The notes beneath the pieces are model-generated. The model made no database searches. It saw only the letters and a list, made by a program, of their open reading frames with translations, and was not told the origin of the DNA. Shown here one piece after another: positions 1 through 64,000 of a stretch of DNA of 64,000 nucleotides. Origin of the DNA: Enterobacteriaceae endosymbiont of Donacia cinerea (GTDB lineage Bacteria > Pseudomonadota > Gammaproteobacteria > Enterobacterales > Enterobacteriaceae); NCBI RefSeq assembly GCF_012569925.1, contig NZ_CP046204.1, positions 188,314 to 252,313 of the forward strand, written 5' to 3'. Every line of letters begins with the position of its first letter. The first letter of the stretch is position 1. A program made the position numbers and the translations under genes.

Positions 1-2416
1 AAATATTTTTACTTAAGGTACGTGTAGGAAAAGAACACGCAGAATCTCCAGAATGAACTCCTACATATTCAATGTGTTCCATAATACCTCCTATAAAAAC
101 ATTTTTTCTATCACAAATAGCATCAACATCAACTTCTATAGCATCTTGTAAAAATTTTTCTAATAAAACAGAAATATTATTTTTTATATTTAATAAATAA
201 TAATTTTTTAAATTATCTTCATTATATATTATTTCCATAGATCTTCCACCTAAAACATAAGAAGGTCTGACTATAATAGGAAAACCTATAATTTTTGCTT
301 TTATTAAAGCTTCATTTAAATTATTTACTATATAATTAGGAGATTGTTTTAATTTTAAAGAATTAATAATATATTGAAATTTTTTTCTATCTTCAGCAAG
401 ATCTATAGATCTTGGGCTAGTACCTAAAATATTAATATTTTCTTTTTTTAATTTTTTAGCTAAATTTAATGGAGTTTGTCCTCCGTATTGTATAATTACT
501 CCTTGTGGTTTTTCTATTCTAATAATTTCTAATACATGTTCTAATGTAATAGGTTCAAAATATAAACGATCTGAAATATCGTAATCAGTAGAGACAGTTT
601 CTGGATTACAATTAATCATAATTGTTTCAAAATTATTTTTACGTAATATTACTGATGCATGTACACAACAATAATCAAATTCAATACCTTGTCCTATTCG
701 ATTAGGACCACTTCCTAAAATTATGACTTTTTTTGTATTTTTACTAGGTTTAGCTTCACATTCTATTTCATATGTTGAATATATATAAGCAGTATCTGTT
801 TTAAATTCTGCAGAACATGTATCTACTCTTTTATATACTGGATGTATATTTAATTTATATCGTAATTTTCTTATTTTATTTTCAGATATATTTAATAAAT
901 TTGCTAATCTAGCATCAGAAAATCCTTTTTTTTTTAAATTAAAAAAATTTTCTCTATCATATAAATATTTAATACCTAATATTTTTATTTTATTTTCAAT
1001 ATTAATGAGATCTTTTATTTGTAATAAAAACCATTTATCTATTTTTGAATAATAATAAATATCTTTTATTGATATATTTAATCTTATAGCATCTGCAATA
1101 AACCTGATTCTATCAGGACCTGGTTTTTTTAATTCTTTTATAATTAAATTAAAATTTTTTTTATTTTTAATTATATTAATTTTAGGATTAAAACCATTAA
1201 TTCCTGTTTCTAAACTACATAATGCTTTTTGAAGTGATTCTTGAAAAGATCTACCTATAGACATAACTTCACCTACTGATTTCATTTGTGTTGTTAATCT
1301 ATCATTAACATTATGAAATTTTTCAAAATTAAATCTAGGTATTTTAGTAACTATATAATCGATAGAAGGTTCAAAAGCTGCAGTAATGTGATTACTTGTT
1401 ATATCATTTACTAATTCATCTAATGTATATCCAATAGAAAGTTTAGCTGATATTTTTGCAATTGGGAAACCTGTTGCTTTAGATGCTAATGCTGATGATC
1501 GTGACACACGAGGATTCATTTCAATTACTACTAATTTTCCTGTTATTGGATTAATTGCAAATTGAACATTAGCTCCTCCTGATTTAATACCAATAGAATC
1601 CATAATTAATATGGATGCATTTCTCATTATTTGATATTCTTTATCAGATAAAGTTTGTGCTGGTGCTACTGTAATTGAATCTCCTGTATGAATACCCATA
1701 GGATCTATATTTTCAATAGAACATACAATAATAGAATTACTATTTTGATCTTTGATAACCTCCATTTCATATTCTTTCCACCCAATTAATGATTCATCAA
1801 TAATTAATTCATGATTGGGAGATAAACTTAAGCCATTTTTACAAATTTTTTCAAATTCTGTTATATTATTTGCAATTCCTCCCCCACTACCACCCATAGT
1901 AAATGATGGTCTAATAATACATGGAAAACCAATTTTTTTAATATTATTTAATGCTTCATTAATATTATGAATAATAATAGAATTAGGTATATTAAACCCT
2001 AATTTTTTTACAAAATTTGCAAAATAATAACGATTTTCTGCTTTATTTATGGTTTCAATAGATACTCCGATAGTATTTACATTAAATTTTTTTAAAATGT
2101 TATTTTTTTCTAAATTTAAAATACAATTTAATGCTGTTTGACCACCCATCGTAGGTAAAATTACATCAGGTTTTTCTTTCTCTATAATTTTAGCAATACT
2201 CTCCCAATTCATAGGTTCTATATAAGTAATATTAGCAATATCAGGATCAGTCATAATAGTAGCAGGATTAGAATTTACTAAAATTAAATTATATCCTTCT
2301 TCTTTTAAAGCTTTACATGCTTGAGTGCCCGAATAATCAAATTCACAAGCTTGTCCAATTATAATTGGACCAGATCCTAAAATCATAATATTTTTTATAT
2401 CAGTACGTTTTGGCAT
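1..2416 (-). CDS. carB: Carbamoyl-phosphate synthase large subunit (partial, 3' end outside window)
   Basis: CarB makes carbamoyl phosphate from bicarbonate, ATP and ammonia delivered by CarA, for arginine and pyrimidine synthesis. The frame opens with [20 protein letters not shown] at 2416 and stays open for 805 codons to the left edge, so about 270 C-terminal residues (1073 in E. coli), including the allosteric domain, lie outside the window. The first ATP-grasp half (carboxyphosphate domain, about residues 1-400), the oligomerisation region and most of the second ATP-grasp half are present. The last visible residues, [20 protein letters not shown], match the E. coli [20 protein letters not shown] segment. 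It lies 2 bp after the carA stop, so the two are surely co-transcribed. I saw no frameshift in the stretches I translated. Confidence 0.96.
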
Positions 2417-2418
2417 TT

Positions 2419-3576
2419 TTATAATCTCTTATATTTTTTTTTACAATATATTTGAATTAATTTTATAAAATAATCAAATAAAATAGATGCATCATGTGGT
2501 CCAGGACTAGCTTCAGGATGTCCTTGAAAACCAAAAAATGGTTTATTAATAAAATGAATTCCTTGTATAGTATTATCAAATAAAGATTTATGTGTAATTT
2601 CTATATTTTTAGGGATATGATTTTTGTCAATAGTAAAACCATGATTTTGAGTAGTAATTAATACTTTATTATTTTTTAAATCTTTAACAGGATGATTACT
2701 TCCATGATGACCAATATCCATTTTTTTTATTTTTGCTCCACTTGCAATAGCTAATATTTGATGACCAAAACAGACACCAAAAATTGGAATATTTATTTTT
2801 AAAAACTTTTTTATTGTATTTATTATAGAAAAACAAGGAGTAGGATCTCCTGGGCCATTAGATAAAAAAATACCATCAGGATTTAATAAAATTATATTTT
2901 CATAACTGGTAAAAGCTGATACAACAGTAATTTTACATTTTCTATCTACAAACATTTTTAAAATACTTGTTTTTACACCAAAATCTATTACTATAATATG
3001 CATAGAAAATTTGTAATATCTAATTAATTTAGTATCTTGATTACCTTTAATCCAAGAATAATTTATTTTTGTTGTAATATCTTTAATTAAATTTAATCCT
3101 TGTAGTCCATTATATTTATTAATTTTTTTAATAATATTTTCATAATTTAAATATCCTTTAGTAACAATTAATGCTATTTTTTTAATTTTTTTATTACATA
3201 TTAATCTAGTTAAATATCTAGTATCTATTCCTTCAATAGCAACAATATTATTTTTTTTAAGGAATATATCTAAATTTTCAGTACTACGATAATTACTTGC
3301 TTTTTTTGATAAATTATTGATAATAATTCCTTTTAAATAAATTTTTGATGATTCATTATCTTCTAAATTAGTTCCTACGTTACCAATATGGGGATATGTA
3401 AAAGTTATAATTTGTTTATAATAAGAAGGATCAGTAATTATTTCTTGATAACCAGTAATAGCAGTATTAAATACTATTTCTCCTATAACTATTCCATTAA
3501 CTCCTACAGATGTTCCAAAAATTTTAGTTCCATCTTCCATTAATATTATGGCTTTATTATTCAATTTATTCTCCAT
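2419..3576 (-). CDS. carA: Carbamoyl-phosphate synthase small subunit (glutaminase)
   Basis: CarA hydrolyses glutamine and channels ammonia to CarB. The 385-residue product is close to the E. coli length (382). The N-terminal half is the small-subunit-specific domain ([17 protein letters not shown] at the start). The C-terminal half is a class I glutamine amidotransferase with nucleophile motif GVCFGHQIL and the His/Glu pair in [11 protein letters not shown]. Start ATG at 3576, stop TAA at 2419, then carB 2 bp on. The 208-bp leader upstream is nearly pure A/T. I could not recognise an arginine operator or pyrimidine control element in it. Confidence 0.97.
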
Positions 3577-3749
3577 AATTCATATAAAAATACATTAAAA
3601 TAATTATGTATTATTTACATATTTATATTATTTTTTTATATAAATATTCTATATTAGAATTTTATATAATAAAATAAAATTTAAAATTAAATAATAATTT
3701 TTTTAAAAATAAATAATTAATAATTAATTAAAACGTTATTTAATTGTAA

Positions 3750-3780
3750 ATTACTCTCTTTATAAAATAAAGAGAGTAAT
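3750..3780 (-). terminator. Hairpin at the ilvC 3' end, likely terminator
   Basis: This is a perfect 13-bp inverted repeat (ATTACTCTCTTTA / TAAAGAGAGTAAT) with a 5-base loop, starting 4 bp beyond the ilvC stop. It stands out because its stem contains C/G pairs in an otherwise A/T spacer. On the minus strand the following U-tract is poor, while the plus-strand side is T-rich. It may therefore act mainly as a 3'-end hairpin for ilvC mRNA or as a bidirectional terminator separating ilvC from carAB. Confidence 0.55.
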
Positions 3781-3784
3781 TATT

Positions 3785-5281
3785 TTATTTTTTAATATTA
3801 GTTAAAGATTTCATATGAGTCATATAATTTCTTAAAATATAACCTACTTTTTCAATAGGATGATTTCTAATATTATGATTTAAATTAAGTAAATATTTAT
3901 TATTTATAAGTTTGTTTTTTATTTTTATAATACCTAAATCTTCTGATGTAAGATTATTTATAAAATTTTTTAATAACGGAATTGCATTATTGGAAAATAA
4001 ATAACTACCATATTCAGCTGTATTAGATATTACTTTATTCATTTCATATAGTTTTTTTCTTGCAATAGTATTAGCTATTAAAGGTAATTCATGTAATGAT
4101 TCATAATATGCTGATGCAGCAGATATTCCTGATTCTATCATTAATTCAAATGATAATTCAATACTACTTTTAATAATCGCTATTATTACAATTCCTTTAT
4201 CAAAATACTCTTGTTCTTCTATGTGAGAAGTTTTAATATTTTCAGTTTTTTCAAAATTATTATTTTTATATATTTTTCTCCATTTTATTAAATTAATATT
4301 ATTATTATTCCAATCTTCTATAAGTTCTTTAGAAAATTTACCTGAAATTATATTATCAATATGTAATTTAAATAAAGGTTTTAATTTTTTCTTTAAAATT
4401 AATGATAATTCATAAGCACGTATTTTTCTAAAATTATCTAATCGATCCATCATTAAACTAATACCTCCCTGTTTTAAAGATTCTGTAATATATTCCCAAC
4501 CAAATTGAATTAATTGTGAAGCATATGATGGAGTAATATTTAATTTTAATAATTTATCAAATAATAAAATAGATGTTGTTTGTAACATTCCACATAATAC
4601 TGTTTGTTCTCCCATTAAATCTGATTTTACTTCTGCAGAAAAAGATGATTCTAATACACCAGCTTTATGACTTCCGATTGAAAAAGCCCATGATTTAGCA
4701 ATATTAAATCCATTAATATTATTATTTTTGCCTTGATGGACAGCTTGATGTACAGCTATTAGGGATGGTACACCAAAACCTCTTTTAAATTCTTCTCTTA
4801 CCTCAGTACCAGGACACTTAGGCGCTACCATAATTACTGTAATATCTTTAGAAATATTTTCTCCTTCTTCAATAATATTAAAACCATGAGAATATCCTAA
4901 TGTAGCTCCTTTTTTTATTAAATGTTTAATATTTTGTAAAACATTATGATGATTATTATCAGGAGTTAAATTAATTATTAAATCAGCATCAGGTATTAAT
5001 TCTTTATATGAACCAATATGAAAATTATTTTTATATGCTCTTTGCCAAGATAAATTTTTATTTTTTATAGATTCTTTTTTTAATGCATAAGAAACATTTA
5101 GTCCAGAATCTCTCATATTTAATCCTTGATTTAATCCTTGAGATCCACAACCTATAATAACAATATTTTTATTTTTTAAATATTTTATACCATCTATAAA
5201 TTCTTCAAGTCTCATTAATCTACATTTTTGTAAATTTTTTAATTTTTTACGAAAATTTAAATTATTAAAATAATTATTCAT
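3785..5281 (-). CDS. ilvC: Ketol-acid reductoisomerase (class II, long form)
   Basis: IlvC converts acetolactate and acetohydroxybutyrate to the dihydroxy acids of the valine and isoleucine pathways, using NADPH and Mg2+. At 498 residues it is the long enterobacterial form (491 in E. coli). It starts [17 protein letters not shown]. The Rossmann motif [17 protein letters not shown] lies near residues 44-60, followed by [14 protein letters not shown] and the metal-site regions LKSDLMGE-like and [18 protein letters not shown]. In E. coli, ilvC is divergent from its activator gene ilvY; here ilvY is absent and ilvC follows ilvGMED on the same strand after 288 bp. Activation by IlvY therefore cannot operate from this locus. 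Confidence 0.97.
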
Positions 5282-5569
5282 TTAGTAATCCTTTATTATA
5301 ATAAAAAAAATTCATATTTGATTAGTTTAATAAACATTTTTAACAAAAATATTTATTAAATCTGAATAAATATTATTTTACTATTTAGTAAAAAATTTAT
5401 ATATATTTTAAATTAAAATTATTTAATTATTTATTTAATATAATTAATTTTGATAAAAATTTTTTTAGTTTTAAATTTAAATTTTAAAAATATTTTTTAT
5501 TACAAAAAAGATTTATATATTAATTAATAAATAATTTAATTTATTCTTTAAAAAAAATATTAATTATTA
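5282..5569. other. Intergenic gap at the former ilvA-ilvY position
   Basis: In E. coli, ilvA and ilvY lie between ilvD and ilvC. Here this 288-bp A/T-rich spacer remains, and I see no open frame or residual motif of either gene. At 5348-5374 there is an A/T-only hairpin (10-bp stem, 7-base loop) that on the minus strand runs into a short T-tract and could end the ilvGMED transcript. Just beyond it (5376-5393) is a second small palindrome. The ilvC promoter should lie between these and 5281, but many A/T-rich candidates prevent a choice. Confidence 0.5.
5348..5374 (-). terminator. Possible weak terminator downstream of ilvD
   Basis: The repeat AATATTTATT / AATAAATATT is perfect over 10 bp with a 7-base loop, and the minus strand continues TTTTTGTT. 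The stem has no G/C pair, so chance is a serious alternative in this base composition. Confidence 0.25.
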
Positions 5570-7426
5570 TTAATTTAATTTATCCTTATCTCTTACTGCT
5601 CCTTTATCAGCACTAGTAACAAAATAAGCATATGTTTTCAATGCAAAAGAAATTTTTCTTTTTCTTTTTAATAAAGGTGTATAGGCTAGATTACCTCTTT
5701 TTTTTTCTTTCTTTATTCTATTATTTAATTCATCAGATGAAACATCTAAAATTATAGATCTATTTGGAATATTAATATTAATAATATCTCCATTTTTTAC
5801 TAAAGCTATAATTCCTTTACTTGCAGCTTCAGGAGAAACATGACCTATAGATAATCCAGAAGTACCTCCAGAAAATCTTCCATCAGTAATTAAAGCACAA
5901 CTATTATTTAATTTCATGGATTTTAAGTAAGATGTAGGATATAACATTTCTTGCATACCTGGACCTCCTTTAGGTCCTTCATATCTTATTATAATAATAT
6001 CTCCGGGAAAAATTTTTTTATTTAAAATTGCATATATTGCTGATTCTTGACTATCAAATACTTTTGTTTTACCTTTAAAAATCAGTAATTTTTTATTTAC
6101 ACTAGCAGTTTTGACAACACATCCATCTTTAGCAAGATTACCATATAAGACTGCTAATCCTCCATCTTTACTAAATGCATACTTATATGCACGTATACAA
6201 CCTTTTTTTCTATCAATATCTAAGTTATTCCATATTTTATTTTGTGAAAAAGGATGTATTGTTTTTATATTACCAGGAGCTGATTGATAAAATTTTTTTA
6301 TTTTTATATTTTTTGTAATTGTTATATCATATTTATTAATTGTTTCTTCTATTGTTAATCCTAATATATTTTTAGCATCTTTATTTATTAATCCTATTTT
6401 ATTTAATTCTCCTAAAACTCCTATAACTCCACCTGCTCTATGAAAATCTTCTATATAAAATTTATTTGTACTTGGAGACACCATACATAACCATGGTGTT
6501 TTTTTTGATAATTGATCAATTTTTTTTAAATTAAATTGTACTTTAGTTTCTTGTGATAAAGCTAATAGATGTAATATTGTATTTGTTGAACCACCCATCG
6601 CAATATCTAACATTGTTGCATTTTCAAATGCTTTTTGACTAACAATATTTTGAGGTAAAAAATTAATTTTATTTTTTAAATAAAATTTTTTTGTAATTTC
6701 TATTATTTTATGAGCAGATTTTATACATAATTTTTTACGATTGATATGTGTAGATAATAAAGATCCATTTCCAGGTAATGCTAAACCTAAAGCTTCTACT
6801 ATACAATTCATAGAATTTGCTGTAAACATCCCAGAACAAGAACCACAAGTAGGACATGCATTCAATTCAATATCTTTTAGATATTCTTTTGATTTTTCTG
6901 ATATCCCCGATTGAACCATAGCATCTACTAAATCAATTTTTTTTATTTTTTTAGTTCCTTTTATATTAATTTTTCCTGCTTCCATTGGGCCACCAGATAT
7001 AAATACGGTTGGTATATTTAATCGTAAACTAGCCATTAACATTCCTGGAGTAATTTTATCACAATTAGATATACAAATCATAGAATCAACACAATGTGCA
7101 TTTATAACATATTCGATAGAATCTGCAATAAGTTCTCTAGAAGGTAGAGAATATAACATTCCATTATGTCCCATAGCTATACCATCATCTATTGCTATAG
7201 TATTAAATTCTTTTGGTACTCCTCCATTGTTTTTAATTTCATTAGCAATAATTTTGCTTAATGATCGTAAATGTATATGTCCAGGAACAAATTCTGAAAA
7301 AGAATTAACTATAGCAATAATAGGTTTATTAAAATCTTCATCATTCATTCCTGTTGCTCTCCAAAGAGCTCTTGCTCCAGCCATATTACGGCCTTTTGTT
7401 GTAGTAAACGAACGATAATTAGGCAT
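5570..7426 (-). CDS. ilvD: Dihydroxy-acid dehydratase
   Basis: IlvD is the iron-sulfur dehydratase that forms the 2-oxo acids of valine and isoleucine. Length 618 residues against 616 in E. coli. Cluster-binding cysteines are visible in [11 protein letters not shown] (about residue 122) and [19 protein letters not shown] (about 192-205). The C-terminal half carries [17 protein letters not shown] and [20 protein letters not shown]. It is the last gene of ilvG-ilvM-ilvE-ilvD, 35 bp after ilvE. The E. coli partner ilvA does not follow it. Confidence 0.97.
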
Positions 7427-7461
7427 ACTATTCTTCTTTTTTTTAAATTAATAAAAAGTAA

Positions 7462-8391
7462 TTATTTTTTAATATGATCTAACCAATTCCATCTATCTTT
7501 TATTTTTCCTTTAAGTAAATATAAAAATGCTTTTTGTATATTTTTTGTAATTTTTCCTCTTTTACCATCATTAATTGATATATTATCTATACTACAAACA
7601 GGAGTAATTTCAACAGCTGTTCCTGTTAAAAATATTTCATCAGCTAAATATAAAGATTCTCTTAGAATTAAACATTCTTTTATTTTTAAATTAAAATTCT
7701 TTGCTATTTTTAAAACTGAATCTCTAGTAATTCCTGGAAGGATAGATGAAGTAATTGGAGGAGTAAATAAAATATTATTTTTAATTTTAAATATATTTTC
7801 TCCAGCTCCTTCTGAAACAAAACCGAAACTATCTAAAGCAATACCTTCATCATATCCATTTCGACGAGCTTCGTTTCCAATTAACAAAGAAGACAAATAA
7901 TTACCACCTGCTTTAGATAAACTAGGTATAGTATTAGGTTTCATTCTATTCCAAGAAGATACCATAGCATGAATACCATTTTTTTTTGTATTATTACCGA
8001 GATAATCTTCCCATTGAAATGTACTAATCATTATATCTGTATAATAATTTTGAGGTGGATTAATACCTAAACCAACATCGCCTATAAATGCTAAAATTCT
8101 AATGTAGGCTTCGTCAAGATTATTAATCTTAATTAATCTATGAACGGCATTCATTATCTCTTGTATAGTAAATTTTAATGGAAAACGATAAATTTTAGCA
8201 GAATTATATAAACGAATAATATGATCTTTATGACGAAAAATAGCAGGTCCTTTATATGTTTTATAACATCTCATACCTTCAAAAACAGATGTTCCGTAAT
8301 GTAATGCATGAGTCATAACACTAATTTTAGCATCATTCCATTTTATAATATCACCGTTTAACCAAATAAAATCTGCCTTTTTCATAGACAT
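7462..8391 (-). CDS. ilvE: Branched-chain amino acid aminotransferase
   Basis: IlvE is a PLP enzyme of fold type IV that makes the last transamination to valine, leucine and isoleucine. Its 309 residues equal the E. coli length. It begins MSMKKADFIWLNGDIIKWND. The lysine for PLP lies in the segment SLSKAGGNYLSSLLIGNEA, and the C-terminal part has GFVSEGAGENIF and SILPGITRDSVL, both family hallmarks. It sits 44 bp after ilvM and 35 bp before ilvD in the ilv operon. Because it accepts several 2-oxo acids it can also finish leucine, for which no other gene is in this window. Confidence 0.97.
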   Translation of the reverse strand: MSMKKADFIWLNGDIIKWNDAKISVMTHALHYGTSVFEGMRCYKTYKGPAIFRHKDHIIRLYNSAKIYRFPLKFTIQEIMNAVHRLIKINNLDEAYIRILAFIGDVGLGINPPQNYYTDIMISTFQWEDYLGNNTKKNGIHAMVSSWNRMKPNTIPSLSKAGGNYLSSLLIGNEARRNGYDEGIALDSFGFVSEGAGENIFKIKNNILFTPPITSSILPGITRDSVLKIAKNFNLKIKECLILRESLYLADEIFLTGTAVEITPVCSIDNISINDGKRGKITKNIQKAFLYLLKGKIKDRWNWLDHIKK

Positions 8392-8435
8392 TATTATATT
8401 TCCTTATTATATTTAAAATAATGTTATCATAAAAT

Positions 8436-8669
8436 CTATGATATTATTATTATATCTAATACATCTATTAATTTTTTAATTTGATTAACTAGAAAATTAA
8501 TAGATTTATAACTCTCTACTATTAATTTAAAATTAATATTTTTTAATTTTTTTACTACATTAATATTTATAGTTTTAATTAAAAATCCTCTATGACGAAT
8601 AATTCTTATTATTCTTTCACTAATTTCAGGACTCATATTTGTTTTAATCAATAATTGATATTTATTCAT
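8436..8669 (-). CDS. ilvM: Acetolactate synthase II small (regulatory) subunit
   Basis: IlvM is the ACT-domain partner of IlvG and is needed for activity of acetohydroxyacid synthase II. The 77-residue product aligns with E. coli IlvM (87) from the start; SPEISERIIRIIRHRGF matches NPETLERVLRVVRHRGF. It is shorter only at the C-terminus. Its ATG directly abuts the ilvG stop (TAAATG), so translation is probably coupled. It ends in TAG, a stop read only by RF1 and rare among the genes here. Isozyme II is valine-insensitive in enterobacteria, which would favour overproduction of branched-chain amino acids. Confidence 0.93.
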   Translation of the reverse strand: MNKYQLLIKTNMSPEISERIIRIIRHRGFLIKTININVVKKLKNINFKLIVESYKSINFLVNQIKKLIDVLDIIIIS

Positions 8670-10331
8670 TTAATCTTTCTCCATCATATTATCATTACTA
8701 TATCCTGGAGGAACTAAGGGCCAAACATTATCATATTCATTAATTGAAACATGTAATATATAAGGTTTATTTATAAATAAAATTTTTTTTAAACTTTCTT
8801 CAATTTCATTTGTATAACTGATACTATGTCCTGATATTCCAAAAGATTTAGCTAATTTTATAAAATTAGGATTATCATATAAAGTAGTTTCACTATATCT
8901 TTTACTGAAAAAAAGTTGTTGCCATTGCCTCACCATGCCTAATCTTTTATTATCTAGTAATATAATTTTTATAGGTAATTTTTTCCTTTTAATTGTACTT
9001 AGTTCTTGAATGTTCATTACAAAAGAACCATCTCCTGTAATACATATAACATTATTATTAGGTTTAGCAATTTGTGCACCAATAGCTGCAGGTAATCCAA
9101 ACCCCATTGTTCCTAATCCAGCAGAAGTAATAAAATTTTTAGGATTAGAAAAAGTTATATGTTGAGCTACCCACATTTGATGTTGTCCTACATCAGTAGT
9201 AATAATAGTATTTTTTTTTTTGATATCTGATAATTTTTTAAGTAAAAAAGGAGCATAAATTTTATTATTTTTCGTAAATAAATTATATTTATAGGAATAT
9301 TTTTTTTTTATTTTTTTTATATAATTTTGCCATTTTAAAATATTTTGAGGAATTTCTAATAATGGAATTAAATGATTTAAATTTCCTAATAATTCTACTT
9401 TTACTTTACAAATTTTATTAATTTCAGCAGGATCTATATCCATATGAATAATATTTGCAGAAGGGGCAAATTTTTTTATATTACCTGTTACTCTATCATC
9501 AAATCTAGCTCCAATAGCTATTAATAAATCACATTTTTGTACAGTGTAATTAGCAGCTCTACTTCCATGCATACCTAACATTCCTAAATAATATGGATCA
9601 TTATAATCTATAGTACCTAAACCTTTTAATGTTACAACTGTAGGTATTTTAGAATTTTTGACAAATTTTCTTAATGTTATAACTGCATTACCTATATTAA
9701 CACCACCTCCTATATATAATATAGGCATATTAGATTTTTTTAATAAGTAATTAGCTTTAATAATTTTTTTTTTTGAAAATTTTAATTTTTTAATAAAATT
9801 ATTTTTTTTATTTTTTAATTTAATAATTTTTGGTAGATTAGATAATTGTATATCTTTAGGTATATCTATTAATACAGGACCTGGTCTATTAGATAATGCT
9901 ATAAAAAAAGCTTTTTGTATTGTTGAAGATAATTCTAGTGATGAAGTAATTAAAAAACTATGTTTAGTACATGATAAAGACATACCTATAATATCTATTT
10001 CCTGAAAAGCATCAGTACCAATTAATGAAAGTGATACTTGTCCTGTAATAGCAATAATAGGCACGGAATCTACCATAGCATCGGCAATTCCTGTAATCAA
10101 ATTAGTAGCTCCTGGTCCAGAAGTAGCGATACAAACTCCTACTTTTCCAGTTACTCTAGCATATCCAATAGCAGCTATAGCTGCTCCTTGTTCATGTCTA
10201 CATAAAATATGTTCAATACCTCCATCATATAATGCATCATAAAGAGGCATAATTGCTCCACCAGGATATCCAAATACTATTTTAACATTTTGTTTTTTTA
10301 ATTCTTGAATTATACATTGTGCTCCATTCAT
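8670..10331 (-). CDS. ilvG: Acetolactate synthase II large (catalytic) subunit
   Basis: IlvG is the ThDP- and FAD-dependent synthase that starts valine, leucine and isoleucine synthesis. It is intact at 553 residues (548 in enterobacteria with a functional copy). Visible motifs are [20 protein letters not shown], the catalytic glutamate in [16 protein letters not shown], the FAD region [12 protein letters not shown], and the ThDP/Mg2+ motif [21 protein letters not shown] Shine-Dalgarno AGAGG precedes the ATG. Upstream, between it and tRNA-Trp, I find no leader peptide rich in Ile/Leu/Val codons and no attenuator, so the E. coli ilvL attenuation control appears lost. Confidence 0.97.
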
Positions 10332-10488
10332 ATTTTAACCTCTTTGATTTTATTAAATAAAATGCATAATTCAACGTAATTTATTTAAATTTAAAAAATT
10401 TTAAAAATATGATTTTTTATTTTATTTGATATGTTATTTAAAATTTTTGGAAAATTATTAAATATTAATATAAATTTATTTAAATTTT

Positions 10489-10561
10489 CAGGGGTGGAGG
10501 GATTTGAACCCTCAACCATTGGTTTTGGAGACCAATATTCTACCAATTAAACTACACCCCT
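10489..10561 (-). tRNA. trpT: tRNA-Trp (CCA anticodon)
   Basis: The 73-nt cloverleaf is complete: 7-bp acceptor stem AGGGGTG/CACCCCT, D arm with AGTTTAATTGGTAGA, anticodon loop CTCCAAA (anticodon CCA) on stem TTGGT/ACCAA, and T arm with GGTTCAAATCC. The discriminator is G73, as in E. coli tRNA-Trp. The following genomic bases are AAA, so the 3' CCA is not encoded and must be added. In E. coli, trpT also lies upstream of the ilv operon, with yif genes between; here ilvG follows after 157 bp. Confidence 0.97.
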
Positions 10562-10826
10562 TTTATTATTTATATAATAAATATATTTACTACTATTAAT
10601 AGTAATGTATTACATTACTTGATTCAATAAAAAATTTATATAAAAAATATGTAAATGAATAATATTTTTTATAAAAAAAGATTAATAAAATTAATAAATT
10701 TTGTTGAAATATTTTTCAAATTTAATAAAAAGTTTTTATTTATTAATTTTTTTATATAATATATATGATATATATTATTTATGATATATTTTTTAATAAT
10801 ATTTTTGATAAAATAAAAGGCAAAAT
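10562..10826. promoter_or_regulatory. Divergent intergenic region between tRNA-Trp and fpr
   Basis: Promoters for tRNA-Trp (minus) and fpr (plus) must lie in these 265 bp. The only non-trivial structure is a 19-nt perfect inverted repeat, AGTAATGTA-T-TACATTACT, at 10601-10619, overlapping a smaller repeat at 10593-10602. It could be a relic operator or a hairpin; no known regulator site was recognised. Confidence 0.3.
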
Positions 10827-11576
10827 ATGACAGAATGGAGTATTGGTAAAATAAAAAAAATAAAATACTGGACAAAAAATTTATTTAGTATTATTATAAA
10901 TGCAAAAATTCATAATTTTTATGCAGGTCAATTTACTAAATTAGCATTAGATATTAATGGTAAAAAAATAAAAAGAGCATATTCTTATATTAATTCTCCA
11001 AGTAATCAAAATTATGAATTTTATATTTCTAATATTAAAAAAGGAAAATTAAGTCCATATTTATATAATTTGGGAATTAACGACAAAATTTTTATTTCTA
11101 AACATGCATCAGGTAATCTTATTTTAAATAATATTCAACCTTGTGAAAATTTATGGATGTTATCAACAGGTACCGGTATAGGACCTTACCTTTCAATATT
11201 ACAAGATAAAGTATGTTTCAAAAAATTTTTAAAAATAATTTTAGTACATTCTGTTAGATATATAGAAGATTTTAATTATTTAAATTTAGTAAAAAAAATT
11301 GAAAAAAATTATTTTGATAAATTAATTATTCAAATTATTTTAACTAGAAATATTAATATTAATAATTTTTTATATGGTTATATTCCTAATTTAATTAAAA
11401 ATGGAGAACTAGAAAAGAAAATTGGAATAAAAATTAGTTCTCATAATAGTCATGTAATGTTATGTGGTAATCCAGAAATGATAAAACAAACACAAGATTT
11501 TTTAGAAAAAAATAAAGGTTTTTCTAAAAATTTAAAAAATAAAAATGGCAATATAACATCCGAGAGATATTGGTAA
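10827..11576 (+). CDS. fpr: Flavodoxin/ferredoxin-NADP+ reductase
   Basis: Fpr moves electrons between NADPH and flavodoxin or ferredoxin, supporting iron-sulfur and radical enzymes. It has 249 residues (248 in E. coli). The FAD-binding motif RAYSYINSPSNQNYEFY lies near residues 50-66, the NADP half begins around LWMLSTGTGIGPYLSILQ, then HVMLCGNPEMI, and the C-terminal aromatic end SERYW matches the family's terminal Tyr-Trp. It is followed by tpiA after 26 bp, a neighbourhood also found in E. coli. Translation signals are weak (AAAGGCAAAATATG). Confidence 0.95.
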   Translation: MTEWSIGKIKKIKYWTKNLFSIIINAKIHNFYAGQFTKLALDINGKKIKRAYSYINSPSNQNYEFYISNIKKGKLSPYLYNLGINDKIFISKHASGNLILNNIQPCENLWMLSTGTGIGPYLSILQDKVCFKKFLKIILVHSVRYIEDFNYLNLVKKIEKNYFDKLIIQIILTRNININNFLYGYIPNLIKNGELEKKIGIKISSHNSHVMLCGNPEMIKQTQDFLEKNKGFSKNLKNKNGNITSERYW

Positions 11577-11602
11577 TATAATTTATTATAAAGAGAATAA
11601 AG

Positions 11603-12385
11603 ATGAAAAAATTTTTAATTATTGCTAATTGGAAATTAAATGGTAATTTAAAATTTATTAATAAAAATATTAATTTAATGACAAAAAAAATAGATAATTC
11701 TTTATCTTTTTGTAATTTATCTATAGCTCCTCCTTATGTTTATATAAACTATATAAATAATTTTTTAAAAAATACATCTATATCTTTAACAGCACAAAAT
11801 GTTGATATTCACCTACAAGGATCTTTTACTGGTGAAACATCTATTAAAATGTTAAAAGATATTGGTATAAAATATGTTATAACTGGACATTCAGAAAGAA
11901 GATTATTTCATAATGAAAGTAATAATTTAGTATCCCAAAAATTTATTTTGATTAAAAATAATGGATTAATTCCAATTTTATGTTTAGGAGAGACTGAAGA
12001 ACAAAAAAAATATAATCAAACAGAAAAAATATTTATTCAACAAATTAATAATATAATTAAAAACAGTAATATTAATATTTTAAATAAAACAATCATAGCT
12101 TATGAACCTGTTTGGGCTATTGGATCCGGAAAAAATGCTAATTTTTCTGAAATACAAAAAATTATTTTATTTATTAAAAAATATATATCTTCTTTAAATA
12201 AACAAGTAGCAAAAAATATATATTTTTTATATGGTGGTTCTGTTAATTATTCTAATATAAATACTTTTTTTAAAAAAAACATTATTAATGGATTTTTAAT
12301 AGGTAAAGCTTCTTTAGAAATAGAAAATTTTATAGCTTTAGTTAAAAAAACTGAAAAAATAATAAGTCTACTAAATAGGTCTTAA
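11603..12385 (+). CDS. tpiA: Triose-phosphate isomerase
   Basis: TpiA interconverts dihydroxyacetone phosphate and glyceraldehyde 3-phosphate. It has 260 residues (255 in E. coli). Catalytic residues are all visible: Lys in IIANWKLNGN (about residue 11), His in ITGHSERRLF (about 95), Glu in AYEPVWAIGSGK (about 170), and the phosphate-binding YGGSVN. The 3' end overlaps the convergent lysS by 15 bp, so the two mRNAs share antisense ends and no terminator hairpin is seen between them. Confidence 0.97.
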   Translation: MKKFLIIANWKLNGNLKFINKNINLMTKKIDNSLSFCNLSIAPPYVYINYINNFLKNTSISLTAQNVDIHLQGSFTGETSIKMLKDIGIKYVITGHSERRLFHNESNNLVSQKFILIKNNGLIPILCLGETEEQKKYNQTEKIFIQQINNIIKNSNINILNKTIIAYEPVWAIGSGKNANFSEIQKIILFIKKYISSLNKQVAKNIYFLYGGSVNYSNINTFFKKNIINGFLIGKASLEIENFIALVKKTEKIISLLNRS

Positions 12386-13891
12386 CATTGGAAATAAGAT
12401 TACATCCCTAATTGATTTTATATTAGTAAATAACATAATTAATCTATCTATACCTATACCTAAACCAGCTGTAGGGGGTAGTCCATGTTCTAATGCTTCT
12501 ATATAATCTTGATCATAAAAATTTTTATAAATATTTTTATCATTATTTATATCTTTAAAATTTTGTTGTTCTTCAAATCTTTTTTTTTGTTCTTCGGGAT
12601 CATTAAGTTCGGAAAAACCATTAGCTATTTCCATACCACAAATAAAAAATTCAAATCTATCAGTAAATAAAGGATTTAAATCATTTTTTCTTGATAGTGG
12701 AGAGATTTCAATGGGATATTCTGTAATAAATGTTGGTTCTATAATTTTATCTGAAATTTTTTCTTCAAAAATTTCAGAAATAATTTTACCTTGACTCCAG
12801 TTTTTATTTATTTTAACATTTAATGAATCAGCAATTTTTATTAGTTTTTTAGTATTTTCTAAATTTTCTAAAGAAAAATCAGGATAAAAATATATAATAG
12901 ATTCTTTCATAGTTAATTTATTAAATTTTTTTTTTAAATCAAAAATATAATTATCGTATTTTAATAAATAATTTTTAAATATTATTTTATAGATTGTTTT
13001 AAACAATTTTTCAAATAAAATCATCAAATCTTGATAATCGGAATATGTTATATATAATTCCATCATAGTAAATTCAGGATTATGTTGAGTTGAAATACCC
13101 TCATTTCTAAAATTTCTATTAATTTCAAAAATTTTATTAAAACCTCCAATTATAAGACGTTTTAAATAAAGTTCAGGAGCAATACGTAAATACATATTTT
13201 GATTATAAGTATTATGATATGTTATAAATGGTCTAGCTACAGCTCCTCCAGGGATATTATGCATCATAGGTGTTTCTACTTCGATAAAATCTTGTTTATA
13301 CATAAAATCACGAATATTTAATATAATTTGAGATCTTTTTTGAAAAATATTACGTGTTTTTTTATTAACAATTAAATCCAAATATCTTTTTCTATATTTT
13401 ATCTCTTTATTTTGTAAACCATGATATTTATCAGGTAATGGTCGAATTGCTTTTGTTAATAAATAGATTTTTTTACAAAAAATAGATAAAATATTAATTT
13501 TAGTTTTAAAAAGATAACCAACTACACCTATAATATCTCCAATATCATATTTTTCTAAAAATTTTTTATATTCTTTTAAAGAAATTTTATTTTGAGACAC
13601 ATAAACTTGTATTTTTCTAGTATAATCTTGAATATTAATAAAAGAAGCTTTACCCATAATTCTTAAATTTACAATACGTCCTGCAATATGAAATAATTTT
13701 TTTTTTAGAAAATGATTTTTATGATCATATTTTTTATATATTTCATTTAATGAAATATTAATTTTAAAATCATTAGGAAAAACTATATTATTATTGTTTC
13801 TTAATTCTGTTAATTTTTTATGTCGAAATTTTATTTCATTATTATTTATATTTTTAATATTATCATTAAAATTTTTTTTATTTTCAGACAT
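12371..13891 (-). CDS. lysS: Lysyl-tRNA synthetase (class II)
   Basis: LysS charges tRNA-Lys. It has 506 residues (505 in E. coli). The N-terminal OB fold includes GRIVNLRIMGKASFINIQD. The class II core carries motif 1 (FIEVETPMM), motif 2 (FEINRNFRNEGISTQHNPEF) and motif 3 (GLGIGIDRLIMLFTN). It lies 22 bp downstream of prfB on the same strand, the conserved prfB-lysS pair. The C-terminal codons overlap the end of tpiA. Confidence 0.97.
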   Translation of the reverse strand: MSENKKNFNDNIKNINNNEIKFRHKKLTELRNNNNIVFPNDFKINISLNEIYKKYDHKNHFLKKKLFHIAGRIVNLRIMGKASFINIQDYTRKIQVYVSQNKISLKEYKKFLEKYDIGDIIGVVGYLFKTKINILSIFCKKIYLLTKAIRPLPDKYHGLQNKEIKYRKRYLDLIVNKKTRNIFQKRSQIILNIRDFMYKQDFIEVETPMMHNIPGGAVARPFITYHNTYNQNMYLRIAPELYLKRLIIGGFNKIFEINRNFRNEGISTQHNPEFTMMELYITYSDYQDLMILFEKLFKTIYKIIFKNYLLKYDNYIFDLKKKFNKLTMKESIIYFYPDFSLENLENTKKLIKIADSLNVKINKNWSQGKIISEIFEEKISDKIIEPTFITEYPIEISPLSRKNDLNPLFTDRFEFFICGMEIANGFSELNDPEEQKKRFEEQQNFKDINNDKNIYKNFYDQDYIEALEHGLPPTAGLGIGIDRLIMLFTNIKSIRDVILFPMLRPI

Positions 13892-13913
13892 AATAAATAA
13901 TCCTATTCTATAT

Positions 13914-15015
13914 TTATAAACCTAATTTTAAACTAGCTTGAATAAATTTATCTAAATTACCATTAAGTACATATTGTACATCATTAATTTCAATTCCTGT
14001 TCTTATATCTTTAATTCTCGAGTTATCTAATATATAAGAACGTATTTGATATCCCCAACTAATATTAAATTTATTTTTTTCTATTTTTTTTTGTATTTTT
14101 TGTTTTGTTTTATTTTGTAATTCATATAATTTAAATTTTATTTGTTTCATAGCTTGACTTTTATTTTTATGTTGTGATCTATTACTTTGACATTGTGTTA
14201 CCAATCCAGTTGGAATATGTGTAATACGAACAGCAGATTCTGTACGATTTACATGTTGTCCTCCTGCTCCTGAAGATCGATATACATCAATACGCAAATC
14301 TTCTGAATTAATAGATATATTAATATTATCTTGAATTTCTGGATAGATAAATGTTGAAACAAAAGATGTATGTCTTCTTCTTGCTGAATTAAAAGGACTT
14401 TTTCTAACTAAACGATGAATACCATTTTCTGTACGTAACCATCCAAAAGCATAATGACCTATAATATGTAATGTAGATGATTTAATTCCTCCTATAATAT
14501 CTCCTGAAGATTCATGTATTATCTTTACTTTAAAATTTTTTTTTTCTGCCCATTTTACATACATTTTCATTATCATTTTTGCCCAATCTTGGGAATCTAT
14601 TCCTCCTGATCCAGCTTGTATATCAATAAAACAATTTTTTTCATCATTTTTTTTAATAAAAATTTTTTTTAATTCTAAAATATTTATTTTATTTCGTATA
14701 TTAGACAATATCTTTATAGATTCTTTTAATATTTTTTTATCATTAGTATCAATAGCTAAATTAATTAATTCATTAATATCAATAATTTCTTGGTTAATCT
14801 CATCTAATGATGATAATAAATTTTCTATATTTATTTTTTTTTTATTTAAAGTAAGGGTGTAATAAATATTATTCCAAATATCGGGATTTTTAAGTTTATT
14901 TTTTATTATTAATAATTTTTTTTGATATTTTGAATAATTAAAGAAACCCCCTAATAAAAATATTTTTTTCTTTTATTTCTTTTAGTTTATTTTGTATTAA
15001 ATGGATTTCTAACAT
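13914..15015 (-). CDS. prfB: Peptide chain release factor 2, with programmed +1 frameshift
   Basis: RF2 ends translation at UGA and UAA. The gene is in two frames. A 25-codon leader starts at ATG 15015 (MLEIHLIQNKLK..., aligned with E. coli MFEINPVNNRIQ) and ends RGFL at an in-frame TAA (14938-14940). A +1 shift after CTT (14941-14943) continues with Asn-Tyr-Ser to the stop at 13914, giving 366 residues (365 in E. coli). The decoding tripeptide SPF (VRKSPFNSARRRHTSF) and GGQ motif (SSGAGGQHVNRTESAVRITH) are intact. A TTG-initiated frame from 14708 would miss about 100 N-terminal residues and is rejected. Uncommon point: the in-frame stop is UAA, where the usual site has UGA. Downstream partner: lysS. 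Confidence 0.95.
14938..14952 (-). promoter_or_regulatory. prfB: Programmed +1 frameshift site of prfB
   Basis: On the coding strand the site reads AGGGGG TTT CTT TAA, the same arrangement as E. coli AGGGGG TAT CTT TGA: an internal Shine-Dalgarno element, 3-nt spacing, slippery CTT-T, then a stop as codon 26. The stop differs (UAA, followed by U), so both RF1 and RF2 could terminate there. Confidence 0.92.
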
Positions 15016-15145
15016 ATTTTTCCTAATTTTTAAATTTAAATAAAAATTAATTTAAATCTAAATTTAATTCGGCTAAACACTAAGATATAGTATATCTACT
15101 TATATTTTAAATTAATATGAACAAAAAATATATTTTAATATAATC

Positions 15146-15218
15146 TGGCCCTTGTTGGATTTGAACCAACGGCCTAACGATTATGAGTCGTTTGCTCTAA
15201 CCACTGAGCTAAAGGGCC
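15146..15218 (-). tRNA. ileX: tRNA-Ile2 (CAU anticodon, lysidine-modified type)
   Basis: The 73-nt cloverleaf has acceptor stem GGCCCTT/AAGGGCC, D arm TAGCTCAGTGGTTAGAGCA, anticodon loop CTCATAA (CAU) on stem ACGA/TCGT, and T loop TTCAAAT. The body matches E. coli ileX almost base for base (GGCCCCTTAGCTCAGTGG..., CGACTCATAATCG) and not elongator or initiator tRNA-Met. Such a tRNA reads AUA only after TilS changes C34 to lysidine, and tilS is in this window. The genome has GAT where CCA would be, so the 3' end is added post-transcriptionally. It lies between degP and prfB on the same strand. Confidence 0.95.
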
Positions 15219-15280
15219 ATTATTACTTTAGATAGTATGGTATATTTTCAAATTTATTTCAATAAAATTTATATTTTTTT

Positions 15281-16744
15281 TTAATTAAGTAAATAAAATC
15301 TTTTTTCTCCTCTCATAATATATAATAGAATTAATAATGGATGTTTATCTAAAATTTTTTTTACATCTTTTATATTTTTTGTACGTTGCTTATTAATAGA
15401 TAATATTATATCACCTTTTTTTAAACCTATCATTGATGCAGGAGAATTAGGGATTATTTTTACAACTTTTACTGCATTTTTTTTAAATTTCTTAAAAAAG
15501 AAAATTTCTTTTTTTAAAATAATATTATTTAAATATCCTCCTTCTATTCCATAATACATGGCATTTTTTTCAGAATCATCATTACAATAATCATTTAATT
15601 TTATTTTTATTATTTTAAAAACACCTTTTCTTACGATACCTAATCGAATAATAGTACCTTTGATAAGGGTACTTATTTTTGCTCTTAATAAAGTAAAACT
15701 ATATATTTTTTTACCATTTAATGTAACAATAATATCACCAGGTTGTAATTTATTATTTTTAAATGATTTAGTTTTTCGTATAAAAATACCTTTACTTACA
15801 TTAGAAGCATGCATAACTTTAGCTAATTGAGGATCAAGATCTACTCCATAAATTCCCAAAGAACCCCTTTTAACTTTACCAAATTTAATGAATTGTTTAA
15901 CTAAATTAATAACAGTATTGCTAGGTATAGCAAATCCAATTCCAATATTACCTTCATTAGGAGTTAAAATAGCGGTATTTATACCAATTAAATCTCCATT
16001 TAGATTAACTAATGCCCCTCCAGAACTACCTCTATTAATTGCGGCATCTGTTTGAATAAAATTTTCAAAATTTTCAATATTAAGTCCTGTTCTTCCTAAT
16101 CCAGATATAATTCCTGATGTAACAGTTTCTCCCAAACCATATGGATTACCTATTGCTATAGTATAGTCACCAACTTTTAAATTATCAGAATTAGCTATTT
16201 TAATATCTTTTAAATTTTTTGTTTTATCTTTAATTTGTATTAAAGCTATATCTGTTTGTGGATCTTTTCCTATAATTTTTGCTTCATAAGTTTTTCCATT
16301 ATGTAATTCTACTAAAATATAATTAGCATGATCAACAACATGATTATTAGTAATAATTAAACCTTTTTTAGAATTTATAATAACACCCGATCCAATTGAA
16401 TGAAACTTTTGTTCAAGAATATTATTACTATTTCCACAAAGAGGCGTATTTTCATATGGTGATCCTTCTTTACATAATGAAAAATGTTCATTTAAGTATT
16501 CTTGTATTTTAGAAGGTAAATTAAATTGTGATACAAAAGTACTTCCTTGAACATTAATACTAACAACTGAAGGAACAACTTTTAATAATATTTTTGATAA
16601 ACTTGGCAATGATTGATTATCATATTTTTTAGTTAAACCAAAAGGTAATAATTTAGCATTGATATTTTTATGTGTTATAGTTAATATACTAAGAAAAAAA
16701 AGTACACAAAAAATTTTTTTTAATTTTCTCATAAAAAATCTCAT
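15281..16744 (-). CDS. degP: Periplasmic serine protease/chaperone DegP (HtrA)
   Basis: DegP degrades or refolds misfolded envelope proteins. It has 487 residues (474 in E. coli). A signal peptide (basic start, hydrophobic core, likely cleavage after the Ala of NINA, about residue 30) precedes the mature protein. The catalytic triad is present: His135 in TNNHVVD, Asp165 in DPQTDIALIQ, Ser241 in NRGSSGGALVNLNG. The two loop cysteines typical of DegP are kept (SLCKEGSPYENTPLCGN). Two PDZ domains follow (about 300-390 and 410-485). Two nearby ATGs (residues 1 and 5) are possible starts; neither has a clear ribosome site. It fits with bamA and skp as an outer-membrane protein quality-control set. 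Confidence 0.96.
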   Translation of the reverse strand: MRFFMRKLKKIFCVLFFLSILTITHKNINAKLLPFGLTKKYDNQSLPSLSKILLKVVPSVVSINVQGSTFVSQFNLPSKIQEYLNEHFSLCKEGSPYENTPLCGNSNNILEQKFHSIGSGVIINSKKGLIITNNHVVDHANYILVELHNGKTYEAKIIGKDPQTDIALIQIKDKTKNLKDIKIANSDNLKVGDYTIAIGNPYGLGETVTSGIISGLGRTGLNIENFENFIQTDAAINRGSSGGALVNLNGDLIGINTAILTPNEGNIGIGFAIPSNTVINLVKQFIKFGKVKRGSLGIYGVDLDPQLAKVMHASNVSKGIFIRKTKSFKNNKLQPGDIIVTLNGKKIYSFTLLRAKISTLIKGTIIRLGIVRKGVFKIIKIKLNDYCNDDSEKNAMYYGIEGGYLNNIILKKEIFFFKKFKKNAVKVVKIIPNSPASMIGLKKGDIILSINKQRTKNIKDVKKILDKHPLLILLYIMRGEKRFYLLN

Positions 16745-16927
16745 AATATGATTTATTAAATAAAATTAATATAAAATTAATTAATTTAAATATATTGTTA
16801 TATATGATAATATATTTATAATTTTATATGATTGTCTTAACTAATTTAATTAAAATAAAATAATTTTTTACAAATTATTATACTTAATATAATATAGATT
16901 ATATCTTATATAAAGATATAAATATAT

Positions 16928-17593
16928 ATGTTTAATAAACTAAAAAAGATTGCAGCTAAAGTTGCAATAAAATATATTAAAAATAATAATATTATTGGTA
17001 TTGGATCAGGAACAACAATATCTCATTTTATTGATCTTTTATCTACTGAAAAACATAATATTAAAGGTATAATATCTGCCTCTGAAAATTCTACAAAAAA
17101 ATTAAAAAAATATAATTTTAATATTTTAAATATTAATAAAATAAAAAAAATTGGTATATATTTTGATAGTGCTGATGAAATTAATCATAAAATGCAAATG
17201 ATAAAAGGAGGAGGAGCTGCACTAACTAATGAAAAAATTATATCAAGTTTATCAGAAATATTTATTTGTATTGTTGATGAATCAAAATATGTAAAATATT
17301 TAGGTATACATCCGGTTCCTATAGAAATTATACCCTTAGCAAAAAATTTTATTATTAAAAAATTATCTTATATAGGAGCTATTGCAAAACTTCGTATAAA
17401 TACAGTTACAGAACATGGTAATCTAATATTAGATGTATATAATTTAAATTTAGATAATCCTGTTAAAATTGAAAAATATATAAATAATATTCCTGGAATT
17501 GTAACAGTTGGTTTATTTACTAAAAGATGTGCTGATATAATCATAATAGGAAATAAAAATTATACAGTATCCGTAATAAATAAAAAAAAATAA
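16928..17593 (+). CDS. rpiA: Ribose-5-phosphate isomerase A
   Basis: RpiA interconverts ribose 5-phosphate and ribulose 5-phosphate, supplying PRPP. It has 221 residues (219 in E. coli). The substrate loop GIGSGTTISHFID, the catalytic region FDSADEINHKMQMIKGGGAALTNEKI and VTVGLFTKRCADIIIIG are all clear. The second Asp of the DGADE-type motif is kept, while Gly is replaced by Ser. It is divergent from degP across 183 bp and is followed by dapF after 36 bp, possibly in one transcript. Confidence 0.96.
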   Translation: MFNKLKKIAAKVAIKYIKNNNIIGIGSGTTISHFIDLLSTEKHNIKGIISASENSTKKLKKYNFNILNINKIKKIGIYFDSADEINHKMQMIKGGGAALTNEKIISSLSEIFICIVDESKYVKYLGIHPVPIEIIPLAKNFIIKKLSYIGAIAKLRINTVTEHGNLILDVYNLNLDNPVKIEKYINNIPGIVTVGLFTKRCADIIIIGNKNYTVSVINKKK

Positions 17594-17629
17594 ATTTATT
17601 CTTTTTTTTTAAAATTTAAAATATATTAT

Positions 17630-18460
17630 ATGAAAATAAAATTTACTAAAATGCATGCATTAGGTAATGATTTTATTATTATAAACAATATAAAAAGAAA
17701 TTTTTTCTTTGAAAAAAAAATAATACAAAAATTATCTAATAGATATTTAGGAATAGGATTTGATCAATTATTATTAGTAGAATTATCATCAAATAAAAAT
17801 ATTGATTTTCATTATAGAATTTTTAATGCTGATGGTAACGAAGTAGAACAATGTGGTAATGGAGCACGTTGTCTTGCTTTATATCTGAGAATAAAAAAAT
17901 TAATATTAAAAAATGAAATATGTGTAAGTACAAAAAATCGTTTATTATATTTAAAATTATTAAATAATAATATTATTTCTGTAAATATGGGTATTCCTTT
18001 ATTTAATCCAAAAGAAATTCCATTTATTACAAATAGTATTAAAAATACTTATAAACTTTTTTTTCAAAATAAATATATTTATTTTAATGTTGTTTCATTA
18101 GGAAATCCACATTGTGTTATTCAAGTTAAAGATGTATCAAATACTGCAGTATCATTAATAGGTACATTTTTTGAAAATTATAAATTATTTCCAAAAAAAA
18201 TTAATGTAGGTTTTATGCAATATTTAAATGTTAATAATATAAAAATAAGAGTTTTTGAAAGAGGAGTAGGAGAAACTAAATCTTGTGGATCAGGTGCTTG
18301 TGCAGCTGCTGCTATAGGAATTAAAAAAAATATTTTATTAAACAAAGTTTTTGTTCATCTACCTGGAGGTAAGATAACTGTTTTCTGGAAAGGAAATAAT
18401 AATAAATTATATATGGAGGGAAGTGCTAGTTATGTTTATGATGGTAAAATAATACTATAA
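17630..18460 (+). CDS. dapF: Diaminopimelate epimerase
   Basis: DapF converts LL- to meso-diaminopimelate, for peptidoglycan and lysine. It has 276 residues (274 in E. coli). Both catalytic cysteines are visible: EVEQCGNGARC (about residue 73) and GETKSCGSGACAAA (about 220). The start MKIKFTKMHALGNDFIIIN is canonical. In E. coli, dapF leads to xerC, yigB and uvrD; here uvrD follows after 32 bp, so xerC and yigB have been removed. With dapE in the same window it shows the succinylase diaminopimelate route is kept. Confidence 0.97.
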   Translation: MKIKFTKMHALGNDFIIINNIKRNFFFEKKIIQKLSNRYLGIGFDQLLLVELSSNKNIDFHYRIFNADGNEVEQCGNGARCLALYLRIKKLILKNEICVSTKNRLLYLKLLNNNIISVNMGIPLFNPKEIPFITNSIKNTYKLFFQNKYIYFNVVSLGNPHCVIQVKDVSNTAVSLIGTFFENYKLFPKKINVGFMQYLNVNNIKIRVFERGVGETKSCGSGACAAAAIGIKKNILLNKVFVHLPGGKITVFWKGNNNKLYMEGSASYVYDGKIIL

Positions 18461-18492
18461 TAAATTTTATTTTAATTATGGTATATTAGTAA

Positions 18493-20685
18493 ATGAAAGA
18501 TATTAATTTATTAAAAAATTTAAATAGTAAACAAAGAGAAGTTGTATCTGAAATTAGAAAAAATTTATTAATATTAGCTGGAGCTGGTAGTGGAAAAACA
18601 CTTGTATTAATTCGTAGAATAGCATGGTTAATTTATAAAGAAAATTGTTCTCCTAAATCTATTTTAGCTGTTACTTTTACAAATAAAGCAGCACTAGAAT
18701 TAAAAAATAGAATTACATTATTAATAAAAAATTGTAAAAAAAATGATATTTGGATAGGAACATTTCATAGTTTCGCTTATTATATATTAAGAATTCATTA
18801 TATAGAAGCAAAATTAACAAAAAATTTTCAGATTATAGATGTTTCTGATCAAAAAATGTTAATTAAAAAAATTTTAAAAAAATTATCCTTGCAAGATAAA
18901 AATTATTCAATAAATAATATTTTAAAATATATAAATAATTTTAAAAATAATTTTTTTAATAAGAAAAAAAATTATATTTATGTGAATAATGTACAAAATA
19001 TTAATTTATCTAAAATATATAGTGAATATCAAAATTATTGTAAAATTATAGAAGTTATTGATTTTAATGACTTAATATTATATTTATATAAATTATTTTT
19101 ATATAATCCTCATATATTAAAAATATATCAAAAAAGATTTAGAAATATTTTAATTGATGAATTTCAAGATACAAATGATATACAATATAAATTTATCTCT
19201 TTATTATATAATAAATATTATAATACTAAAATTGTTCTTGTTGGTGATGATGATCAATCAATTTATGGATGGAGAGGTGCACAAATTGAAAATATGAATC
19301 TTTTTTTAAAAGATTTTGATAATGTTAAAACAATTTTATTAGAACAGAATTATCGTTCTACTTCAAATATTTTAAAAGCTGCAAATAAATTAATTTCTCA
19401 TAATAATATTAGATTAAAAAAAAAATTATGGACTCAAAAAGAAAATGGAAAACTTATTTCTATATATTTTGCATTAAATGAATTTGATGAAGCACAATAT
19501 ATTGCAAAATATATAGATAAAAATTTTATAAAAAAAAATATAAAATTAGATAACTGTGCAATTCTTTATAGAAATAATTCTCAATCTCGTATTTTAGAAG
19601 AAATTATGCTAAAATTTTGTATTCCTTATAAAATTTACGGAGGAATACGTTTTTTTGAACGTCAAGAAATAAAAAATGTTATATCATATTTAAGATTTAT
19701 ATCTAATTATAATGATGATAATTCTTTTGAAAGAATTATAAATATTCCGAAAAGAGGGATTGGCGATAATACAATAAGTATAATAAAATATGTTTCTAAA
19801 AAATATTTTTTAACATTATGGAAATCTAGTCTTTATATTTTGAAAAATAAAAAATATTTAAATACTATGTCATTTAATGCATTAAAAAAATTTATTATAT
19901 TAATTAAATCTTTAAAAAATAATTTGAAGAATAAATCATTACCAATAATTATTCAGGAAACCATAAAAAATTCTGGATTATGGAAAATGTATAACAAAAG
20001 TTGTTTGTCCGAAAAAAATTTTAATAAAATAAATAATTTAAAAGAATTAATTAATGCAGCTGTTTATTTTACAAAAATTTCATTAAAAAATACAAATAAA
20101 TTATTTTCTAAAAATACTTTATTAGTAGATTTTCTTTCACAAACATTATTAAAAGAAGATGTTAATGTGAATAAAATAAATCAAAATACTAATAATTATA
20201 TACAAATGATGACTATTCATGCATCTAAAGGGTTAGAATTTTCTGAAGTTTTTATAATAGGTATGGAAGAAGGTATTTTCCCTAGTAAAATTTCTTTTAC
20301 TAATGATAATATAAATGAGGAAAGACGTTTAGCTTATGTAGGTATTACTAGAGCAAAAAAAAAATTAACATTAACTTATACAAAAAACCGTTATTTATAT
20401 GGTAAAGAAATTAATTCAATACCATCAAGATTTATTAATGAACTACCAGAAAATTGTATTAAAAAAATTAGTTATTTGAAAAAAAATATTTCCTTTATAT
20501 CAAATAGTAATGATTTCGTAAATAAAAAAAAATATTTTATAGGACAAATAGTTTATCATCAAATTTTTGGTAAAGGAATTATTCTAAAAATAGAAATTAT
20601 TAAAAATAATAAAAAGTTACAAATTAAATTTAATAATACACTAATAAAATGGATAATGTCTAATTATATACAATCTTATATATAA
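18493..20685 (+). CDS. uvrD: DNA helicase II
   Basis: UvrD is the superfamily 1 3'-5' helicase of mismatch and excision repair. It has 730 residues (720 in E. coli). Motif I ILAGAGSGKTLVLIRRIAWL, motif II IDEFQDTND, motif III VGDDDQSIYGWRGAQ, motif IV LEQNYRST and motif VI EERRLAYVGITRAKKKLTL are all present. The extra C-terminal module (FIGQIVYHQIFGKGIILKIE ... IKWIMSNY) identifies it as UvrD, since the shorter Rep lacks it. It lies between dapF and corA as in E. coli. Retention of a repair helicase is noteworthy in a reduced genome. Confidence 0.96.
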   Translation: MKDINLLKNLNSKQREVVSEIRKNLLILAGAGSGKTLVLIRRIAWLIYKENCSPKSILAVTFTNKAALELKNRITLLIKNCKKNDIWIGTFHSFAYYILRIHYIEAKLTKNFQIIDVSDQKMLIKKILKKLSLQDKNYSINNILKYINNFKNNFFNKKKNYIYVNNVQNINLSKIYSEYQNYCKIIEVIDFNDLILYLYKLFLYNPHILKIYQKRFRNILIDEFQDTNDIQYKFISLLYNKYYNTKIVLVGDDDQSIYGWRGAQIENMNLFLKDFDNVKTILLEQNYRSTSNILKAANKLISHNNIRLKKKLWTQKENGKLISIYFALNEFDEAQYIAKYIDKNFIKKNIKLDNCAILYRNNSQSRILEEIMLKFCIPYKIYGGIRFFERQEIKNVISYLRFISNYNDDNSFERIINIPKRGIGDNTISIIKYVSKKYFLTLWKSSLYILKNKKYLNTMSFNALKKFIILIKSLKNNLKNKSLPIIIQETIKNSGLWKMYNKSCLSEKNFNKINNLKELINAAVYFTKISLKNTNKLFSKNTLLVDFLSQTLLKEDVNVNKINQNTNNYIQMMTIHASKGLEFSEVFIIGMEEGIFPSKISFTNDNINEERRLAYVGITRAKKKLTLTYTKNRYLYGKEINSIPSRFINELPENCIKKISYLKKNISFISNSNDFVNKKKYFIGQIVYHQIFGKGIILKIEIIKNNKKLQIKFNNTLIKWIMSNYIQSYI

Positions 20686-20755
20686 AAAATTAAATATATT
20701 TATAAAATAAAATTTAAAAAATAAATATATTTATTTAATATTAATTAAAATAATA

Positions 20756-20776
20756 TCCTAATTAGGAGTTATTATG
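20756..20776 (+). promoter_or_regulatory. corA ribosome-binding site inside a short palindrome
   Basis: The strong Shine-Dalgarno AGGAG (20764-20768) sits 5 bp before the ATG and forms one half of the 12-nt palindrome TCCTAATTAGGA (20756-20767). The pairing is only 4 bp with an AATT loop, so a real regulatory hairpin is uncertain. Confidence 0.4.
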
Positions 20777-21730
20777 TTAAATGCATATAAAATATATAAC
20801 AAACATTTAGTTTATCTAAAATTAGATAATAATTATAATAATCTTTTAGATGCAATTTGGATTGATTTAATAAAACCTGAAAATATTGAAAGAAAGAAAA
20901 TTTATTATTTATTAGGACAAAACTTAGCTACTAGACCTGAATTAGAAGATATAGAAGCATCAGCAAGATTTTTTGAAAATCAAGAAGGATTACATATACA
21001 TTCTTTCTTTTTTTATAAAAATAAAAATGAACATGCTGGTACAACTACAGTTGCATTTACCATTAAAAATGGTAGATTATATACTTTACGAGAAAAAGAA
21101 TTATCTGCCTTTCGTTTATATAGAATACGTATGCATAAACATAATACTATGATTTATGGAAATCCTTATGAATTATTATTAGATATATTAGATACTAAAA
21201 TTGAACAATTAGCTGATGAAATAGAAAATATATATAGTCATCTAGAATTACTTAGTTGTATTATTATGAAAGAACATAAGAATGATCAATTTAATAATGC
21301 ACTTTCTACTTTAGCTGAATTAGAAGATATTGGATGGAAAGTAAGGTTATGTTTAATGGATACACAAAGAGCAGTAAATTTTTTAATGAGGAAAACTAGA
21401 TTACCAAAAATTCAAATAGAACAAGCTAGAGAAATTTCAAGAGATATTGAATCTCTTTTACCTCATAATGAATCATTATTCCAAAAAGTTAATTTTTTAG
21501 TACAAGCAGCAATGGGTTTTATTAATATAGAACAAAATAGAATTATAAAAATTTTTTCATTAGTATCAGTTATTTTTTTACCCCCTACTTTAGTAGCATC
21601 TAATTATGGTATGAATTTTTCTGTTTTACCAGAATTAAAATGGAAATATGGTTATTTATATGCCATTGTTATAATGGTAATTTCAGCTTTAGCTCCTTAT
21701 TTTTATTTTAAAAGAAAAAAATGGTTATAA
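20774..21730 (+). CDS. corA: Magnesium/cobalt transporter CorA
   Basis: CorA is the pentameric inner-membrane Mg2+ channel. It has 318 residues (316 in E. coli) and is among the best-conserved proteins of the window: [18 protein letters not shown] and [20 protein letters not shown] match E. coli with few changes. The N-terminal domain is cytoplasmic. Two transmembrane helices close the protein, the first ending in the YGMN selectivity motif ([15 protein letters not shown]) and the second ending FKRKKWL. It follows uvrD after 88 bp, as in E. coli, and a clear terminator lies about 130 bp downstream. Confidence 0.98.
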
Positions 21731-21862
21731 TATAAAAATATTTTTTAATATATATAATTTTAATAATTAAAAAAAATAAAATATTTATCAAAATTATATA
21801 AAATATAAATAATTTTAATATTAATTAATAAATATATTTTAAAAAAAATTTAATTTTATTAA

Positions 21863-21905
21863 ATAGGTGAATTAATTATATTATAATTCACCTATATTTT
21901 TTTTT
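21863..21905 (+). terminator. Intrinsic terminator after corA
   Basis: The 12-bp perfect stem ATAGGTGAATTA / TAATTCACCTAT has a 9-base loop and is followed by nine consecutive T residues (21897-21905). This is the best Rho-independent terminator in the window and ends the rpiA-dapF-uvrD-corA direction. Confidence 0.85.
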
Positions 21906-22451
21906 AAAATTTTAAAAATTTTTTCATATTTAATTATGATAAATATATATAAAAATATTTTTTTTAAAATTACATTAAAAATAAAAATTTTTTAAAAATT
22001 AATCATATATAAAATATGATATATTCATTAAATAATAAATTATTTCTATAATTATAAAATTTAATTATCAGAATTTTAAATTACATAAAATTTATTATTC
22101 ATTTATAAAAAATATTTGTAATTTATTAATATTATTTATAATTTTATTTTATTTATATAAAATTTTAAACTTAAATTTTTTTTATTTATTATCTCTTTTT
22201 AATATTAAAAATCTAGTATGATACTTATCATATAATTTTGTAATTTTAATAAATTTATTAAATAATTATTTATATAATTATTCATTTTAATCAAAATAAT
22301 ATTTTAGAAAATTAGTTTTATATAATTAATTAATTATTTTAAATATTTTACAAAAATATTTTTATAAATTATATTTTCATATATTAATATATATTTTTTT
22401 ATATTATTTAAAAATAAAATAAGTATTATTTTATTTAAATTCGAGATTATC
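21906..22451. other. Long non-coding gap before sucA
   Basis: These 546 bases of almost pure A/T hold no open frame longer than a few dozen codons, no tRNA and no recognisable remnant of sdhCDAB, which precedes sucA in E. coli. A TATGAT hexamer at 22217-22222 could be a -10 element for sucAB, but no good -35 accompanies it. I see nothing else. Confidence 0.6.
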
Positions 22452-25163
22452 ATGAATAATTATTATTTTAAAAAAAATATTTCATATGAAAATATTTTAT
22501 ATATTGAAAAATTATATCAAAATTTTTTAATAAATCCTAATTTTGTAAATAAAGATTGGTATGATATTTTTATAAATTTTCAGAAAAAAAATAAAAATTT
22601 AGATACAAATGATAAATTAAAAAAAAAATTTTTTTATAAAGAAAAAATTTTAATAGAAAAAATTAATCAATTAATAAATAATTTTAGAAATTTAGGACAT
22701 TATGATGCAAATATAAATCCATTAATTTTAAATAAAAAAAAATTAAATAATATTTTACAATTACCAAATTATTATTTTAATGAAAAAGATTTAGAAAAAA
22801 AAATTACATTAAATAATTTAGTTAAAAATAAAAAAATAATTGATATTTATGATTTTTTTAAAAAAAAATATTGTCATTCTATAGGTATAGAATATGCTCA
22901 TTTATTAGATAATGAAAAATATTGGATACAAAAAAATATAGAATTTACACAATGCAAGTTTCATTTAAAAGAAAAAAGAATGTTTTTAGAAGAATTAATT
23001 GCAACAGAAATTTTTGAAAAAAATATAGGAAAAAAATTTCCAGGAGCTAAAAGATTTTCTTTAGAAGGTTGTGATGTTTTAATTCCTTTAATTAAAGAAA
23101 TAATCCGTTATACAAGTACATTAAAAAATAAAACAAAAAAAATAATTTTTGGTATGGCACATAGAGGTAGATTAAATTTTTTAGTAAACATAATGGGTAA
23201 AAAAATTCAAGATATAATTAATGAATTTTCAAATATTTTATTTAAAGAAAATAATATAGATGATGTAAAATATCATTTAGGTTATTCTTCTATTATTGAA
23301 ATAAACAAACAAAAAATAGAATTACAATTAGCATTTAATCCCTCTCATTTAGAAATCATTAATAGTATTACTATGGGTATAGCTAGATGTCAAAATGATA
23401 TTTTAAAAAAAAAACATACTTATATTTTACCTATTAGTATACATGGCGATGCATCTTTTAGTGGTCAAGGGGTAATACAAGAAATTTTAAATTTATCTCA
23501 AACTAGAGGATATAGAGTTGATGGTACTATTCATATTATTATTAATAACCAAATTGGTTTTACTACATCTAAAATTATCGATATGAGATCTAGTTATTAC
23601 TGTACTGATATAGCAAAAATGATTCAATGTCCTATTTTTCATGTAAATGCCGATGATTTAGAAAGTGTTATATTTATAACAAGATTAGCAATTAATTATA
23701 GAAATATCTTCCATAAAGATGTTTTTATTGATCTAGTTTCATATAGAAGACATGGTCATAATGAAATAGATGACCCATTTATCACACAACCACTAATGTA
23801 TAGTTATATTAAAAATCATAAAAAAATACAAGATTTATATTTTCATCAATTATTATCAGAAAATATTATAAATAATCAAAAAAAAATAGATTTATATCAA
23901 AAATATCAAAATTTATTTAATAAAAATAAATGCTTTATTAAAACATATAATATTTTTATTAAAGAAAAATATAAAGAAAAAATATATAAGAATATAAAAA
24001 TTAATGAATTAAAAAAATTACTTTTTAAAATTAGTACTTTCCCAAAAAATTTTAATATTCATCCTATAGTAAAAAAAATTTATTTAGATAGAATTATGAT
24101 GAGTAAAGAAGAAAAAAAATTAGATTGGGGTGCAGCAGAAAGTTTAGCATATGCAAATATTTTAACTCAAGGAATATCTTGTCGTTTATCAGGAGAAGAC
24201 ATTAAAAGAGGTACTTTTTCTCATAGACATGCTGTTATATATGATCAAAACAATGGAATTTCATATATACCTTTAAAAAATATTCAATTACAACAAGGTA
24301 ATTTTTATATTTATAATTCTATTTTATCTGAAGAAGCAGTTTTAGGTTTTGAATATGGTTATTCTTTAAATAATATTATAACAATATGGGAAGCACAATT
24401 TGGTGATTTTATTAATGGAGCACAAATTATTATAGATCAATTTATTAGTTCTGGAGAAAAGAAATGGAATTATAAAAGTGGATTAATAATTATTCTTCCA
24501 CATGGACATGAAGGACAAGGACCAGAACATTCATCATCAAGAATAGAAAGATTTTTACAATTATGTGCTGAAAAAAATATGAAAATTTGTATTCCTTCTA
24601 ATGCAGCTCAAATGTATCATTTATTATGTGAACATGCATTCAATTCTATAAAAAAACCACTTATTATAATTTCTCCAAAATCTCTTTTAAGACATCCATT
24701 AGCTTGTTCTTCATTAAAAAATTTTGTAAATAATTATTTTAAACTAATTATAGATGAAATAGATATACAAATAAATATGAAAAATATTCAACATATTATT
24801 TTTTGTTCTGGAAAAATATATTATGATTTATTAGAACATAGAAATATTACAAAAAATAATAATAATATTATTATTAGAATAGAACAATTATACCCATTTC
24901 CAAAAAAAAAATTACAAAAAATAATTAAAAAATATACAATAGTAAAAAAATTTTTTTGGTGTCAAGAAGAACCTAAAAATCAAGGAGCATGGATATATAT
25001 ACAAAATTGTTTTAAAAATAAATTAGATTGTAATATTAATTACATCGGAAGAAACAAATCTGCTTCAACTGCAACAGGATACTTTACTATTTATAAAAAA
25101 CAACAACAAAAAATAATAAATTCTGTTTTTAATATTAATAAAAATAAAAAAATTAGTTTATAA
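22452..25163 (+). CDS. sucA: 2-oxoglutarate dehydrogenase E1 component
   Basis: SucA is the ThDP-dependent decarboxylase of the 2-oxoglutarate dehydrogenase complex. It has 903 residues (933 in E. coli), the shortening mostly in the N-terminal and inter-domain regions. Recognisable parts are FGMAHRGRLNFLVNIMGK, the ThDP motif HGDASFSGQGVIQEILNLS, SYRRHGHNEIDDPFITQP and LPHGHEGQGPEHSSSRIERF. sucB follows after 9 bp. The complex needs the E3 subunit Lpd, encoded at 35782. With sucCD missing from its usual place, the succinyl-CoA made here is available for methionine and lysine synthesis. Confidence 0.97.
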   Translation: MNNYYFKKNISYENILYIEKLYQNFLINPNFVNKDWYDIFINFQKKNKNLDTNDKLKKKFFYKEKILIEKINQLINNFRNLGHYDANINPLILNKKKLNNILQLPNYYFNEKDLEKKITLNNLVKNKKIIDIYDFFKKKYCHSIGIEYAHLLDNEKYWIQKNIEFTQCKFHLKEKRMFLEELIATEIFEKNIGKKFPGAKRFSLEGCDVLIPLIKEIIRYTSTLKNKTKKIIFGMAHRGRLNFLVNIMGKKIQDIINEFSNILFKENNIDDVKYHLGYSSIIEINKQKIELQLAFNPSHLEIINSITMGIARCQNDILKKKHTYILPISIHGDASFSGQGVIQEILNLSQTRGYRVDGTIHIIINNQIGFTTSKIIDMRSSYYCTDIAKMIQCPIFHVNADDLESVIFITRLAINYRNIFHKDVFIDLVSYRRHGHNEIDDPFITQPLMYSYIKNHKKIQDLYFHQLLSENIINNQKKIDLYQKYQNLFNKNKCFIKTYNIFIKEKYKEKIYKNIKINELKKLLFKISTFPKNFNIHPIVKKIYLDRIMMSKEEKKLDWGAAESLAYANILTQGISCRLSGEDIKRGTFSHRHAVIYDQNNGISYIPLKNIQLQQGNFYIYNSILSEEAVLGFEYGYSLNNIITIWEAQFGDFINGAQIIIDQFISSGEKKWNYKSGLIIILPHGHEGQGPEHSSSRIERFLQLCAEKNMKICIPSNAAQMYHLLCEHAFNSIKKPLIIISPKSLLRHPLACSSLKNFVNNYFKLIIDEIDIQINMKNIQHIIFCSGKIYYDLLEHRNITKNNNNIIIRIEQLYPFPKKKLQKIIKKYTIVKKFFWCQEEPKNQGAWIYIQNCFKNKLDCNINYIGRNKSASTATGYFTIYKKQQQKIINSVFNINKNKKISL

Positions 25164-25172
25164 GGATAAAAA

Positions 25173-26348
25173 ATGGATAACATTAATATTATTGTTCCTG
25201 AATTACCTGAATCAATAAATAATGCAATTATAATTAAATGGTATAAAAAACCAGGAGAAAAAGTAAAAATTGATGATATTCTTTTAGAATTAGAAACAGA
25301 TAAAGTAGTATTAGAAATACCATCAACTATTGATGGTATTCTAGAAAAAATTTTAATTAAACAAGGAGAAAAAGTAAAATCACAACAAATTATAGGTATT
25401 TTAAAAAAAGTAAAATTTTTAAAAAATAAAGAAAATAATAATAAAAATATTATTAAACACTCAGAATTTTTTAATTCTATTAAAAATCAAAAAAAATTTT
25501 TAAATAAATTAAATAATTTTAGTCCTTCTATAAGAAGGAATATAAAAAAAAAAAATTTTTCAATAAAAAAATTAAATAATTTTGATAATAAAATTAACTT
25601 AAATTATAAAAATATAAATAATATAAAAGAAAATAAAGAACAATTTTTTAAAAATAATAATTTTGAAAAAAAAAAAATGAGTCCAATAAGAAAATATATT
25701 TCTAAAAAATTAATGGATTCGAAAAATAATACAGTTATGTTAACAACTTTTAATGAAGTTAATATGAAAAAAATTATTAATATAAAAAATAAATATAAAA
25801 GTTTTATTTATGATACTTATAATATTAAACTAGGATTTACTTCTTTTCATATTAAAGCAATTACGCAAGCATTAAAATATTTTAAAAAAATTAATGCATT
25901 TATTGATGGAGAAGATATTATTTATAATAATAATTATAACATCAATATTGCAATTGCAACAGAAAGAGGTTTAATTACACCTATTATTTATAATACAAAT
26001 AAATTATCATTAATAGATATTGAAAAAAAAATTAAAAAATTAATTATAAAAAGTAATAAAAACAAATTATCTGTTGAAGATTTAGTCAGTGGGACATTTA
26101 CCATTACTAATGGAGGAGTTTTTGGTTCTTTAATGTCAACACCTATTATTAATCCACCACAAAGTGCTATATTAGGTATGCATGTTATTAAAGACAGGCC
26201 TATTGTTATAAAAAATAAAATATGTATTATGCCTATGATGTATTTAGCCTTATCATATGATCATCGATTAATAGATGGAAAAGATGCTATAGGATTTCTT
26301 ATGTTAGTAAAAACGTTGTTGGAAGATCCTATAAAATTATTTTTATAA
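25173..26348 (+). CDS. sucB: 2-oxoglutarate dehydrogenase E2 (dihydrolipoyl succinyltransferase)
   Basis: SucB carries the lipoyl arm and transfers succinyl to CoA. It has 391 residues (405 in E. coli). The lipoyl domain (about 1-78) keeps its lysine, Lys44, in [13 protein letters not shown]. The catalytic domain (about 165-391) ends with [17 protein letters not shown] containing the active-site His. The subunit-binding domain between them looks eroded: [14 protein letters not shown] is recognisable, but the following Gly-rich GxGxxGRxxxxDV part is replaced by Asn/Lys-rich sequence. Two 12-A runs lie in this gene. It is 9 bp after sucA and 110 bp before cydA; sucC and sucD, next in E. coli, are absent. 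Confidence 0.95.
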
Positions 26349-26458
26349 ATTTTATATAAAATTTATTATTAAAATTTTTTTAACAAAAAGTAATTAAAAT
26401 ATTTTATATTTTATTTTAAAAAATATTATAAATATTTTTAAATATATAAGGATTTATA

Positions 26459-28027
26459 ATGTTTAATGTTATTGATTTATCAAGATTACAATTTGCATTA
26501 ACAGCAATGTACCATTTTATATTTGTACCATTAACATTAGGACTTTCTTTTTTATTAGCTATAATGGAAACAATATATATTGTATCTAAAAATAGAATAT
26601 ATAGAGATATGACACAATTTTGGGGGAAATTATTTGGAATTAATTTTGCCTTAGGAATAGTAACAGGTTTAACTATGGAATTTCAATTTGGAACAAATTG
26701 GTCATATTATTCTCATTATGTAGGAGATATTTTTGGGGCACCTCTAGCTATAGAGGGTTTAGTTGCATTTTTTTTAGAATCAACTTTCGTAGGTCTATTT
26801 TTTTTAGGATGGGATCGTTTAAATAAAACACAACATTTATTTGTAACATGGTTAGTTGCTATCGGATCTAATCTATCTGCTCTTTGGATTTTAATCGCTA
26901 ATGGATGGATGCAAAATCCTATTGCATCTTCTTTTAATTATCAAAGTATGCGAATGGAAATGAATAATTTCTGGAAATTAATTTTTAATCCTACAGCACA
27001 AGTAAAATTTTTTCATACTATAACTGCTGGTTATACAACAGGTTCAATTTTTATTATTGGAATTAGTTCATATTATCTTTTAAAGAAAAGGGATATAGAA
27101 TTTTCTAAAAATTCTATAATTATATCTTCTTGTTTTGGTTTATTTTCTATTCTTTCAGTAATAATATTAGGAGATGAATCAGGTTATCAATTAAAAAATA
27201 CACAAAAAACCAAATTAGCAGCTATTGAAGCAGAATGGGAAACTCAAAAACCACCAGCAGCATTTAATATTATATGTTTACCTAATCAAAAAAAAGAATT
27301 AAATCAATATTCTATAAAAATTCCATATTTACTAGGTATAATTGCTACAAGATCATCTAAAATACCTATTTTAGGTATAAAAGATTTAATTAAAAACAAT
27401 GAATTAAAAATTAAAAATGGACTAAAAGCATTAACTGTTCTTAAAAAAATAAAAAATGGAGATTTAAAAATAAACAATATAAAAATATTTAATAAAAACA
27501 AAAAATATTTAGGATATGGATTTTTATTTCAACAATATTATAAAGATATTTATAATATAAATAATTTACAAATAAAAAAAGTTGCTGAAATGTCAATTCC
27601 GATGATAAGTCCTTTATTTTTTTCTTTTAGAATTATGGTTTTATCTAGTTTTATTTTATTAATTATATTAATAATAGTTTTCTATTATAGTATTATAAAA
27701 AATAATATTGAAAAAAAAAAATATTTATTAAAAATATGTTTATATATAATTCCTTTACCATGGATTGCTTCTGAATTAGGATGGTTTGTTGCTGAATATG
27801 GTAGACAACCCTGGGCTATAAAAGATATATTACCTACATATATGGCTGGATCTTCGTTACAATTAGCAGAAGTATTATTTTCATTAATAACAATTTTTAT
27901 TTTTTATACAATTTTATTAATAATAGAATTATATTTAATGTATAAAATATCTCGTATAGGACCAAGTATTTTAAAAACTGGTAAATACTTTTTTGAAAAA
28001 AATATTAAAAAAAAAAAAATTAATTAG
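26459..28027 (+). CDS. cydA: Cytochrome bd oxidase subunit I
   Basis: CydA carries the three hemes of the quinol-oxidising, oxygen-reducing bd oxidase. Its 522 residues equal the E. coli length. Heme b595 ligand His19 is in TAMYHFIFVPLTLG, the His of heme b558 is in KFFHTITAGYTTG (about 186), and GRQPWAIKDILPTYM is intact. The long Q-loop after the fifth helix is present. It ends in a 13-A run coding for the last lysines. cydB follows after 9 bp. A Shine-Dalgarno AAGGA precedes the ATG. In E. coli, cydAB lies downstream of the suc genes, so the order is conserved with deletions. Confidence 0.98.
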   Translation: MFNVIDLSRLQFALTAMYHFIFVPLTLGLSFLLAIMETIYIVSKNRIYRDMTQFWGKLFGINFALGIVTGLTMEFQFGTNWSYYSHYVGDIFGAPLAIEGLVAFFLESTFVGLFFLGWDRLNKTQHLFVTWLVAIGSNLSALWILIANGWMQNPIASSFNYQSMRMEMNNFWKLIFNPTAQVKFFHTITAGYTTGSIFIIGISSYYLLKKRDIEFSKNSIIISSCFGLFSILSVIILGDESGYQLKNTQKTKLAAIEAEWETQKPPAAFNIICLPNQKKELNQYSIKIPYLLGIIATRSSKIPILGIKDLIKNNELKIKNGLKALTVLKKIKNGDLKINNIKIFNKNKKYLGYGFLFQQYYKDIYNINNLQIKKVAEMSIPMISPLFFSFRIMVLSSFILLIILIIVFYYSIIKNNIEKKKYLLKICLYIIPLPWIASELGWFVAEYGRQPWAIKDILPTYMAGSSLQLAEVLFSLITIFIFYTILLIIELYLMYKISRIGPSILKTGKYFFEKNIKKKKIN

Positions 28028-28036
28028 GTTATTTTA

Positions 28037-29179
28037 ATGTTAAATTACGAATTTTTATGTTTAATTTGGTCAATAATAATTAGTATATTAATTACAGGAT
28101 TTATAATTACTGATGGATTAGATATGGGGGTTGGGATATTATTATTTATAATAGGTAAAAATAATCTTGAACGTAGAATTATGATAAACACTATTGCTCC
28201 TCATTGGGATGGTAATCAAGTATGGTTAATTACAACTGGAGGGGCATTATTTGCAGCATGGCCTATTGTTTATGCGACAATATTTTCTCATTTTTATATA
28301 GCCATGATATTACTATTAATATCATTATTTTTACGACCTATAGGTTTTGAATATAGATCTAAAATTAAAAATAAAATATGGCAAAAAACATGTGATATAT
28401 TTATTTCCATAGGAAGTATAATACCTCCCGCAATAATTGGAATAGCATTAGGTAATATATTAAAAGGTATCCCTTTTTATATTGATGAATATTATCATAT
28501 TTATTCTAAAGGACATTTTTTAAAATTATTTAATTTATCTAGTATTATGATTAGTATAACAACTATAATTTTATTTATAAATCATGCTGCTACTTATTTA
28601 CAAATAAGAATAAAAGATTTTGTTATTAATCATAGATTAAATTTAATTTTAAAAATATCTTCCATATTATTAATAATTTTTTTTACCTTATCATTTATTA
28701 ATATTTTGTTTTTTATAAAAGGTTATAAAATTAATACTCTTATTAATCAAAAAACAAGTATAATTTATAAAAATAATAGTATTTTATATGAAAAAAAAGC
28801 ATGGATGAATAATTTTCAAAATTTTAAATACTTATATTTAATACCTATAATAAGTATTATTTTACCATTTTTAATAATTTTAGCATCTATATATAAAAAA
28901 AAAATAATAACATTTATTTTTTCTATTTTTACTATTATTAGTATGATATCAACTATCGGGATTATAATGTTTCCATTTATTATTCCTTCAAATATAAAAT
29001 ACTATCAAAGTTTAACTATTTGGAATTCTACATCAAGTCAGCTAACATTAAATATAATGTTATATGTAGTAATTATATTTATGCCTATTGTTTTAACTTA
29101 TACTTTTTGGTGTTATAAAAAAATGTTTTTTTATATTAATAAAGAAGAAATTAAAAAAAAATCTGATTTTTTTTATTAA
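28037..29179 (+). CDS. cydB: Cytochrome bd oxidase subunit II
   Basis: CydB is the second membrane subunit of the bd oxidase, partner of CydA. It has 380 residues (379 in E. coli). The N-terminus (LIWSIIISILITGFIITDGL) and the motif IAPHWDGNQVWLITTGGALFAAWP are diagnostic. About eight hydrophobic helices can be traced. It is followed 34 bp later by cydX, so the complete cydABX operon is kept. Confidence 0.97.
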   Translation: MLNYEFLCLIWSIIISILITGFIITDGLDMGVGILLFIIGKNNLERRIMINTIAPHWDGNQVWLITTGGALFAAWPIVYATIFSHFYIAMILLLISLFLRPIGFEYRSKIKNKIWQKTCDIFISIGSIIPPAIIGIALGNILKGIPFYIDEYYHIYSKGHFLKLFNLSSIMISITTIILFINHAATYLQIRIKDFVINHRLNLILKISSILLIIFFTLSFINILFFIKGYKINTLINQKTSIIYKNNSILYEKKAWMNNFQNFKYLYLIPIISIILPFLIILASIYKKKIITFIFSIFTIISMISTIGIIMFPFIIPSNIKYYQSLTIWNSTSSQLTLNIMLYVVIIFMPIVLTYTFWCYKKMFFYINKEEIKKKSDFFY

Positions 29180-29213
29180 AAATTATTTAAAATTTTAAAA
29201 TGGATATAAATTC

Positions 29214-29303
29214 ATGTGGTATTTAATATGGTTATTAATGATATTATTCTCATCTATTCTTACTATTATAATAACCTTAAAAAAAGAATATAAAAAAATA
29301 TAA
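29214..29303 (+). CDS. cydX: Cytochrome bd oxidase small subunit CydX
   Basis: This 29-codon gene follows cydB by 34 bp. The product begins MWYLIWLLMILF, against MWYFAWILGTLL in E. coli CydX (37 residues), forms one transmembrane helix and then ends LKKEYKKI. The glutamate at residue 25 falls at the same position as the first Glu of the E. coli EHVE segment. Position, start and topology make the assignment firm in spite of the small size. The C-terminal tail after the helix is shorter than in E. coli. CydX binds CydA and stabilises the oxidase hemes. Confidence 0.88.
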   Translation: MWYLIWLLMILFSSILTIIITLKKEYKKI

Positions 29304-29474
29304 AAATAAATATTTTAAGATTATTTAATATTAAAATAACAAAAAAATAGTTTATATTTTTTAAAGGAAAATATGTTATAATAAAAAATATTGAGTTTTT
29401 ACTTTATATATTAAAATAATATGATAGATAATATTAGATTATTTCTTTATAAAATAAATATTTGTTAAAATCAA

Positions 29475-29502
29475 TTGACTTAAAATGGATTTTTTTTATA
29501 TT
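29475..29502 (+). promoter_or_regulatory. Putative sigma-70 promoter of parE
   Basis: TTGACT (29475-29480) and TATATT (29497-29502) are separated by 16 bp, each one base from consensus, and would start transcription about 25 bp before the parE ATG. The -35 box contains the only G/C-bearing match in the gap, but A/T richness makes -10 matches cheap. Confidence 0.4.
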
Positions 29503-29533
29503 TTAAATATAAAATTATTATATACTTAATAAA

Positions 29534-31453
29534 ATGAACCATTTAAATCAATATAATGCTGATTCTATAGAAGTTTTAGAAGGATTAGATCCTGTAAAAC
29601 GCCGACCTGGGATGTATACTGATCTTACTAGACCTAATCATTTAGCTCAAGAAGTAATAGATAATAGTGTAGATGAAGCATTAGCAGGTTATGCAAAAAA
29701 TATTTTTGTTACTTTATATAAAGACCAATCATTAGAAGTTATTGATGATGGCAGAGGAATGCCTATTGATATACATTCTCAAGAGGGGATTCCTGCTATT
29801 GAACTTATTTTATGTCGTTTACATGCTGGAGGAAAGTTTTCTAATAAAAATTATAATTTTTCTGGAGGATTACATGGTGTAGGTATTTCCGTTGTAAATG
29901 CTTTATCTAAAAGATTAGAAGTTAGTATTTTTCATAAAAAAAAAATTTATACAATAATTTTTGAAAATGGATATAAAATACAAAACTTAAATTTTTATGA
30001 AAATATAAATAGTCAAAAAAATGGAACAAAAATTAGATTTTGGCCAAATGAAAAATTTTTTGAACATCATACTTTTTTAGTTTCTAGTTTAATTAATTTA
30101 TTAAAAGCAAAAGCAGTTTTATGTTCGAATTTAACAGTATATTTTACTAATAAAAATAATAAAGATAATTATTGCTGGAATTATAAAAATGGATTATCTG
30201 AATATTTAATTAATTCATTAAAAAATATAATTACTATTCCAGTTTCACCCTTTGTAGGTAAATATTTTAATGAAACTAAACATTTAAATTGGGCATTATT
30301 TTGGAATACAAGTAATAATCATAATATTATTACTGAAAGTTATGTTAATTTAATTCCTACTACTTATGGCGGTACACATGTAAATGGATTACGTCTAGGA
30401 TTATTAGATGCAATACGTCATTTTTGTAATTTTCATAATTTATTACCTAGAAATATAAGATTATTAGGAGAAGATATTTGGAATCAATGTTCTTATGTTT
30501 TGTCTATTAAAATTCAAGATCCTCAATTTACAGGACAAACAAAAGAACGTTTATCTTCTAGACAATGTACTGTATTTGTTGCAAACATAGTGAGAGATGC
30601 TTTTATTATATGGTTAAATCAAAATTTTAAAATAAGTACAGTTTTAGTTGATATTTTTATTACAAATGCTCAAAAACGTATTAGAGAATCTAAAAAATTT
30701 ATAAAAAAAAAAAATTATAATACAAATTCAATTTTACCTAGCAAATTATCTGATTGTATTATTCATGACAAAAAAAAAACAGAACTTTTTCTAGTAGAAG
30801 GTGATTCTGCAGGAGGATCAGCAAAACAGGCAAGAAATAAAAATTTTCAAGCTGTTATGCCATTAAAAGGAAAAATTTTAAATACATGGGAAATAAATTC
30901 TGAAGAAATTTTATCTTCACAAGAAATATATGATATTTCTTTAGCAATAGGAATTTATCCTAATAATGAAGATTTAAAAAAATTAAGATATAACAAAATT
31001 TGTATTCTTGCAGATGCTGACTCAGATGGATTACATATTGCTACTTTATTATGTGCTTTATTTATAAAACATTTTTTACCATTAGTAAAAAAAGGACATA
31101 TTTATGTTGCAATGCCCCCTTTATATCGTATAGATATAGGGAAAAAAACTTTTTATGCTTTAGATGAAAATGAAAAAAGCAAAATTTTAAAACAAAATAA
31201 TAGTAAAAATAATAATAAACAAACAAATGTACAAAGATTTAAAGGATTAGGTGAAATGAATCCCACACAATTAAGAGAAACAACTTTTAATCCCATTAGT
31301 CGCCGATTAATACAATTAATAATAAATAATACTGAAAAAGAAATAAAAAAAACATTTTCTATTATGGATATGTTATTAGCAAAAAAAAGAGCAGAAGATC
31401 GTCGTAAATGGTTACAAAAAAAAGGTGATATTACAACAATAATAAATATTTAA
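29534..31453 (+). CDS. parE: DNA topoisomerase IV subunit B
   Basis: ParE is the ATPase subunit of topoisomerase IV, which decatenates daughter chromosomes. It has 639 residues (630 in E. coli). The GHKL ATPase has EVIDNSVDEALAGYAKNI, DDGRGMPIDIHSQEGIPAIE and SGGLHGVGISVVNALSKR. The TOPRIM domain has VEGDSAGGSAKQARNKNFQA and LADADSDGLHIATLL. Length and sequence (YNADSIEVLEGLDPVKRRPG) match ParE; GyrB would be about 800 residues with an insertion absent here. A 12-A run lies at 30703-30714. parC is not in this window. Confidence 0.96.
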   Translation: MNHLNQYNADSIEVLEGLDPVKRRPGMYTDLTRPNHLAQEVIDNSVDEALAGYAKNIFVTLYKDQSLEVIDDGRGMPIDIHSQEGIPAIELILCRLHAGGKFSNKNYNFSGGLHGVGISVVNALSKRLEVSIFHKKKIYTIIFENGYKIQNLNFYENINSQKNGTKIRFWPNEKFFEHHTFLVSSLINLLKAKAVLCSNLTVYFTNKNNKDNYCWNYKNGLSEYLINSLKNIITIPVSPFVGKYFNETKHLNWALFWNTSNNHNIITESYVNLIPTTYGGTHVNGLRLGLLDAIRHFCNFHNLLPRNIRLLGEDIWNQCSYVLSIKIQDPQFTGQTKERLSSRQCTVFVANIVRDAFIIWLNQNFKISTVLVDIFITNAQKRIRESKKFIKKKNYNTNSILPSKLSDCIIHDKKKTELFLVEGDSAGGSAKQARNKNFQAVMPLKGKILNTWEINSEEILSSQEIYDISLAIGIYPNNEDLKKLRYNKICILADADSDGLHIATLLCALFIKHFLPLVKKGHIYVAMPPLYRIDIGKKTFYALDENEKSKILKQNNSKNNNKQTNVQRFKGLGEMNPTQLRETTFNPISRRLIQLIINNTEKEIKKTFSIMDMLLAKKRAEDRRKWLQKKGDITTIINI

Positions 31454-31461
31454 TAAAAAAT

Positions 31462-31491
31462 ATTTATAAAATTATAAATAATATTTTTTTT
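31462..31491 (+). terminator. Possible terminator after parE
   Basis: ATTTATA / TATAAAT forms a 7-bp stem with a 4-base loop 9 bp after the parE stop, followed closely by a run of eight T residues. The stem lacks G/C pairs. Confidence 0.35.
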
Positions 31492-31575
31492 AAAAAATTA
31501 ATTACAAAAGTAAAATAAATAAATAAAATTCAATTATATATTATTTAATTTTTATTAAAATAAGGAATAATAACC

Positions 31576-34239
31576 ATGTCAGATAATTATATATTTTATA
31601 ATGACGTGGATCCAATTGAAACAAGTGATTGGATACAATCAATAGATTCTGTAATAGAAGAAGAAGGAATTGAAAGAGCTAAATTTTTATTAAAAAAAAC
31701 TATAACACATCTTAATAATAAAGGAATTATTTTTAATATACATGATAACAATTACGTAAATTCTATTTCTAGAGAAAAAGATAATATATATCCTGGAAAT
31801 TTAATTTTAGAAGAAAAAATAAGATCTTTTATTAGATGGAATGCAATAATGATTGTTTTAAGAGCTTCTAAAAAAAATCTAGATTTAGGTGGTCATATTT
31901 CTTCTTATCAATCATCTTCATATATTTATGAAGTTTGTTTTAATCATTTTTTTAAAGCATATAATAATAAAGATAATGGAGATATTATTTATTTCCAAGG
32001 ACATATATCACCTGGAATATATGCTAGATCATTTTTAGAAGGACGTATAAATCCTAGTTATTTAAATAATTTTCGTCAAGAAGTATTTGGTAAAGGTTTA
32101 TCATCATATCCACATCCTAAACTTATGCCTAATTTTTGGCAATTTCCTACTGTATCTATGGGATTAGGAGCAATATCTGCAATATATCAAGCAAAATTTA
32201 TTAAATATTTAGAAAATAGAGAATTACAAAAAAAAACAAATAGAAAAATTTTTGCATTTTTAGGTGATGGAGAAATGGATGAACCAGAATCTAAAGGAGT
32301 TTTAAATATAGCTTCAAGAGAAAAACTTAATAATTTAATTTTTGTAATAAATTGTAATTTACAAAGATTAGATGGACCTGTATATGGAAATGGTAAAATT
32401 ATTAATGAATTATCAAGTCTTTTTAAAGGAGCCGGATGGGAAGTTATTAAAGTTATTTGGGGAGATACTTGGGAAAATTTATTATATAAAGATAAAACTG
32501 GTAAATTAATTCAATTAATGAATAATACTTTAGATGGAGATTTTCAAAATTTTAATTCTAAAAATGGATCTTATATTAGAAAAAATTTCTTTGGAAAGTT
32601 TCCAGAAACATTAAAACTTGTTGAAAATTTAACTGATAGAGAAATAGAACTGTTAAATTATGGAGGTCATGATCCTAAAAAAATTTATACAGCTTTTAAA
32701 AAAGCTTACAAAATTAAAAATAAACCTATAGTAATATTATTTCATACAATAAAAGGTTTTGGTTTAGGTAAAATAGCTGAAAGCAAAAATATTGCCCATC
32801 AAATTAAAAAAATCGATATTAATACAATTAAATATATACGTAATAATTTACATATTCCTATAAATGATGAAGATTTACATAAATTACCTTATATTTCTTT
32901 TAAAAAAAATTCTTTAGAATATCAATATTTACATAAACAACGTAAAAAATTAGGAGGATATATTCCATTCCGAAGAATTAATTTTACGGAGAAATTAATT
33001 CTACCTAAATTAGAAGATTTTAAAATTCTATTTAAAAAACAAAATAAAATATCTACAACAATTGCATTTGTACGTATATTAAATATTTTACTTAGAAATA
33101 AAAATATTAATACTAGAATAGTACCAATTATAGCTGATGAAGCTCGTACATTTGGAATGGAAGGTTTATTTAGACAAATAGGAATATATAATTCAAATGG
33201 ATTACAATACACTCCTCAAGATAAATCATTATTAACATACTATAAAGAAGATATTAAAGGACAAATTTTACAAGAAGGTATTAATGAATCTGGGGCTTTT
33301 GCATCATGGTTAGCAGCTGCGACTTCTTATTCAACAAATAATTTACCCATGATCCCATTTTATATTTATTATTCCATTTTTGGTTTTCAGAGAATTGGTG
33401 ATTTTTGTTGGGCAGCAGGAGATCAACAAGCAAGAGGATTTTTAATTGGAGCTACTTCTGGACGTACTACCTTAAATGGAGAAGGATTACAACATGAAGA
33501 TGGACATAGTCATATTCATGCTTTAACAATACCTAATTGTATCTCATATGATCCTACATATGCATATGAATTAGCAGTTATTATACATGATGGGTTAAAA
33601 AGAATGTATGGAAAACAAGAAAATATATATTATTATATAACTACTATGAATGAATACTATAATATGCCTGCAATGAATTTAGCATCTAAATATGGTATTT
33701 GTAAAGGAATATATAAAATTTTTTCAGTTAAAAATAATCTCAAAAAAACACATATACAATTATTAGGTTCAGGATCAATATTAAGAAATATGATTAAAGC
33801 TGCACATATATTACATAATGAATATGATATCAATTCAGATATTTTTAGTGTCACTTCTTTTACTGAAATTGCTAGAGAAGGACAAGATTGTGATCACTGG
33901 AATTTATTACATCCTTCTGAAAAACGTCGTATTCCTTATATTACAAGTATAATGAAAAATTATCCAACAGTAGCAGCTACAGATTATATGAAAATTTTTG
34001 CTGAGCAAATTCGTAAATATATACCCACAAATCATTATTTTGTATTAGGAACTGATGGTTATGGTAGATCTGATAGTCGTAAAAATTTACGTGATTTTTT
34101 TGAAATTAATGAATTATACGTAGTACTTGCTGTATTAAATATATTTTTAGATTTAAATTTAATTAGTATAAAAAAAGTTTTACATTTTATCAAAAAATAT
34201 AACATTAATATAAATAAAAATAATCCTAGAATTTCATAG
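31576..34239 (+). CDS. aceE: Pyruvate dehydrogenase E1 component
   Basis: AceE decarboxylates pyruvate with ThDP and acetylates the lipoyl group of AceF. Its 887 residues equal the E. coli length. It begins with the family's DVDPIETSDWIQSIDSV segment; the ThDP motif is LGDGEMDEPESKGVLNIA, and GLQHEDGHSHIHALTIPNC is intact near residue 640. A good ribosome site AAGGA precedes the ATG. It heads aceE-aceF-lpd; the regulator gene pdhR, upstream in E. coli, is absent, and only 122 bp separate it from parE. Confidence 0.98.
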   Translation: MSDNYIFYNDVDPIETSDWIQSIDSVIEEEGIERAKFLLKKTITHLNNKGIIFNIHDNNYVNSISREKDNIYPGNLILEEKIRSFIRWNAIMIVLRASKKNLDLGGHISSYQSSSYIYEVCFNHFFKAYNNKDNGDIIYFQGHISPGIYARSFLEGRINPSYLNNFRQEVFGKGLSSYPHPKLMPNFWQFPTVSMGLGAISAIYQAKFIKYLENRELQKKTNRKIFAFLGDGEMDEPESKGVLNIASREKLNNLIFVINCNLQRLDGPVYGNGKIINELSSLFKGAGWEVIKVIWGDTWENLLYKDKTGKLIQLMNNTLDGDFQNFNSKNGSYIRKNFFGKFPETLKLVENLTDREIELLNYGGHDPKKIYTAFKKAYKIKNKPIVILFHTIKGFGLGKIAESKNIAHQIKKIDINTIKYIRNNLHIPINDEDLHKLPYISFKKNSLEYQYLHKQRKKLGGYIPFRRINFTEKLILPKLEDFKILFKKQNKISTTIAFVRILNILLRNKNINTRIVPIIADEARTFGMEGLFRQIGIYNSNGLQYTPQDKSLLTYYKEDIKGQILQEGINESGAFASWLAAATSYSTNNLPMIPFYIYYSIFGFQRIGDFCWAAGDQQARGFLIGATSGRTTLNGEGLQHEDGHSHIHALTIPNCISYDPTYAYELAVIIHDGLKRMYGKQENIYYYITTMNEYYNMPAMNLASKYGICKGIYKIFSVKNNLKKTHIQLLGSGSILRNMIKAAHILHNEYDINSDIFSVTSFTEIAREGQDCDHWNLLHPSEKRRIPYITSIMKNYPTVAATDYMKIFAEQIRKYIPTNHYFVLGTDGYGRSDSRKNLRDFFEINELYVVLAVLNIFLDLNLISIKKVLHFIKKYNININKNNPRIS

Positions 34240-34252
34240 AAAAAGAGATAAT

Positions 34253-35725
34253 ATGTATAAAAAAATAATACTTCCTGATACAGGAATAGAGGAGATGAAA
34301 ATTACTGATATTTTAGTAAAAGAGGGAGAAGAAATTTTAAAAGAACAACCTATTATTACAGTAGAAAGTGATAAAACATCTATGGAAATACCTTCTAACC
34401 AAAAAGGTATAATCAAAAAAATTTTAGTATCTATAGGAAATAAAATCTATAAAGGAGATATAATTCTAGAAATATTAAATAATGAAAAAAATAATTCAAT
34501 TAAAAATTCTAAAAAAATATTAGAACAAGATCAAATAAAATTAAAGGAATTATTAATTCCTAATATAGGAAGTCAAAAAATGAAAGTTTCTAGTATTTTA
34601 GTAGAAGAAAACCATATAATTAAGAAAAATCAATCATTAATAATAATTAATAATATTAGTAATATTTTTGAAATAGCTTCTTTATATGAAGGGATAGTTA
34701 AAAAAATTAATGTAAAAATAAATGATAGTGTATACACTAACAGTATTTTTATGTATATTTCATCAACAAAACAAAAAGATTATAAAATAAATACATTTAT
34801 TAAAAATAATAATTTTAAAAAAAATAATATTTTAAATATTAATAATAATATACATGCTTCACCTATTATACGGAAAATGGCAAGAAAATTAAATATTAAT
34901 TTAGAAAATATAAAAGCAAGTGGTTTAAAAAATAGAATTACTAAAGAAGATTTATTAAAATATAATAAAAATAATTTACAAAATAATAATTTTAAAAACT
35001 TTTCATCAATTTATAAAAAATTTGGTTCTTGTGAAAAAATTATTTTAAATAATATACAAAAAATTTCTAGTAAAAATTTATCCAATAATTGGAAAAATAT
35101 TCCTCATGTTACTCAACATATTGAAACTGATATCACAGAATTAGAAAAATTTAGAGTTAAAAAAAATAATGAGTTTTATAAAAAACAAAAAAATATAAAG
35201 CTAACTTTATTAAGTTTTTTAATTAAAATATGTGCACATGCTTTACAAAAATATCCTAATTTTAATGCTTCTTTATCTGATTCTAATGAAAATTTAATAA
35301 TAAAAAAATATTTTAACATTGGTATAGCTATTAATACAAAAAAAGGTTTATTTGTTCCTGTAATATTTGATGTTTTAAATAAAAATATTCATAACTTATC
35401 TGAAATATTACATAATTTAGTAAATAAAGCAAAAAATAATAAATTACATCCTCTTGATATGCAAGGAGGTTGTTTTACAATATCTAATTTAGGACAATTT
35501 AAAGGTAGTTTTTTTACACCGATAATTAATGCTCCAGAAGTAGCAATTTTGGGTATATCTCAAGCAAATATTAAACCAATATGGGAAAATAATAAATTTA
35601 TACCAAAACTTATGTTACCATTATCATTATCTTACGATCATAGAGTAATTAATGGTGTTGAAGCTATTAATTTTTTAAATTACATATGTACTTTAATATC
35701 TGATATTAGAAATATATTAATATAA
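34253..35725 (+). CDS. aceF: Pyruvate dehydrogenase E2 (dihydrolipoyl acetyltransferase)
   Basis: AceF moves acetyl groups to CoA on swinging lipoyl arms. It has 490 residues against 630 in E. coli, which has three lipoyl domains. Two lipoyl folds are visible here. The first (1-75) has Lys41 in TVESDKTSMEIPS. The second (about 100-170, LLIPNIGSQKMKVSSILVEE) has Ser136 at the lysine position (INNISNIFEIAS), so it cannot be lipoylated. The subunit-binding domain is intact (ASPIIRKMARKL ... ASGLKNRITKEDLLKY, about 201-240). The catalytic domain ends with LSYDHRVINGVEAINFL. It starts 13 bp after aceE. Confidence 0.96.
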   Translation: MYKKIILPDTGIEEMKITDILVKEGEEILKEQPIITVESDKTSMEIPSNQKGIIKKILVSIGNKIYKGDIILEILNNEKNNSIKNSKKILEQDQIKLKELLIPNIGSQKMKVSSILVEENHIIKKNQSLIIINNISNIFEIASLYEGIVKKINVKINDSVYTNSIFMYISSTKQKDYKINTFIKNNNFKKNNILNINNNIHASPIIRKMARKLNINLENIKASGLKNRITKEDLLKYNKNNLQNNNFKNFSSIYKKFGSCEKIILNNIQKISSKNLSNNWKNIPHVTQHIETDITELEKFRVKKNNEFYKKQKNIKLTLLSFLIKICAHALQKYPNFNASLSDSNENLIIKKYFNIGIAINTKKGLFVPVIFDVLNKNIHNLSEILHNLVNKAKNNKLHPLDMQGGCFTISNLGQFKGSFFTPIINAPEVAILGISQANIKPIWENNKFIPKLMLPLSLSYDHRVINGVEAINFLNYICTLISDIRNILI

Positions 35726-35781
35726 TTTTTTTAGATTAAAATCTAATTTTATTAATATTTATATTAAATAGAGGTTAATTT

Positions 35782-37194
35782 ATGAAAAATATAATAAAAA
35801 CTCAAGTTGTTGTAATAGGAGGAGGTCCTGCAGGATATTCTGCAGCTTTTCGTTGTAGTGATTTAGGTTTAAAAACCATAATAGTAGAAAATTATGAAAA
35901 TTTAGGAGGAGTGTGTTTAAATGTTGGTTGTATACCATCTAAAACGTTATTACACATAGCAAAAATTATTAAAGAAAATGAAAATCTTTTTCATCAAGGA
36001 ATATTTGATAGTAAACCGAAAATTAATGTTAATAATATTATTAAATTTAAACAAAATATTATTAATAAATTAACTAATGGTTTAAATTTTCTTGCAAAAA
36101 AACGTAACGTAGATGTTATAAATGGTCTTAGTTTTTTTGAAACAGAAAATTGTTTAAATGTTATTAATAAAAATAAAATTCAAATTATTTTTGAAAATGC
36201 AATTATTGCTACTGGTTCACGTCCTATTAAATTACCATTTATTCCTTATGAAGATAATAGAATTTGGAACTCTACAGATGCATTATTTTTAAAAAAAATT
36301 CCTAAAAAAATGATGATTTTAGGAAGTGGTATTATTGGTTTAGAAATGGCAACAATATATCAATCTTTTGGTTCTAAAATAGATATAGTTGATATTTCAA
36401 ATAATTTTTTATCAGAAGTTGATGATGATATTATTAATGTTTATAAAAAAAATATTAAAAATAAATTTAATTTTATACTAGGAACAAAAGTTTTATCAAT
36501 AGATAATAATCAAGAATTATTACAAGTACATATGACAAGTGATAATAATCAATCCATATATTCTAAAGAATATAATAATATTCTTATAGCTATCGGTAGA
36601 AAACCTAATGCTAATTATATTAATAAAAAATTTAATAAAATTTTAATTAATAATTTTGGTTTTATTAATGTAGATAGTCAGATGAGAACTAATATTCCTA
36701 ATATATTTGCCATAGGAGATGTTACTGGAAATCCTATGCTTGCACATAAAGGTATTCATGAAGGACATTTAGCTGCAGAAGTTATTGCTGGAAAAAATCA
36801 TTATTTTGTTCCTAAAATTATTCCATCTATAGCTTACACTAATCCAGAAATAGCTTGGGTAGGAATAACAGAAAAAGATGCTAAAAAAGAAAATATAAAA
36901 TATAAAACTTCTTCTTTTTCCTGGAATTCATTAGGAAGAGCAGTTTCTTCTAATGAAGAAGATGGATTAACTAAATTAATTATAGAAAAAGATTCTAATA
37001 GAATTATAGGAGGTAGTATAATTGGTTATAATGCAGGTGAATTATTAGGAGAAATAAGTTTAGCTATTGAAATGGGATGTGATATAGAAGATATTGCATT
37101 AACTATTCATGCACATCCAACTTTCTATGAATCTATTGGTATAGCTGCAGAAATATATACAGGATCAGCAACAGATATTATGAATAATAAATAA
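35782..37194 (+). CDS. lpd: Dihydrolipoyl dehydrogenase (E3)
   Basis: Lpd reoxidises dihydrolipoyl groups and passes electrons to NAD+. It serves both pyruvate and 2-oxoglutarate dehydrogenase. It has 470 residues (474 in E. coli). The FAD motif VVIGGGPAGYSAAFRCSDLG, redox disulfide GGVCLNVGCIPSKTL, the NAD motif LGSGIIGLEMATIYQSFG and the catalytic His-Glu segment TIHAHPTFYESIG are all present. It follows aceF after 56 bp, the usual order. Confidence 0.98.
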   Translation: MKNIIKTQVVVIGGGPAGYSAAFRCSDLGLKTIIVENYENLGGVCLNVGCIPSKTLLHIAKIIKENENLFHQGIFDSKPKINVNNIIKFKQNIINKLTNGLNFLAKKRNVDVINGLSFFETENCLNVINKNKIQIIFENAIIATGSRPIKLPFIPYEDNRIWNSTDALFLKKIPKKMMILGSGIIGLEMATIYQSFGSKIDIVDISNNFLSEVDDDIINVYKKNIKNKFNFILGTKVLSIDNNQELLQVHMTSDNNQSIYSKEYNNILIAIGRKPNANYINKKFNKILINNFGFINVDSQMRTNIPNIFAIGDVTGNPMLAHKGIHEGHLAAEVIAGKNHYFVPKIIPSIAYTNPEIAWVGITEKDAKKENIKYKTSSFSWNSLGRAVSSNEEDGLTKLIIEKDSNRIIGGSIIGYNAGELLGEISLAIEMGCDIEDIALTIHAHPTFYESIGIAAEIYTGSATDIMNNK

Positions 37195-37238
37195 TTTTTT
37201 ATAAAAAGAAATATACTTATATTATAAAATTTTATATC

Positions 37239-37268
37239 AAAAAATATTTATTTTAATAAATATTTTTT
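37239..37268. terminator. Bidirectional terminator between lpd and dapE
   Basis: AAAAAATATTTATT and its exact complement AATAAATATTTTTT flank a 2-base centre between two convergent genes, giving a run of A before and T after the stem on both strands. The position is right for a shared terminator, although the stem is pure A/T. Confidence 0.6.
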
Positions 37269-37292
37269 AAATATGAATTAATTTTCATAATT

Positions 37293-38450
37293 TTAAGAAA
37301 GAAAAATTTCTTTTATTATTTGATAATATATTTTATATAAAATATATAAATCATTTATCTTAACACATTCATTAATTTTATGAATACTTGAATTTATTAA
37401 ACCTAATTCAACAATCTGTGCATTTGTTTTTATTATAAAACGTCCATCAGAAGTACCTCCATCATTAATTAATGATGGATATATATTATTAATTGAATAA
37501 ATACTTTTTTTTACTATTTCTACTAAATTTTTTTCTCTCATATAATTTTTATTAATACTTAAAAAAGGTAAACCAGATAATTGCCATGTAAGTTTATAAT
37601 TAATAATATATTTTTTTATAATATTGTTTAAAATCTGTAATATATTTTTATAACATATTTCATTATTAAAACGAAAATTTATATAAATAATAATATTTCC
37701 TGGTATTATATTATTATTTGCTATGTCCGAATGAATTTTTGTTATTTGCATACTAGTTGCTGGAAATAGATTATTTTTTTTACTCCATTCTATTAGTAAT
37801 AATTTATTAAGTAATGGTATTACCATATGAATTGGATTTTTTGCTAAGTCATGATAAGCAACATGTCCTTGAACACCTATTATTTTTAATTGAATATTTA
37901 ATGAACCTCTTCTCCCATTTTTAATATTATCTCCAATAAATTTATTACTTGTAGGTTCTCCTAAAATACAAAAATTTAATTTTTCTTTTTTTTTTAATAA
38001 ATTATTAATAACTTGAATAGTACCATTTGTTGCTGTTCCTTCTTCATCAGAAGTAATAAGAAAAGCTATACGACCATTATAATTATGATATTTTTTAATA
38101 AATTTTTTAGCCGCAAAAATCATTGCGGCTAAGGAACCTTTCATATCACAAACACCTCTTCCATATAAAATATTATTATTTAAAATAGCTTTAAAAGGGT
38201 CAAATAACCATTTTTTAACATCTCCTGGTGGTACTACATCTGTGTGACCAGCAAAAACTAAAGTTTTAGTAATAAATTTATTATTATGAATTGCCCAAAA
38301 ATTATTTGTATCTTTAATATTCATTAATTCAATATTAAAATTTAATTTCTTTAAAATTTTTATTAAAATATTTTGACATCCGGAATCTATAGGGCTAATA
38401 GAATGGCATTCTACAAGTTTTTTAGTTAAATTAATTATTTTTTCTAACAT
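37293..38450 (-). CDS. dapE: Succinyl-diaminopimelate desuccinylase
   Basis: DapE removes succinate from N-succinyl-LL-diaminopimelate, giving LL-DAP for DapF. It is a dinuclear zinc hydrolase of family M20. It has 385 residues (375 in E. coli). Metal and catalytic residues are in FAGHTDVVPPGD, GRGVCDMKGSLAAM, TSDEEGTATNG, LGEPTS and the last His in SSIHKINECV. It lies 24 bp downstream of lon on the minus strand. Its presence means lysine is made by the succinyl route, which spends one succinyl-CoA per molecule. Confidence 0.96.
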   Translation of the reverse strand: MLEKIINLTKKLVECHSISPIDSGCQNILIKILKKLNFNIELMNIKDTNNFWAIHNNKFITKTLVFAGHTDVVPPGDVKKWLFDPFKAILNNNILYGRGVCDMKGSLAAMIFAAKKFIKKYHNYNGRIAFLITSDEEGTATNGTIQVINNLLKKKEKLNFCILGEPTSNKFIGDNIKNGRRGSLNIQLKIIGVQGHVAYHDLAKNPIHMVIPLLNKLLLIEWSKKNNLFPATSMQITKIHSDIANNNIIPGNIIIYINFRFNNEICYKNILQILNNIIKKYIINYKLTWQLSGLPFLSINKNYMREKNLVEIVKKSIYSINNIYPSLINDGGTSDGRFIIKTNAQIVELGLINSSIHKINECVKINDLYILYKIYYQIIKEIFLS

Positions 38451-38474
38451 ATAATTTTTATTTTAAATTTTATA

Positions 38475-40808
38475 TTAAAATGGTTTATTTTGTAAAGCTA
38501 TTAATAATACTTCTTCAATATTTTTTACCGTTAAAATTTTTAAATCTGTAATGATATTTTTTGGTATATCTTCTAAATTTTTTTTATTTTGTCCCGGTAT
38601 TAAAACAATATTAATACCGCCTCTGTGAGCAGCTAATAATTTTTCTTTTAATCCACCAATAGCTAAAACTTGACCTCTTAATGTAATTTCTCCTGTCATT
38701 GCTACATTTGCTTTTACAGGATTATTAGTTAAACTAGATACTAAAGCTGTACACATAGATATACCAGCACTTGGTCCGTCTTTTGGTGTAGCTCCTTCAG
38801 GAACATGTACATGAATATCTATATTTTTATAAAATTCAGTATTAATATTTAATTTTTTTGTTCTTGCTTTTACTACAGTTAAAGCTGTTTGTATTGATTC
38901 TTGCATAACTTCACCTAAAGACCCTGTATATGTTAATTTTCCTTTACCTGGTATACATACAGTTTCAATAGTTAATAATTCTCCTCCTACTTCTGTCCAT
39001 GCTAATCCAGTAACTTGTCCTATTAAGTTTTCACTTTCTGCTTTACCATAATCAAATTTTTTTACACCTAAATATTTTTTTAAATTTAAATGATCTATAT
39101 TAATAGATTTTATATTTTTTTCTATTAAAATAGCTTTAACGGTTTTTCGACATAATGTCGATAATTCTCTTTCTAATCCTCTAACTCCTGATTCTCTAGT
39201 ATAATATCTAATTATATCTATAATAGCTCTATTATTAATAATTAATTCTTCTTTTTTTAAAGCATTACGATTAAATTGTTTAGGTAATAAATATTTTTTT
39301 GCTATATTTAATTTTTCATCTTCTGTATAACCAGTAATTTTAATAACTTCCATTCTATCTAAAAGAGGTAATGGTATATGTGCAGAAGAATTTGAAGTTG
39401 CTACAAACATTACATTTGACAAATCATAATCTATTTCAAGATAATGATCATTAAAAGCAATATTTTGTTCTGGATCTAAAACTTCTAATAAAGCTGCAGC
39501 AGGATCTCCTCTCATATCATATGAAATTTTATCTATTTCATCTAGTAATAATAATGGATTTTGTACTTTTACTTTTGCCATTTTTTGAATAATTTTACCA
39601 GGCATAGAACCAATATATGTTCTACGATGTCCTCTTATTTCTCCTTCATCTCTGATACCACCTAATGCTATTTTAATAAATTTTCTTCCTGTAGCTCTAG
39701 CAATAGATTTACCTAATGAAGTTTTTCCTACACCTGGAGGTCCTACTAAACATAAAATAGGTCCCCTAATTTTATTTGATCTATTTTGTACCGCTAAATA
39801 TTCTAAAATATGTTCTTTTACAGATTCTAAACCAAAATGATCTTGATCTAATATTTTTTTTGCTTTACATAAATTTTTTTTTAATCTACTTTTTATATTC
39901 CAAGGAATTTGTATCATCCATTCTATATATCCTCTAACAACAGTTGCTTCTGCTGACATAGGAGACATCATTTTTAATTTTCTTAATTCAGAAAAAGTTT
40001 TTTCTTTTGCTTCTTTTGGCATCTTTGCTAATTTTATTTTTTTTCTTAAAATTTCATTTTCATCAGGATGCTCATCTATTTCTCCTAATTCTTTTTGAAT
40101 AGCTTTCATTTGTTCATTTAAATAATATTCCTTTTGACTTTTTTCCATTTGTTTTTTAACTCTATTTCGAATTTTTTTTTCTACTTGTAATAAATCAATC
40201 TCAGATTCCATTAAAGCCATTAAATATTCTAATCTCTTATCAACATTAGACATTTCTAATATTAATTGTTTATTAGATAATTTTAATGGCATATGGGCAG
40301 CTATAGTATCTGCTAATTTAGCAACATCATTAATATTATTTAATGAACTTAATACTTCTGGAGGAATTTTTTTATTTAATTTTGTATATACTTCAAATTG
40401 ATTAATAGCTGTTCTTATTAAAACTTCTTGTTCTTTTATTTTAAGTATAGGAGAAACTAAATATTCTATTTGTGCTGTAAAATAATTATCATTATTTATT
40501 AAATTAGTTAATTTAGCTCTTTGTAATCCTTCTACTAAAATTTTAACAGTACCATCAGGTAGTTTTAACATTTGTAAAATAGAAGTAATTGTTCCAACAG
40601 TAAATAAATCATTAATACTAGGATTATCATTAGAAGCTTCTTTTTGTGCTACTAACATTACTTTCTTATCATTATTCATAGCAGCTTCTAAACAACGAAT
40701 AGATTTATCTCTTCCGACAAATAAGGGAATTACCATATAAGGATATACAACTACATCCCGTAAAGGTAATACAGGTATTATAATATGTTCTGAATTCTGA
40801 GAATTCAT
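38475..40808 (-). CDS. lon: ATP-dependent protease Lon
   Basis: Lon degrades misfolded and some regulatory proteins. It has 777 residues (784 in E. coli). The N-terminal substrate domain (IIPVLPLRDVVVYPYMVIPL) is followed by a coiled coil, the AAA+ module with Walker A CLVGPPGVGKTSLGKSIA and Walker B LLLDEIDK, and the protease domain with the catalytic Ser in KDGPSAGISM and Lys in LRGQVLAIGGLKEKLLAA. It is 76 bp downstream of clpX, the order clpP-clpX-lon being that of E. coli. Confidence 0.98.
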   Translation of the reverse strand: MNSQNSEHIIIPVLPLRDVVVYPYMVIPLFVGRDKSIRCLEAAMNNDKKVMLVAQKEASNDNPSINDLFTVGTITSILQMLKLPDGTVKILVEGLQRAKLTNLINNDNYFTAQIEYLVSPILKIKEQEVLIRTAINQFEVYTKLNKKIPPEVLSSLNNINDVAKLADTIAAHMPLKLSNKQLILEMSNVDKRLEYLMALMESEIDLLQVEKKIRNRVKKQMEKSQKEYYLNEQMKAIQKELGEIDEHPDENEILRKKIKLAKMPKEAKEKTFSELRKLKMMSPMSAEATVVRGYIEWMIQIPWNIKSRLKKNLCKAKKILDQDHFGLESVKEHILEYLAVQNRSNKIRGPILCLVGPPGVGKTSLGKSIARATGRKFIKIALGGIRDEGEIRGHRRTYIGSMPGKIIQKMAKVKVQNPLLLLDEIDKISYDMRGDPAAALLEVLDPEQNIAFNDHYLEIDYDLSNVMFVATSNSSAHIPLPLLDRMEVIKITGYTEDEKLNIAKKYLLPKQFNRNALKKEELIINNRAIIDIIRYYTRESGVRGLERELSTLCRKTVKAILIEKNIKSINIDHLNLKKYLGVKKFDYGKAESENLIGQVTGLAWTEVGGELLTIETVCIPGKGKLTYTGSLGEVMQESIQTALTVVKARTKKLNINTEFYKNIDIHVHVPEGATPKDGPSAGISMCTALVSSLTNNPVKANVAMTGEITLRGQVLAIGGLKEKLLAAHRGGINIVLIPGQNKKNLEDIPKNIITDLKILTVKNIEEVLLIALQNKPF

Positions 40809-40884
40809 GGATTTCTCTCTTTATTATTATAACATGTTAGAAAATATATTTTTATATATAAAATAGTTAATATTATTATTATAA

Positions 40885-42144
40885 TTAATTTTTTTTATAT
40901 TTTATAATAGGTTTAGATAAATTATTAATAACTTTATTATTAATTTTAATTTTATAAATATTTTTCATTGAAGGTATATCATACATTATATCTAATAATA
41001 TTTTTTCTAAAATAGATCTTAATCCTCTAGCTCCAATATTTAATAAAATAGCTTTTTTAGCAATTTCTTCAATCGCATTCTTATCAAATTCTAATTTAAT
41101 ATTTTCATATTCAAATAAAATTTGATATTGTTTAATAAGAGAATTTTTAGGTTTTAATAAAATTTGTATTAATTTTTTTTCATCTAATTGATTTAATGAA
41201 ACTATAATAGGTAAACGTCCTACAAATTCTGGTATTAATCCAAATTTAATTAAATCTTCAGGAAGTACTTGTTTTAGAAGTTTATCTTTATTTGTAATTC
41301 TATTAATATTTTTTGTTATTTTTGAGTGAAATCCTATCTTATTAGAAGTATTAATCCTATTAGAGATAATATCTTCTAATCCATAAAAAGATCCAGCACA
41401 AATAAATAAAATATTTTTAGTATTTACTTGTATAAAATCTTGTTGGGGGTGTTTACGTCCTCCTTTTGGAGGTATAGAAGAAATAGTACCTTCAATTAAC
41501 TTTAATAAAGATTGTTGAACTCCTTCTCCTGAAACATCTCTAGTGAGAGAAACATTTTCTGATTTTCGTGCAATTTTATCAATTTCATCAATATATATTA
41601 TACCATACTGTGTTTTTTTTATATCATAACCAGAATTTTGTAATAATTTTTGTATAATATTTTCTACATCTTCTCCTACATACCCAGCTTCAGTTAAAGT
41701 AGTTGCATCTGTAATTGCAAATGGTACATTAAGAAAACGTGCTAATGTTTCCGCTAATAATGTTTTTCCACTTCCAGTAGGTCCTAATAAAAGAATATTA
41801 CTTTTTTCAAGTATATTATTTTTTTTATTATAATTATTTAATTTTTTATAATGATTATATACAGAAACTGCAAGTATTTTTTTAGCTTTTGATTGACTAA
41901 CAATATATTTATTTAAATAATCGAAAATTTTATGTGGTGTTATTAATTTAAAATTTTCATTATTAAAAAAATCATTATATTTATTTATATCTTTTTTTTC
42001 TAAAATATTATTATATAATTTAATACATTTATCACAAATAAGAATTGATGTACCTCCTGAAATTAATCTATTTACTTCATTTTGATTCTTTTTACAAAAA
42101 GAACAACAAAATATTGTATTTAAATTTTCCTTTTTATCTATCAT
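40885..42144 (-). CDS. clpX: ClpXP unfoldase subunit ClpX
   Basis: ClpX unfolds substrates and feeds them to ClpP. The frame is open from 42156, but I place the start at the ATG ending at 42144 ([10 protein letters not shown], 419 residues; 424 in E. coli), because a GAGG Shine-Dalgarno lies 6 nt upstream and overlaps the more distal ATG. The zinc-binding domain shows [15 protein letters not shown] and ICDKC. The AAA+ domain has Walker [21 protein letters not shown] and Walker [12 protein letters not shown]. The IGF loop for ClpP docking is kept (NKIGFHSK). It follows clpP after 57 bp. Confidence 0.96.
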
Positions 42145-42150
42145 TACAAA

Positions 42151-42154
42151 CCTC
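42151..42154 (-). promoter_or_regulatory. Shine-Dalgarno that sets the clpX start
   Basis: GAGG on the minus strand lies 6 nt before the ATG at 42142-42144. An ATG four codons further upstream overlaps this site, has no ribosome site of its own, and would add four residues not seen in relatives. Confidence 0.7.
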
Positions 42155-42201
42155 ATTTAAATAAATAAAACAATAAATTTTTTAAAAATATTTTTATAAA
42201 T

Positions 42202-42840
42202 TTAAATATTAACATTTTTTTTATTAAAAATAATATTATCTACTAATCCATATTCTATTGCTTCTTGAGCAGATAAAAATTTATCTCTGTTTGTATCTTT
42301 ATCAATAGTTTCAATAGATTTACCTGTATGTAATGACATAAGTTTATTTATAAAATTTTTAATTCTTAAAATTTCTTGAGTTTGAATTTCTATATCTGTT
42401 ACTTGTCCTTGATAACCTCCTAATGGTTGATGTATCATTATTCTAGCATTTGGTAAACAAAATCTTTTTTTTTTTTTTCCAGAAGCTAATAAAAAAGCAG
42501 CCATAGAACATGCTTGTCCTATACAAAGTGTACTAACATCTGAATTTACAAATTGTATTGTGTCATAAATAGACATTCCTGATGTAATTACACCTCCTGG
42601 ACTATTAATATAAATAAATATATCCTTATTTGAGTTTTCTGAATCTAAAAATAAAATTTGGGCAACTATTAAATTTGCCATATTATCTTCAATAGGTCCT
42701 GTTAAAAAAATAATCCGTTCTTTTAAAAGTCTAGAAAAAATATCATATGATCTTTCACCTCTAGAGGTATGTTCAATTACAATCGGAATTGTATGAATTT
42801 GATTTTGTTTAATATTTTTATTATTTTTTTTATATAACAT
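42202..42840 (-). CDS. clpP: ATP-dependent Clp protease proteolytic subunit
   Basis: ClpP is the barrel peptidase of ClpXP. The frame is open from 42909, but the start at 42840 (MLYKKNNKN) gives 212 residues (207 in E. coli) and has a good Shine-Dalgarno AAGGA 5 nt upstream; the longer version would run into bolA. The catalytic triad is present: Ser in [14 protein letters not shown], His in [11 protein letters not shown], Asp in [15 protein letters not shown] 14-residue A tract on the coding strand (plus 42465-42478) encodes a lysine run after ASG and is a slippage hazard. In E. coli, tig precedes clpP; here bolA does. Confidence 0.96.
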
Positions 42841-42845
42841 TATAA

Positions 42846-42850
42846 TCCTT
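42846..42850 (-). promoter_or_regulatory. Shine-Dalgarno that sets the clpP start
   Basis: AAGGA on the minus strand lies 5 nt before the ATG at 42838-42840. No comparable site precedes the longer open frame. Confidence 0.75.
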
Positions 42851-42893
42851 GTATAAAATTTTATAATTTTAATCTTAAATTTTTTATATATTT

Positions 42894-43166
42894 TTAAATT
42901 TTTTTCCATTCAGGTAATGTATAAGTATTTAATGATAATGAATGAATATTCTTAAATTTATTGCCTATAATATGATATATTAACCTATGACGAGTAATTA
43001 AGGATTTATTAGTAAATAAATTACTTACAATAATAATTTCTAAATGAGTTATTAAATTATTTATATTATTATTTACATGATTATGTTTTTTACTAGTATC
43101 ATTAATTTTTAAATATATAGGTTGTAACTTAGATATTATCTTATTTTTTATTTTTTCTATAATCAT
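42894..43166 (-). CDS. bolA: BolA family protein
   Basis: BolA works with monothiol glutaredoxins in iron-sulfur handling and also affects morphology and transcription in E. coli. Starting at the ATG ending 43166 ([10 protein letters not shown], aligned with E. coli MIRERIEEKL) it has 90 residues; an upstream in-frame ATG ending at 43178 would add four. Conserved residues are [20 protein letters not shown] and [12 protein letters not shown]. The E. coli C-terminal tail is missing. It precedes clpP by 53 bp; trigger factor (tig), which lies between them in E. coli, has been removed. Confidence 0.9.
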
Positions 43167-43237
43167 TATTTTATACATCCAAAAATTTTAATTTTTATAA
43201 CAAAAAATATATTTTTTATATTATAAATAAAATGTTA

Positions 43238-44020
43238 TTAAATATTTTTAATATTAGAAATTACTAACTTTATAATATTAGAATTTCCAGCTAATATATT
43301 TGAAGAATTTTTATAATTGTAATGTCCAATAAAATCTGTTATTAATCCACCTGCTTCTTTTATTATTAATTCTCCAGCAAGTAAATAATTAAAATTTTGT
43401 ACATCATTATTAATATAACAATCAATTTTATTCGATGCTAAATAAGCTAAATCCAAAGATATAGAACCACTAATTCTTATCGAAATAAATTTTTTTTTAA
43501 ATAATTCAAATAAGTTAACATTTTTTTTTTTTAAAAAAATATAATTAGTATTTAAAGCAAATATTAAAAATTTTTTTTTATATGTATCACAACGTAATTT
43601 ATATCCATTTAATTGTGCATTTTGTCCTCTTATTGCGGTAAATAAATCATTTTTTAATGGATCATATATTAAAGAAATTTCTGTTTTTCCTTTTATACGA
43701 ATAACTATTGAAATAGAAAAATGAGGTAATTTTTTTAAAAAATTCATAATTCCATCTATAGGATTAATAATCCATATAGTTTTTTTATATTTAAAAATAA
43801 AAAAATTTTCTTTCTTTAAAATAACAATATTTTTTGAATATATATTATAAAATATTTTAGTAATTATATTAATTAAGTTTTGATTAATTTTTTTTATAAA
43901 AAGACGATTATCATAGTTATTATTATATATATTTGCATTCTGCATCTCATAATTTTTTATAATAATATTACCAATATTACGTATTATACGTATAGCGATA
44001 TTAAGCATTGGAGAACGCAT
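43238..44020 (-). CDS. suhB: SuhB (inositol monophosphatase family), active site lost
   Basis: E. coli SuhB is an inositol-1-phosphatase and also part of the rRNA transcription antitermination complex. The 260-residue product (267 in E. coli) is clearly SuhB: SPMLNIAIRIIRNIGNIIIK at the start and LPHFSISIVIRIKGKTEISL, LRISG-type and GELIIKEAGGLITDF later. The metal site is broken: E. coli Glu67 is Lys69, Asp84 is Asn86 (IINPIDG for VIDPLDG), Asp212 is Asn211 and Asp44 is Asn46, leaving only Asp89 (Asp87). Phosphatase activity is therefore unlikely, and retention suggests the RNA-polymerase role. It lies upstream of bolA on the same strand. Confidence 0.9.
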   Translation of the reverse strand: MRSPMLNIAIRIIRNIGNIIIKNYEMQNANIYNNNYDNRLFIKKINQNLINIITKIFYNIYSKNIVILKKENFFIFKYKKTIWIINPIDGIMNFLKKLPHFSISIVIRIKGKTEISLIYDPLKNDLFTAIRGQNAQLNGYKLRCDTYKKKFLIFALNTNYIFLKKKNVNLFELFKKKFISIRISGSISLDLAYLASNKIDCYINNDVQNFNYLLAGELIIKEAGGLITDFIGHYNYKNSSNILAGNSNIIKLVISNIKNI

Positions 44021-44206
44021 ATATTATTTCTCATTTATATTCATTTTTATATTATAAACTAAATAAATAATATTTTTATTTTATAATAAAAAATAAATAT
44101 TTTAAATATTAATTTTTTTAAAAATTTTTTATTAAATATATTGTTTTTTAAAATAAAACATATATTATTTAATATAAATATTTTAAATATTAATTTTTTA
44201 TTAATC

Positions 44207-44782
44207 ATGTTAAAAATTACAAAATCAGCTCAGAAATACTTTTTAGAATTATTATCTAAAAAAGAGAAAAATATATGTATTAGAATTTCTGTTTTTATAA
44301 AAAATAATATATTTAAAGGTAATGTTGCTTTTTGTGATATAAAAAAAATTAAAAATAATGATATTAAATTAAATTTTAAAAAATTAAATATATTTATAAA
44401 ATTTAATAGTTTTAATTTTTTAAAAAATATTAAAATAGATGTTATAAAAAAAAAATTATCTAAAAAATTAAAATTTATAGTTTTACATAAAAAAAATATT
44501 ATAATTAAAAAAAATACACTAAATTTAAAAAAAAATATTAATAATTTTTTAAAAAATATAATTAATCCTAAATTATTAAATCATGGAGGATTTGTTCTAT
44601 TAAAGAATATAACAATTAATAATATTCTATTAATAGAATTTCATGGTGGATGTCAAGGATGCTCAATGAGTAATTATACTCTTCAAAATTGGATTCAAAA
44701 AGAAATATTATGTAATTTTCCAGAAATAAAAGAAGTACATGATGTAACTTTACATAAAAAAAATGAATTATCTTATTATTAA
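44207..44782 (+). CDS. nfuA: Iron-sulfur carrier NfuA
   Basis: NfuA carries and delivers iron-sulfur clusters, including to lipoate synthase. The frame is open from a TTG at 44141, but the ATG at 44207 (MLKITKSAQKYFLELL, aligned with MIRISDAAQAHFAKLL) gives 191 residues, exactly the E. coli length. The N-terminal A-type-like domain (about 1-95) is strongly diverged and Lys-rich. The C-terminal Nfu domain is well kept: INPKLLNHGGFVLLKN and the cluster motif GGCQGCSMSNYTLQNWI. No clear ribosome site precedes the ATG. It is monocistronic between divergent suhB and metA. Confidence 0.93.
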   Translation: MLKITKSAQKYFLELLSKKEKNICIRISVFIKNNIFKGNVAFCDIKKIKNNDIKLNFKKLNIFIKFNSFNFLKNIKIDVIKKKLSKKLKFIVLHKKNIIIKKNTLNLKKNINNFLKNIINPKLLNHGGFVLLKNITINNILLIEFHGGCQGCSMSNYTLQNWIQKEILCNFPEIKEVHDVTLHKKNELSYY

Positions 44783-44903
44783 TAATCGATAAAATATTAT
44801 TTTTTATTTAAATATTTTATAGTTTTTAAAAATATATATTAAGTAATTTAATAATTTAAAAAATATTTATATATTCAAATATTTAAATAAGGAATAAAAA
44901 TAT

Positions 44904-45794
44904 ATGCCTGTAATAGTCCCCAAAAAATTACCTGCTATTAATTTTTTAAAACAAGAAAATATATCTTTATTAATAAGATCCCAAAAATATAAAAAGTATT
45001 CAAATACATTAAAAGTACTTTTTTTAAATTTAATGTCTAAAAAAATTGAAACGGAAAATCAAATTATTAGATTATTATCAAATTCTTCTTTATTAATAGA
45101 TTTATCATTATTATGTGTACGTGATAATAAATCTTCTAATAATTTATCTATTAATCATATTAATAAATATTATTTAAATTTAGATCAAATATATAATAAA
45201 TATTATGATGGTTTAATTATTACAGGTGCTCCCTTAGGACTAATTAATTTTACAGATATAAGATATTGGAAAGAATTTGTAAAAATTATACATTGGGCAC
45301 AAGAACATGTAAATTCTATTTTATCTATATGTTGGTCTGTACAAGCAATACTTAATATAATATATAATATTCCAAAAAAAATTAATCAATCAAAATTATT
45401 AGGTATATTTAAACATAAAATATTATTAAAAAATAATTTTTTAGTTCAAGGATTTGATGATTATTTTTTTGTTCCTCATTCTAGGTATTCTAATTTTTCT
45501 TTGAAATTTATAAAATATTATACTGATTTAAAAATTATTTCTTATTCAGAAGAAGCAGGTGTATATATTTTTTCAAGTAATAAAAATAAATATATCTTTA
45601 TTACTGGTCATCCGGAATACGATGCATTAACAATAAATGAAGAATATTTAAATGCTACAAAAAATAACTTACATGTTAATATACCACATAATTATTATCC
45701 CTTAAATAATAAGAAATTAATACCTAAAATTAATTGGAGAAGTCATGGTAATTTATTATTTTTAAATTGGTTAAATTATTTATTTTATAAATAA
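44904..45794 (+). CDS. metA: Homoserine O-succinyltransferase
   Basis: MetA makes O-succinylhomoserine, the first committed step to methionine. It has 296 residues (309 in E. coli); the last dozen or so residues of the E. coli protein are missing. The nucleophile Cys143 lies in ILSICWSVQAILNI and the His/Glu pair in TGHPEYDALT; SWRSHGNLL-type end is NWRSHGNLLFLNWLNY. Gly112 in ITGAPLGLINF is at the position where Gly (E. coli Gly111) marks succinyl-CoA and Glu marks acetyl-CoA users. Shine-Dalgarno AAGGA. No metB, metC, metE or metJ is in the window. Confidence 0.96.
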   Translation: MPVIVPKKLPAINFLKQENISLLIRSQKYKKYSNTLKVLFLNLMSKKIETENQIIRLLSNSSLLIDLSLLCVRDNKSSNNLSINHINKYYLNLDQIYNKYYDGLIITGAPLGLINFTDIRYWKEFVKIIHWAQEHVNSILSICWSVQAILNIIYNIPKKINQSKLLGIFKHKILLKNNFLVQGFDDYFFVPHSRYSNFSLKFIKYYTDLKIISYSEEAGVYIFSSNKNKYIFITGHPEYDALTINEEYLNATKNNLHVNIPHNYYPLNNKKLIPKINWRSHGNLLFLNWLNYLFYK

Positions 45795-45847
45795 GAGATA
45801 CTTTTTTATAAATTTTTAAAAATATTTAATTTTTAAAAGGAGTTTTA

Positions 45848-47602
45848 ATGTTAACTACTCAATACTTATTTTTTACATCTAAAAATAAAATATGTGATAA
45901 TAATATTAATAGTTATTTTTTAATGCTTAAATCAGGAATGATAAGAAAATTATCTTCAGGAATATATACTTGGTTACCAACTGGTTTAAGAGTAATTAAT
46001 AATTTTACAAAAATAATACGTTATTTTATGGAAGATATAGGGGCAATAGAATTATTATTACCTATTTTACATCCTAGTAAAGTTTGGGAAACTAGTGGCC
46101 GTATAAATGAATACGGTAATGAATTATTAAAAATTTTAGATCGTAAAAAACATAATTTTGTTTTAGCACCTACACATGAGGAAGTTATTAACTATTTAAT
46201 AAATAATGAAATAAAATCATATAAATCTTTACCTATTCATTTATATCAAATACAAACCAAATTTAGAGATGAAATAAGATCTCGTTTAGGTGTTATACGA
46301 TCTAAAGAATTTTTAATGAAAGATAGTTATTCTTTTCATATTAATGATATTTCTTTAAAAAAAACTTATAATATTGTGTTAAGAACTTATAAAAAAATAT
46401 TTGATTTTATGAATATAAAATATTTAATTGTAAAAGCTGATAATAATATTATTGGTGGTGATATTTCTCATGAATTTCATATTTTATCTAAAAATGGAGA
46501 AAATTCAATTGTTTTATCTAAAGATAAAAAATATATTTCAAATAAAGAATTAAGAGAATATTTTTTTTATAAAAAATATAATTTAAATAAAAAAAAATTT
46601 CTTACAAGAAGAATTCTAATTTTTAAAGATTGTTTAAATTATAAAAAATTAGCTCAAAACTGTAATTTATCAATAAAAAATATTATTAAAACAATTATTG
46701 TTCAAACATTAGATAAAAAAAATCCTTTTATCGCTTTATTAATTAGAGCTGATTATGAATTAAATTTGCATAAAATTAAGAAAATTAATAATAAAATAAC
46801 AAAAATTTTATCAAATATAGAAATAGAACAAATTTTTAAAATAAATACAAATTCGATAGGACCTTTTAATTTAAAAATCCCTATTATAGGAGATTATTCT
46901 ATAATTAATATGTATAATTTTGTTATAGGAGCTAATATTAAAGATAAATATTTTATTAATACAAATTGGAAAATTAATTTACCTATTCCTGATAATATTC
47001 AGGATATTCGTTATATTATTAACGATGATTTAACTTCAGATAGTAATAATTTAATAAAAATTAAACGTACTATAGAAATAGCTCATATTTTTCAAATTGG
47101 TAAAAAATATTCAAAAATAATGAATACATATATATATGATAAAAATAAAATTAAAAAATTTATACATATGGGCTGTTATGGGATTGGAATATCAAGACTA
47201 ATTGCTGCTATAATAGAACAAAATTATGATTCAAAGGGTATTTTTTGGCCAAATCAGTTTTTAGCTCCTTTCTTAGTAGCTATTATTCCAATTAATATGT
47301 ATAAATATTCTATGGTTGAAAAATATTCTTTTTTAATTTATAAAAAATTTAAATTATTGGGAATAAATGTTATTTTTGATAATCGTAATGAAACTCCTGG
47401 AGTTATGTTTGCAGATATAGATTTAATTGGGGTACCACATATAATTATTATTAATAATAATAATATAATTAATAATAACGTTGAATATAAAAATAGAAAA
47501 ACAGGATTTAAAAATATTATCTCTATAAATTTAATTATTGATTTTATTTTTCATAAAATTAAATTAAATAAATTTTCTAAAATATTTTATTCCAAAAAAT
47601 AA
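45848..47602 (+). CDS. proS: Prolyl-tRNA synthetase
   Basis: ProS charges tRNA-Pro. It has 584 residues (572 in E. coli) with a strong ribosome site AAAAGGAG. Class II motifs are TWLPTGLRVINNFTKIIR, KFRDEIRSRLGVIRSKEFLM and the GCYGIGISRLIAAIIEQNYD motif 3 region, followed by the anticodon domain. The bacterial editing insertion lies between motifs 2 and 3. The lysine equal to E. coli Lys279 is kept (IIKTIIVQ), while His369 is Tyr368 (GANIKDKYF for GANIDGKHYF), so editing may be altered. The 3' end overlaps convergent tilS by 26 bp. Confidence 0.97.
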   Translation: MLTTQYLFFTSKNKICDNNINSYFLMLKSGMIRKLSSGIYTWLPTGLRVINNFTKIIRYFMEDIGAIELLLPILHPSKVWETSGRINEYGNELLKILDRKKHNFVLAPTHEEVINYLINNEIKSYKSLPIHLYQIQTKFRDEIRSRLGVIRSKEFLMKDSYSFHINDISLKKTYNIVLRTYKKIFDFMNIKYLIVKADNNIIGGDISHEFHILSKNGENSIVLSKDKKYISNKELREYFFYKKYNLNKKKFLTRRILIFKDCLNYKKLAQNCNLSIKNIIKTIIVQTLDKKNPFIALLIRADYELNLHKIKKINNKITKILSNIEIEQIFKINTNSIGPFNLKIPIIGDYSIINMYNFVIGANIKDKYFINTNWKINLPIPDNIQDIRYIINDDLTSDSNNLIKIKRTIEIAHIFQIGKKYSKIMNTYIYDKNKIKKFIHMGCYGIGISRLIAAIIEQNYDSKGIFWPNQFLAPFLVAIIPINMYKYSMVEKYSFLIYKKFKLLGINVIFDNRNETPGVMFADIDLIGVPHIIIINNNNIINNNVEYKNRKTGFKNIISINLIIDFIFHKIKLNKFSKIFYSKK

Positions 47603-48908
47603 AAAAATTATCTTTTTTTAACAAGGTTGCTTTACCTTCTTTAGTAACTAATTTGTTTTCTAGTTCAGCAATTAATGTATTGTTATAAAATAGTAATGGG
47701 ATTTGTTCTCTTTTCCATTTAGGAATAGATAATTTTTTCCATATATTATTAATATTTATTAAATTTTTAATATTATTTAAATAATATTTTTCTGAAATAT
47801 TAAATTTTATATATATAATTTCATTATACTTAGGTTTTCTAATATATATCGATTTATTTTTATAATTTAAATTTATATATAATATTATTAATTTTCCTAA
47901 TTTATTAGGTAATAAAAGAGGAACTTTAAAATTATTCCAAGTTAAAATAATATTTTTTAAATAAGGAAAATATTTTATACAAAATAAATAATTTTTATGT
48001 TTTCGAATAATATATTTTCCTATTTTAACTTGAGGATTGTTATTATTTTTACAGCATATAATTTCATTCCAAATAATGAGTAATATTTTTCTAGAAGGCA
48101 TATAATAATATTTATTATATTCTATCCATTTTCTAATAATAAAATTTCTTTTTGAAATACTATAATTATGTAAAGGTTTAATAAATAAACTCTTGTCTTT
48201 TTGTATTAATTTTATTAATATTGGATTTATTAAATCTGTTAGTAATTCTTCTTGTTCTTGGCAGTTTTTAATTGATCTCATAATTGAATTTTTAAAAAAA
48301 GGCCATCTATGAGTTATTTTTGGTAAAATAATATGACGTAAAAAATTACGATCATATTTTATGTTTTTATTACTAGGATCTTCTATCCATTTTAATTTTT
48401 TCTTTATAGCATAATCAATTATTTTTTTTTTACTTATTTTAATTAATGGACGAAATAATATAATTTTCTTAAAAATTTTGATTTTAGATATTCCAGATAA
48501 ACCTTTTGGTCCACTACCTCTTTTTAAAAATAAAAAAAAATTTTCACATTGATCATCTAAATGATGAGCGGTTAATAATACTTCATTTTTTTTAATAATA
48601 TTTTGAAAAATTTGATATCTTTTTTTTCTAGCACATTGTTCTACATTATTCTTTTCTTTAATATTTATATTTTTATGTATAAATAATATATTCCATTTTT
48701 TACATTGTAAAAAACAGTTTTTCATCCAATTATTTGATTTATAATGCAAATTATGATTAATATAAATGGCTCTTAATAATAAAGGATATCTTTTCCTTAA
48801 TTTAAATAAATTATATAATAACACAGTAGAATCTATTCCCCCACTATATGCTATTAATATTTTTTTAAATTTTTGTAACATTAATTGTATTTTTTTTTCT
48901 ATTAACAT
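47577..48908 (-). CDS. tilS: tRNA-Ile lysidine synthase
   Basis: TilS attaches lysine to C34 of tRNA-Ile2 so that it reads AUA as isoleucine. It has 443 residues (432 in E. coli). The PP-loop motif ILIAYSGGIDSTVLLYNLFK lies near residue 17, followed by AIYINHNLHYKSNNW, LLTAHHLDDQCENFF and RGSGPKGLSGISKI. The C-terminal domains typical of the long enterobacterial form are present but diverged. Its substrate is encoded at 15146-15218. It follows dnaE by 41 bp; accA and other genes that separate them in E. coli are gone. AUA is very frequent in this A/T-rich genome, so the enzyme is likely essential. Confidence 0.96.
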   Translation of the reverse strand: MLIEKKIQLMLQKFKKILIAYSGGIDSTVLLYNLFKLRKRYPLLLRAIYINHNLHYKSNNWMKNCFLQCKKWNILFIHKNINIKEKNNVEQCARKKRYQIFQNIIKKNEVLLTAHHLDDQCENFFLFLKRGSGPKGLSGISKIKIFKKIILFRPLIKISKKKIIDYAIKKKLKWIEDPSNKNIKYDRNFLRHIILPKITHRWPFFKNSIMRSIKNCQEQEELLTDLINPILIKLIQKDKSLFIKPLHNYSISKRNFIIRKWIEYNKYYYMPSRKILLIIWNEIICCKNNNNPQVKIGKYIIRKHKNYLFCIKYFPYLKNIILTWNNFKVPLLLPNKLGKLIILYINLNYKNKSIYIRKPKYNEIIYIKFNISEKYYLNNIKNLININNIWKKLSIPKWKREQIPLLFYNNTLIAELENKLVTKEGKATLLKKDNFFIFWNKIF

Positions 48909-48949
48909 ATTTAAATATTTTTTATTTTAAAATTTAAATGATAAAATTA

Positions 48950-51900
48950 TTAATTAAATTCTAATTTAATATTATTATTATCTAATAAATTAATAAACTT
49001 ATTAAAATTATTTGTATCAGTAGAAATAAAATAAGATTTAGTAGCATAAATTCTATTTTTAATATTTGAATTTTTATAAAAGAAATATATTTGTATATTT
49101 TTTTTCTTTTTATCTTTTTTAAAAAATAAAAAAGTTTTTAAAAATTTAAAAAAAATTTTATTTTTTAAAATTTTCTTATGTATAAAAATAATATTTAAAC
49201 TATTTAAGTATTTTTCTCTATAAGTAACAATATCCATTATATGATTAACATCACATATAAATAATTTTAATAAATTATTAAAATATAACATCCCATTTAT
49301 TATAATAATATTATTTATTGTAATAATATTTTTTTTATTATTTAGAATATCTAATGATAAATGTATTTCAATAATACCAGAACTATCATCTAAATTAAAA
49401 AATAAAAATTTTTGTTTTTTTTTGTCATAAAAAGTACGTATATTACTAATAATTCCTCCTATTGTTACTTTTATAGGTAATTTAGAATTTTTTTTATATT
49501 TTATTAAAATATTATTTATAGTATTTTCTTGTGTATAAAATAAAATTTCTTTTAAAAAAATACTTACTGGGTGTCCTGTCAAATAACAACCCAAAATATT
49601 TTTTTCTTTTATAAGAATATCTTTTTTAGTCCACATTAAATTTATATCATTATAAATATATTTTTTATCTTGTAATAAAATTTTATTATCTTTATTAAAG
49701 AAATCTATTTGACCTGTTTTTTTTTCTTCTAAATATTTATTAATAATTTTAATAATTTTTTCTAAATTATTGATTAATAATCCTCTATTAAAATTAAAAC
49801 AATCTAATGATCCAGATAATATTAATACTTCTATAATTTTTTTATTTATCTTTTTAAAATTTATTTCAGTAAAAAAAGTAAATATAGATTTAAAATAACC
49901 TATTCTATTTCTAGCATCAAGTATATTATGGGATTGTTGTTCACCAATACCTTTAATTGCTCCTAATCCATATATAATATTATTATATTTATCAACATGA
50001 AATTTATATAAACTATTATTAATATTAGGTGGTAAAACGTTAATTTTCATATTTTTACATTCATTTATCAAATGAATAATTTTATTTGTATTGTCCATTT
50101 CTGATGTTAAAACTGCTGCCATAAATTCTGCAGGATAATATCTTTTTAACCATAAAGTTTGATAAGATATTAAAGCATATCCAGCAGAATGAGATTTATT
50201 AAATCCATAAGAAGCAAATTTTTCTAAATAATCAAAAATTTTCATAGATAAAGTATTACTAATTTTTAATTTTTTTGCTCCTTGTAAAAAACGTTTTCTT
50301 TGTTCTCCCATTTCTTTATGTTGTTTTTTACTTATTACTCTTCTTAAAATATCTGCTTCTCCTAAACTATATCCTGCTAATACTTGAGCTATTTTCATTA
50401 CTTGTTCTTGGTATAAAATAATTCCATATGTAGATTGTAATATTGGTTTTAATTTTTTATGCTGCCAATTTTTAACAGGATATGAAATAATTTCTTTCCC
50501 ATGTTTTCGATTAATAAAATTTTCGACCATACCTGATTGTAAAGGTCCTGGTCTAAATAAAGCTAATAATGCTATTAAATCTTCAAAATTATCTGGTTTT
50601 AATTGTTTAATTAATTCTTTAATACCTTTTGATTCTAATTGGAATATACCTGTAGTTTTTGCAGTTTTTAAAAAATCAAAAATTAATTTATCATTTAATT
50701 TAATATTATTAATATTAACTAATTTTTTATTATTTTTAATAAGTTTTTTATTAATCATATGTAAAGTATGATTTATAACGGTTAATGTTCTCAAACCTAA
50801 AAAATCAAATTTAACTAAACCAATATCTTCAATATCATTTTTATCAAATTGAGTAACTATATTTTCTCCATTATAATCGCAATATATTGTTGTGTATTTA
50901 ATAATATTATTAGGAGATATAACAATTCCTCCAGCATGTTTACCAATATTTTTTATTGTTCCTTCTAATTTTAAAGAAGTAAGTACTAATTCTTTAATAT
51001 TAATATCTGATTTATATAAATCAGATAATTTTTTATTATTCATAAATGCTTTTTTTAAATTAATACCTAAATCAAAAGGAATTAACTTTGAAATACGATT
51101 AATAAAATCGTATGGATAACCTAAAACTCTACCTACATCTCTTATTACAGATTTTGCTGTCATAGTTCCAAATGTTATAATTTGAAATACTGATTCTTGA
51201 CCATATATTTTTTTCACATGATTAATTACTAAATCACGTTTTTCCATACAAAAATCAATATCAAAGTCTGGTAATGATATTCTTTCTATATTTAAAAATC
51301 TTTCAAAAATTAAATCAAATTTTATAGGATCTAGATTAGTAATATTTAGAACATAAGATACTAAAGAACCAGCTCCAGATCCTCTACCTGGACCTACAGG
51401 AATATTATTATTTTTTGCCCATTGTACAAATTCCATAACTATAAGAAAATAACTAGGAAAACCCATTTTATTAATAATATTTAATTCTTCATCTAATCTT
51501 TTTTTGTATATTTTTTTTTTTATTTTAAATAAATTTAATTCTGGATATAAAATTTTTAATTTTTTTTCTAAACCTATATAAGATTTTTTAATAATATATT
51601 GCTCTGGTGTTATATTTTTTTTTATATAAAATTTAGGTAAAAAATGTTTATTAAGTAATAAAAAAACATTACATCTTTTAGCTATTTCTACGCTATTATA
51701 TAGTGCTTCAGGTATATCTTTAAATAAAGAACACATTTCTTTTGTGTTTTTTAAAAATTGTTCTTCACTATAATTAGACTTTTTATAATTTTTATTTAAA
51801 TTATATCCTTTATTAATCGCTAATCGAATTTCATGTGTATAAAAATCTTCCCTATTTAAAAAACGTACATTATTTGTAGCAACTACAGGAATAGAAAAAT

Positions 51901-52480
51901 GACTAGATAAATTTAATATTAAACTAATGTAAGTTTCTTCATAAATATAATTAATTCTAGTAATTTCTAAATAAAAACAATTATAAAAATATTTTTTAAA
52001 AAAACAAATTATTTTTTTTACTAAAAAAATATTTTTTTGTAAAATATTTGTACCAATTTCACCTTGTAAACCACCAGATAATATAATTAATCCTTTATTA
52101 TATTTTTTTAATAAATCATATGTTATGATAGGTCCTAAATTATTATTATATCCATTTTTATAAGCATAAAAAATTAATAATTTAATATTTTGTAAACCAA
52201 TATTATTCTTAGCTAATATAGTTAATGTAGAATATTTATTCGAATTAATATTACTTAAATTTTTTATTTTAAAATCTACTCCAATTATAGGTTTTAACCC
52301 TAATTTATGAGATATTTTATAAAATTTTACAAGACCAAATATATTATTAAGATCAGTAATAGCCATTGCGGGCATATTTAATAATACACTTTTTTGTACA
52401 AGTTGTTTAATTTTAGCAAGACCATCTTTAATGGAATAATCACTATGTACATGTAGATGAATAAATTTTGGATCATTCAT
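48950..52480 (-). CDS. dnaE: DNA polymerase III alpha subunit
   Basis: DnaE is the replicative polymerase. The frame extends to a GTG at 52507 inside fabZ, but the ATG ending at 52480 (MNDPKFIHLHVHSDYSIKDG) matches E. coli MSEPRFVHLRVHSDYS and begins 5 bp after the fabZ stop, giving 1176 residues (1160 in E. coli). The PHP domain is N-terminal. Catalytic aspartates are in SLPDFDIDFCMEKRD, with GPGRGSGAGSLVSYVL just before, and the helix-hairpin-helix and OB-fold regions follow. In E. coli, lpxA, lpxB and rnhB separate fabZ from dnaE; all are absent. Confidence 0.97.
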   Translation of the reverse strand: MNDPKFIHLHVHSDYSIKDGLAKIKQLVQKSVLLNMPAMAITDLNNIFGLVKFYKISHKLGLKPIIGVDFKIKNLSNINSNKYSTLTILAKNNIGLQNIKLLIFYAYKNGYNNNLGPIITYDLLKKYNKGLIILSGGLQGEIGTNILQKNIFLVKKIICFFKKYFYNCFYLEITRINYIYEETYISLILNLSSHFSIPVVATNNVRFLNREDFYTHEIRLAINKGYNLNKNYKKSNYSEEQFLKNTKEMCSLFKDIPEALYNSVEIAKRCNVFLLLNKHFLPKFYIKKNITPEQYIIKKSYIGLEKKLKILYPELNLFKIKKKIYKKRLDEELNIINKMGFPSYFLIVMEFVQWAKNNNIPVGPGRGSGAGSLVSYVLNITNLDPIKFDLIFERFLNIERISLPDFDIDFCMEKRDLVINHVKKIYGQESVFQIITFGTMTAKSVIRDVGRVLGYPYDFINRISKLIPFDLGINLKKAFMNNKKLSDLYKSDINIKELVLTSLKLEGTIKNIGKHAGGIVISPNNIIKYTTIYCDYNGENIVTQFDKNDIEDIGLVKFDFLGLRTLTVINHTLHMINKKLIKNNKKLVNINNIKLNDKLIFDFLKTAKTTGIFQLESKGIKELIKQLKPDNFEDLIALLALFRPGPLQSGMVENFINRKHGKEIISYPVKNWQHKKLKPILQSTYGIILYQEQVMKIAQVLAGYSLGEADILRRVISKKQHKEMGEQRKRFLQGAKKLKISNTLSMKIFDYLEKFASYGFNKSHSAGYALISYQTLWLKRYYPAEFMAAVLTSEMDNTNKIIHLINECKNMKINVLPPNINNSLYKFHVDKYNNIIYGLGAIKGIGEQQSHNILDARNRIGYFKSIFTFFTEINFKKINKKIIEVLILSGSLDCFNFNRGLLINNLEKIIKIINKYLEEKKTGQIDFFNKDNKILLQDKKYIYNDINLMWTKKDILIKEKNILGCYLTGHPVSIFLKEILFYTQENTINNILIKYKKNSKLPIKVTIGGIISNIRTFYDKKKQKFLFFNLDDSSGIIEIHLSLDILNNKKNIITINNIIIINGMLYFNNLLKLFICDVNHIMDIVTYREKYLNSLNIIFIHKKILKNKIFFKFLKTFLFFKKDKKKKNIQIYFFYKNSNIKNRIYATKSYFISTDTNNFNKFINLLDNNNIKLEFN

Positions 52481-52485
52481 GTTTT

Positions 52486-52926
52486 TTATTTTAAAATTTT
52501 CATACACATAATTTTTGATTTACAAATAATTTTCTTATTAATAATTGCTTTACTACTAAAATAGAGTAAAAGATTTTTTTCTTTTTCTAAAGTACTTTTT
52601 ATTATTATTTGATCTCCAGGAAAAGCTGGTTTTTTAAAACGAGCTTGATCAATACCTACAAGGTAATAAAATATTTTTTTTTCTAATTTTATATTATTTA
52701 TACTTTTATATATTAAAATACTTGTAGTTTGTATCATAGATTCTAATAATAATACTCCAGGGTAAATTGGGTTTCCAGGAAAATGACCTTGAAAACAAGG
52801 TTCATTCATAGAAATATTTTTTATAGCATTTAAAAATTTAAATTTTTTAAATGCTACGATTCTATCTACTAAAATAAATGGATATCTATGTGGTAAGACA
52901 GATAAAATTTCATTTATATTTAACAT
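52486..52926 (-). CDS. fabZ: 3-hydroxyacyl-[ACP] dehydratase FabZ
   Basis: FabZ dehydrates 3-hydroxyacyl-ACP in fatty acid elongation. It has 146 residues (151 in E. coli). The hot-dog fold signatures are LPHRYPFILVDRI, FQGHFPGNPIYPGVLLLESM with the catalytic His and Glu, and FKKPAFPGDQII. It sits 79 bp after skp and 5 bp before dnaE. Its E. coli neighbours lpxD (upstream) and lpxA/lpxB (downstream) have been deleted from the cluster, leaving only the fatty acid gene. Confidence 0.97.
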   Translation of the reverse strand: MLNINEILSVLPHRYPFILVDRIVAFKKFKFLNAIKNISMNEPCFQGHFPGNPIYPGVLLLESMIQTTSILIYKSINNIKLEKKIFYYLVGIDQARFKKPAFPGDQIIIKSTLEKEKNLLLYFSSKAIINKKIICKSKIMCMKILK

Positions 52927-53005
52927 ATTATTTTAATAATTTCAAATTATAAAAATAAATTTATTATATAATTTTAAAATTATTAAATAAAATTTATTAA
53001 TCATG

Positions 53006-53524
53006 TTATATAAATAAAATATTATTCTGTTGTATTGCTAAATCAATAACATCATTTGTTATATCTTTAACATCTTTTATATAAGCTATAGTAGAAATAT
53101 CTAAAACAAGGTTATAATTTCCTTTTTCTGCAATAATATTAACTAATTTACTTATAAAAAATAATATTTTATTACGTGCTTTTTCTTGTCTTTGATTATT
53201 TTTTTTTGTAAAATATTCTATTTTTTTTAATAATATTTTTTTTTCATATATAATTTCTTTTTTTATTTCTTCTTTAGCTTTTTCTGACAATTTTGTATTT
53301 TTTAATTTTTGTATTTTATATAAAAATGATTTTTTCATTTTTTCTATTACTAAAAAATCTGAATGTAATTCTTTTTCTAATTCTTTAGATATTTTTTCTT
53401 TTTGAGGTATTGCATTAAAAATTTTTGCAATATTTATTACTACTATTTTTGAACAACAATAAGCACCATTAAATGGTGTGATTAATATCATTATTAATAA
53501 TGTTACTTTTAAAAAATATTTCAT
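53006..53524 (-). CDS. skp: Periplasmic chaperone Skp (OmpH)
   Basis: Skp holds unfolded outer-membrane proteins in the periplasm on their way to BamA. It has 172 residues (161 in E. coli). A signal peptide of about 23 residues ends near NGAYCC. The middle is a long Lys/Glu-rich coiled-coil arm (about 45-130), and the C-terminal part NLVLDISTIAYIKDVKDITNDV matches E. coli DLVVDANAVAYNSSDVKDIT. It lies 41 bp downstream of bamA, as in E. coli. Sequence divergence in the arm is high, but order, length and the conserved end make the call safe. Confidence 0.93.
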   Translation of the reverse strand: MKYFLKVTLLIMILITPFNGAYCCSKIVVINIAKIFNAIPQKEKISKELEKELHSDFLVIEKMKKSFLYKIQKLKNTKLSEKAKEEIKKEIIYEKKILLKKIEYFTKKNNQRQEKARNKILFFISKLVNIIAEKGNYNLVLDISTIAYIKDVKDITNDVIDLAIQQNNILFI

Positions 53525-53565
53525 ATTAAATATATCTCCCTTTTTATTTTAATTTTAAATAAAAT

Positions 53566-56052
53566 TTACCATTCTTTTGAAAAATTAAATTGAAGAAATT
53601 GAATTTTATCTGTTTTATAAGTTTTAAATGGATATGCTAAAGATATAGTAATATCTCCAAATGGTGTATGAAATTGAAAAGATAAACCTATTGAAGATCT
53701 TATTTGAGAAAAAAAATTAAAATTAGGAATTTTATATAATTTAAATAAATAATTATTTTTCCATGAAGTATCTATTAGATTACCAATATCTAAAAAAATA
53801 GAAGTTTTTATTTGTTTTATATAATTATTATCTAAAAATGAAATAGGAAAAATTAACTCATTATTTAAATTAAATAAAAAATTACCTCCAATTGGATTAT
53901 CAGATAAACAAATAGTTTTTCCATTATCACAATGATATTTTTTTGAATTATAGTAAATTCCTTTAGGACCAATACTATTATTTTTAAAACCTCTAATTGT
54001 ATCAGACCCTCCTAAATAAAAATTTTTATAAAAAGGATATTTACCACCTAAAAAACCATTACCATAACCAAAATTACTTTTAAATAAAAATACTGGAGAA
54101 TATTGTAAAAAATTTTTAAATATTTGTAAATTTAAAGGAATATATCTTGAATAATTAAAATTAATTTTATAATTACGATTTTTACTATACCAGGGTATGG
54201 AAAAATATGTATTTAGAAAACTAAAAATACCATCTGATGGAATATTTGAATTATCTAAATTACTATATGAAAAAGTATAATTAATTATAAATTCATCTAA
54301 TAAATAACTATTATGTGATTTTTTATATCTTTGATATCCTACATATTTAAGATAATTCCATAAAGATAATTGTGGTTCAATATTACTAATTTGATTTTGT
54401 ATAAATCCAATATTATTTGTAATAATAAAATTATTATTAATTGGTAATTTTAAAATTCCAAAAAAGCCTTTATTCTTATTTATATAATTATAAAAAAAAT
54501 TATTATCGTCATTTATTGTATTTAAAAATATTTTTATACCAGCATTAATTTTTTTAAAAAAAACATGATTTTTCATTATAAAAAATTCTAAATAAGAATG
54601 GTAAAAATCTTTATTAAAATTAAGATCTATATCATACCCAGTACCTATAAAATTATTTTGTTGTAAAACAGTATTAAATCCTAATAAACCTCCTTTAATC
54701 ATTCCTAATCCTGATTTTAAAGATCCTTGATTTTTTTCATCTACTTGATATGTAATATCTAATGTATTATTTGGATCATTATTTTTATGTAAAAATATTT
54801 CCACTGTATTAAAATATCCTAAAGAATATAATCTTTCTCTAGTTTTTTTTATTAATTCAATATTAAGCGGATTACCTTCTATTTGTAATAATTCATTTCT
54901 TAAAATATAATCTTTAGTAAAATTATTCCCTAAAAAATTTATTTTTCTTACAAAATATCTTTTATTAGTTTTTATATTAAAGATTATATTTATTTTATTA
55001 TTTTTTTGATCTAAAATTGTTTTTATTATAATTTCAGGTTTTAAAAATCCATTTTTTTCTAAAATTTTCTTTATTTTATTTCTTAAAGTAAGAATTTTAT
55101 TATTTTGATAAACTTCCCCAGGAATAATATTAATTATATTTTTAATATATTTAAAATATTTTTTTTTATCAATATTTATTAAAATTTCATTATAAAAAAA
55201 TTTTTTATTTTCTTCAATTTTAATTACTAAATAAATATTTTTTTTATTAAGTGATAAATATTGTGTAACATTTTTAATTTTAAAATTTACATATCCTTTA
55301 TTTATATAAAAATTTTTTAAATTATTTAAAACTTTTAAAATGAAATTAATTTCATATTTATTTTTTTTTGAAAAAATAAATAAAAAATTATTATTTATTT
55401 TTAAATAATTTAATAAAAAATTTGTTGTATAAACATTATTACCTATAATATTAATTTGTTTAATTTTGGTAAAATTATCTTCCTTAAAAACTATTAAAAT
55501 ATTTACTTTATTATTTACATCTTTTTGAACTTTTATTTTAATAAATGAAGACAACATTGAGTATTTTAAAAAAACTAATTCTATATTTTTCCGAAAAAAA
55601 AATAATGAATTGTTATTCAATATTTGACCCTTTTTTATTTGTAATTTATTTAATAAAAAATTAATATCATTACTATTGAATATTTTATTCCCTTTAATTA
55701 TTATATTATTAATAATTGGTTTTTCTATAACTTCTACAAAAAAATAATTTTTTTTTTGAAAAACATTAACACTATTAACCATATTAGTATTATATAAAAT
55801 ATATATTATTTTAGATATTTCTTTTAAAGAAAGACAATTTTTTTTATTTATATAAGAAGATATATTAAGGTTTTGTAACTTAATTTTATTAAGACCAAAA
55901 AATATTATATTTTTAATACAATAATTATTTTTCTTTAAAAGAGTTGCATAACAAATAATATTTGTATGAAAAATTAATAAAAAAATAAATATATATTTAA
56001 AATATTTAATACTTTTTATAAAATATTTTTTTTTAAAATTGTTTAAAATCAT
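53566..56052 (-). CDS. bamA: Outer-membrane protein assembly factor BamA
   Basis: BamA inserts beta-barrel proteins into the outer membrane. It has 828 residues (810 in E. coli). A signal peptide (likely cleavage near residue 36 after CYA) is followed by five diverged POTRA repeats (about 38-440) and a C-terminal barrel. The barrel keeps the L6 motif YLGGSDTIRGFKNNSIGP and the L6 cysteine pair (YHCDNGKTICL). The end FNFSKEW has the aromatic terminal residue of barrel proteins. The start overlaps the rseP 3' end by 20 bp, so translation is probably coupled. Confidence 0.96.
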   Translation of the reverse strand: MILNNFKKKYFIKSIKYFKYIFIFLLIFHTNIICYATLLKKNNYCIKNIIFFGLNKIKLQNLNISSYINKKNCLSLKEISKIIYILYNTNMVNSVNVFQKKNYFFVEVIEKPIINNIIIKGNKIFNSNDINFLLNKLQIKKGQILNNNSLFFFRKNIELVFLKYSMLSSFIKIKVQKDVNNKVNILIVFKEDNFTKIKQINIIGNNVYTTNFLLNYLKINNNFLFIFSKKNKYEINFILKVLNNLKNFYINKGYVNFKIKNVTQYLSLNKKNIYLVIKIEENKKFFYNEILINIDKKKYFKYIKNIINIIPGEVYQNNKILTLRNKIKKILEKNGFLKPEIIIKTILDQKNNKINIIFNIKTNKRYFVRKINFLGNNFTKDYILRNELLQIEGNPLNIELIKKTRERLYSLGYFNTVEIFLHKNNDPNNTLDITYQVDEKNQGSLKSGLGMIKGGLLGFNTVLQQNNFIGTGYDIDLNFNKDFYHSYLEFFIMKNHVFFKKINAGIKIFLNTINDDNNFFYNYINKNKGFFGILKLPINNNFIITNNIGFIQNQISNIEPQLSLWNYLKYVGYQRYKKSHNSYLLDEFIINYTFSYSNLDNSNIPSDGIFSFLNTYFSIPWYSKNRNYKINFNYSRYIPLNLQIFKNFLQYSPVFLFKSNFGYGNGFLGGKYPFYKNFYLGGSDTIRGFKNNSIGPKGIYYNSKKYHCDNGKTICLSDNPIGGNFLFNLNNELIFPISFLDNNYIKQIKTSIFLDIGNLIDTSWKNNYLFKLYKIPNFNFFSQIRSSIGLSFQFHTPFGDITISLAYPFKTYKTDKIQFLQFNFSKEW

Positions 56053-57385
56053 TTATTAATGTAAACCCCATAATTATAATTAAAATAATAATACTAATAG
56101 TATATATTATTTGCTTAATTTTATATGATAATTTTTTACCAATAATTTTTTCAAAAATTAAAAGTAATAATTGTCCACCATCTAAAATTGGAATAGGTAA
56201 TAAATTAATTATACATAAATTAATATTTATTAAAGATAAAAACATAAAATAATAAATAAAGTTATTACGCATTAATATACTTGCAATATGTCCTATTGAA
56301 AGAGGGCCATTTAATTTGTAAATATTTTTTTTACTATTTAATAAATAAATAAATGAATTTAAGATTAATTTAATTGATTTAAATGTTTCACTAATTGATT
56401 TTTTAAATGATTTTATAAAATTTAACCTATATATGCTTTTTGAATCATTTTTAATATTTATTATTTTGGGTAAAAAACCTAAAAAACCTATTTTTTTTGA
56501 TTTTCTAAAAGAACTTAAGATCTTAAAATCTATATTTTTTTGTTTTCTTTTTATATTTATATGAATAATTTTATTTGGGTTTTTATAAATAAATTTTTGA
56601 AAATTATACCAATTAATAAATTTTTTTCCTTCTACACTTATAATTTTATCTCCTACATGTAGTTTTGATTTTTCTGCAGGTGATCCAGGTATTATGTATG
56701 TAATAGTAGGATTAATTTTTAATCCTTTAGGTAAAATTCCTAACATTAATATTAAATTTTTTTCTTTTGAAAATTTTAAAAAATTGTTATCAATATTTAA
56801 TTTTTTACTTTTAATAAAATTAGAATTTAATTCCAAATTTATTTTATGATGTGTATTAATATTTTTAATTAATGATATATTTAAAAAATTCCAATTATTA
56901 ATATTCATACCATTGATTTTTTTAATTTCAAAATTAGGTTTTAAACCAATTAAATTAGCAATTGAAATATAATTAATTTCATTAATAATATTTTTTTTTA
57001 TTGGTAAACCAATAAAAAAAATGATCCAATAAATTATTATTGCAAAAATAATGTTCGCAATTGGTCCACCTAAAATAATTAATATTTGTTTTAAAAAATT
57101 TATTTGATCAAAAAATAATAATTTAAATTTTTTTACGTATTTAATATTACTATTGTGAATATAATCAGGAATTTTAACGTAACCTCCAAATGGAATTAAT
57201 CTTAATATATAATTAGTTCCGTATTTGTCACGATATTGAAAAATTTTTTTACCAAAACCTAAAGAAAAACATTCTATATAAATATTAAATAATCTTGCTA
57301 TATAAAAATGTCCATATTCATGAACTATAACTAAACTACTTATAGTTATAATAAATATTATTATATCATATAAAATACTCAACAA
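56033..57385 (-). CDS. rseP: Site-2 intramembrane protease RseP
   Basis: RseP is the zinc protease of the inner membrane that in E. coli cuts RseA and remnant signal peptides. It has 450 residues, the E. coli length. The zinc motif is His22-Glu23-Tyr-Gly-His26 in the first helix, and the third ligand Asp402 is in LLPIPILDGGQLLLL. Two PDZ-like domains lie between: the first is diverged (about 125-200), the second clear (GSPAEKSKLHVGDKIISVEG, about 225-300). No rseA, rseB or rpoE is in the window. cdsA, which precedes it in E. coli, is absent. Confidence 0.96.
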   Translation of the reverse strand: MLSILYDIIIFIITISSLVIVHEYGHFYIARLFNIYIECFSLGFGKKIFQYRDKYGTNYILRLIPFGGYVKIPDYIHNSNIKYVKKFKLLFFDQINFLKQILIILGGPIANIIFAIIIYWIIFFIGLPIKKNIINEINYISIANLIGLKPNFEIKKINGMNINNWNFLNISLIKNINTHHKINLELNSNFIKSKKLNIDNNFLKFSKEKNLILMLGILPKGLKINPTITYIIPGSPAEKSKLHVGDKIISVEGKKFINWYNFQKFIYKNPNKIIHINIKRKQKNIDFKILSSFRKSKKIGFLGFLPKIINIKNDSKSIYRLNFIKSFKKSISETFKSIKLILNSFIYLLNSKKNIYKLNGPLSIGHIASILMRNNFIYYFMFLSLININLCIINLLPIPILDGGQLLLLIFEKIIGKKLSYKIKQIIYTISIIILIIIMGFTLINDFKQF

Positions 57386-57490
57386 AATTTGAACTCCTAA
57401 AATTATTATTAATTAATTAATATAAATAATATTAAATTAAAATTTATCTGTAAAATAAATAATTTATTTTATTTAAAAAAAATTTTTTGT

Positions 57491-57529
57491 AAAAAAAATT
57501 AAATAAATAAATTTTATTAAAAATTTATT
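57491..57529 (-). terminator. Likely terminator after uppS
   Basis: A perfect 10-bp stem AATAAATTTT / AAAATTTATT with 4-base loop begins at the uppS stop and is followed on the minus strand by a run of eight T. It would separate rpsB-tsf-pyrH-frr-uppS from rseP-bamA-skp-fabZ-dnaE-tilS. The stem lacks G/C pairs. Confidence 0.5.
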
Positions 57530-58266
57530 CAATCTCCACCAAAACGACGATGTCTTTTTGTAAAGGAATTTAATGCTTTTTGAAAATCTTTTTTATTAAA
57601 ATCAGGCCATAATTTTTTAGTAAAATATAATTCTGAATATGCAATCTGCCAAATCAAAAAATTACTTATACGATATTCACCACCTGTTCTTATTACTAAA
57701 TCTACAGGAAAAATATCATTTAAGCAAATATGATTATTTACAATATTTTCGTTAATATTTTTAGGATTTAAAAGTCCTTTATAAACTTTTAAAGCAATTT
57801 TTTTTATACTATTTACAATATCCCAACGACCACCATAATTAGCTGCTATATTTAATAATAATTTATTATTATTTTTTGTTAAATTTTCTGCTTTAATAAT
57901 TGCTTTTTGTAAAGAAAAATTAAATTTGTTTTTATTACCAATAATTTTTAAACGTATTTTTTTTTTTTTCAAATTGATTGTTTCAACATCTAAAATTTTT
58001 TTAAATAAATTCATCAAAAATTTTATCTCATCACTAGATCTTTTCCAATTTTCACTACTAAAAGCATATAAAGTTAATGCTTTTATATTATATTTTAGTG
58101 ATAGACCGATTATTTTTTTGACCGTTTTTACACCTTCTTTATGACCTAAAAAATTTAATTTTTTGTTTTTTTTTGCCCATCTTCTATTACCATCCATAAT
58201 AATAGCAATATGATTAGGTTTAATAGTAATATTATTTTTTTTTTTACTAATGTTATTTGCTTTCAT
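57529..58266 (-). CDS. uppS: Undecaprenyl diphosphate synthase (cis-prenyltransferase)
   Basis: UppS builds the C55 lipid carrier for peptidoglycan precursors. It has 245 residues (253 in E. coli). The catalytic motif IIMDGNRRWAKKNKKLNFLG begins near residue 22; later LTLYAFSSENWKRS and DLVIRTGGEYRISNFLIWQ with the metal-binding end are intact. It ends in TGA, showing that UGA is a stop here and RF2 is needed. It follows frr after 77 bp; dxr, between them in E. coli, is missing, as is cdsA after it. Confidence 0.96.
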   Translation of the reverse strand: MKANNISKKKNNITIKPNHIAIIMDGNRRWAKKNKKLNFLGHKEGVKTVKKIIGLSLKYNIKALTLYAFSSENWKRSSDEIKFLMNLFKKILDVETINLKKKKIRLKIIGNKNKFNFSLQKAIIKAENLTKNNNKLLLNIAANYGGRWDIVNSIKKIALKVYKGLLNPKNINENIVNNHICLNDIFPVDLVIRTGGEYRISNFLIWQIAYSELYFTKKLWPDFNKKDFQKALNSFTKRHRRFGGD

Positions 58267-58343
58267 TTTTTAAAATTTAAATCTTAAATTTTAACTAAAA
58301 ATTAAGTATAAAAAAATTATAAATTTTTTTAAAAAATAATTAT

Positions 58344-58898
58344 TTAATTAAACAATTCTTTTTCTTTTTTTTTTAAAAAATCTTTTATATGACTAATATA
58401 TAATATTGTTTGTTTTTGAATAAGATTATATAATTTTTTCTCTTGGTCTTCACTTATTTGTTTTTTTTTAAAAAAAAACTTAATTTTATTATTTGTTTTC
58501 CTACGTATATTACGAATACTAATTTTATTTAATTCTGCTTCTATTTTAATATTCTTTAAAATTTTTATTTTTCTAAATTCCGTAATAGGAGGTATATTTA
58601 CATAAATACTATCACCTATTATTTTTGTTGTTACATCTAGATTTGAAAGTACAATACTTTTTTCTATATTTTTTAGTATTGTAGAATCAAATGGAGTTAC
58701 TTTTAAAGTAGAATAATTTTCTACAATTATAGAAGATATATGATTAATTAATATTAATTTATTATTTAATTTTAAAAAAATATTATTTAATAAATGAGGA
58801 GATAATCTATTACTTGATAAAATATTAATTTTATCAATAAATATATTTAAACATTTTTGCATATTTTTTTTATTATTATCTATAATAGAATTATACAT
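58344..58898 (-). CDS. frr: Ribosome recycling factor
   Basis: RRF splits the post-termination ribosome together with EF-G. It has 184 residues (185 in E. coli). The sequence is diverged at the N-terminus, where the family's RTGRASP region reads SSNRLSP with the arginine kept. Better conserved are LKVTPFDSTILKNIEKSIV, IYVNIPPITEFRKI, the IRNIRRKTNNKIK region with the functional arginines, and ISEDQEKKLYNLIQK. It lies between pyrH (28 bp) and uppS in the conserved rpsB cluster, which supports the call despite divergence. Confidence 0.95.
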   Translation of the reverse strand: MYNSIIDNNKKNMQKCLNIFIDKINILSSNRLSPHLLNNIFLKLNNKLILINHISSIIVENYSTLKVTPFDSTILKNIEKSIVLSNLDVTTKIIGDSIYVNIPPITEFRKIKILKNIKIEAELNKISIRNIRRKTNNKIKFFFKKKQISEDQEKKLYNLIQKQTILYISHIKDFLKKKEKELFN

Positions 58899-58926
58899 AT
58901 AAATTCCTTAAATTATATTATTTTAT

Positions 58927-59655
58927 TTAATTATTTTTAATTATTGTTCCTTCTATTTTACCTGTCAATATTCTATAAAGTGATCCTGGTTTTTGAATGT
59001 TAAAAATATGTATAGGTATATTATAATCACGTGCTAAGATAAAAGCTGTATTATCCATAATTTTTATTTTTTTCTTTATTACATAATCATATTCTATTTT
59101 ATTAAAAAATTTAGCATCAGGATAAATTAAAGGATCTTTTGAGTATACTCCATTAACTTTTGTTGCTTTTAATACGGCATCAGCTTCTAATTCAATTCCT
59201 CTTAAACATGCCGTAGTATCTGTAGTAAATAAAGGATTTCCTATTCCCCCTGTTAATATAATTATATTATTTTTAATTAAATCAATTGCTTTAAAAGCAT
59301 TATATCCTTGACATATACCCTGAATTGGAAAAGATGACATTAAATAAACGTTAATTAATTTATTTTTAATTGATTGATATAATAATAAACCATTAATTAT
59401 AGTTGATAACATACCAATTTGATCACCTAATACTCTTTTTAAATTATTATTACCTTCACAATATTTACCTCTAAATAGATTTCCTCCTCCTATTACTATA
59501 GCTAATTCAATACCTAATGGTAAAATACTTTTTATTTCTTTTATAAGATAATCTAATAATTTATTATCTATACCGGATAAATTTTTACCTTGTAAAAATT
59601 CTCCACTGATTTTTAATATAATACGATTATAAATTATTTTTGATTGAATATTCAT
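58927..59655 (-). CDS. pyrH: UMP kinase
   Basis: PyrH phosphorylates UMP to UDP and is the bacterial hexameric type. The frame is open to a TTG at 59715, but the ATG ending at 59655 (MNIQSKIIYNRIILKISGEF) gives 242 residues (241 in E. coli) and matches the family start. Conserved parts are VIGGGNLFRG, VLGDQIGMLSTIINGLL, GGIGNPLFTTDTTACLRGIE and KATKVNGVYSKDP. It lies between tsf (60 bp) and frr (28 bp). Confidence 0.96.
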   Translation of the reverse strand: MNIQSKIIYNRIILKISGEFLQGKNLSGIDNKLLDYLIKEIKSILPLGIELAIVIGGGNLFRGKYCEGNNNLKRVLGDQIGMLSTIINGLLLYQSIKNKLINVYLMSSFPIQGICQGYNAFKAIDLIKNNIIILTGGIGNPLFTTDTTACLRGIELEADAVLKATKVNGVYSKDPLIYPDAKFFNKIEYDYVIKKKIKIMDNTAFILARDYNIPIHIFNIQKPGSLYRILTGKIEGTIIKNN

Positions 59656-59715
59656 ATAACACTTATTATATTTTTTATATAAAATATATTTTATTAAAAT
59701 AAATAAATAAAACAA

Positions 59716-60522
59716 TTAATTTTTAACAATATTTGTACCTAATTCTAAACATATAAATTTTAAAATTTGCATATTATTTTCATTTAAAAAATTAAATACC
59801 GTTTTGTTATTATCTAATAAAAATTTTTGATTATATAAAGTAATGTTATTTATAAATTTTCTTAAACGTCCTTCTATTATTTTTTTAACAATTATTTTAG
59901 ATTTATTATGTTGTAATGCAATTTTTTTTTGTAGTTGATATTCATTTTTTATAATATTTATCGGAATGTCTTTTTCATTAATATAATTAGGTTTTAACAT
60001 TGCTATATGCATTGCAATTTGTTTCATTAATAAATTATTATTTACATTAGATTTAATCATTACACCAATACGTTTGTTATGATGTATATATTTTCCTATA
60101 AATTTTCCTTTAATATAATTTAAGCGATTAATATATATATTTTCCTTTAATATTCCAATTAATTCTATTCTTTCTTTATTAAAAATTTTTCTTATAAAAG
60201 ATATATCTGTTTGGTGATTTTTAATTATATATTTTAAAATTTTATTTCCAAAATTTATGATTTGTACTGATTTTGTTACAAAATCAGTTTGACAATTTAT
60301 TTCTAATAATATTCCAAAATCTTCAACAAGATAATCTAAAATTACTCCTTCTTTTGTTTTATTTTTAGATTTTTTAATAGATTCTATTTTTTCATATTTT
60401 TTTATATAAGCTAGAGCTTGATTAATATCTCCCTTTGTTTTTGTTAATGCTTTTTTACATTCAATAATACTAATATTTGTTATATTTCTTAATTTTTTAA
60501 TTTTATTAATATCAATTTTCAA
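59716..60522 (-). CDS. tsf: Translation elongation factor Ts
   Basis: EF-Ts recycles EF-Tu from GDP to GTP form. It has 268 residues (283 in E. coli). The N-terminal UBA-like part has IKKLRNITNISIIECKKALT, and the core contains the EF-Tu contact motif LEINCQTDFVTKS near residue 75. The C-terminal coiled coil and tail are shortened and Lys/Asn-rich. It follows rpsB after 9 bp, so the two are co-transcribed. Confidence 0.96.
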   Translation of the reverse strand: MKIDINKIKKLRNITNISIIECKKALTKTKGDINQALAYIKKYEKIESIKKSKNKTKEGVILDYLVEDFGILLEINCQTDFVTKSVQIINFGNKILKYIIKNHQTDISFIRKIFNKERIELIGILKENIYINRLNYIKGKFIGKYIHHNKRIGVMIKSNVNNNLLMKQIAMHIAMLKPNYINEKDIPINIIKNEYQLQKKIALQHNKSKIIVKKIIEGRLRKFINNITLYNQKFLLDNNKTVFNFLNENNMQILKFICLELGTNIVKN

Positions 60523-60531
60523 TATTATCTC

Positions 60532-61242
60532 CTAATTAATTTTTAAATTATCTTTATTATTAATTTTTAAATTATTATTAATAATAGTTTTAGTTACATA
60601 ATATAAATATAATTTAATTGCACGAATAGCATCATCGTTAGCAGGTATAACAAAATTAATTCCTTCAGGATTTGAATTAGTATCTACTATAGCAAAAATA
60701 GGAATATTTAATTTTTTAGCTTCATTAATAGCAATTTTTTCATGATTTACATCAATAACAAATACTGCATCAGGTAATCCTCCCATATTTTTTATACCAC
60801 CTAAACTTTTTTCTAAATTTAATAATTCTCTATTACGTGTTAGAATTTCTTTTTTTATTAATTGTTTAAAGATTCCATTTTTTTTTTGTAATTCTAATTC
60901 TTTTAATTTTTTAATAGATTTTTTTACAGTTTTCCAATTAGTTAACATACCTCCTAACCAACGATGATTTACAAAAAATTGATTACAATTAATTGCAGTT
61001 TCTTTTATAAGATTAGATGCTGCTTTTTTAGTTCCAATAAACAAGATTTTACCTTTACGAGAACTTATTTTTTTTAATTCTTTTAAAGCATTATTAAACA
61101 TAATAATAGTTTTATCTAAATTTATAATATGTATTTTATTTTTATATTTAAAAATAAATTTTTTCATTTTCGGATTCCAATAACGAGTTTGATGTCCAAA
61201 ATGAGCTCCTACTTTGAACATTTCATTAATAGAAATAGACAT
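60532..61242 (-). CDS. rpsB: Small ribosomal subunit protein S2
   Basis: S2 is assembled late on the 30S subunit. It has 236 residues (241 in E. coli). Typical segments are [56 protein letters not shown] and [20 protein letters not shown] Shine-Dalgarno AAGGA lies upstream. It heads rpsB-tsf-pyrH-frr-uppS and is divergent from map across 176 bp, exactly as in E. coli. I could not identify a leader structure for S2 autoregulation. Confidence 0.98.
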
Positions 61243-61418
61243 AATTTATTTATCCTTATTTTTTATATTATAGAAATAATATTATATAATTATTATATAT
61301 ACAAAAAAGTATTTGATTAATTATATTAAATTAATTTAGATATTATTTAAATTTAATTTAACTATTTATAATATAACATTTATTATTATATAATTAATAA
61401 ATTTATAGAAAGAAAATA

Positions 61419-62207
61419 ATGAAAATTATAATTAAAAATACGGAAGAAATAAAAAAAATTTATAAATCTTGTCAATTAGCAGTAGAAGTATTAGAAATGA
61501 TTAAAAAATATATATTACCTGGAGTTAGTACTGAAGAAATAAATAATATATGTCATAATTATATTACAAAAAATCAAAAAGCTATACCTGCTACTTTAGG
61601 ATATAATGGTTTTCCAAAATCTGTATGCATTTCTAAAAATGATATTGTATGTCATGGAATTTCAAATAAAAATGATATATTAAAAAATGGTGATATTGTT
61701 AATATAGATGTAACTATTTTATATAATAATTATTATGGTGATACATCAAAAATGTTTTTTGTAGGTAATAAAATTTCTAAAAAATCTAAATTATTATGTT
61801 TAACTGCTCAAAAAAGTTTATATAAAGCTATTAATATTTTAAAACCAGGTATTAGATTATATAAAATTGGGAAAGTAATACAAAATTATGTAGAATCAAA
61901 AAAATTTTCTGTTGTAAGAAATTATTGTGGACATGGTATAGGTAAAAATTTTCATGAAGATCCACAAATTTTACATTATAAATCATATGATTATGGTATT
62001 TTATTAAAACCTGGTATGATATTTACTATTGAACCTATGATAAATATAGGACATCATGATGTATATTTAACAAGAGATAATTGGACTGTCAAAACTAAAG
62101 ATAAAACTAATTCAGCACAATATGAACATACTGTACTTATTACTAATTTTGGAAGAAAAATTTTAACTTTAAGAAAAGAAGAAAAAATACATTTTAAATA
62201 TATATAA
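61419..62207 (+). CDS. map: Methionine aminopeptidase, type I
   Basis: Map removes N-terminal methionine. It has 262 residues (264 in E. coli). The five metal ligands can be placed: Asp in NIDVTILYNNYYGD (both), His in NYCGHGIGKNFHEDP, Glu in FTIEPMINIG, and Glu in QYEHTVLIT. It is monocistronic, divergent from rpsB, and ends at a strong bidirectional terminator shared with rpoD. Confidence 0.98.
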   Translation: MKIIIKNTEEIKKIYKSCQLAVEVLEMIKKYILPGVSTEEINNICHNYITKNQKAIPATLGYNGFPKSVCISKNDIVCHGISNKNDILKNGDIVNIDVTILYNNYYGDTSKMFFVGNKISKKSKLLCLTAQKSLYKAINILKPGIRLYKIGKVIQNYVESKKFSVVRNYCGHGIGKNFHEDPQILHYKSYDYGILLKPGMIFTIEPMINIGHHDVYLTRDNWTVKTKDKTNSAQYEHTVLITNFGRKILTLRKEEKIHFKYI

Positions 62208-62208
62208 A

Positions 62209-62258
62209 TTTGATATAGTTAAGTAATTAAAAATTTTTAATTACTTAACTATATCAAA
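62209..62258. terminator. Perfect 50-bp palindromic terminator between map and rpoD
   Basis: Two exact 25-nt inverted arms (outer part TTTGATATAGTTAAGTAATT) meet at the centre AAAAATTTTT with no spacer. They begin 1 bp after the map stop and end 2 bp before the rpoD stop, so the element serves both convergent genes. The stem includes several G/C pairs, unusual in this genome. Confidence 0.85.
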
Positions 62259-62260
62259 AT

Positions 62261-64000
62261 TTAATTATCTAAAAAACTTTTTAAAATTTCTGATCGACTA
62301 GGATGTCTTAATTTTCTTAATGCTTTTGCTTCTATTTGTCTAATTCTTTCTCTAGTTACATCAAATTGTTTTCCTACTTCTTCTAAAGTATGATCAGAAT
62401 TCATGTCAATACCAAATCTCATTCTTAATACCTTAGCTTCTCTTGGAGTTAAACTAGATAAAATATTATATGTTGCTGTTTTTAAACTTTCTGAAGTTGC
62501 TGAATCTAATGGTAATTCTAAAGTATTATCTTCGATAAAATCACTTAAATGTGATTCTTCATCATCACCTATAGGTGTTTCCATAGAAATTGGTTCTTTA
62601 GCTATTTTTAAAACTTTTCTAATTTTATCTTCAGGTATAAGCATGTACTCTGATAGTTCTTCTGGGGTAGGTTCTCTTCCTAATTCTTGTAAAATTTTTC
62701 TAGAAACTCTATTAAGTTTATTTATAGTTTCAATCATATGAACAGGTATTCTTATTGTTCTAGCTTGATCTGCAATAGATCTTGTTATTGCTTGTCTAAT
62801 CCACCATGTGGCATATGTAGAAAATTTATAACCTCTTCTATATTCAAATTTATCTACTGCTTTCATCAAACCTATATTACCTTCTTGGATTAAATCAAGA
62901 AATTGTAATCCTCTATTTGTATATTTTTTTGCAATAGAAATAACTAATCTTAAATTAGCTTCAATCATTTCTTTTTTTGCTTTTTGAGTTTTTAGTTCAC
63001 CTATAGAGATATTTTTATTAATATTTTTAATTTTTTTTATTGTTAATCCTGTTTCTTTTTCAATATTAATTAATTTTATAAAACTTTTATTTATTTTATT
63101 AAAAAAAATATCATCATTATGTAAATAATTTTTATTTTTTAATTTAAGTTTTTTTAATTTTTTTAAAAATAAATTTTTATTAGTTTCATGATTATAAAAT
63201 ATATATGTAAATTTTTTTTTTGATATATTATATTTTTTAATACATATTTTTAATATATTATATTCTTCTGTACGTATACGAAACATTATAGAACGCATCT
63301 TAGATACTAAATAATTAAATTCTTTAGATACTAACCGAAATTGTTTAAAAATATTTTTAAGATTTTTTAATTTAATTAATGATTTATGATGATTTCTACC
63401 TTTTTTTTTAATAAAAATTGATGTTATATAATATTGTTTTTTTAATTCTAAAAATTTTTTTTTTGCTAAATTATTATCTATAATATTCTCATTATTTTCT
63501 GTCTGAATATTATTAGATAATTCTTGATGATTAGAAATTATAATTTTTTCTTTAATATTAAAATTAATAATACCACGTATTAAATCTGATAAACGAAGAT
63601 TACCAGATTGAACTTTATCATATTTTTTTAATAAATATTTAATAGAATTAGGATATTCTGCTATTGAAGATTGTACTTGATTAATACCTTCTTCTATACG
63701 TTTAGCTATATGAATTTCCCCCTCTCTTGTTAGAAGTTCTACAGTACCCATTTCTCTCATGTAAATACGTACTGGATCTGTAGTTCTCCCCATTTCTGAT
63801 TCTACATTAGATAATACTTGTACTTCATCTTCTACTTCTGTTAAATTATTTGTATTATTATTTAATATTAAATCATCATTATCAGGAGCTTCTTCCATTA
63901 CTTGAATACCCACATCATTTATCATTTGAATAATATTTTTTATTTGATTAGAACTTATAATATTATCAGGTAAATGATCATTAATTTCTGAGTAAGTTAA
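62261..64000 (-). CDS. rpoD: RNA polymerase sigma-70 factor (partial, 5' end outside window)
   Basis: RpoD is the housekeeping sigma factor. The frame runs without interruption to the last base. Reading upstream of the internal ATG at 63925 gives [19 protein letters not shown], matching E. coli LTYAEVNDHLPEDIVDSDQ, so the true start is about 21 residues beyond the window; 579 residues are visible. Region 1.2 ([20 protein letters not shown]), region 2 ([40 protein letters not shown]), region 3 and region 4.2 ([20 protein letters not shown]) are close to identical to E. coli. The non-conserved insert between regions 1.2 and 2 is Lys-rich and has lost its acidic stretch. Confidence 0.97.

Follow-up and report, generated by a model that had tools for sequence, protein, structure and literature searches.

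A UAA stop codon in the prfB frameshift site of the Donacia cinerea endosymbiont and its relatives

The gene for release factor 2 (RF2), prfB, in the endosymbiont of Donacia cinerea carries a +1 frameshift cassette in which the in-frame stop codon is UAA instead of UGA. We judge it probable (about 0.7) that this is an ordinary prfB programmed frameshift with a rare stop, in which the shift is obligatory and probably still responsive to RF2, the response being diluted by RF1. That UGA stands at this position almost universally is one of the main reasons for supposing that the frameshift serves to sense RF2 alone, and a full UAA cassette that was kept through a radiation, beside sister lineages of which some have UGA and others lack the shift, provides a natural experiment on whether this specificity matters. 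The observation is correct, and the UAA variant is rare but published. What comparison of sequences appears to add here is its recurrence in small-genome symbionts and its fixation, as sampled, in two unrelated clades.

The prfB shift cassette

The window, i.e. the whole stretch of 64,000 nucleotides that was analysed, covers positions 188314-252313 of contig C1, the chromosome of 462,896 bases, and prfB lies on its minus strand. The features are as follows.

14938..15015, minus strand: prfB ORF1, zero frame, with ATG at 15015-15013, 25 sense codons (MLEIHLIQNKLKEIKEKNIFIRGFL) and TAA as codon 26
14947..14952, minus strand: internal Shine-Dalgarno-like AGGGGG, read from the sequence; CCTCC is intact at both 16S-type 3' ends
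14944..14946, minus strand: spacer UUU of 3 nt, read from the sequence
14940..14943, minus strand: slip site CUU-U (CTT at 14943-14941); a gene for tRNA-Leu(GAG) lies elsewhere on the chromosome
14938..14940, minus strand: in-frame stop UAA, followed by U at 14937; UGA instead in genomes assigned to Plateumaris
13914..14939, minus strand: prfB ORF2, +1 frame, RF2 body with GGQ and SPF motifs, matching TIGR00020
12371..13891, minus strand: open reading frame downstream of prfB, which we take to be lysS from enteric gene order

The cassette reported in the preliminary description, AGGGGG-TTT-CTT-TAA followed by T and with codon 26 as the stop, was confirmed at 14938-14952, and its parts are those of the known prfB site as presented in the available portions of two papers (PMC13245932, PMC5009743). 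An early in-frame stop is followed by the remaining protein in the +1 frame: reading after a +1 slip on CTT-T continues with AAT TAT TCA (N Y S) up to the stop at 13914, and ORF2 matches the RF2 model TIGR00020 with 434.7 bits, above its curated cut-off. The Shine-Dalgarno-like stretch stands 3 nt ahead of the slip codon and is matched by the two 3' ends of 16S type that the chromosome carries (GGATCACCTCC), in which the anti-Shine-Dalgarno sequence is intact; for the CUU-U slip site, tRNA-Leu(GAG) is retained among the 30 tRNAs of the genome. The stop, UAA, is one that RF2 can read, as it can UGA. Two textbook features are absent, namely the RF2-only UGA of the textbook autoregulation (UAA stands there in 17/24 genomes of the genus, and an RF1 gene is present) and the weak stop context with C after the stop, this base being U in 22/22 shift-bearing genomes of the genus.

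The cassette is not a product of chance, since an in-frame AGG-GGG pair occurs only once among the 371 ORFs of 100 aa or more called in this genome of 20% GC, where AGG accounts for 135 of 3,708 Arg codons and GGG for 309 of 6,639 Gly codons, yet the site is found in 22 of the 24 genomes of the genus, in 17 of them with UAA. Restart at an internal codon was considered as the main source of full-length RF2; it is unlikely in the window, because the first ATG, GTG or TTG of the +1 frame (rarer start codons lie outside this check) is codon 77 past the slip. In other genomes of the genus such a codon comes sooner, as at codon 10 in L015 and codon 30 in L006, and an internal start is possible there. 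A search for loci related to prfB among genome contigs returned a single distant Bacilli locus.

Distribution and conservation of the site within the genus

Comparison of related prfB sites, which the preliminary description had proposed, was carried out in 24/24 genomes of the symbiont genus, two of which were classified by eye: L017, with a run of N just past CTTTAAT, and L004, where one base is missing in an A run past the site. TAA was found in 17 (L001, L005-L007, L009-L015 and L017-L022), comprising 17/17 of the shift-bearing symbionts of Donacia and Neohaemonia, and TGA in five assigned to Plateumaris (L003, L004, L008, L016 and L023). The shift is absent from the two genomes assigned to Macroplea (L024 and L025), in which RF2 is encoded in one frame; prfB of L024 has an apparent GTG start.

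In a tree of the genus built from one protein, RF2, the Plateumaris rows formed a clade (support 97/99) and all other rows of the genus, the Donacia and Haemoniini fork, grouped together (94/90), with the UAA-bearing Neohaemonia adjoining Macroplea (86/84). When the labels UAA, UGA, none and outgroup were placed on this tree, three changes, the minimum possible, were required. Since UGA was also present in 30/30 large-genome prfB loci of the same family (the best-scoring loci), one change from UGA to UAA and one later loss suffice for the genus, and the sequences fit such a history. The change would go back to the common ancestor that the Donacia symbionts share with those of Haemoniini, as the tree suggests, and the frameshift would have stayed obligatory in all descendants read except the two Macroplea symbionts, which have one frame and lost the switch. 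UAA and UGA differ by one base, and an error of sequencing or assembly could turn one into the other; however, the same base is found in 17 genomes, all on one side of the tree, which refutes this explanation barring an error common to all the assemblies.

Two loci of the genus show irregularities of their own. In L004, assigned to the symbiont of Plateumaris pusilla, prfB lacks one base relative to L003, within and behind a run of ten A, and the shortening puts ORF1 and the RF2 body in one frame around UGA; it is either a base-call error or slippage on the run of the kind described for Blochmannia genes in the available part of PMC4389277. In L017 the run of N lies inside the gene, directly after CTTTAAT.

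The heptamer CTTTAAT is identical in 17/17 UAA genomes, in which the Shine-Dalgarno sequence is AGGGGG in 15 and AGGAGG in 2, with five of its six positions invariant; upstream of the site 36 of 66 bases are invariant in the same genomes. A pattern that includes AGG and CTTT, matched by every one of the 22 shift-bearing genomes, served to find the rows for the conservation counts. Among the five UGA genomes the Shine-Dalgarno sequence is AGGAGG in 2, AGGAGT in 1 and AGGAAT in 2, and is thus weakened in 3/5. In the +1 frame past the slip, differences by codon position amounted to 0.217, 0.088 and 0.193 (16 of the 17 UAA rows, L017 excluded), the second position being the least variable. Decay of the control to a fixed low-yield shift, one of two outcomes envisaged in the preliminary description, is unsupported, since the slip site and the Shine-Dalgarno sequence were retained in 17/17 UAA genomes. 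What such conservation demonstrates is that frameshifting is required, not that regulation is, and it cannot separate the two requirements.

The stop codon itself seems to behave differently from the rest of the site. Sixteen genes that end in UGA in the Plateumaris sericea symbiont have a reciprocal best ortholog in the window's genome, where the stop is UAA in 9, UGA in 5 and UAG in 2. Judging from these orthologs, the identity of the stop at the shift site seems to drift like the stops of other genes, and the RF2-specific base seems free to do so. Changed stop usage was rejected as a driver, UGA ending 24 of 371 ORFs in the UAA genome, 19 of 410 in a UGA genome and 27 of 376 in a no-shift genome, with no clear difference.

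Release factors and control at a UAA stop

The preliminary description considered that both release factors seem to be needed, and the 24 UGA and 24 UAG stops among the 371 called ORFs agree with this. It had also proposed a search for prfA in the rest of the genome; the gene was found, with 473.4 bits against the prfA model, above cut-off, so that loss of RF1 is ruled out. Both factors recognize UAA (PMC12421855; PMC5373646), and with prfA and prfB both encoded the loop cannot measure RF2 alone, as had been supposed. The prfA model matched all 23 UAA genomes searched, 22 of them above cut-off and one, G086, just below it (418.7 vs 423.25). In the RF1 gene of G016 (G016:C1:93335-94447), the RF2 model matches two segments that are separated by about 100 bases within one open frame, which may reflect either an insertion or a divergent stretch.

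At CUU-UAA ribosomes would either terminate after 25 residues or slip to UUU and go on to synthesize RF2, and pairing of AGGGGG with the 3' end of 16S rRNA would help the slip. Feedback by RF2 is probably kept in a diluted form. By our own derivation, the response of the RF2 level to prfB input equals 1/(1+(1-F)(1-phi)), where F denotes the fraction of ribosomes that shift and phi the fraction of termination events at this UAA that RF1 carries out; according to this formula control would fade only as phi nears 1, and RF2 synthesis would be weakly coupled to RF1. In the accessible part of a study on E. coli K-12, ribosome density was 736.7 for prfB and 82.8 for prfA, i.e. about nine-fold higher for prfB (PMC5373646), and given this figure phi would be small if RF1 and RF2 act alike, so that RF2 may dominate UAA reading in the symbiont.

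The yield of the slip may be subject to opposite influences. UAAU was argued to end translation more strongly than any other bacterial stop signal (PMC5289835), and by this analogy the UAA-U context may work against slipping and keep the yield low. Loss of RF3 lifted prfB frameshifting in E. coli K-12 from about 28% to 47%, an effect that was smaller with the E. coli B type RF2 (Ala246), as far as the available text describes it (PMC5373646). RF3 gave no match above cut-off in 24/24 genomes of the genus, all of which contain the weaker matches expected of related GTPases, and its absence may work in favour of slipping. At the position of Ala246 the symbiont RF2 has Ser or Ala in all 20 rows (of 24) that yielded the motif; on the other side, the same source reports that it is only with the K-12 type of RF2 that RF1 is the main reader of UAA (PMC5373646).

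An alternative that we regard as rather unlikely is a constitutive shift, in which RF1 sets termination at UAA, feedback by RF2 is gone and the cassette is kept only for the supply of full-length RF2. In its favour, RF1 is encoded and can read UAA, the base in question looks unconstrained given that 9 of the 16 Plateumaris sericea symbiont UGA stops are UAA in the window's genome, and the loss of the switch in Macroplea took place where UAA was already the stop. It was also reported that in Pseudomonas an engineered weakening of the site was offset by, among others, single-base deletions bypassing the stop (PMC13245932, available portion). The shift nevertheless persists in 17 of the clade's 19 genomes, even though deleting a single base would suffice to make it dispensable, and RF2 in E. 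coli is made several times faster than RF1 (PMC5373646); if the same is true here, RF2 would determine most of the termination rate. We consider it much less probable that UAA was favoured, with faster termination lowering RF2 output and a stronger Shine-Dalgarno sequence compensating for it. The median predicted Shine-Dalgarno pairing is indeed stronger for UAA, -10.7 kcal/mol (11 genera) vs -7.0 for UGA (16 genera), with five genera counted on both sides, L004 entered by hand and L017 excluded. However, with relatedness uncorrected, the Mann-Whitney p was 0.17 overall and 0.23 without the window's genus, and for low-GC genera only it was 0.057, likewise uncorrected, a trend that is not significant; moreover, the UAA site of genus g101 is almost without a Shine-Dalgarno sequence. 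The second outcome of the preliminary description, that the site senses total release activity, is fair in principle, but RF2 may still dominate at UAA.

UAA sites in other lineages and in known systems

The statement in the preliminary description that UGA is the usual stop at this site agrees with Prince et al. 2025, who found, in the available text, TGA in 98.6%, TAA in 1.4% and TAG in none of 8,164 motif-bearing genomes, and stated that TAA is not broadly fixed in clades (PMC12421855). UAA at this site is less surprising than was thought, being already published (1.4%) and recurring in small-genome symbionts. Symbiont lineages considered here may be among the TAA genomes of that study, as far as its accessible part allows (PMC12421855). 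Among the literature matches listed (titles and abstract starts), there was no UAA prfB site in insect symbionts. The main text of two reed beetle symbiont papers mentions neither prfB nor a release factor. In the accessible text of a Blochmannia paper prfB appears only as a contig end, with UAA unmentioned (PMC4389277), and in that of a Sodalis paper prfB was excluded from a tree for its known frameshift, again with UAA unmentioned (PMC11137140).

Outside the genus, 103 of the genomes listed for the same GTDB family are of 1 Mb or less, and in 80 of these, which were searched, 76 prfB regions were read (L063-L138). By the criteria applied, the shift is present in 39 of the 76 (27 UGA, 12 UAA); of the other 37 regions, 30 have an in-frame start where expected and seven are unclassified. 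By genus, with that of the window included, the shift occurs in 22/41 genera and UAA in 11 of these 22, both stops being found within each of g1, g39, g101, g110 and g127. A tree of 47 shift-bearing loci, including five rows of the window's genus and three large-genome rows, required 11 label changes, at least seven of them forced by well supported branches; clustering of UAA on it was not beyond chance, 67 of 500 shuffles being as low. The GC content of UAA and UGA genera did not differ (medians over the loci retrieved, 0.22 vs 0.235; p = 0.34).

In the whole family, a search with the pattern AGGRGGNNNCTTTRAYTAY gave matches in 245/392 genomes, and among the matches listed UAA was confined to small genomes, except for a second match of G191. 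This UAA-type match lies apart from the UGA match of the same genome. In the class, 111/274 genomes matched, with UAA in the window's genome, in G558, which has a true prfB with UAA in a region of 57.7% GC, and in G626, whose match is not prfB. In the phylum (pattern AGGRGGNNTCTTTRAY), 107/249 genomes matched, and all 14 UAA matches besides that of the window's genome were read: nine are prfB, eight of them in genus g424 plus one in G752, and five (G851, G802 at C78, G854, G825 and G688) are not. In g424 (loci L242-L249; genomes of 2.1-4.6 Mb, 57-100% complete) the site is found in 8/11 genomes, with UAA in 8/8; the three genomes without it are 76-84% complete. Mutation toward A+T is an unlikely cause of UAA there, since the prfB regions have 52-62% GC. 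Genus g437, of the same family as g424, has UGA matches in 5/7 genomes, and the one that was read is prfB. One genome of g424, G772, has a further UGA-type motif (G772:C24:20894-20909) although its prfB has UAA, which may be due to either contamination or chance.

Taken more broadly, UAA-type sites could be a lasting alternative form of the switch rather than a transient accident, which would sense total UAA-release activity, couple RF2 synthesis to RF1 too, arise repeatedly and be fixable across a clade; we put this forward tentatively, as a possibility well short of an even chance.

The closest known system is the prfB site of E. coli (AGGGGG UAU CUU UGA C). The two have in common a short ORF1 with the stop at codon 26, AGGGGG, a 3-nt spacer, the CUU-U slip and the remaining RF2 in the +1 frame, whereas in the symbiont the stop is UAA instead of UGA, the next base U instead of C and the spacer UUU instead of UAU. 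The in-frame prfB of the Macroplea symbionts is the same gene in a sister lineage of the same symbiont genus, but it is without the in-frame stop and the internal Shine-Dalgarno sequence. With the TAA subset of Prince et al. 2025 the site shares CTTTAA at the motif; that subset, in the available text, is not broadly clade-fixed, in contrast to 17/17 in the Donacia and Neohaemonia symbionts and 8/8 in g424, and these UAA-fixed lineages qualify the published statement (PMC12421855).
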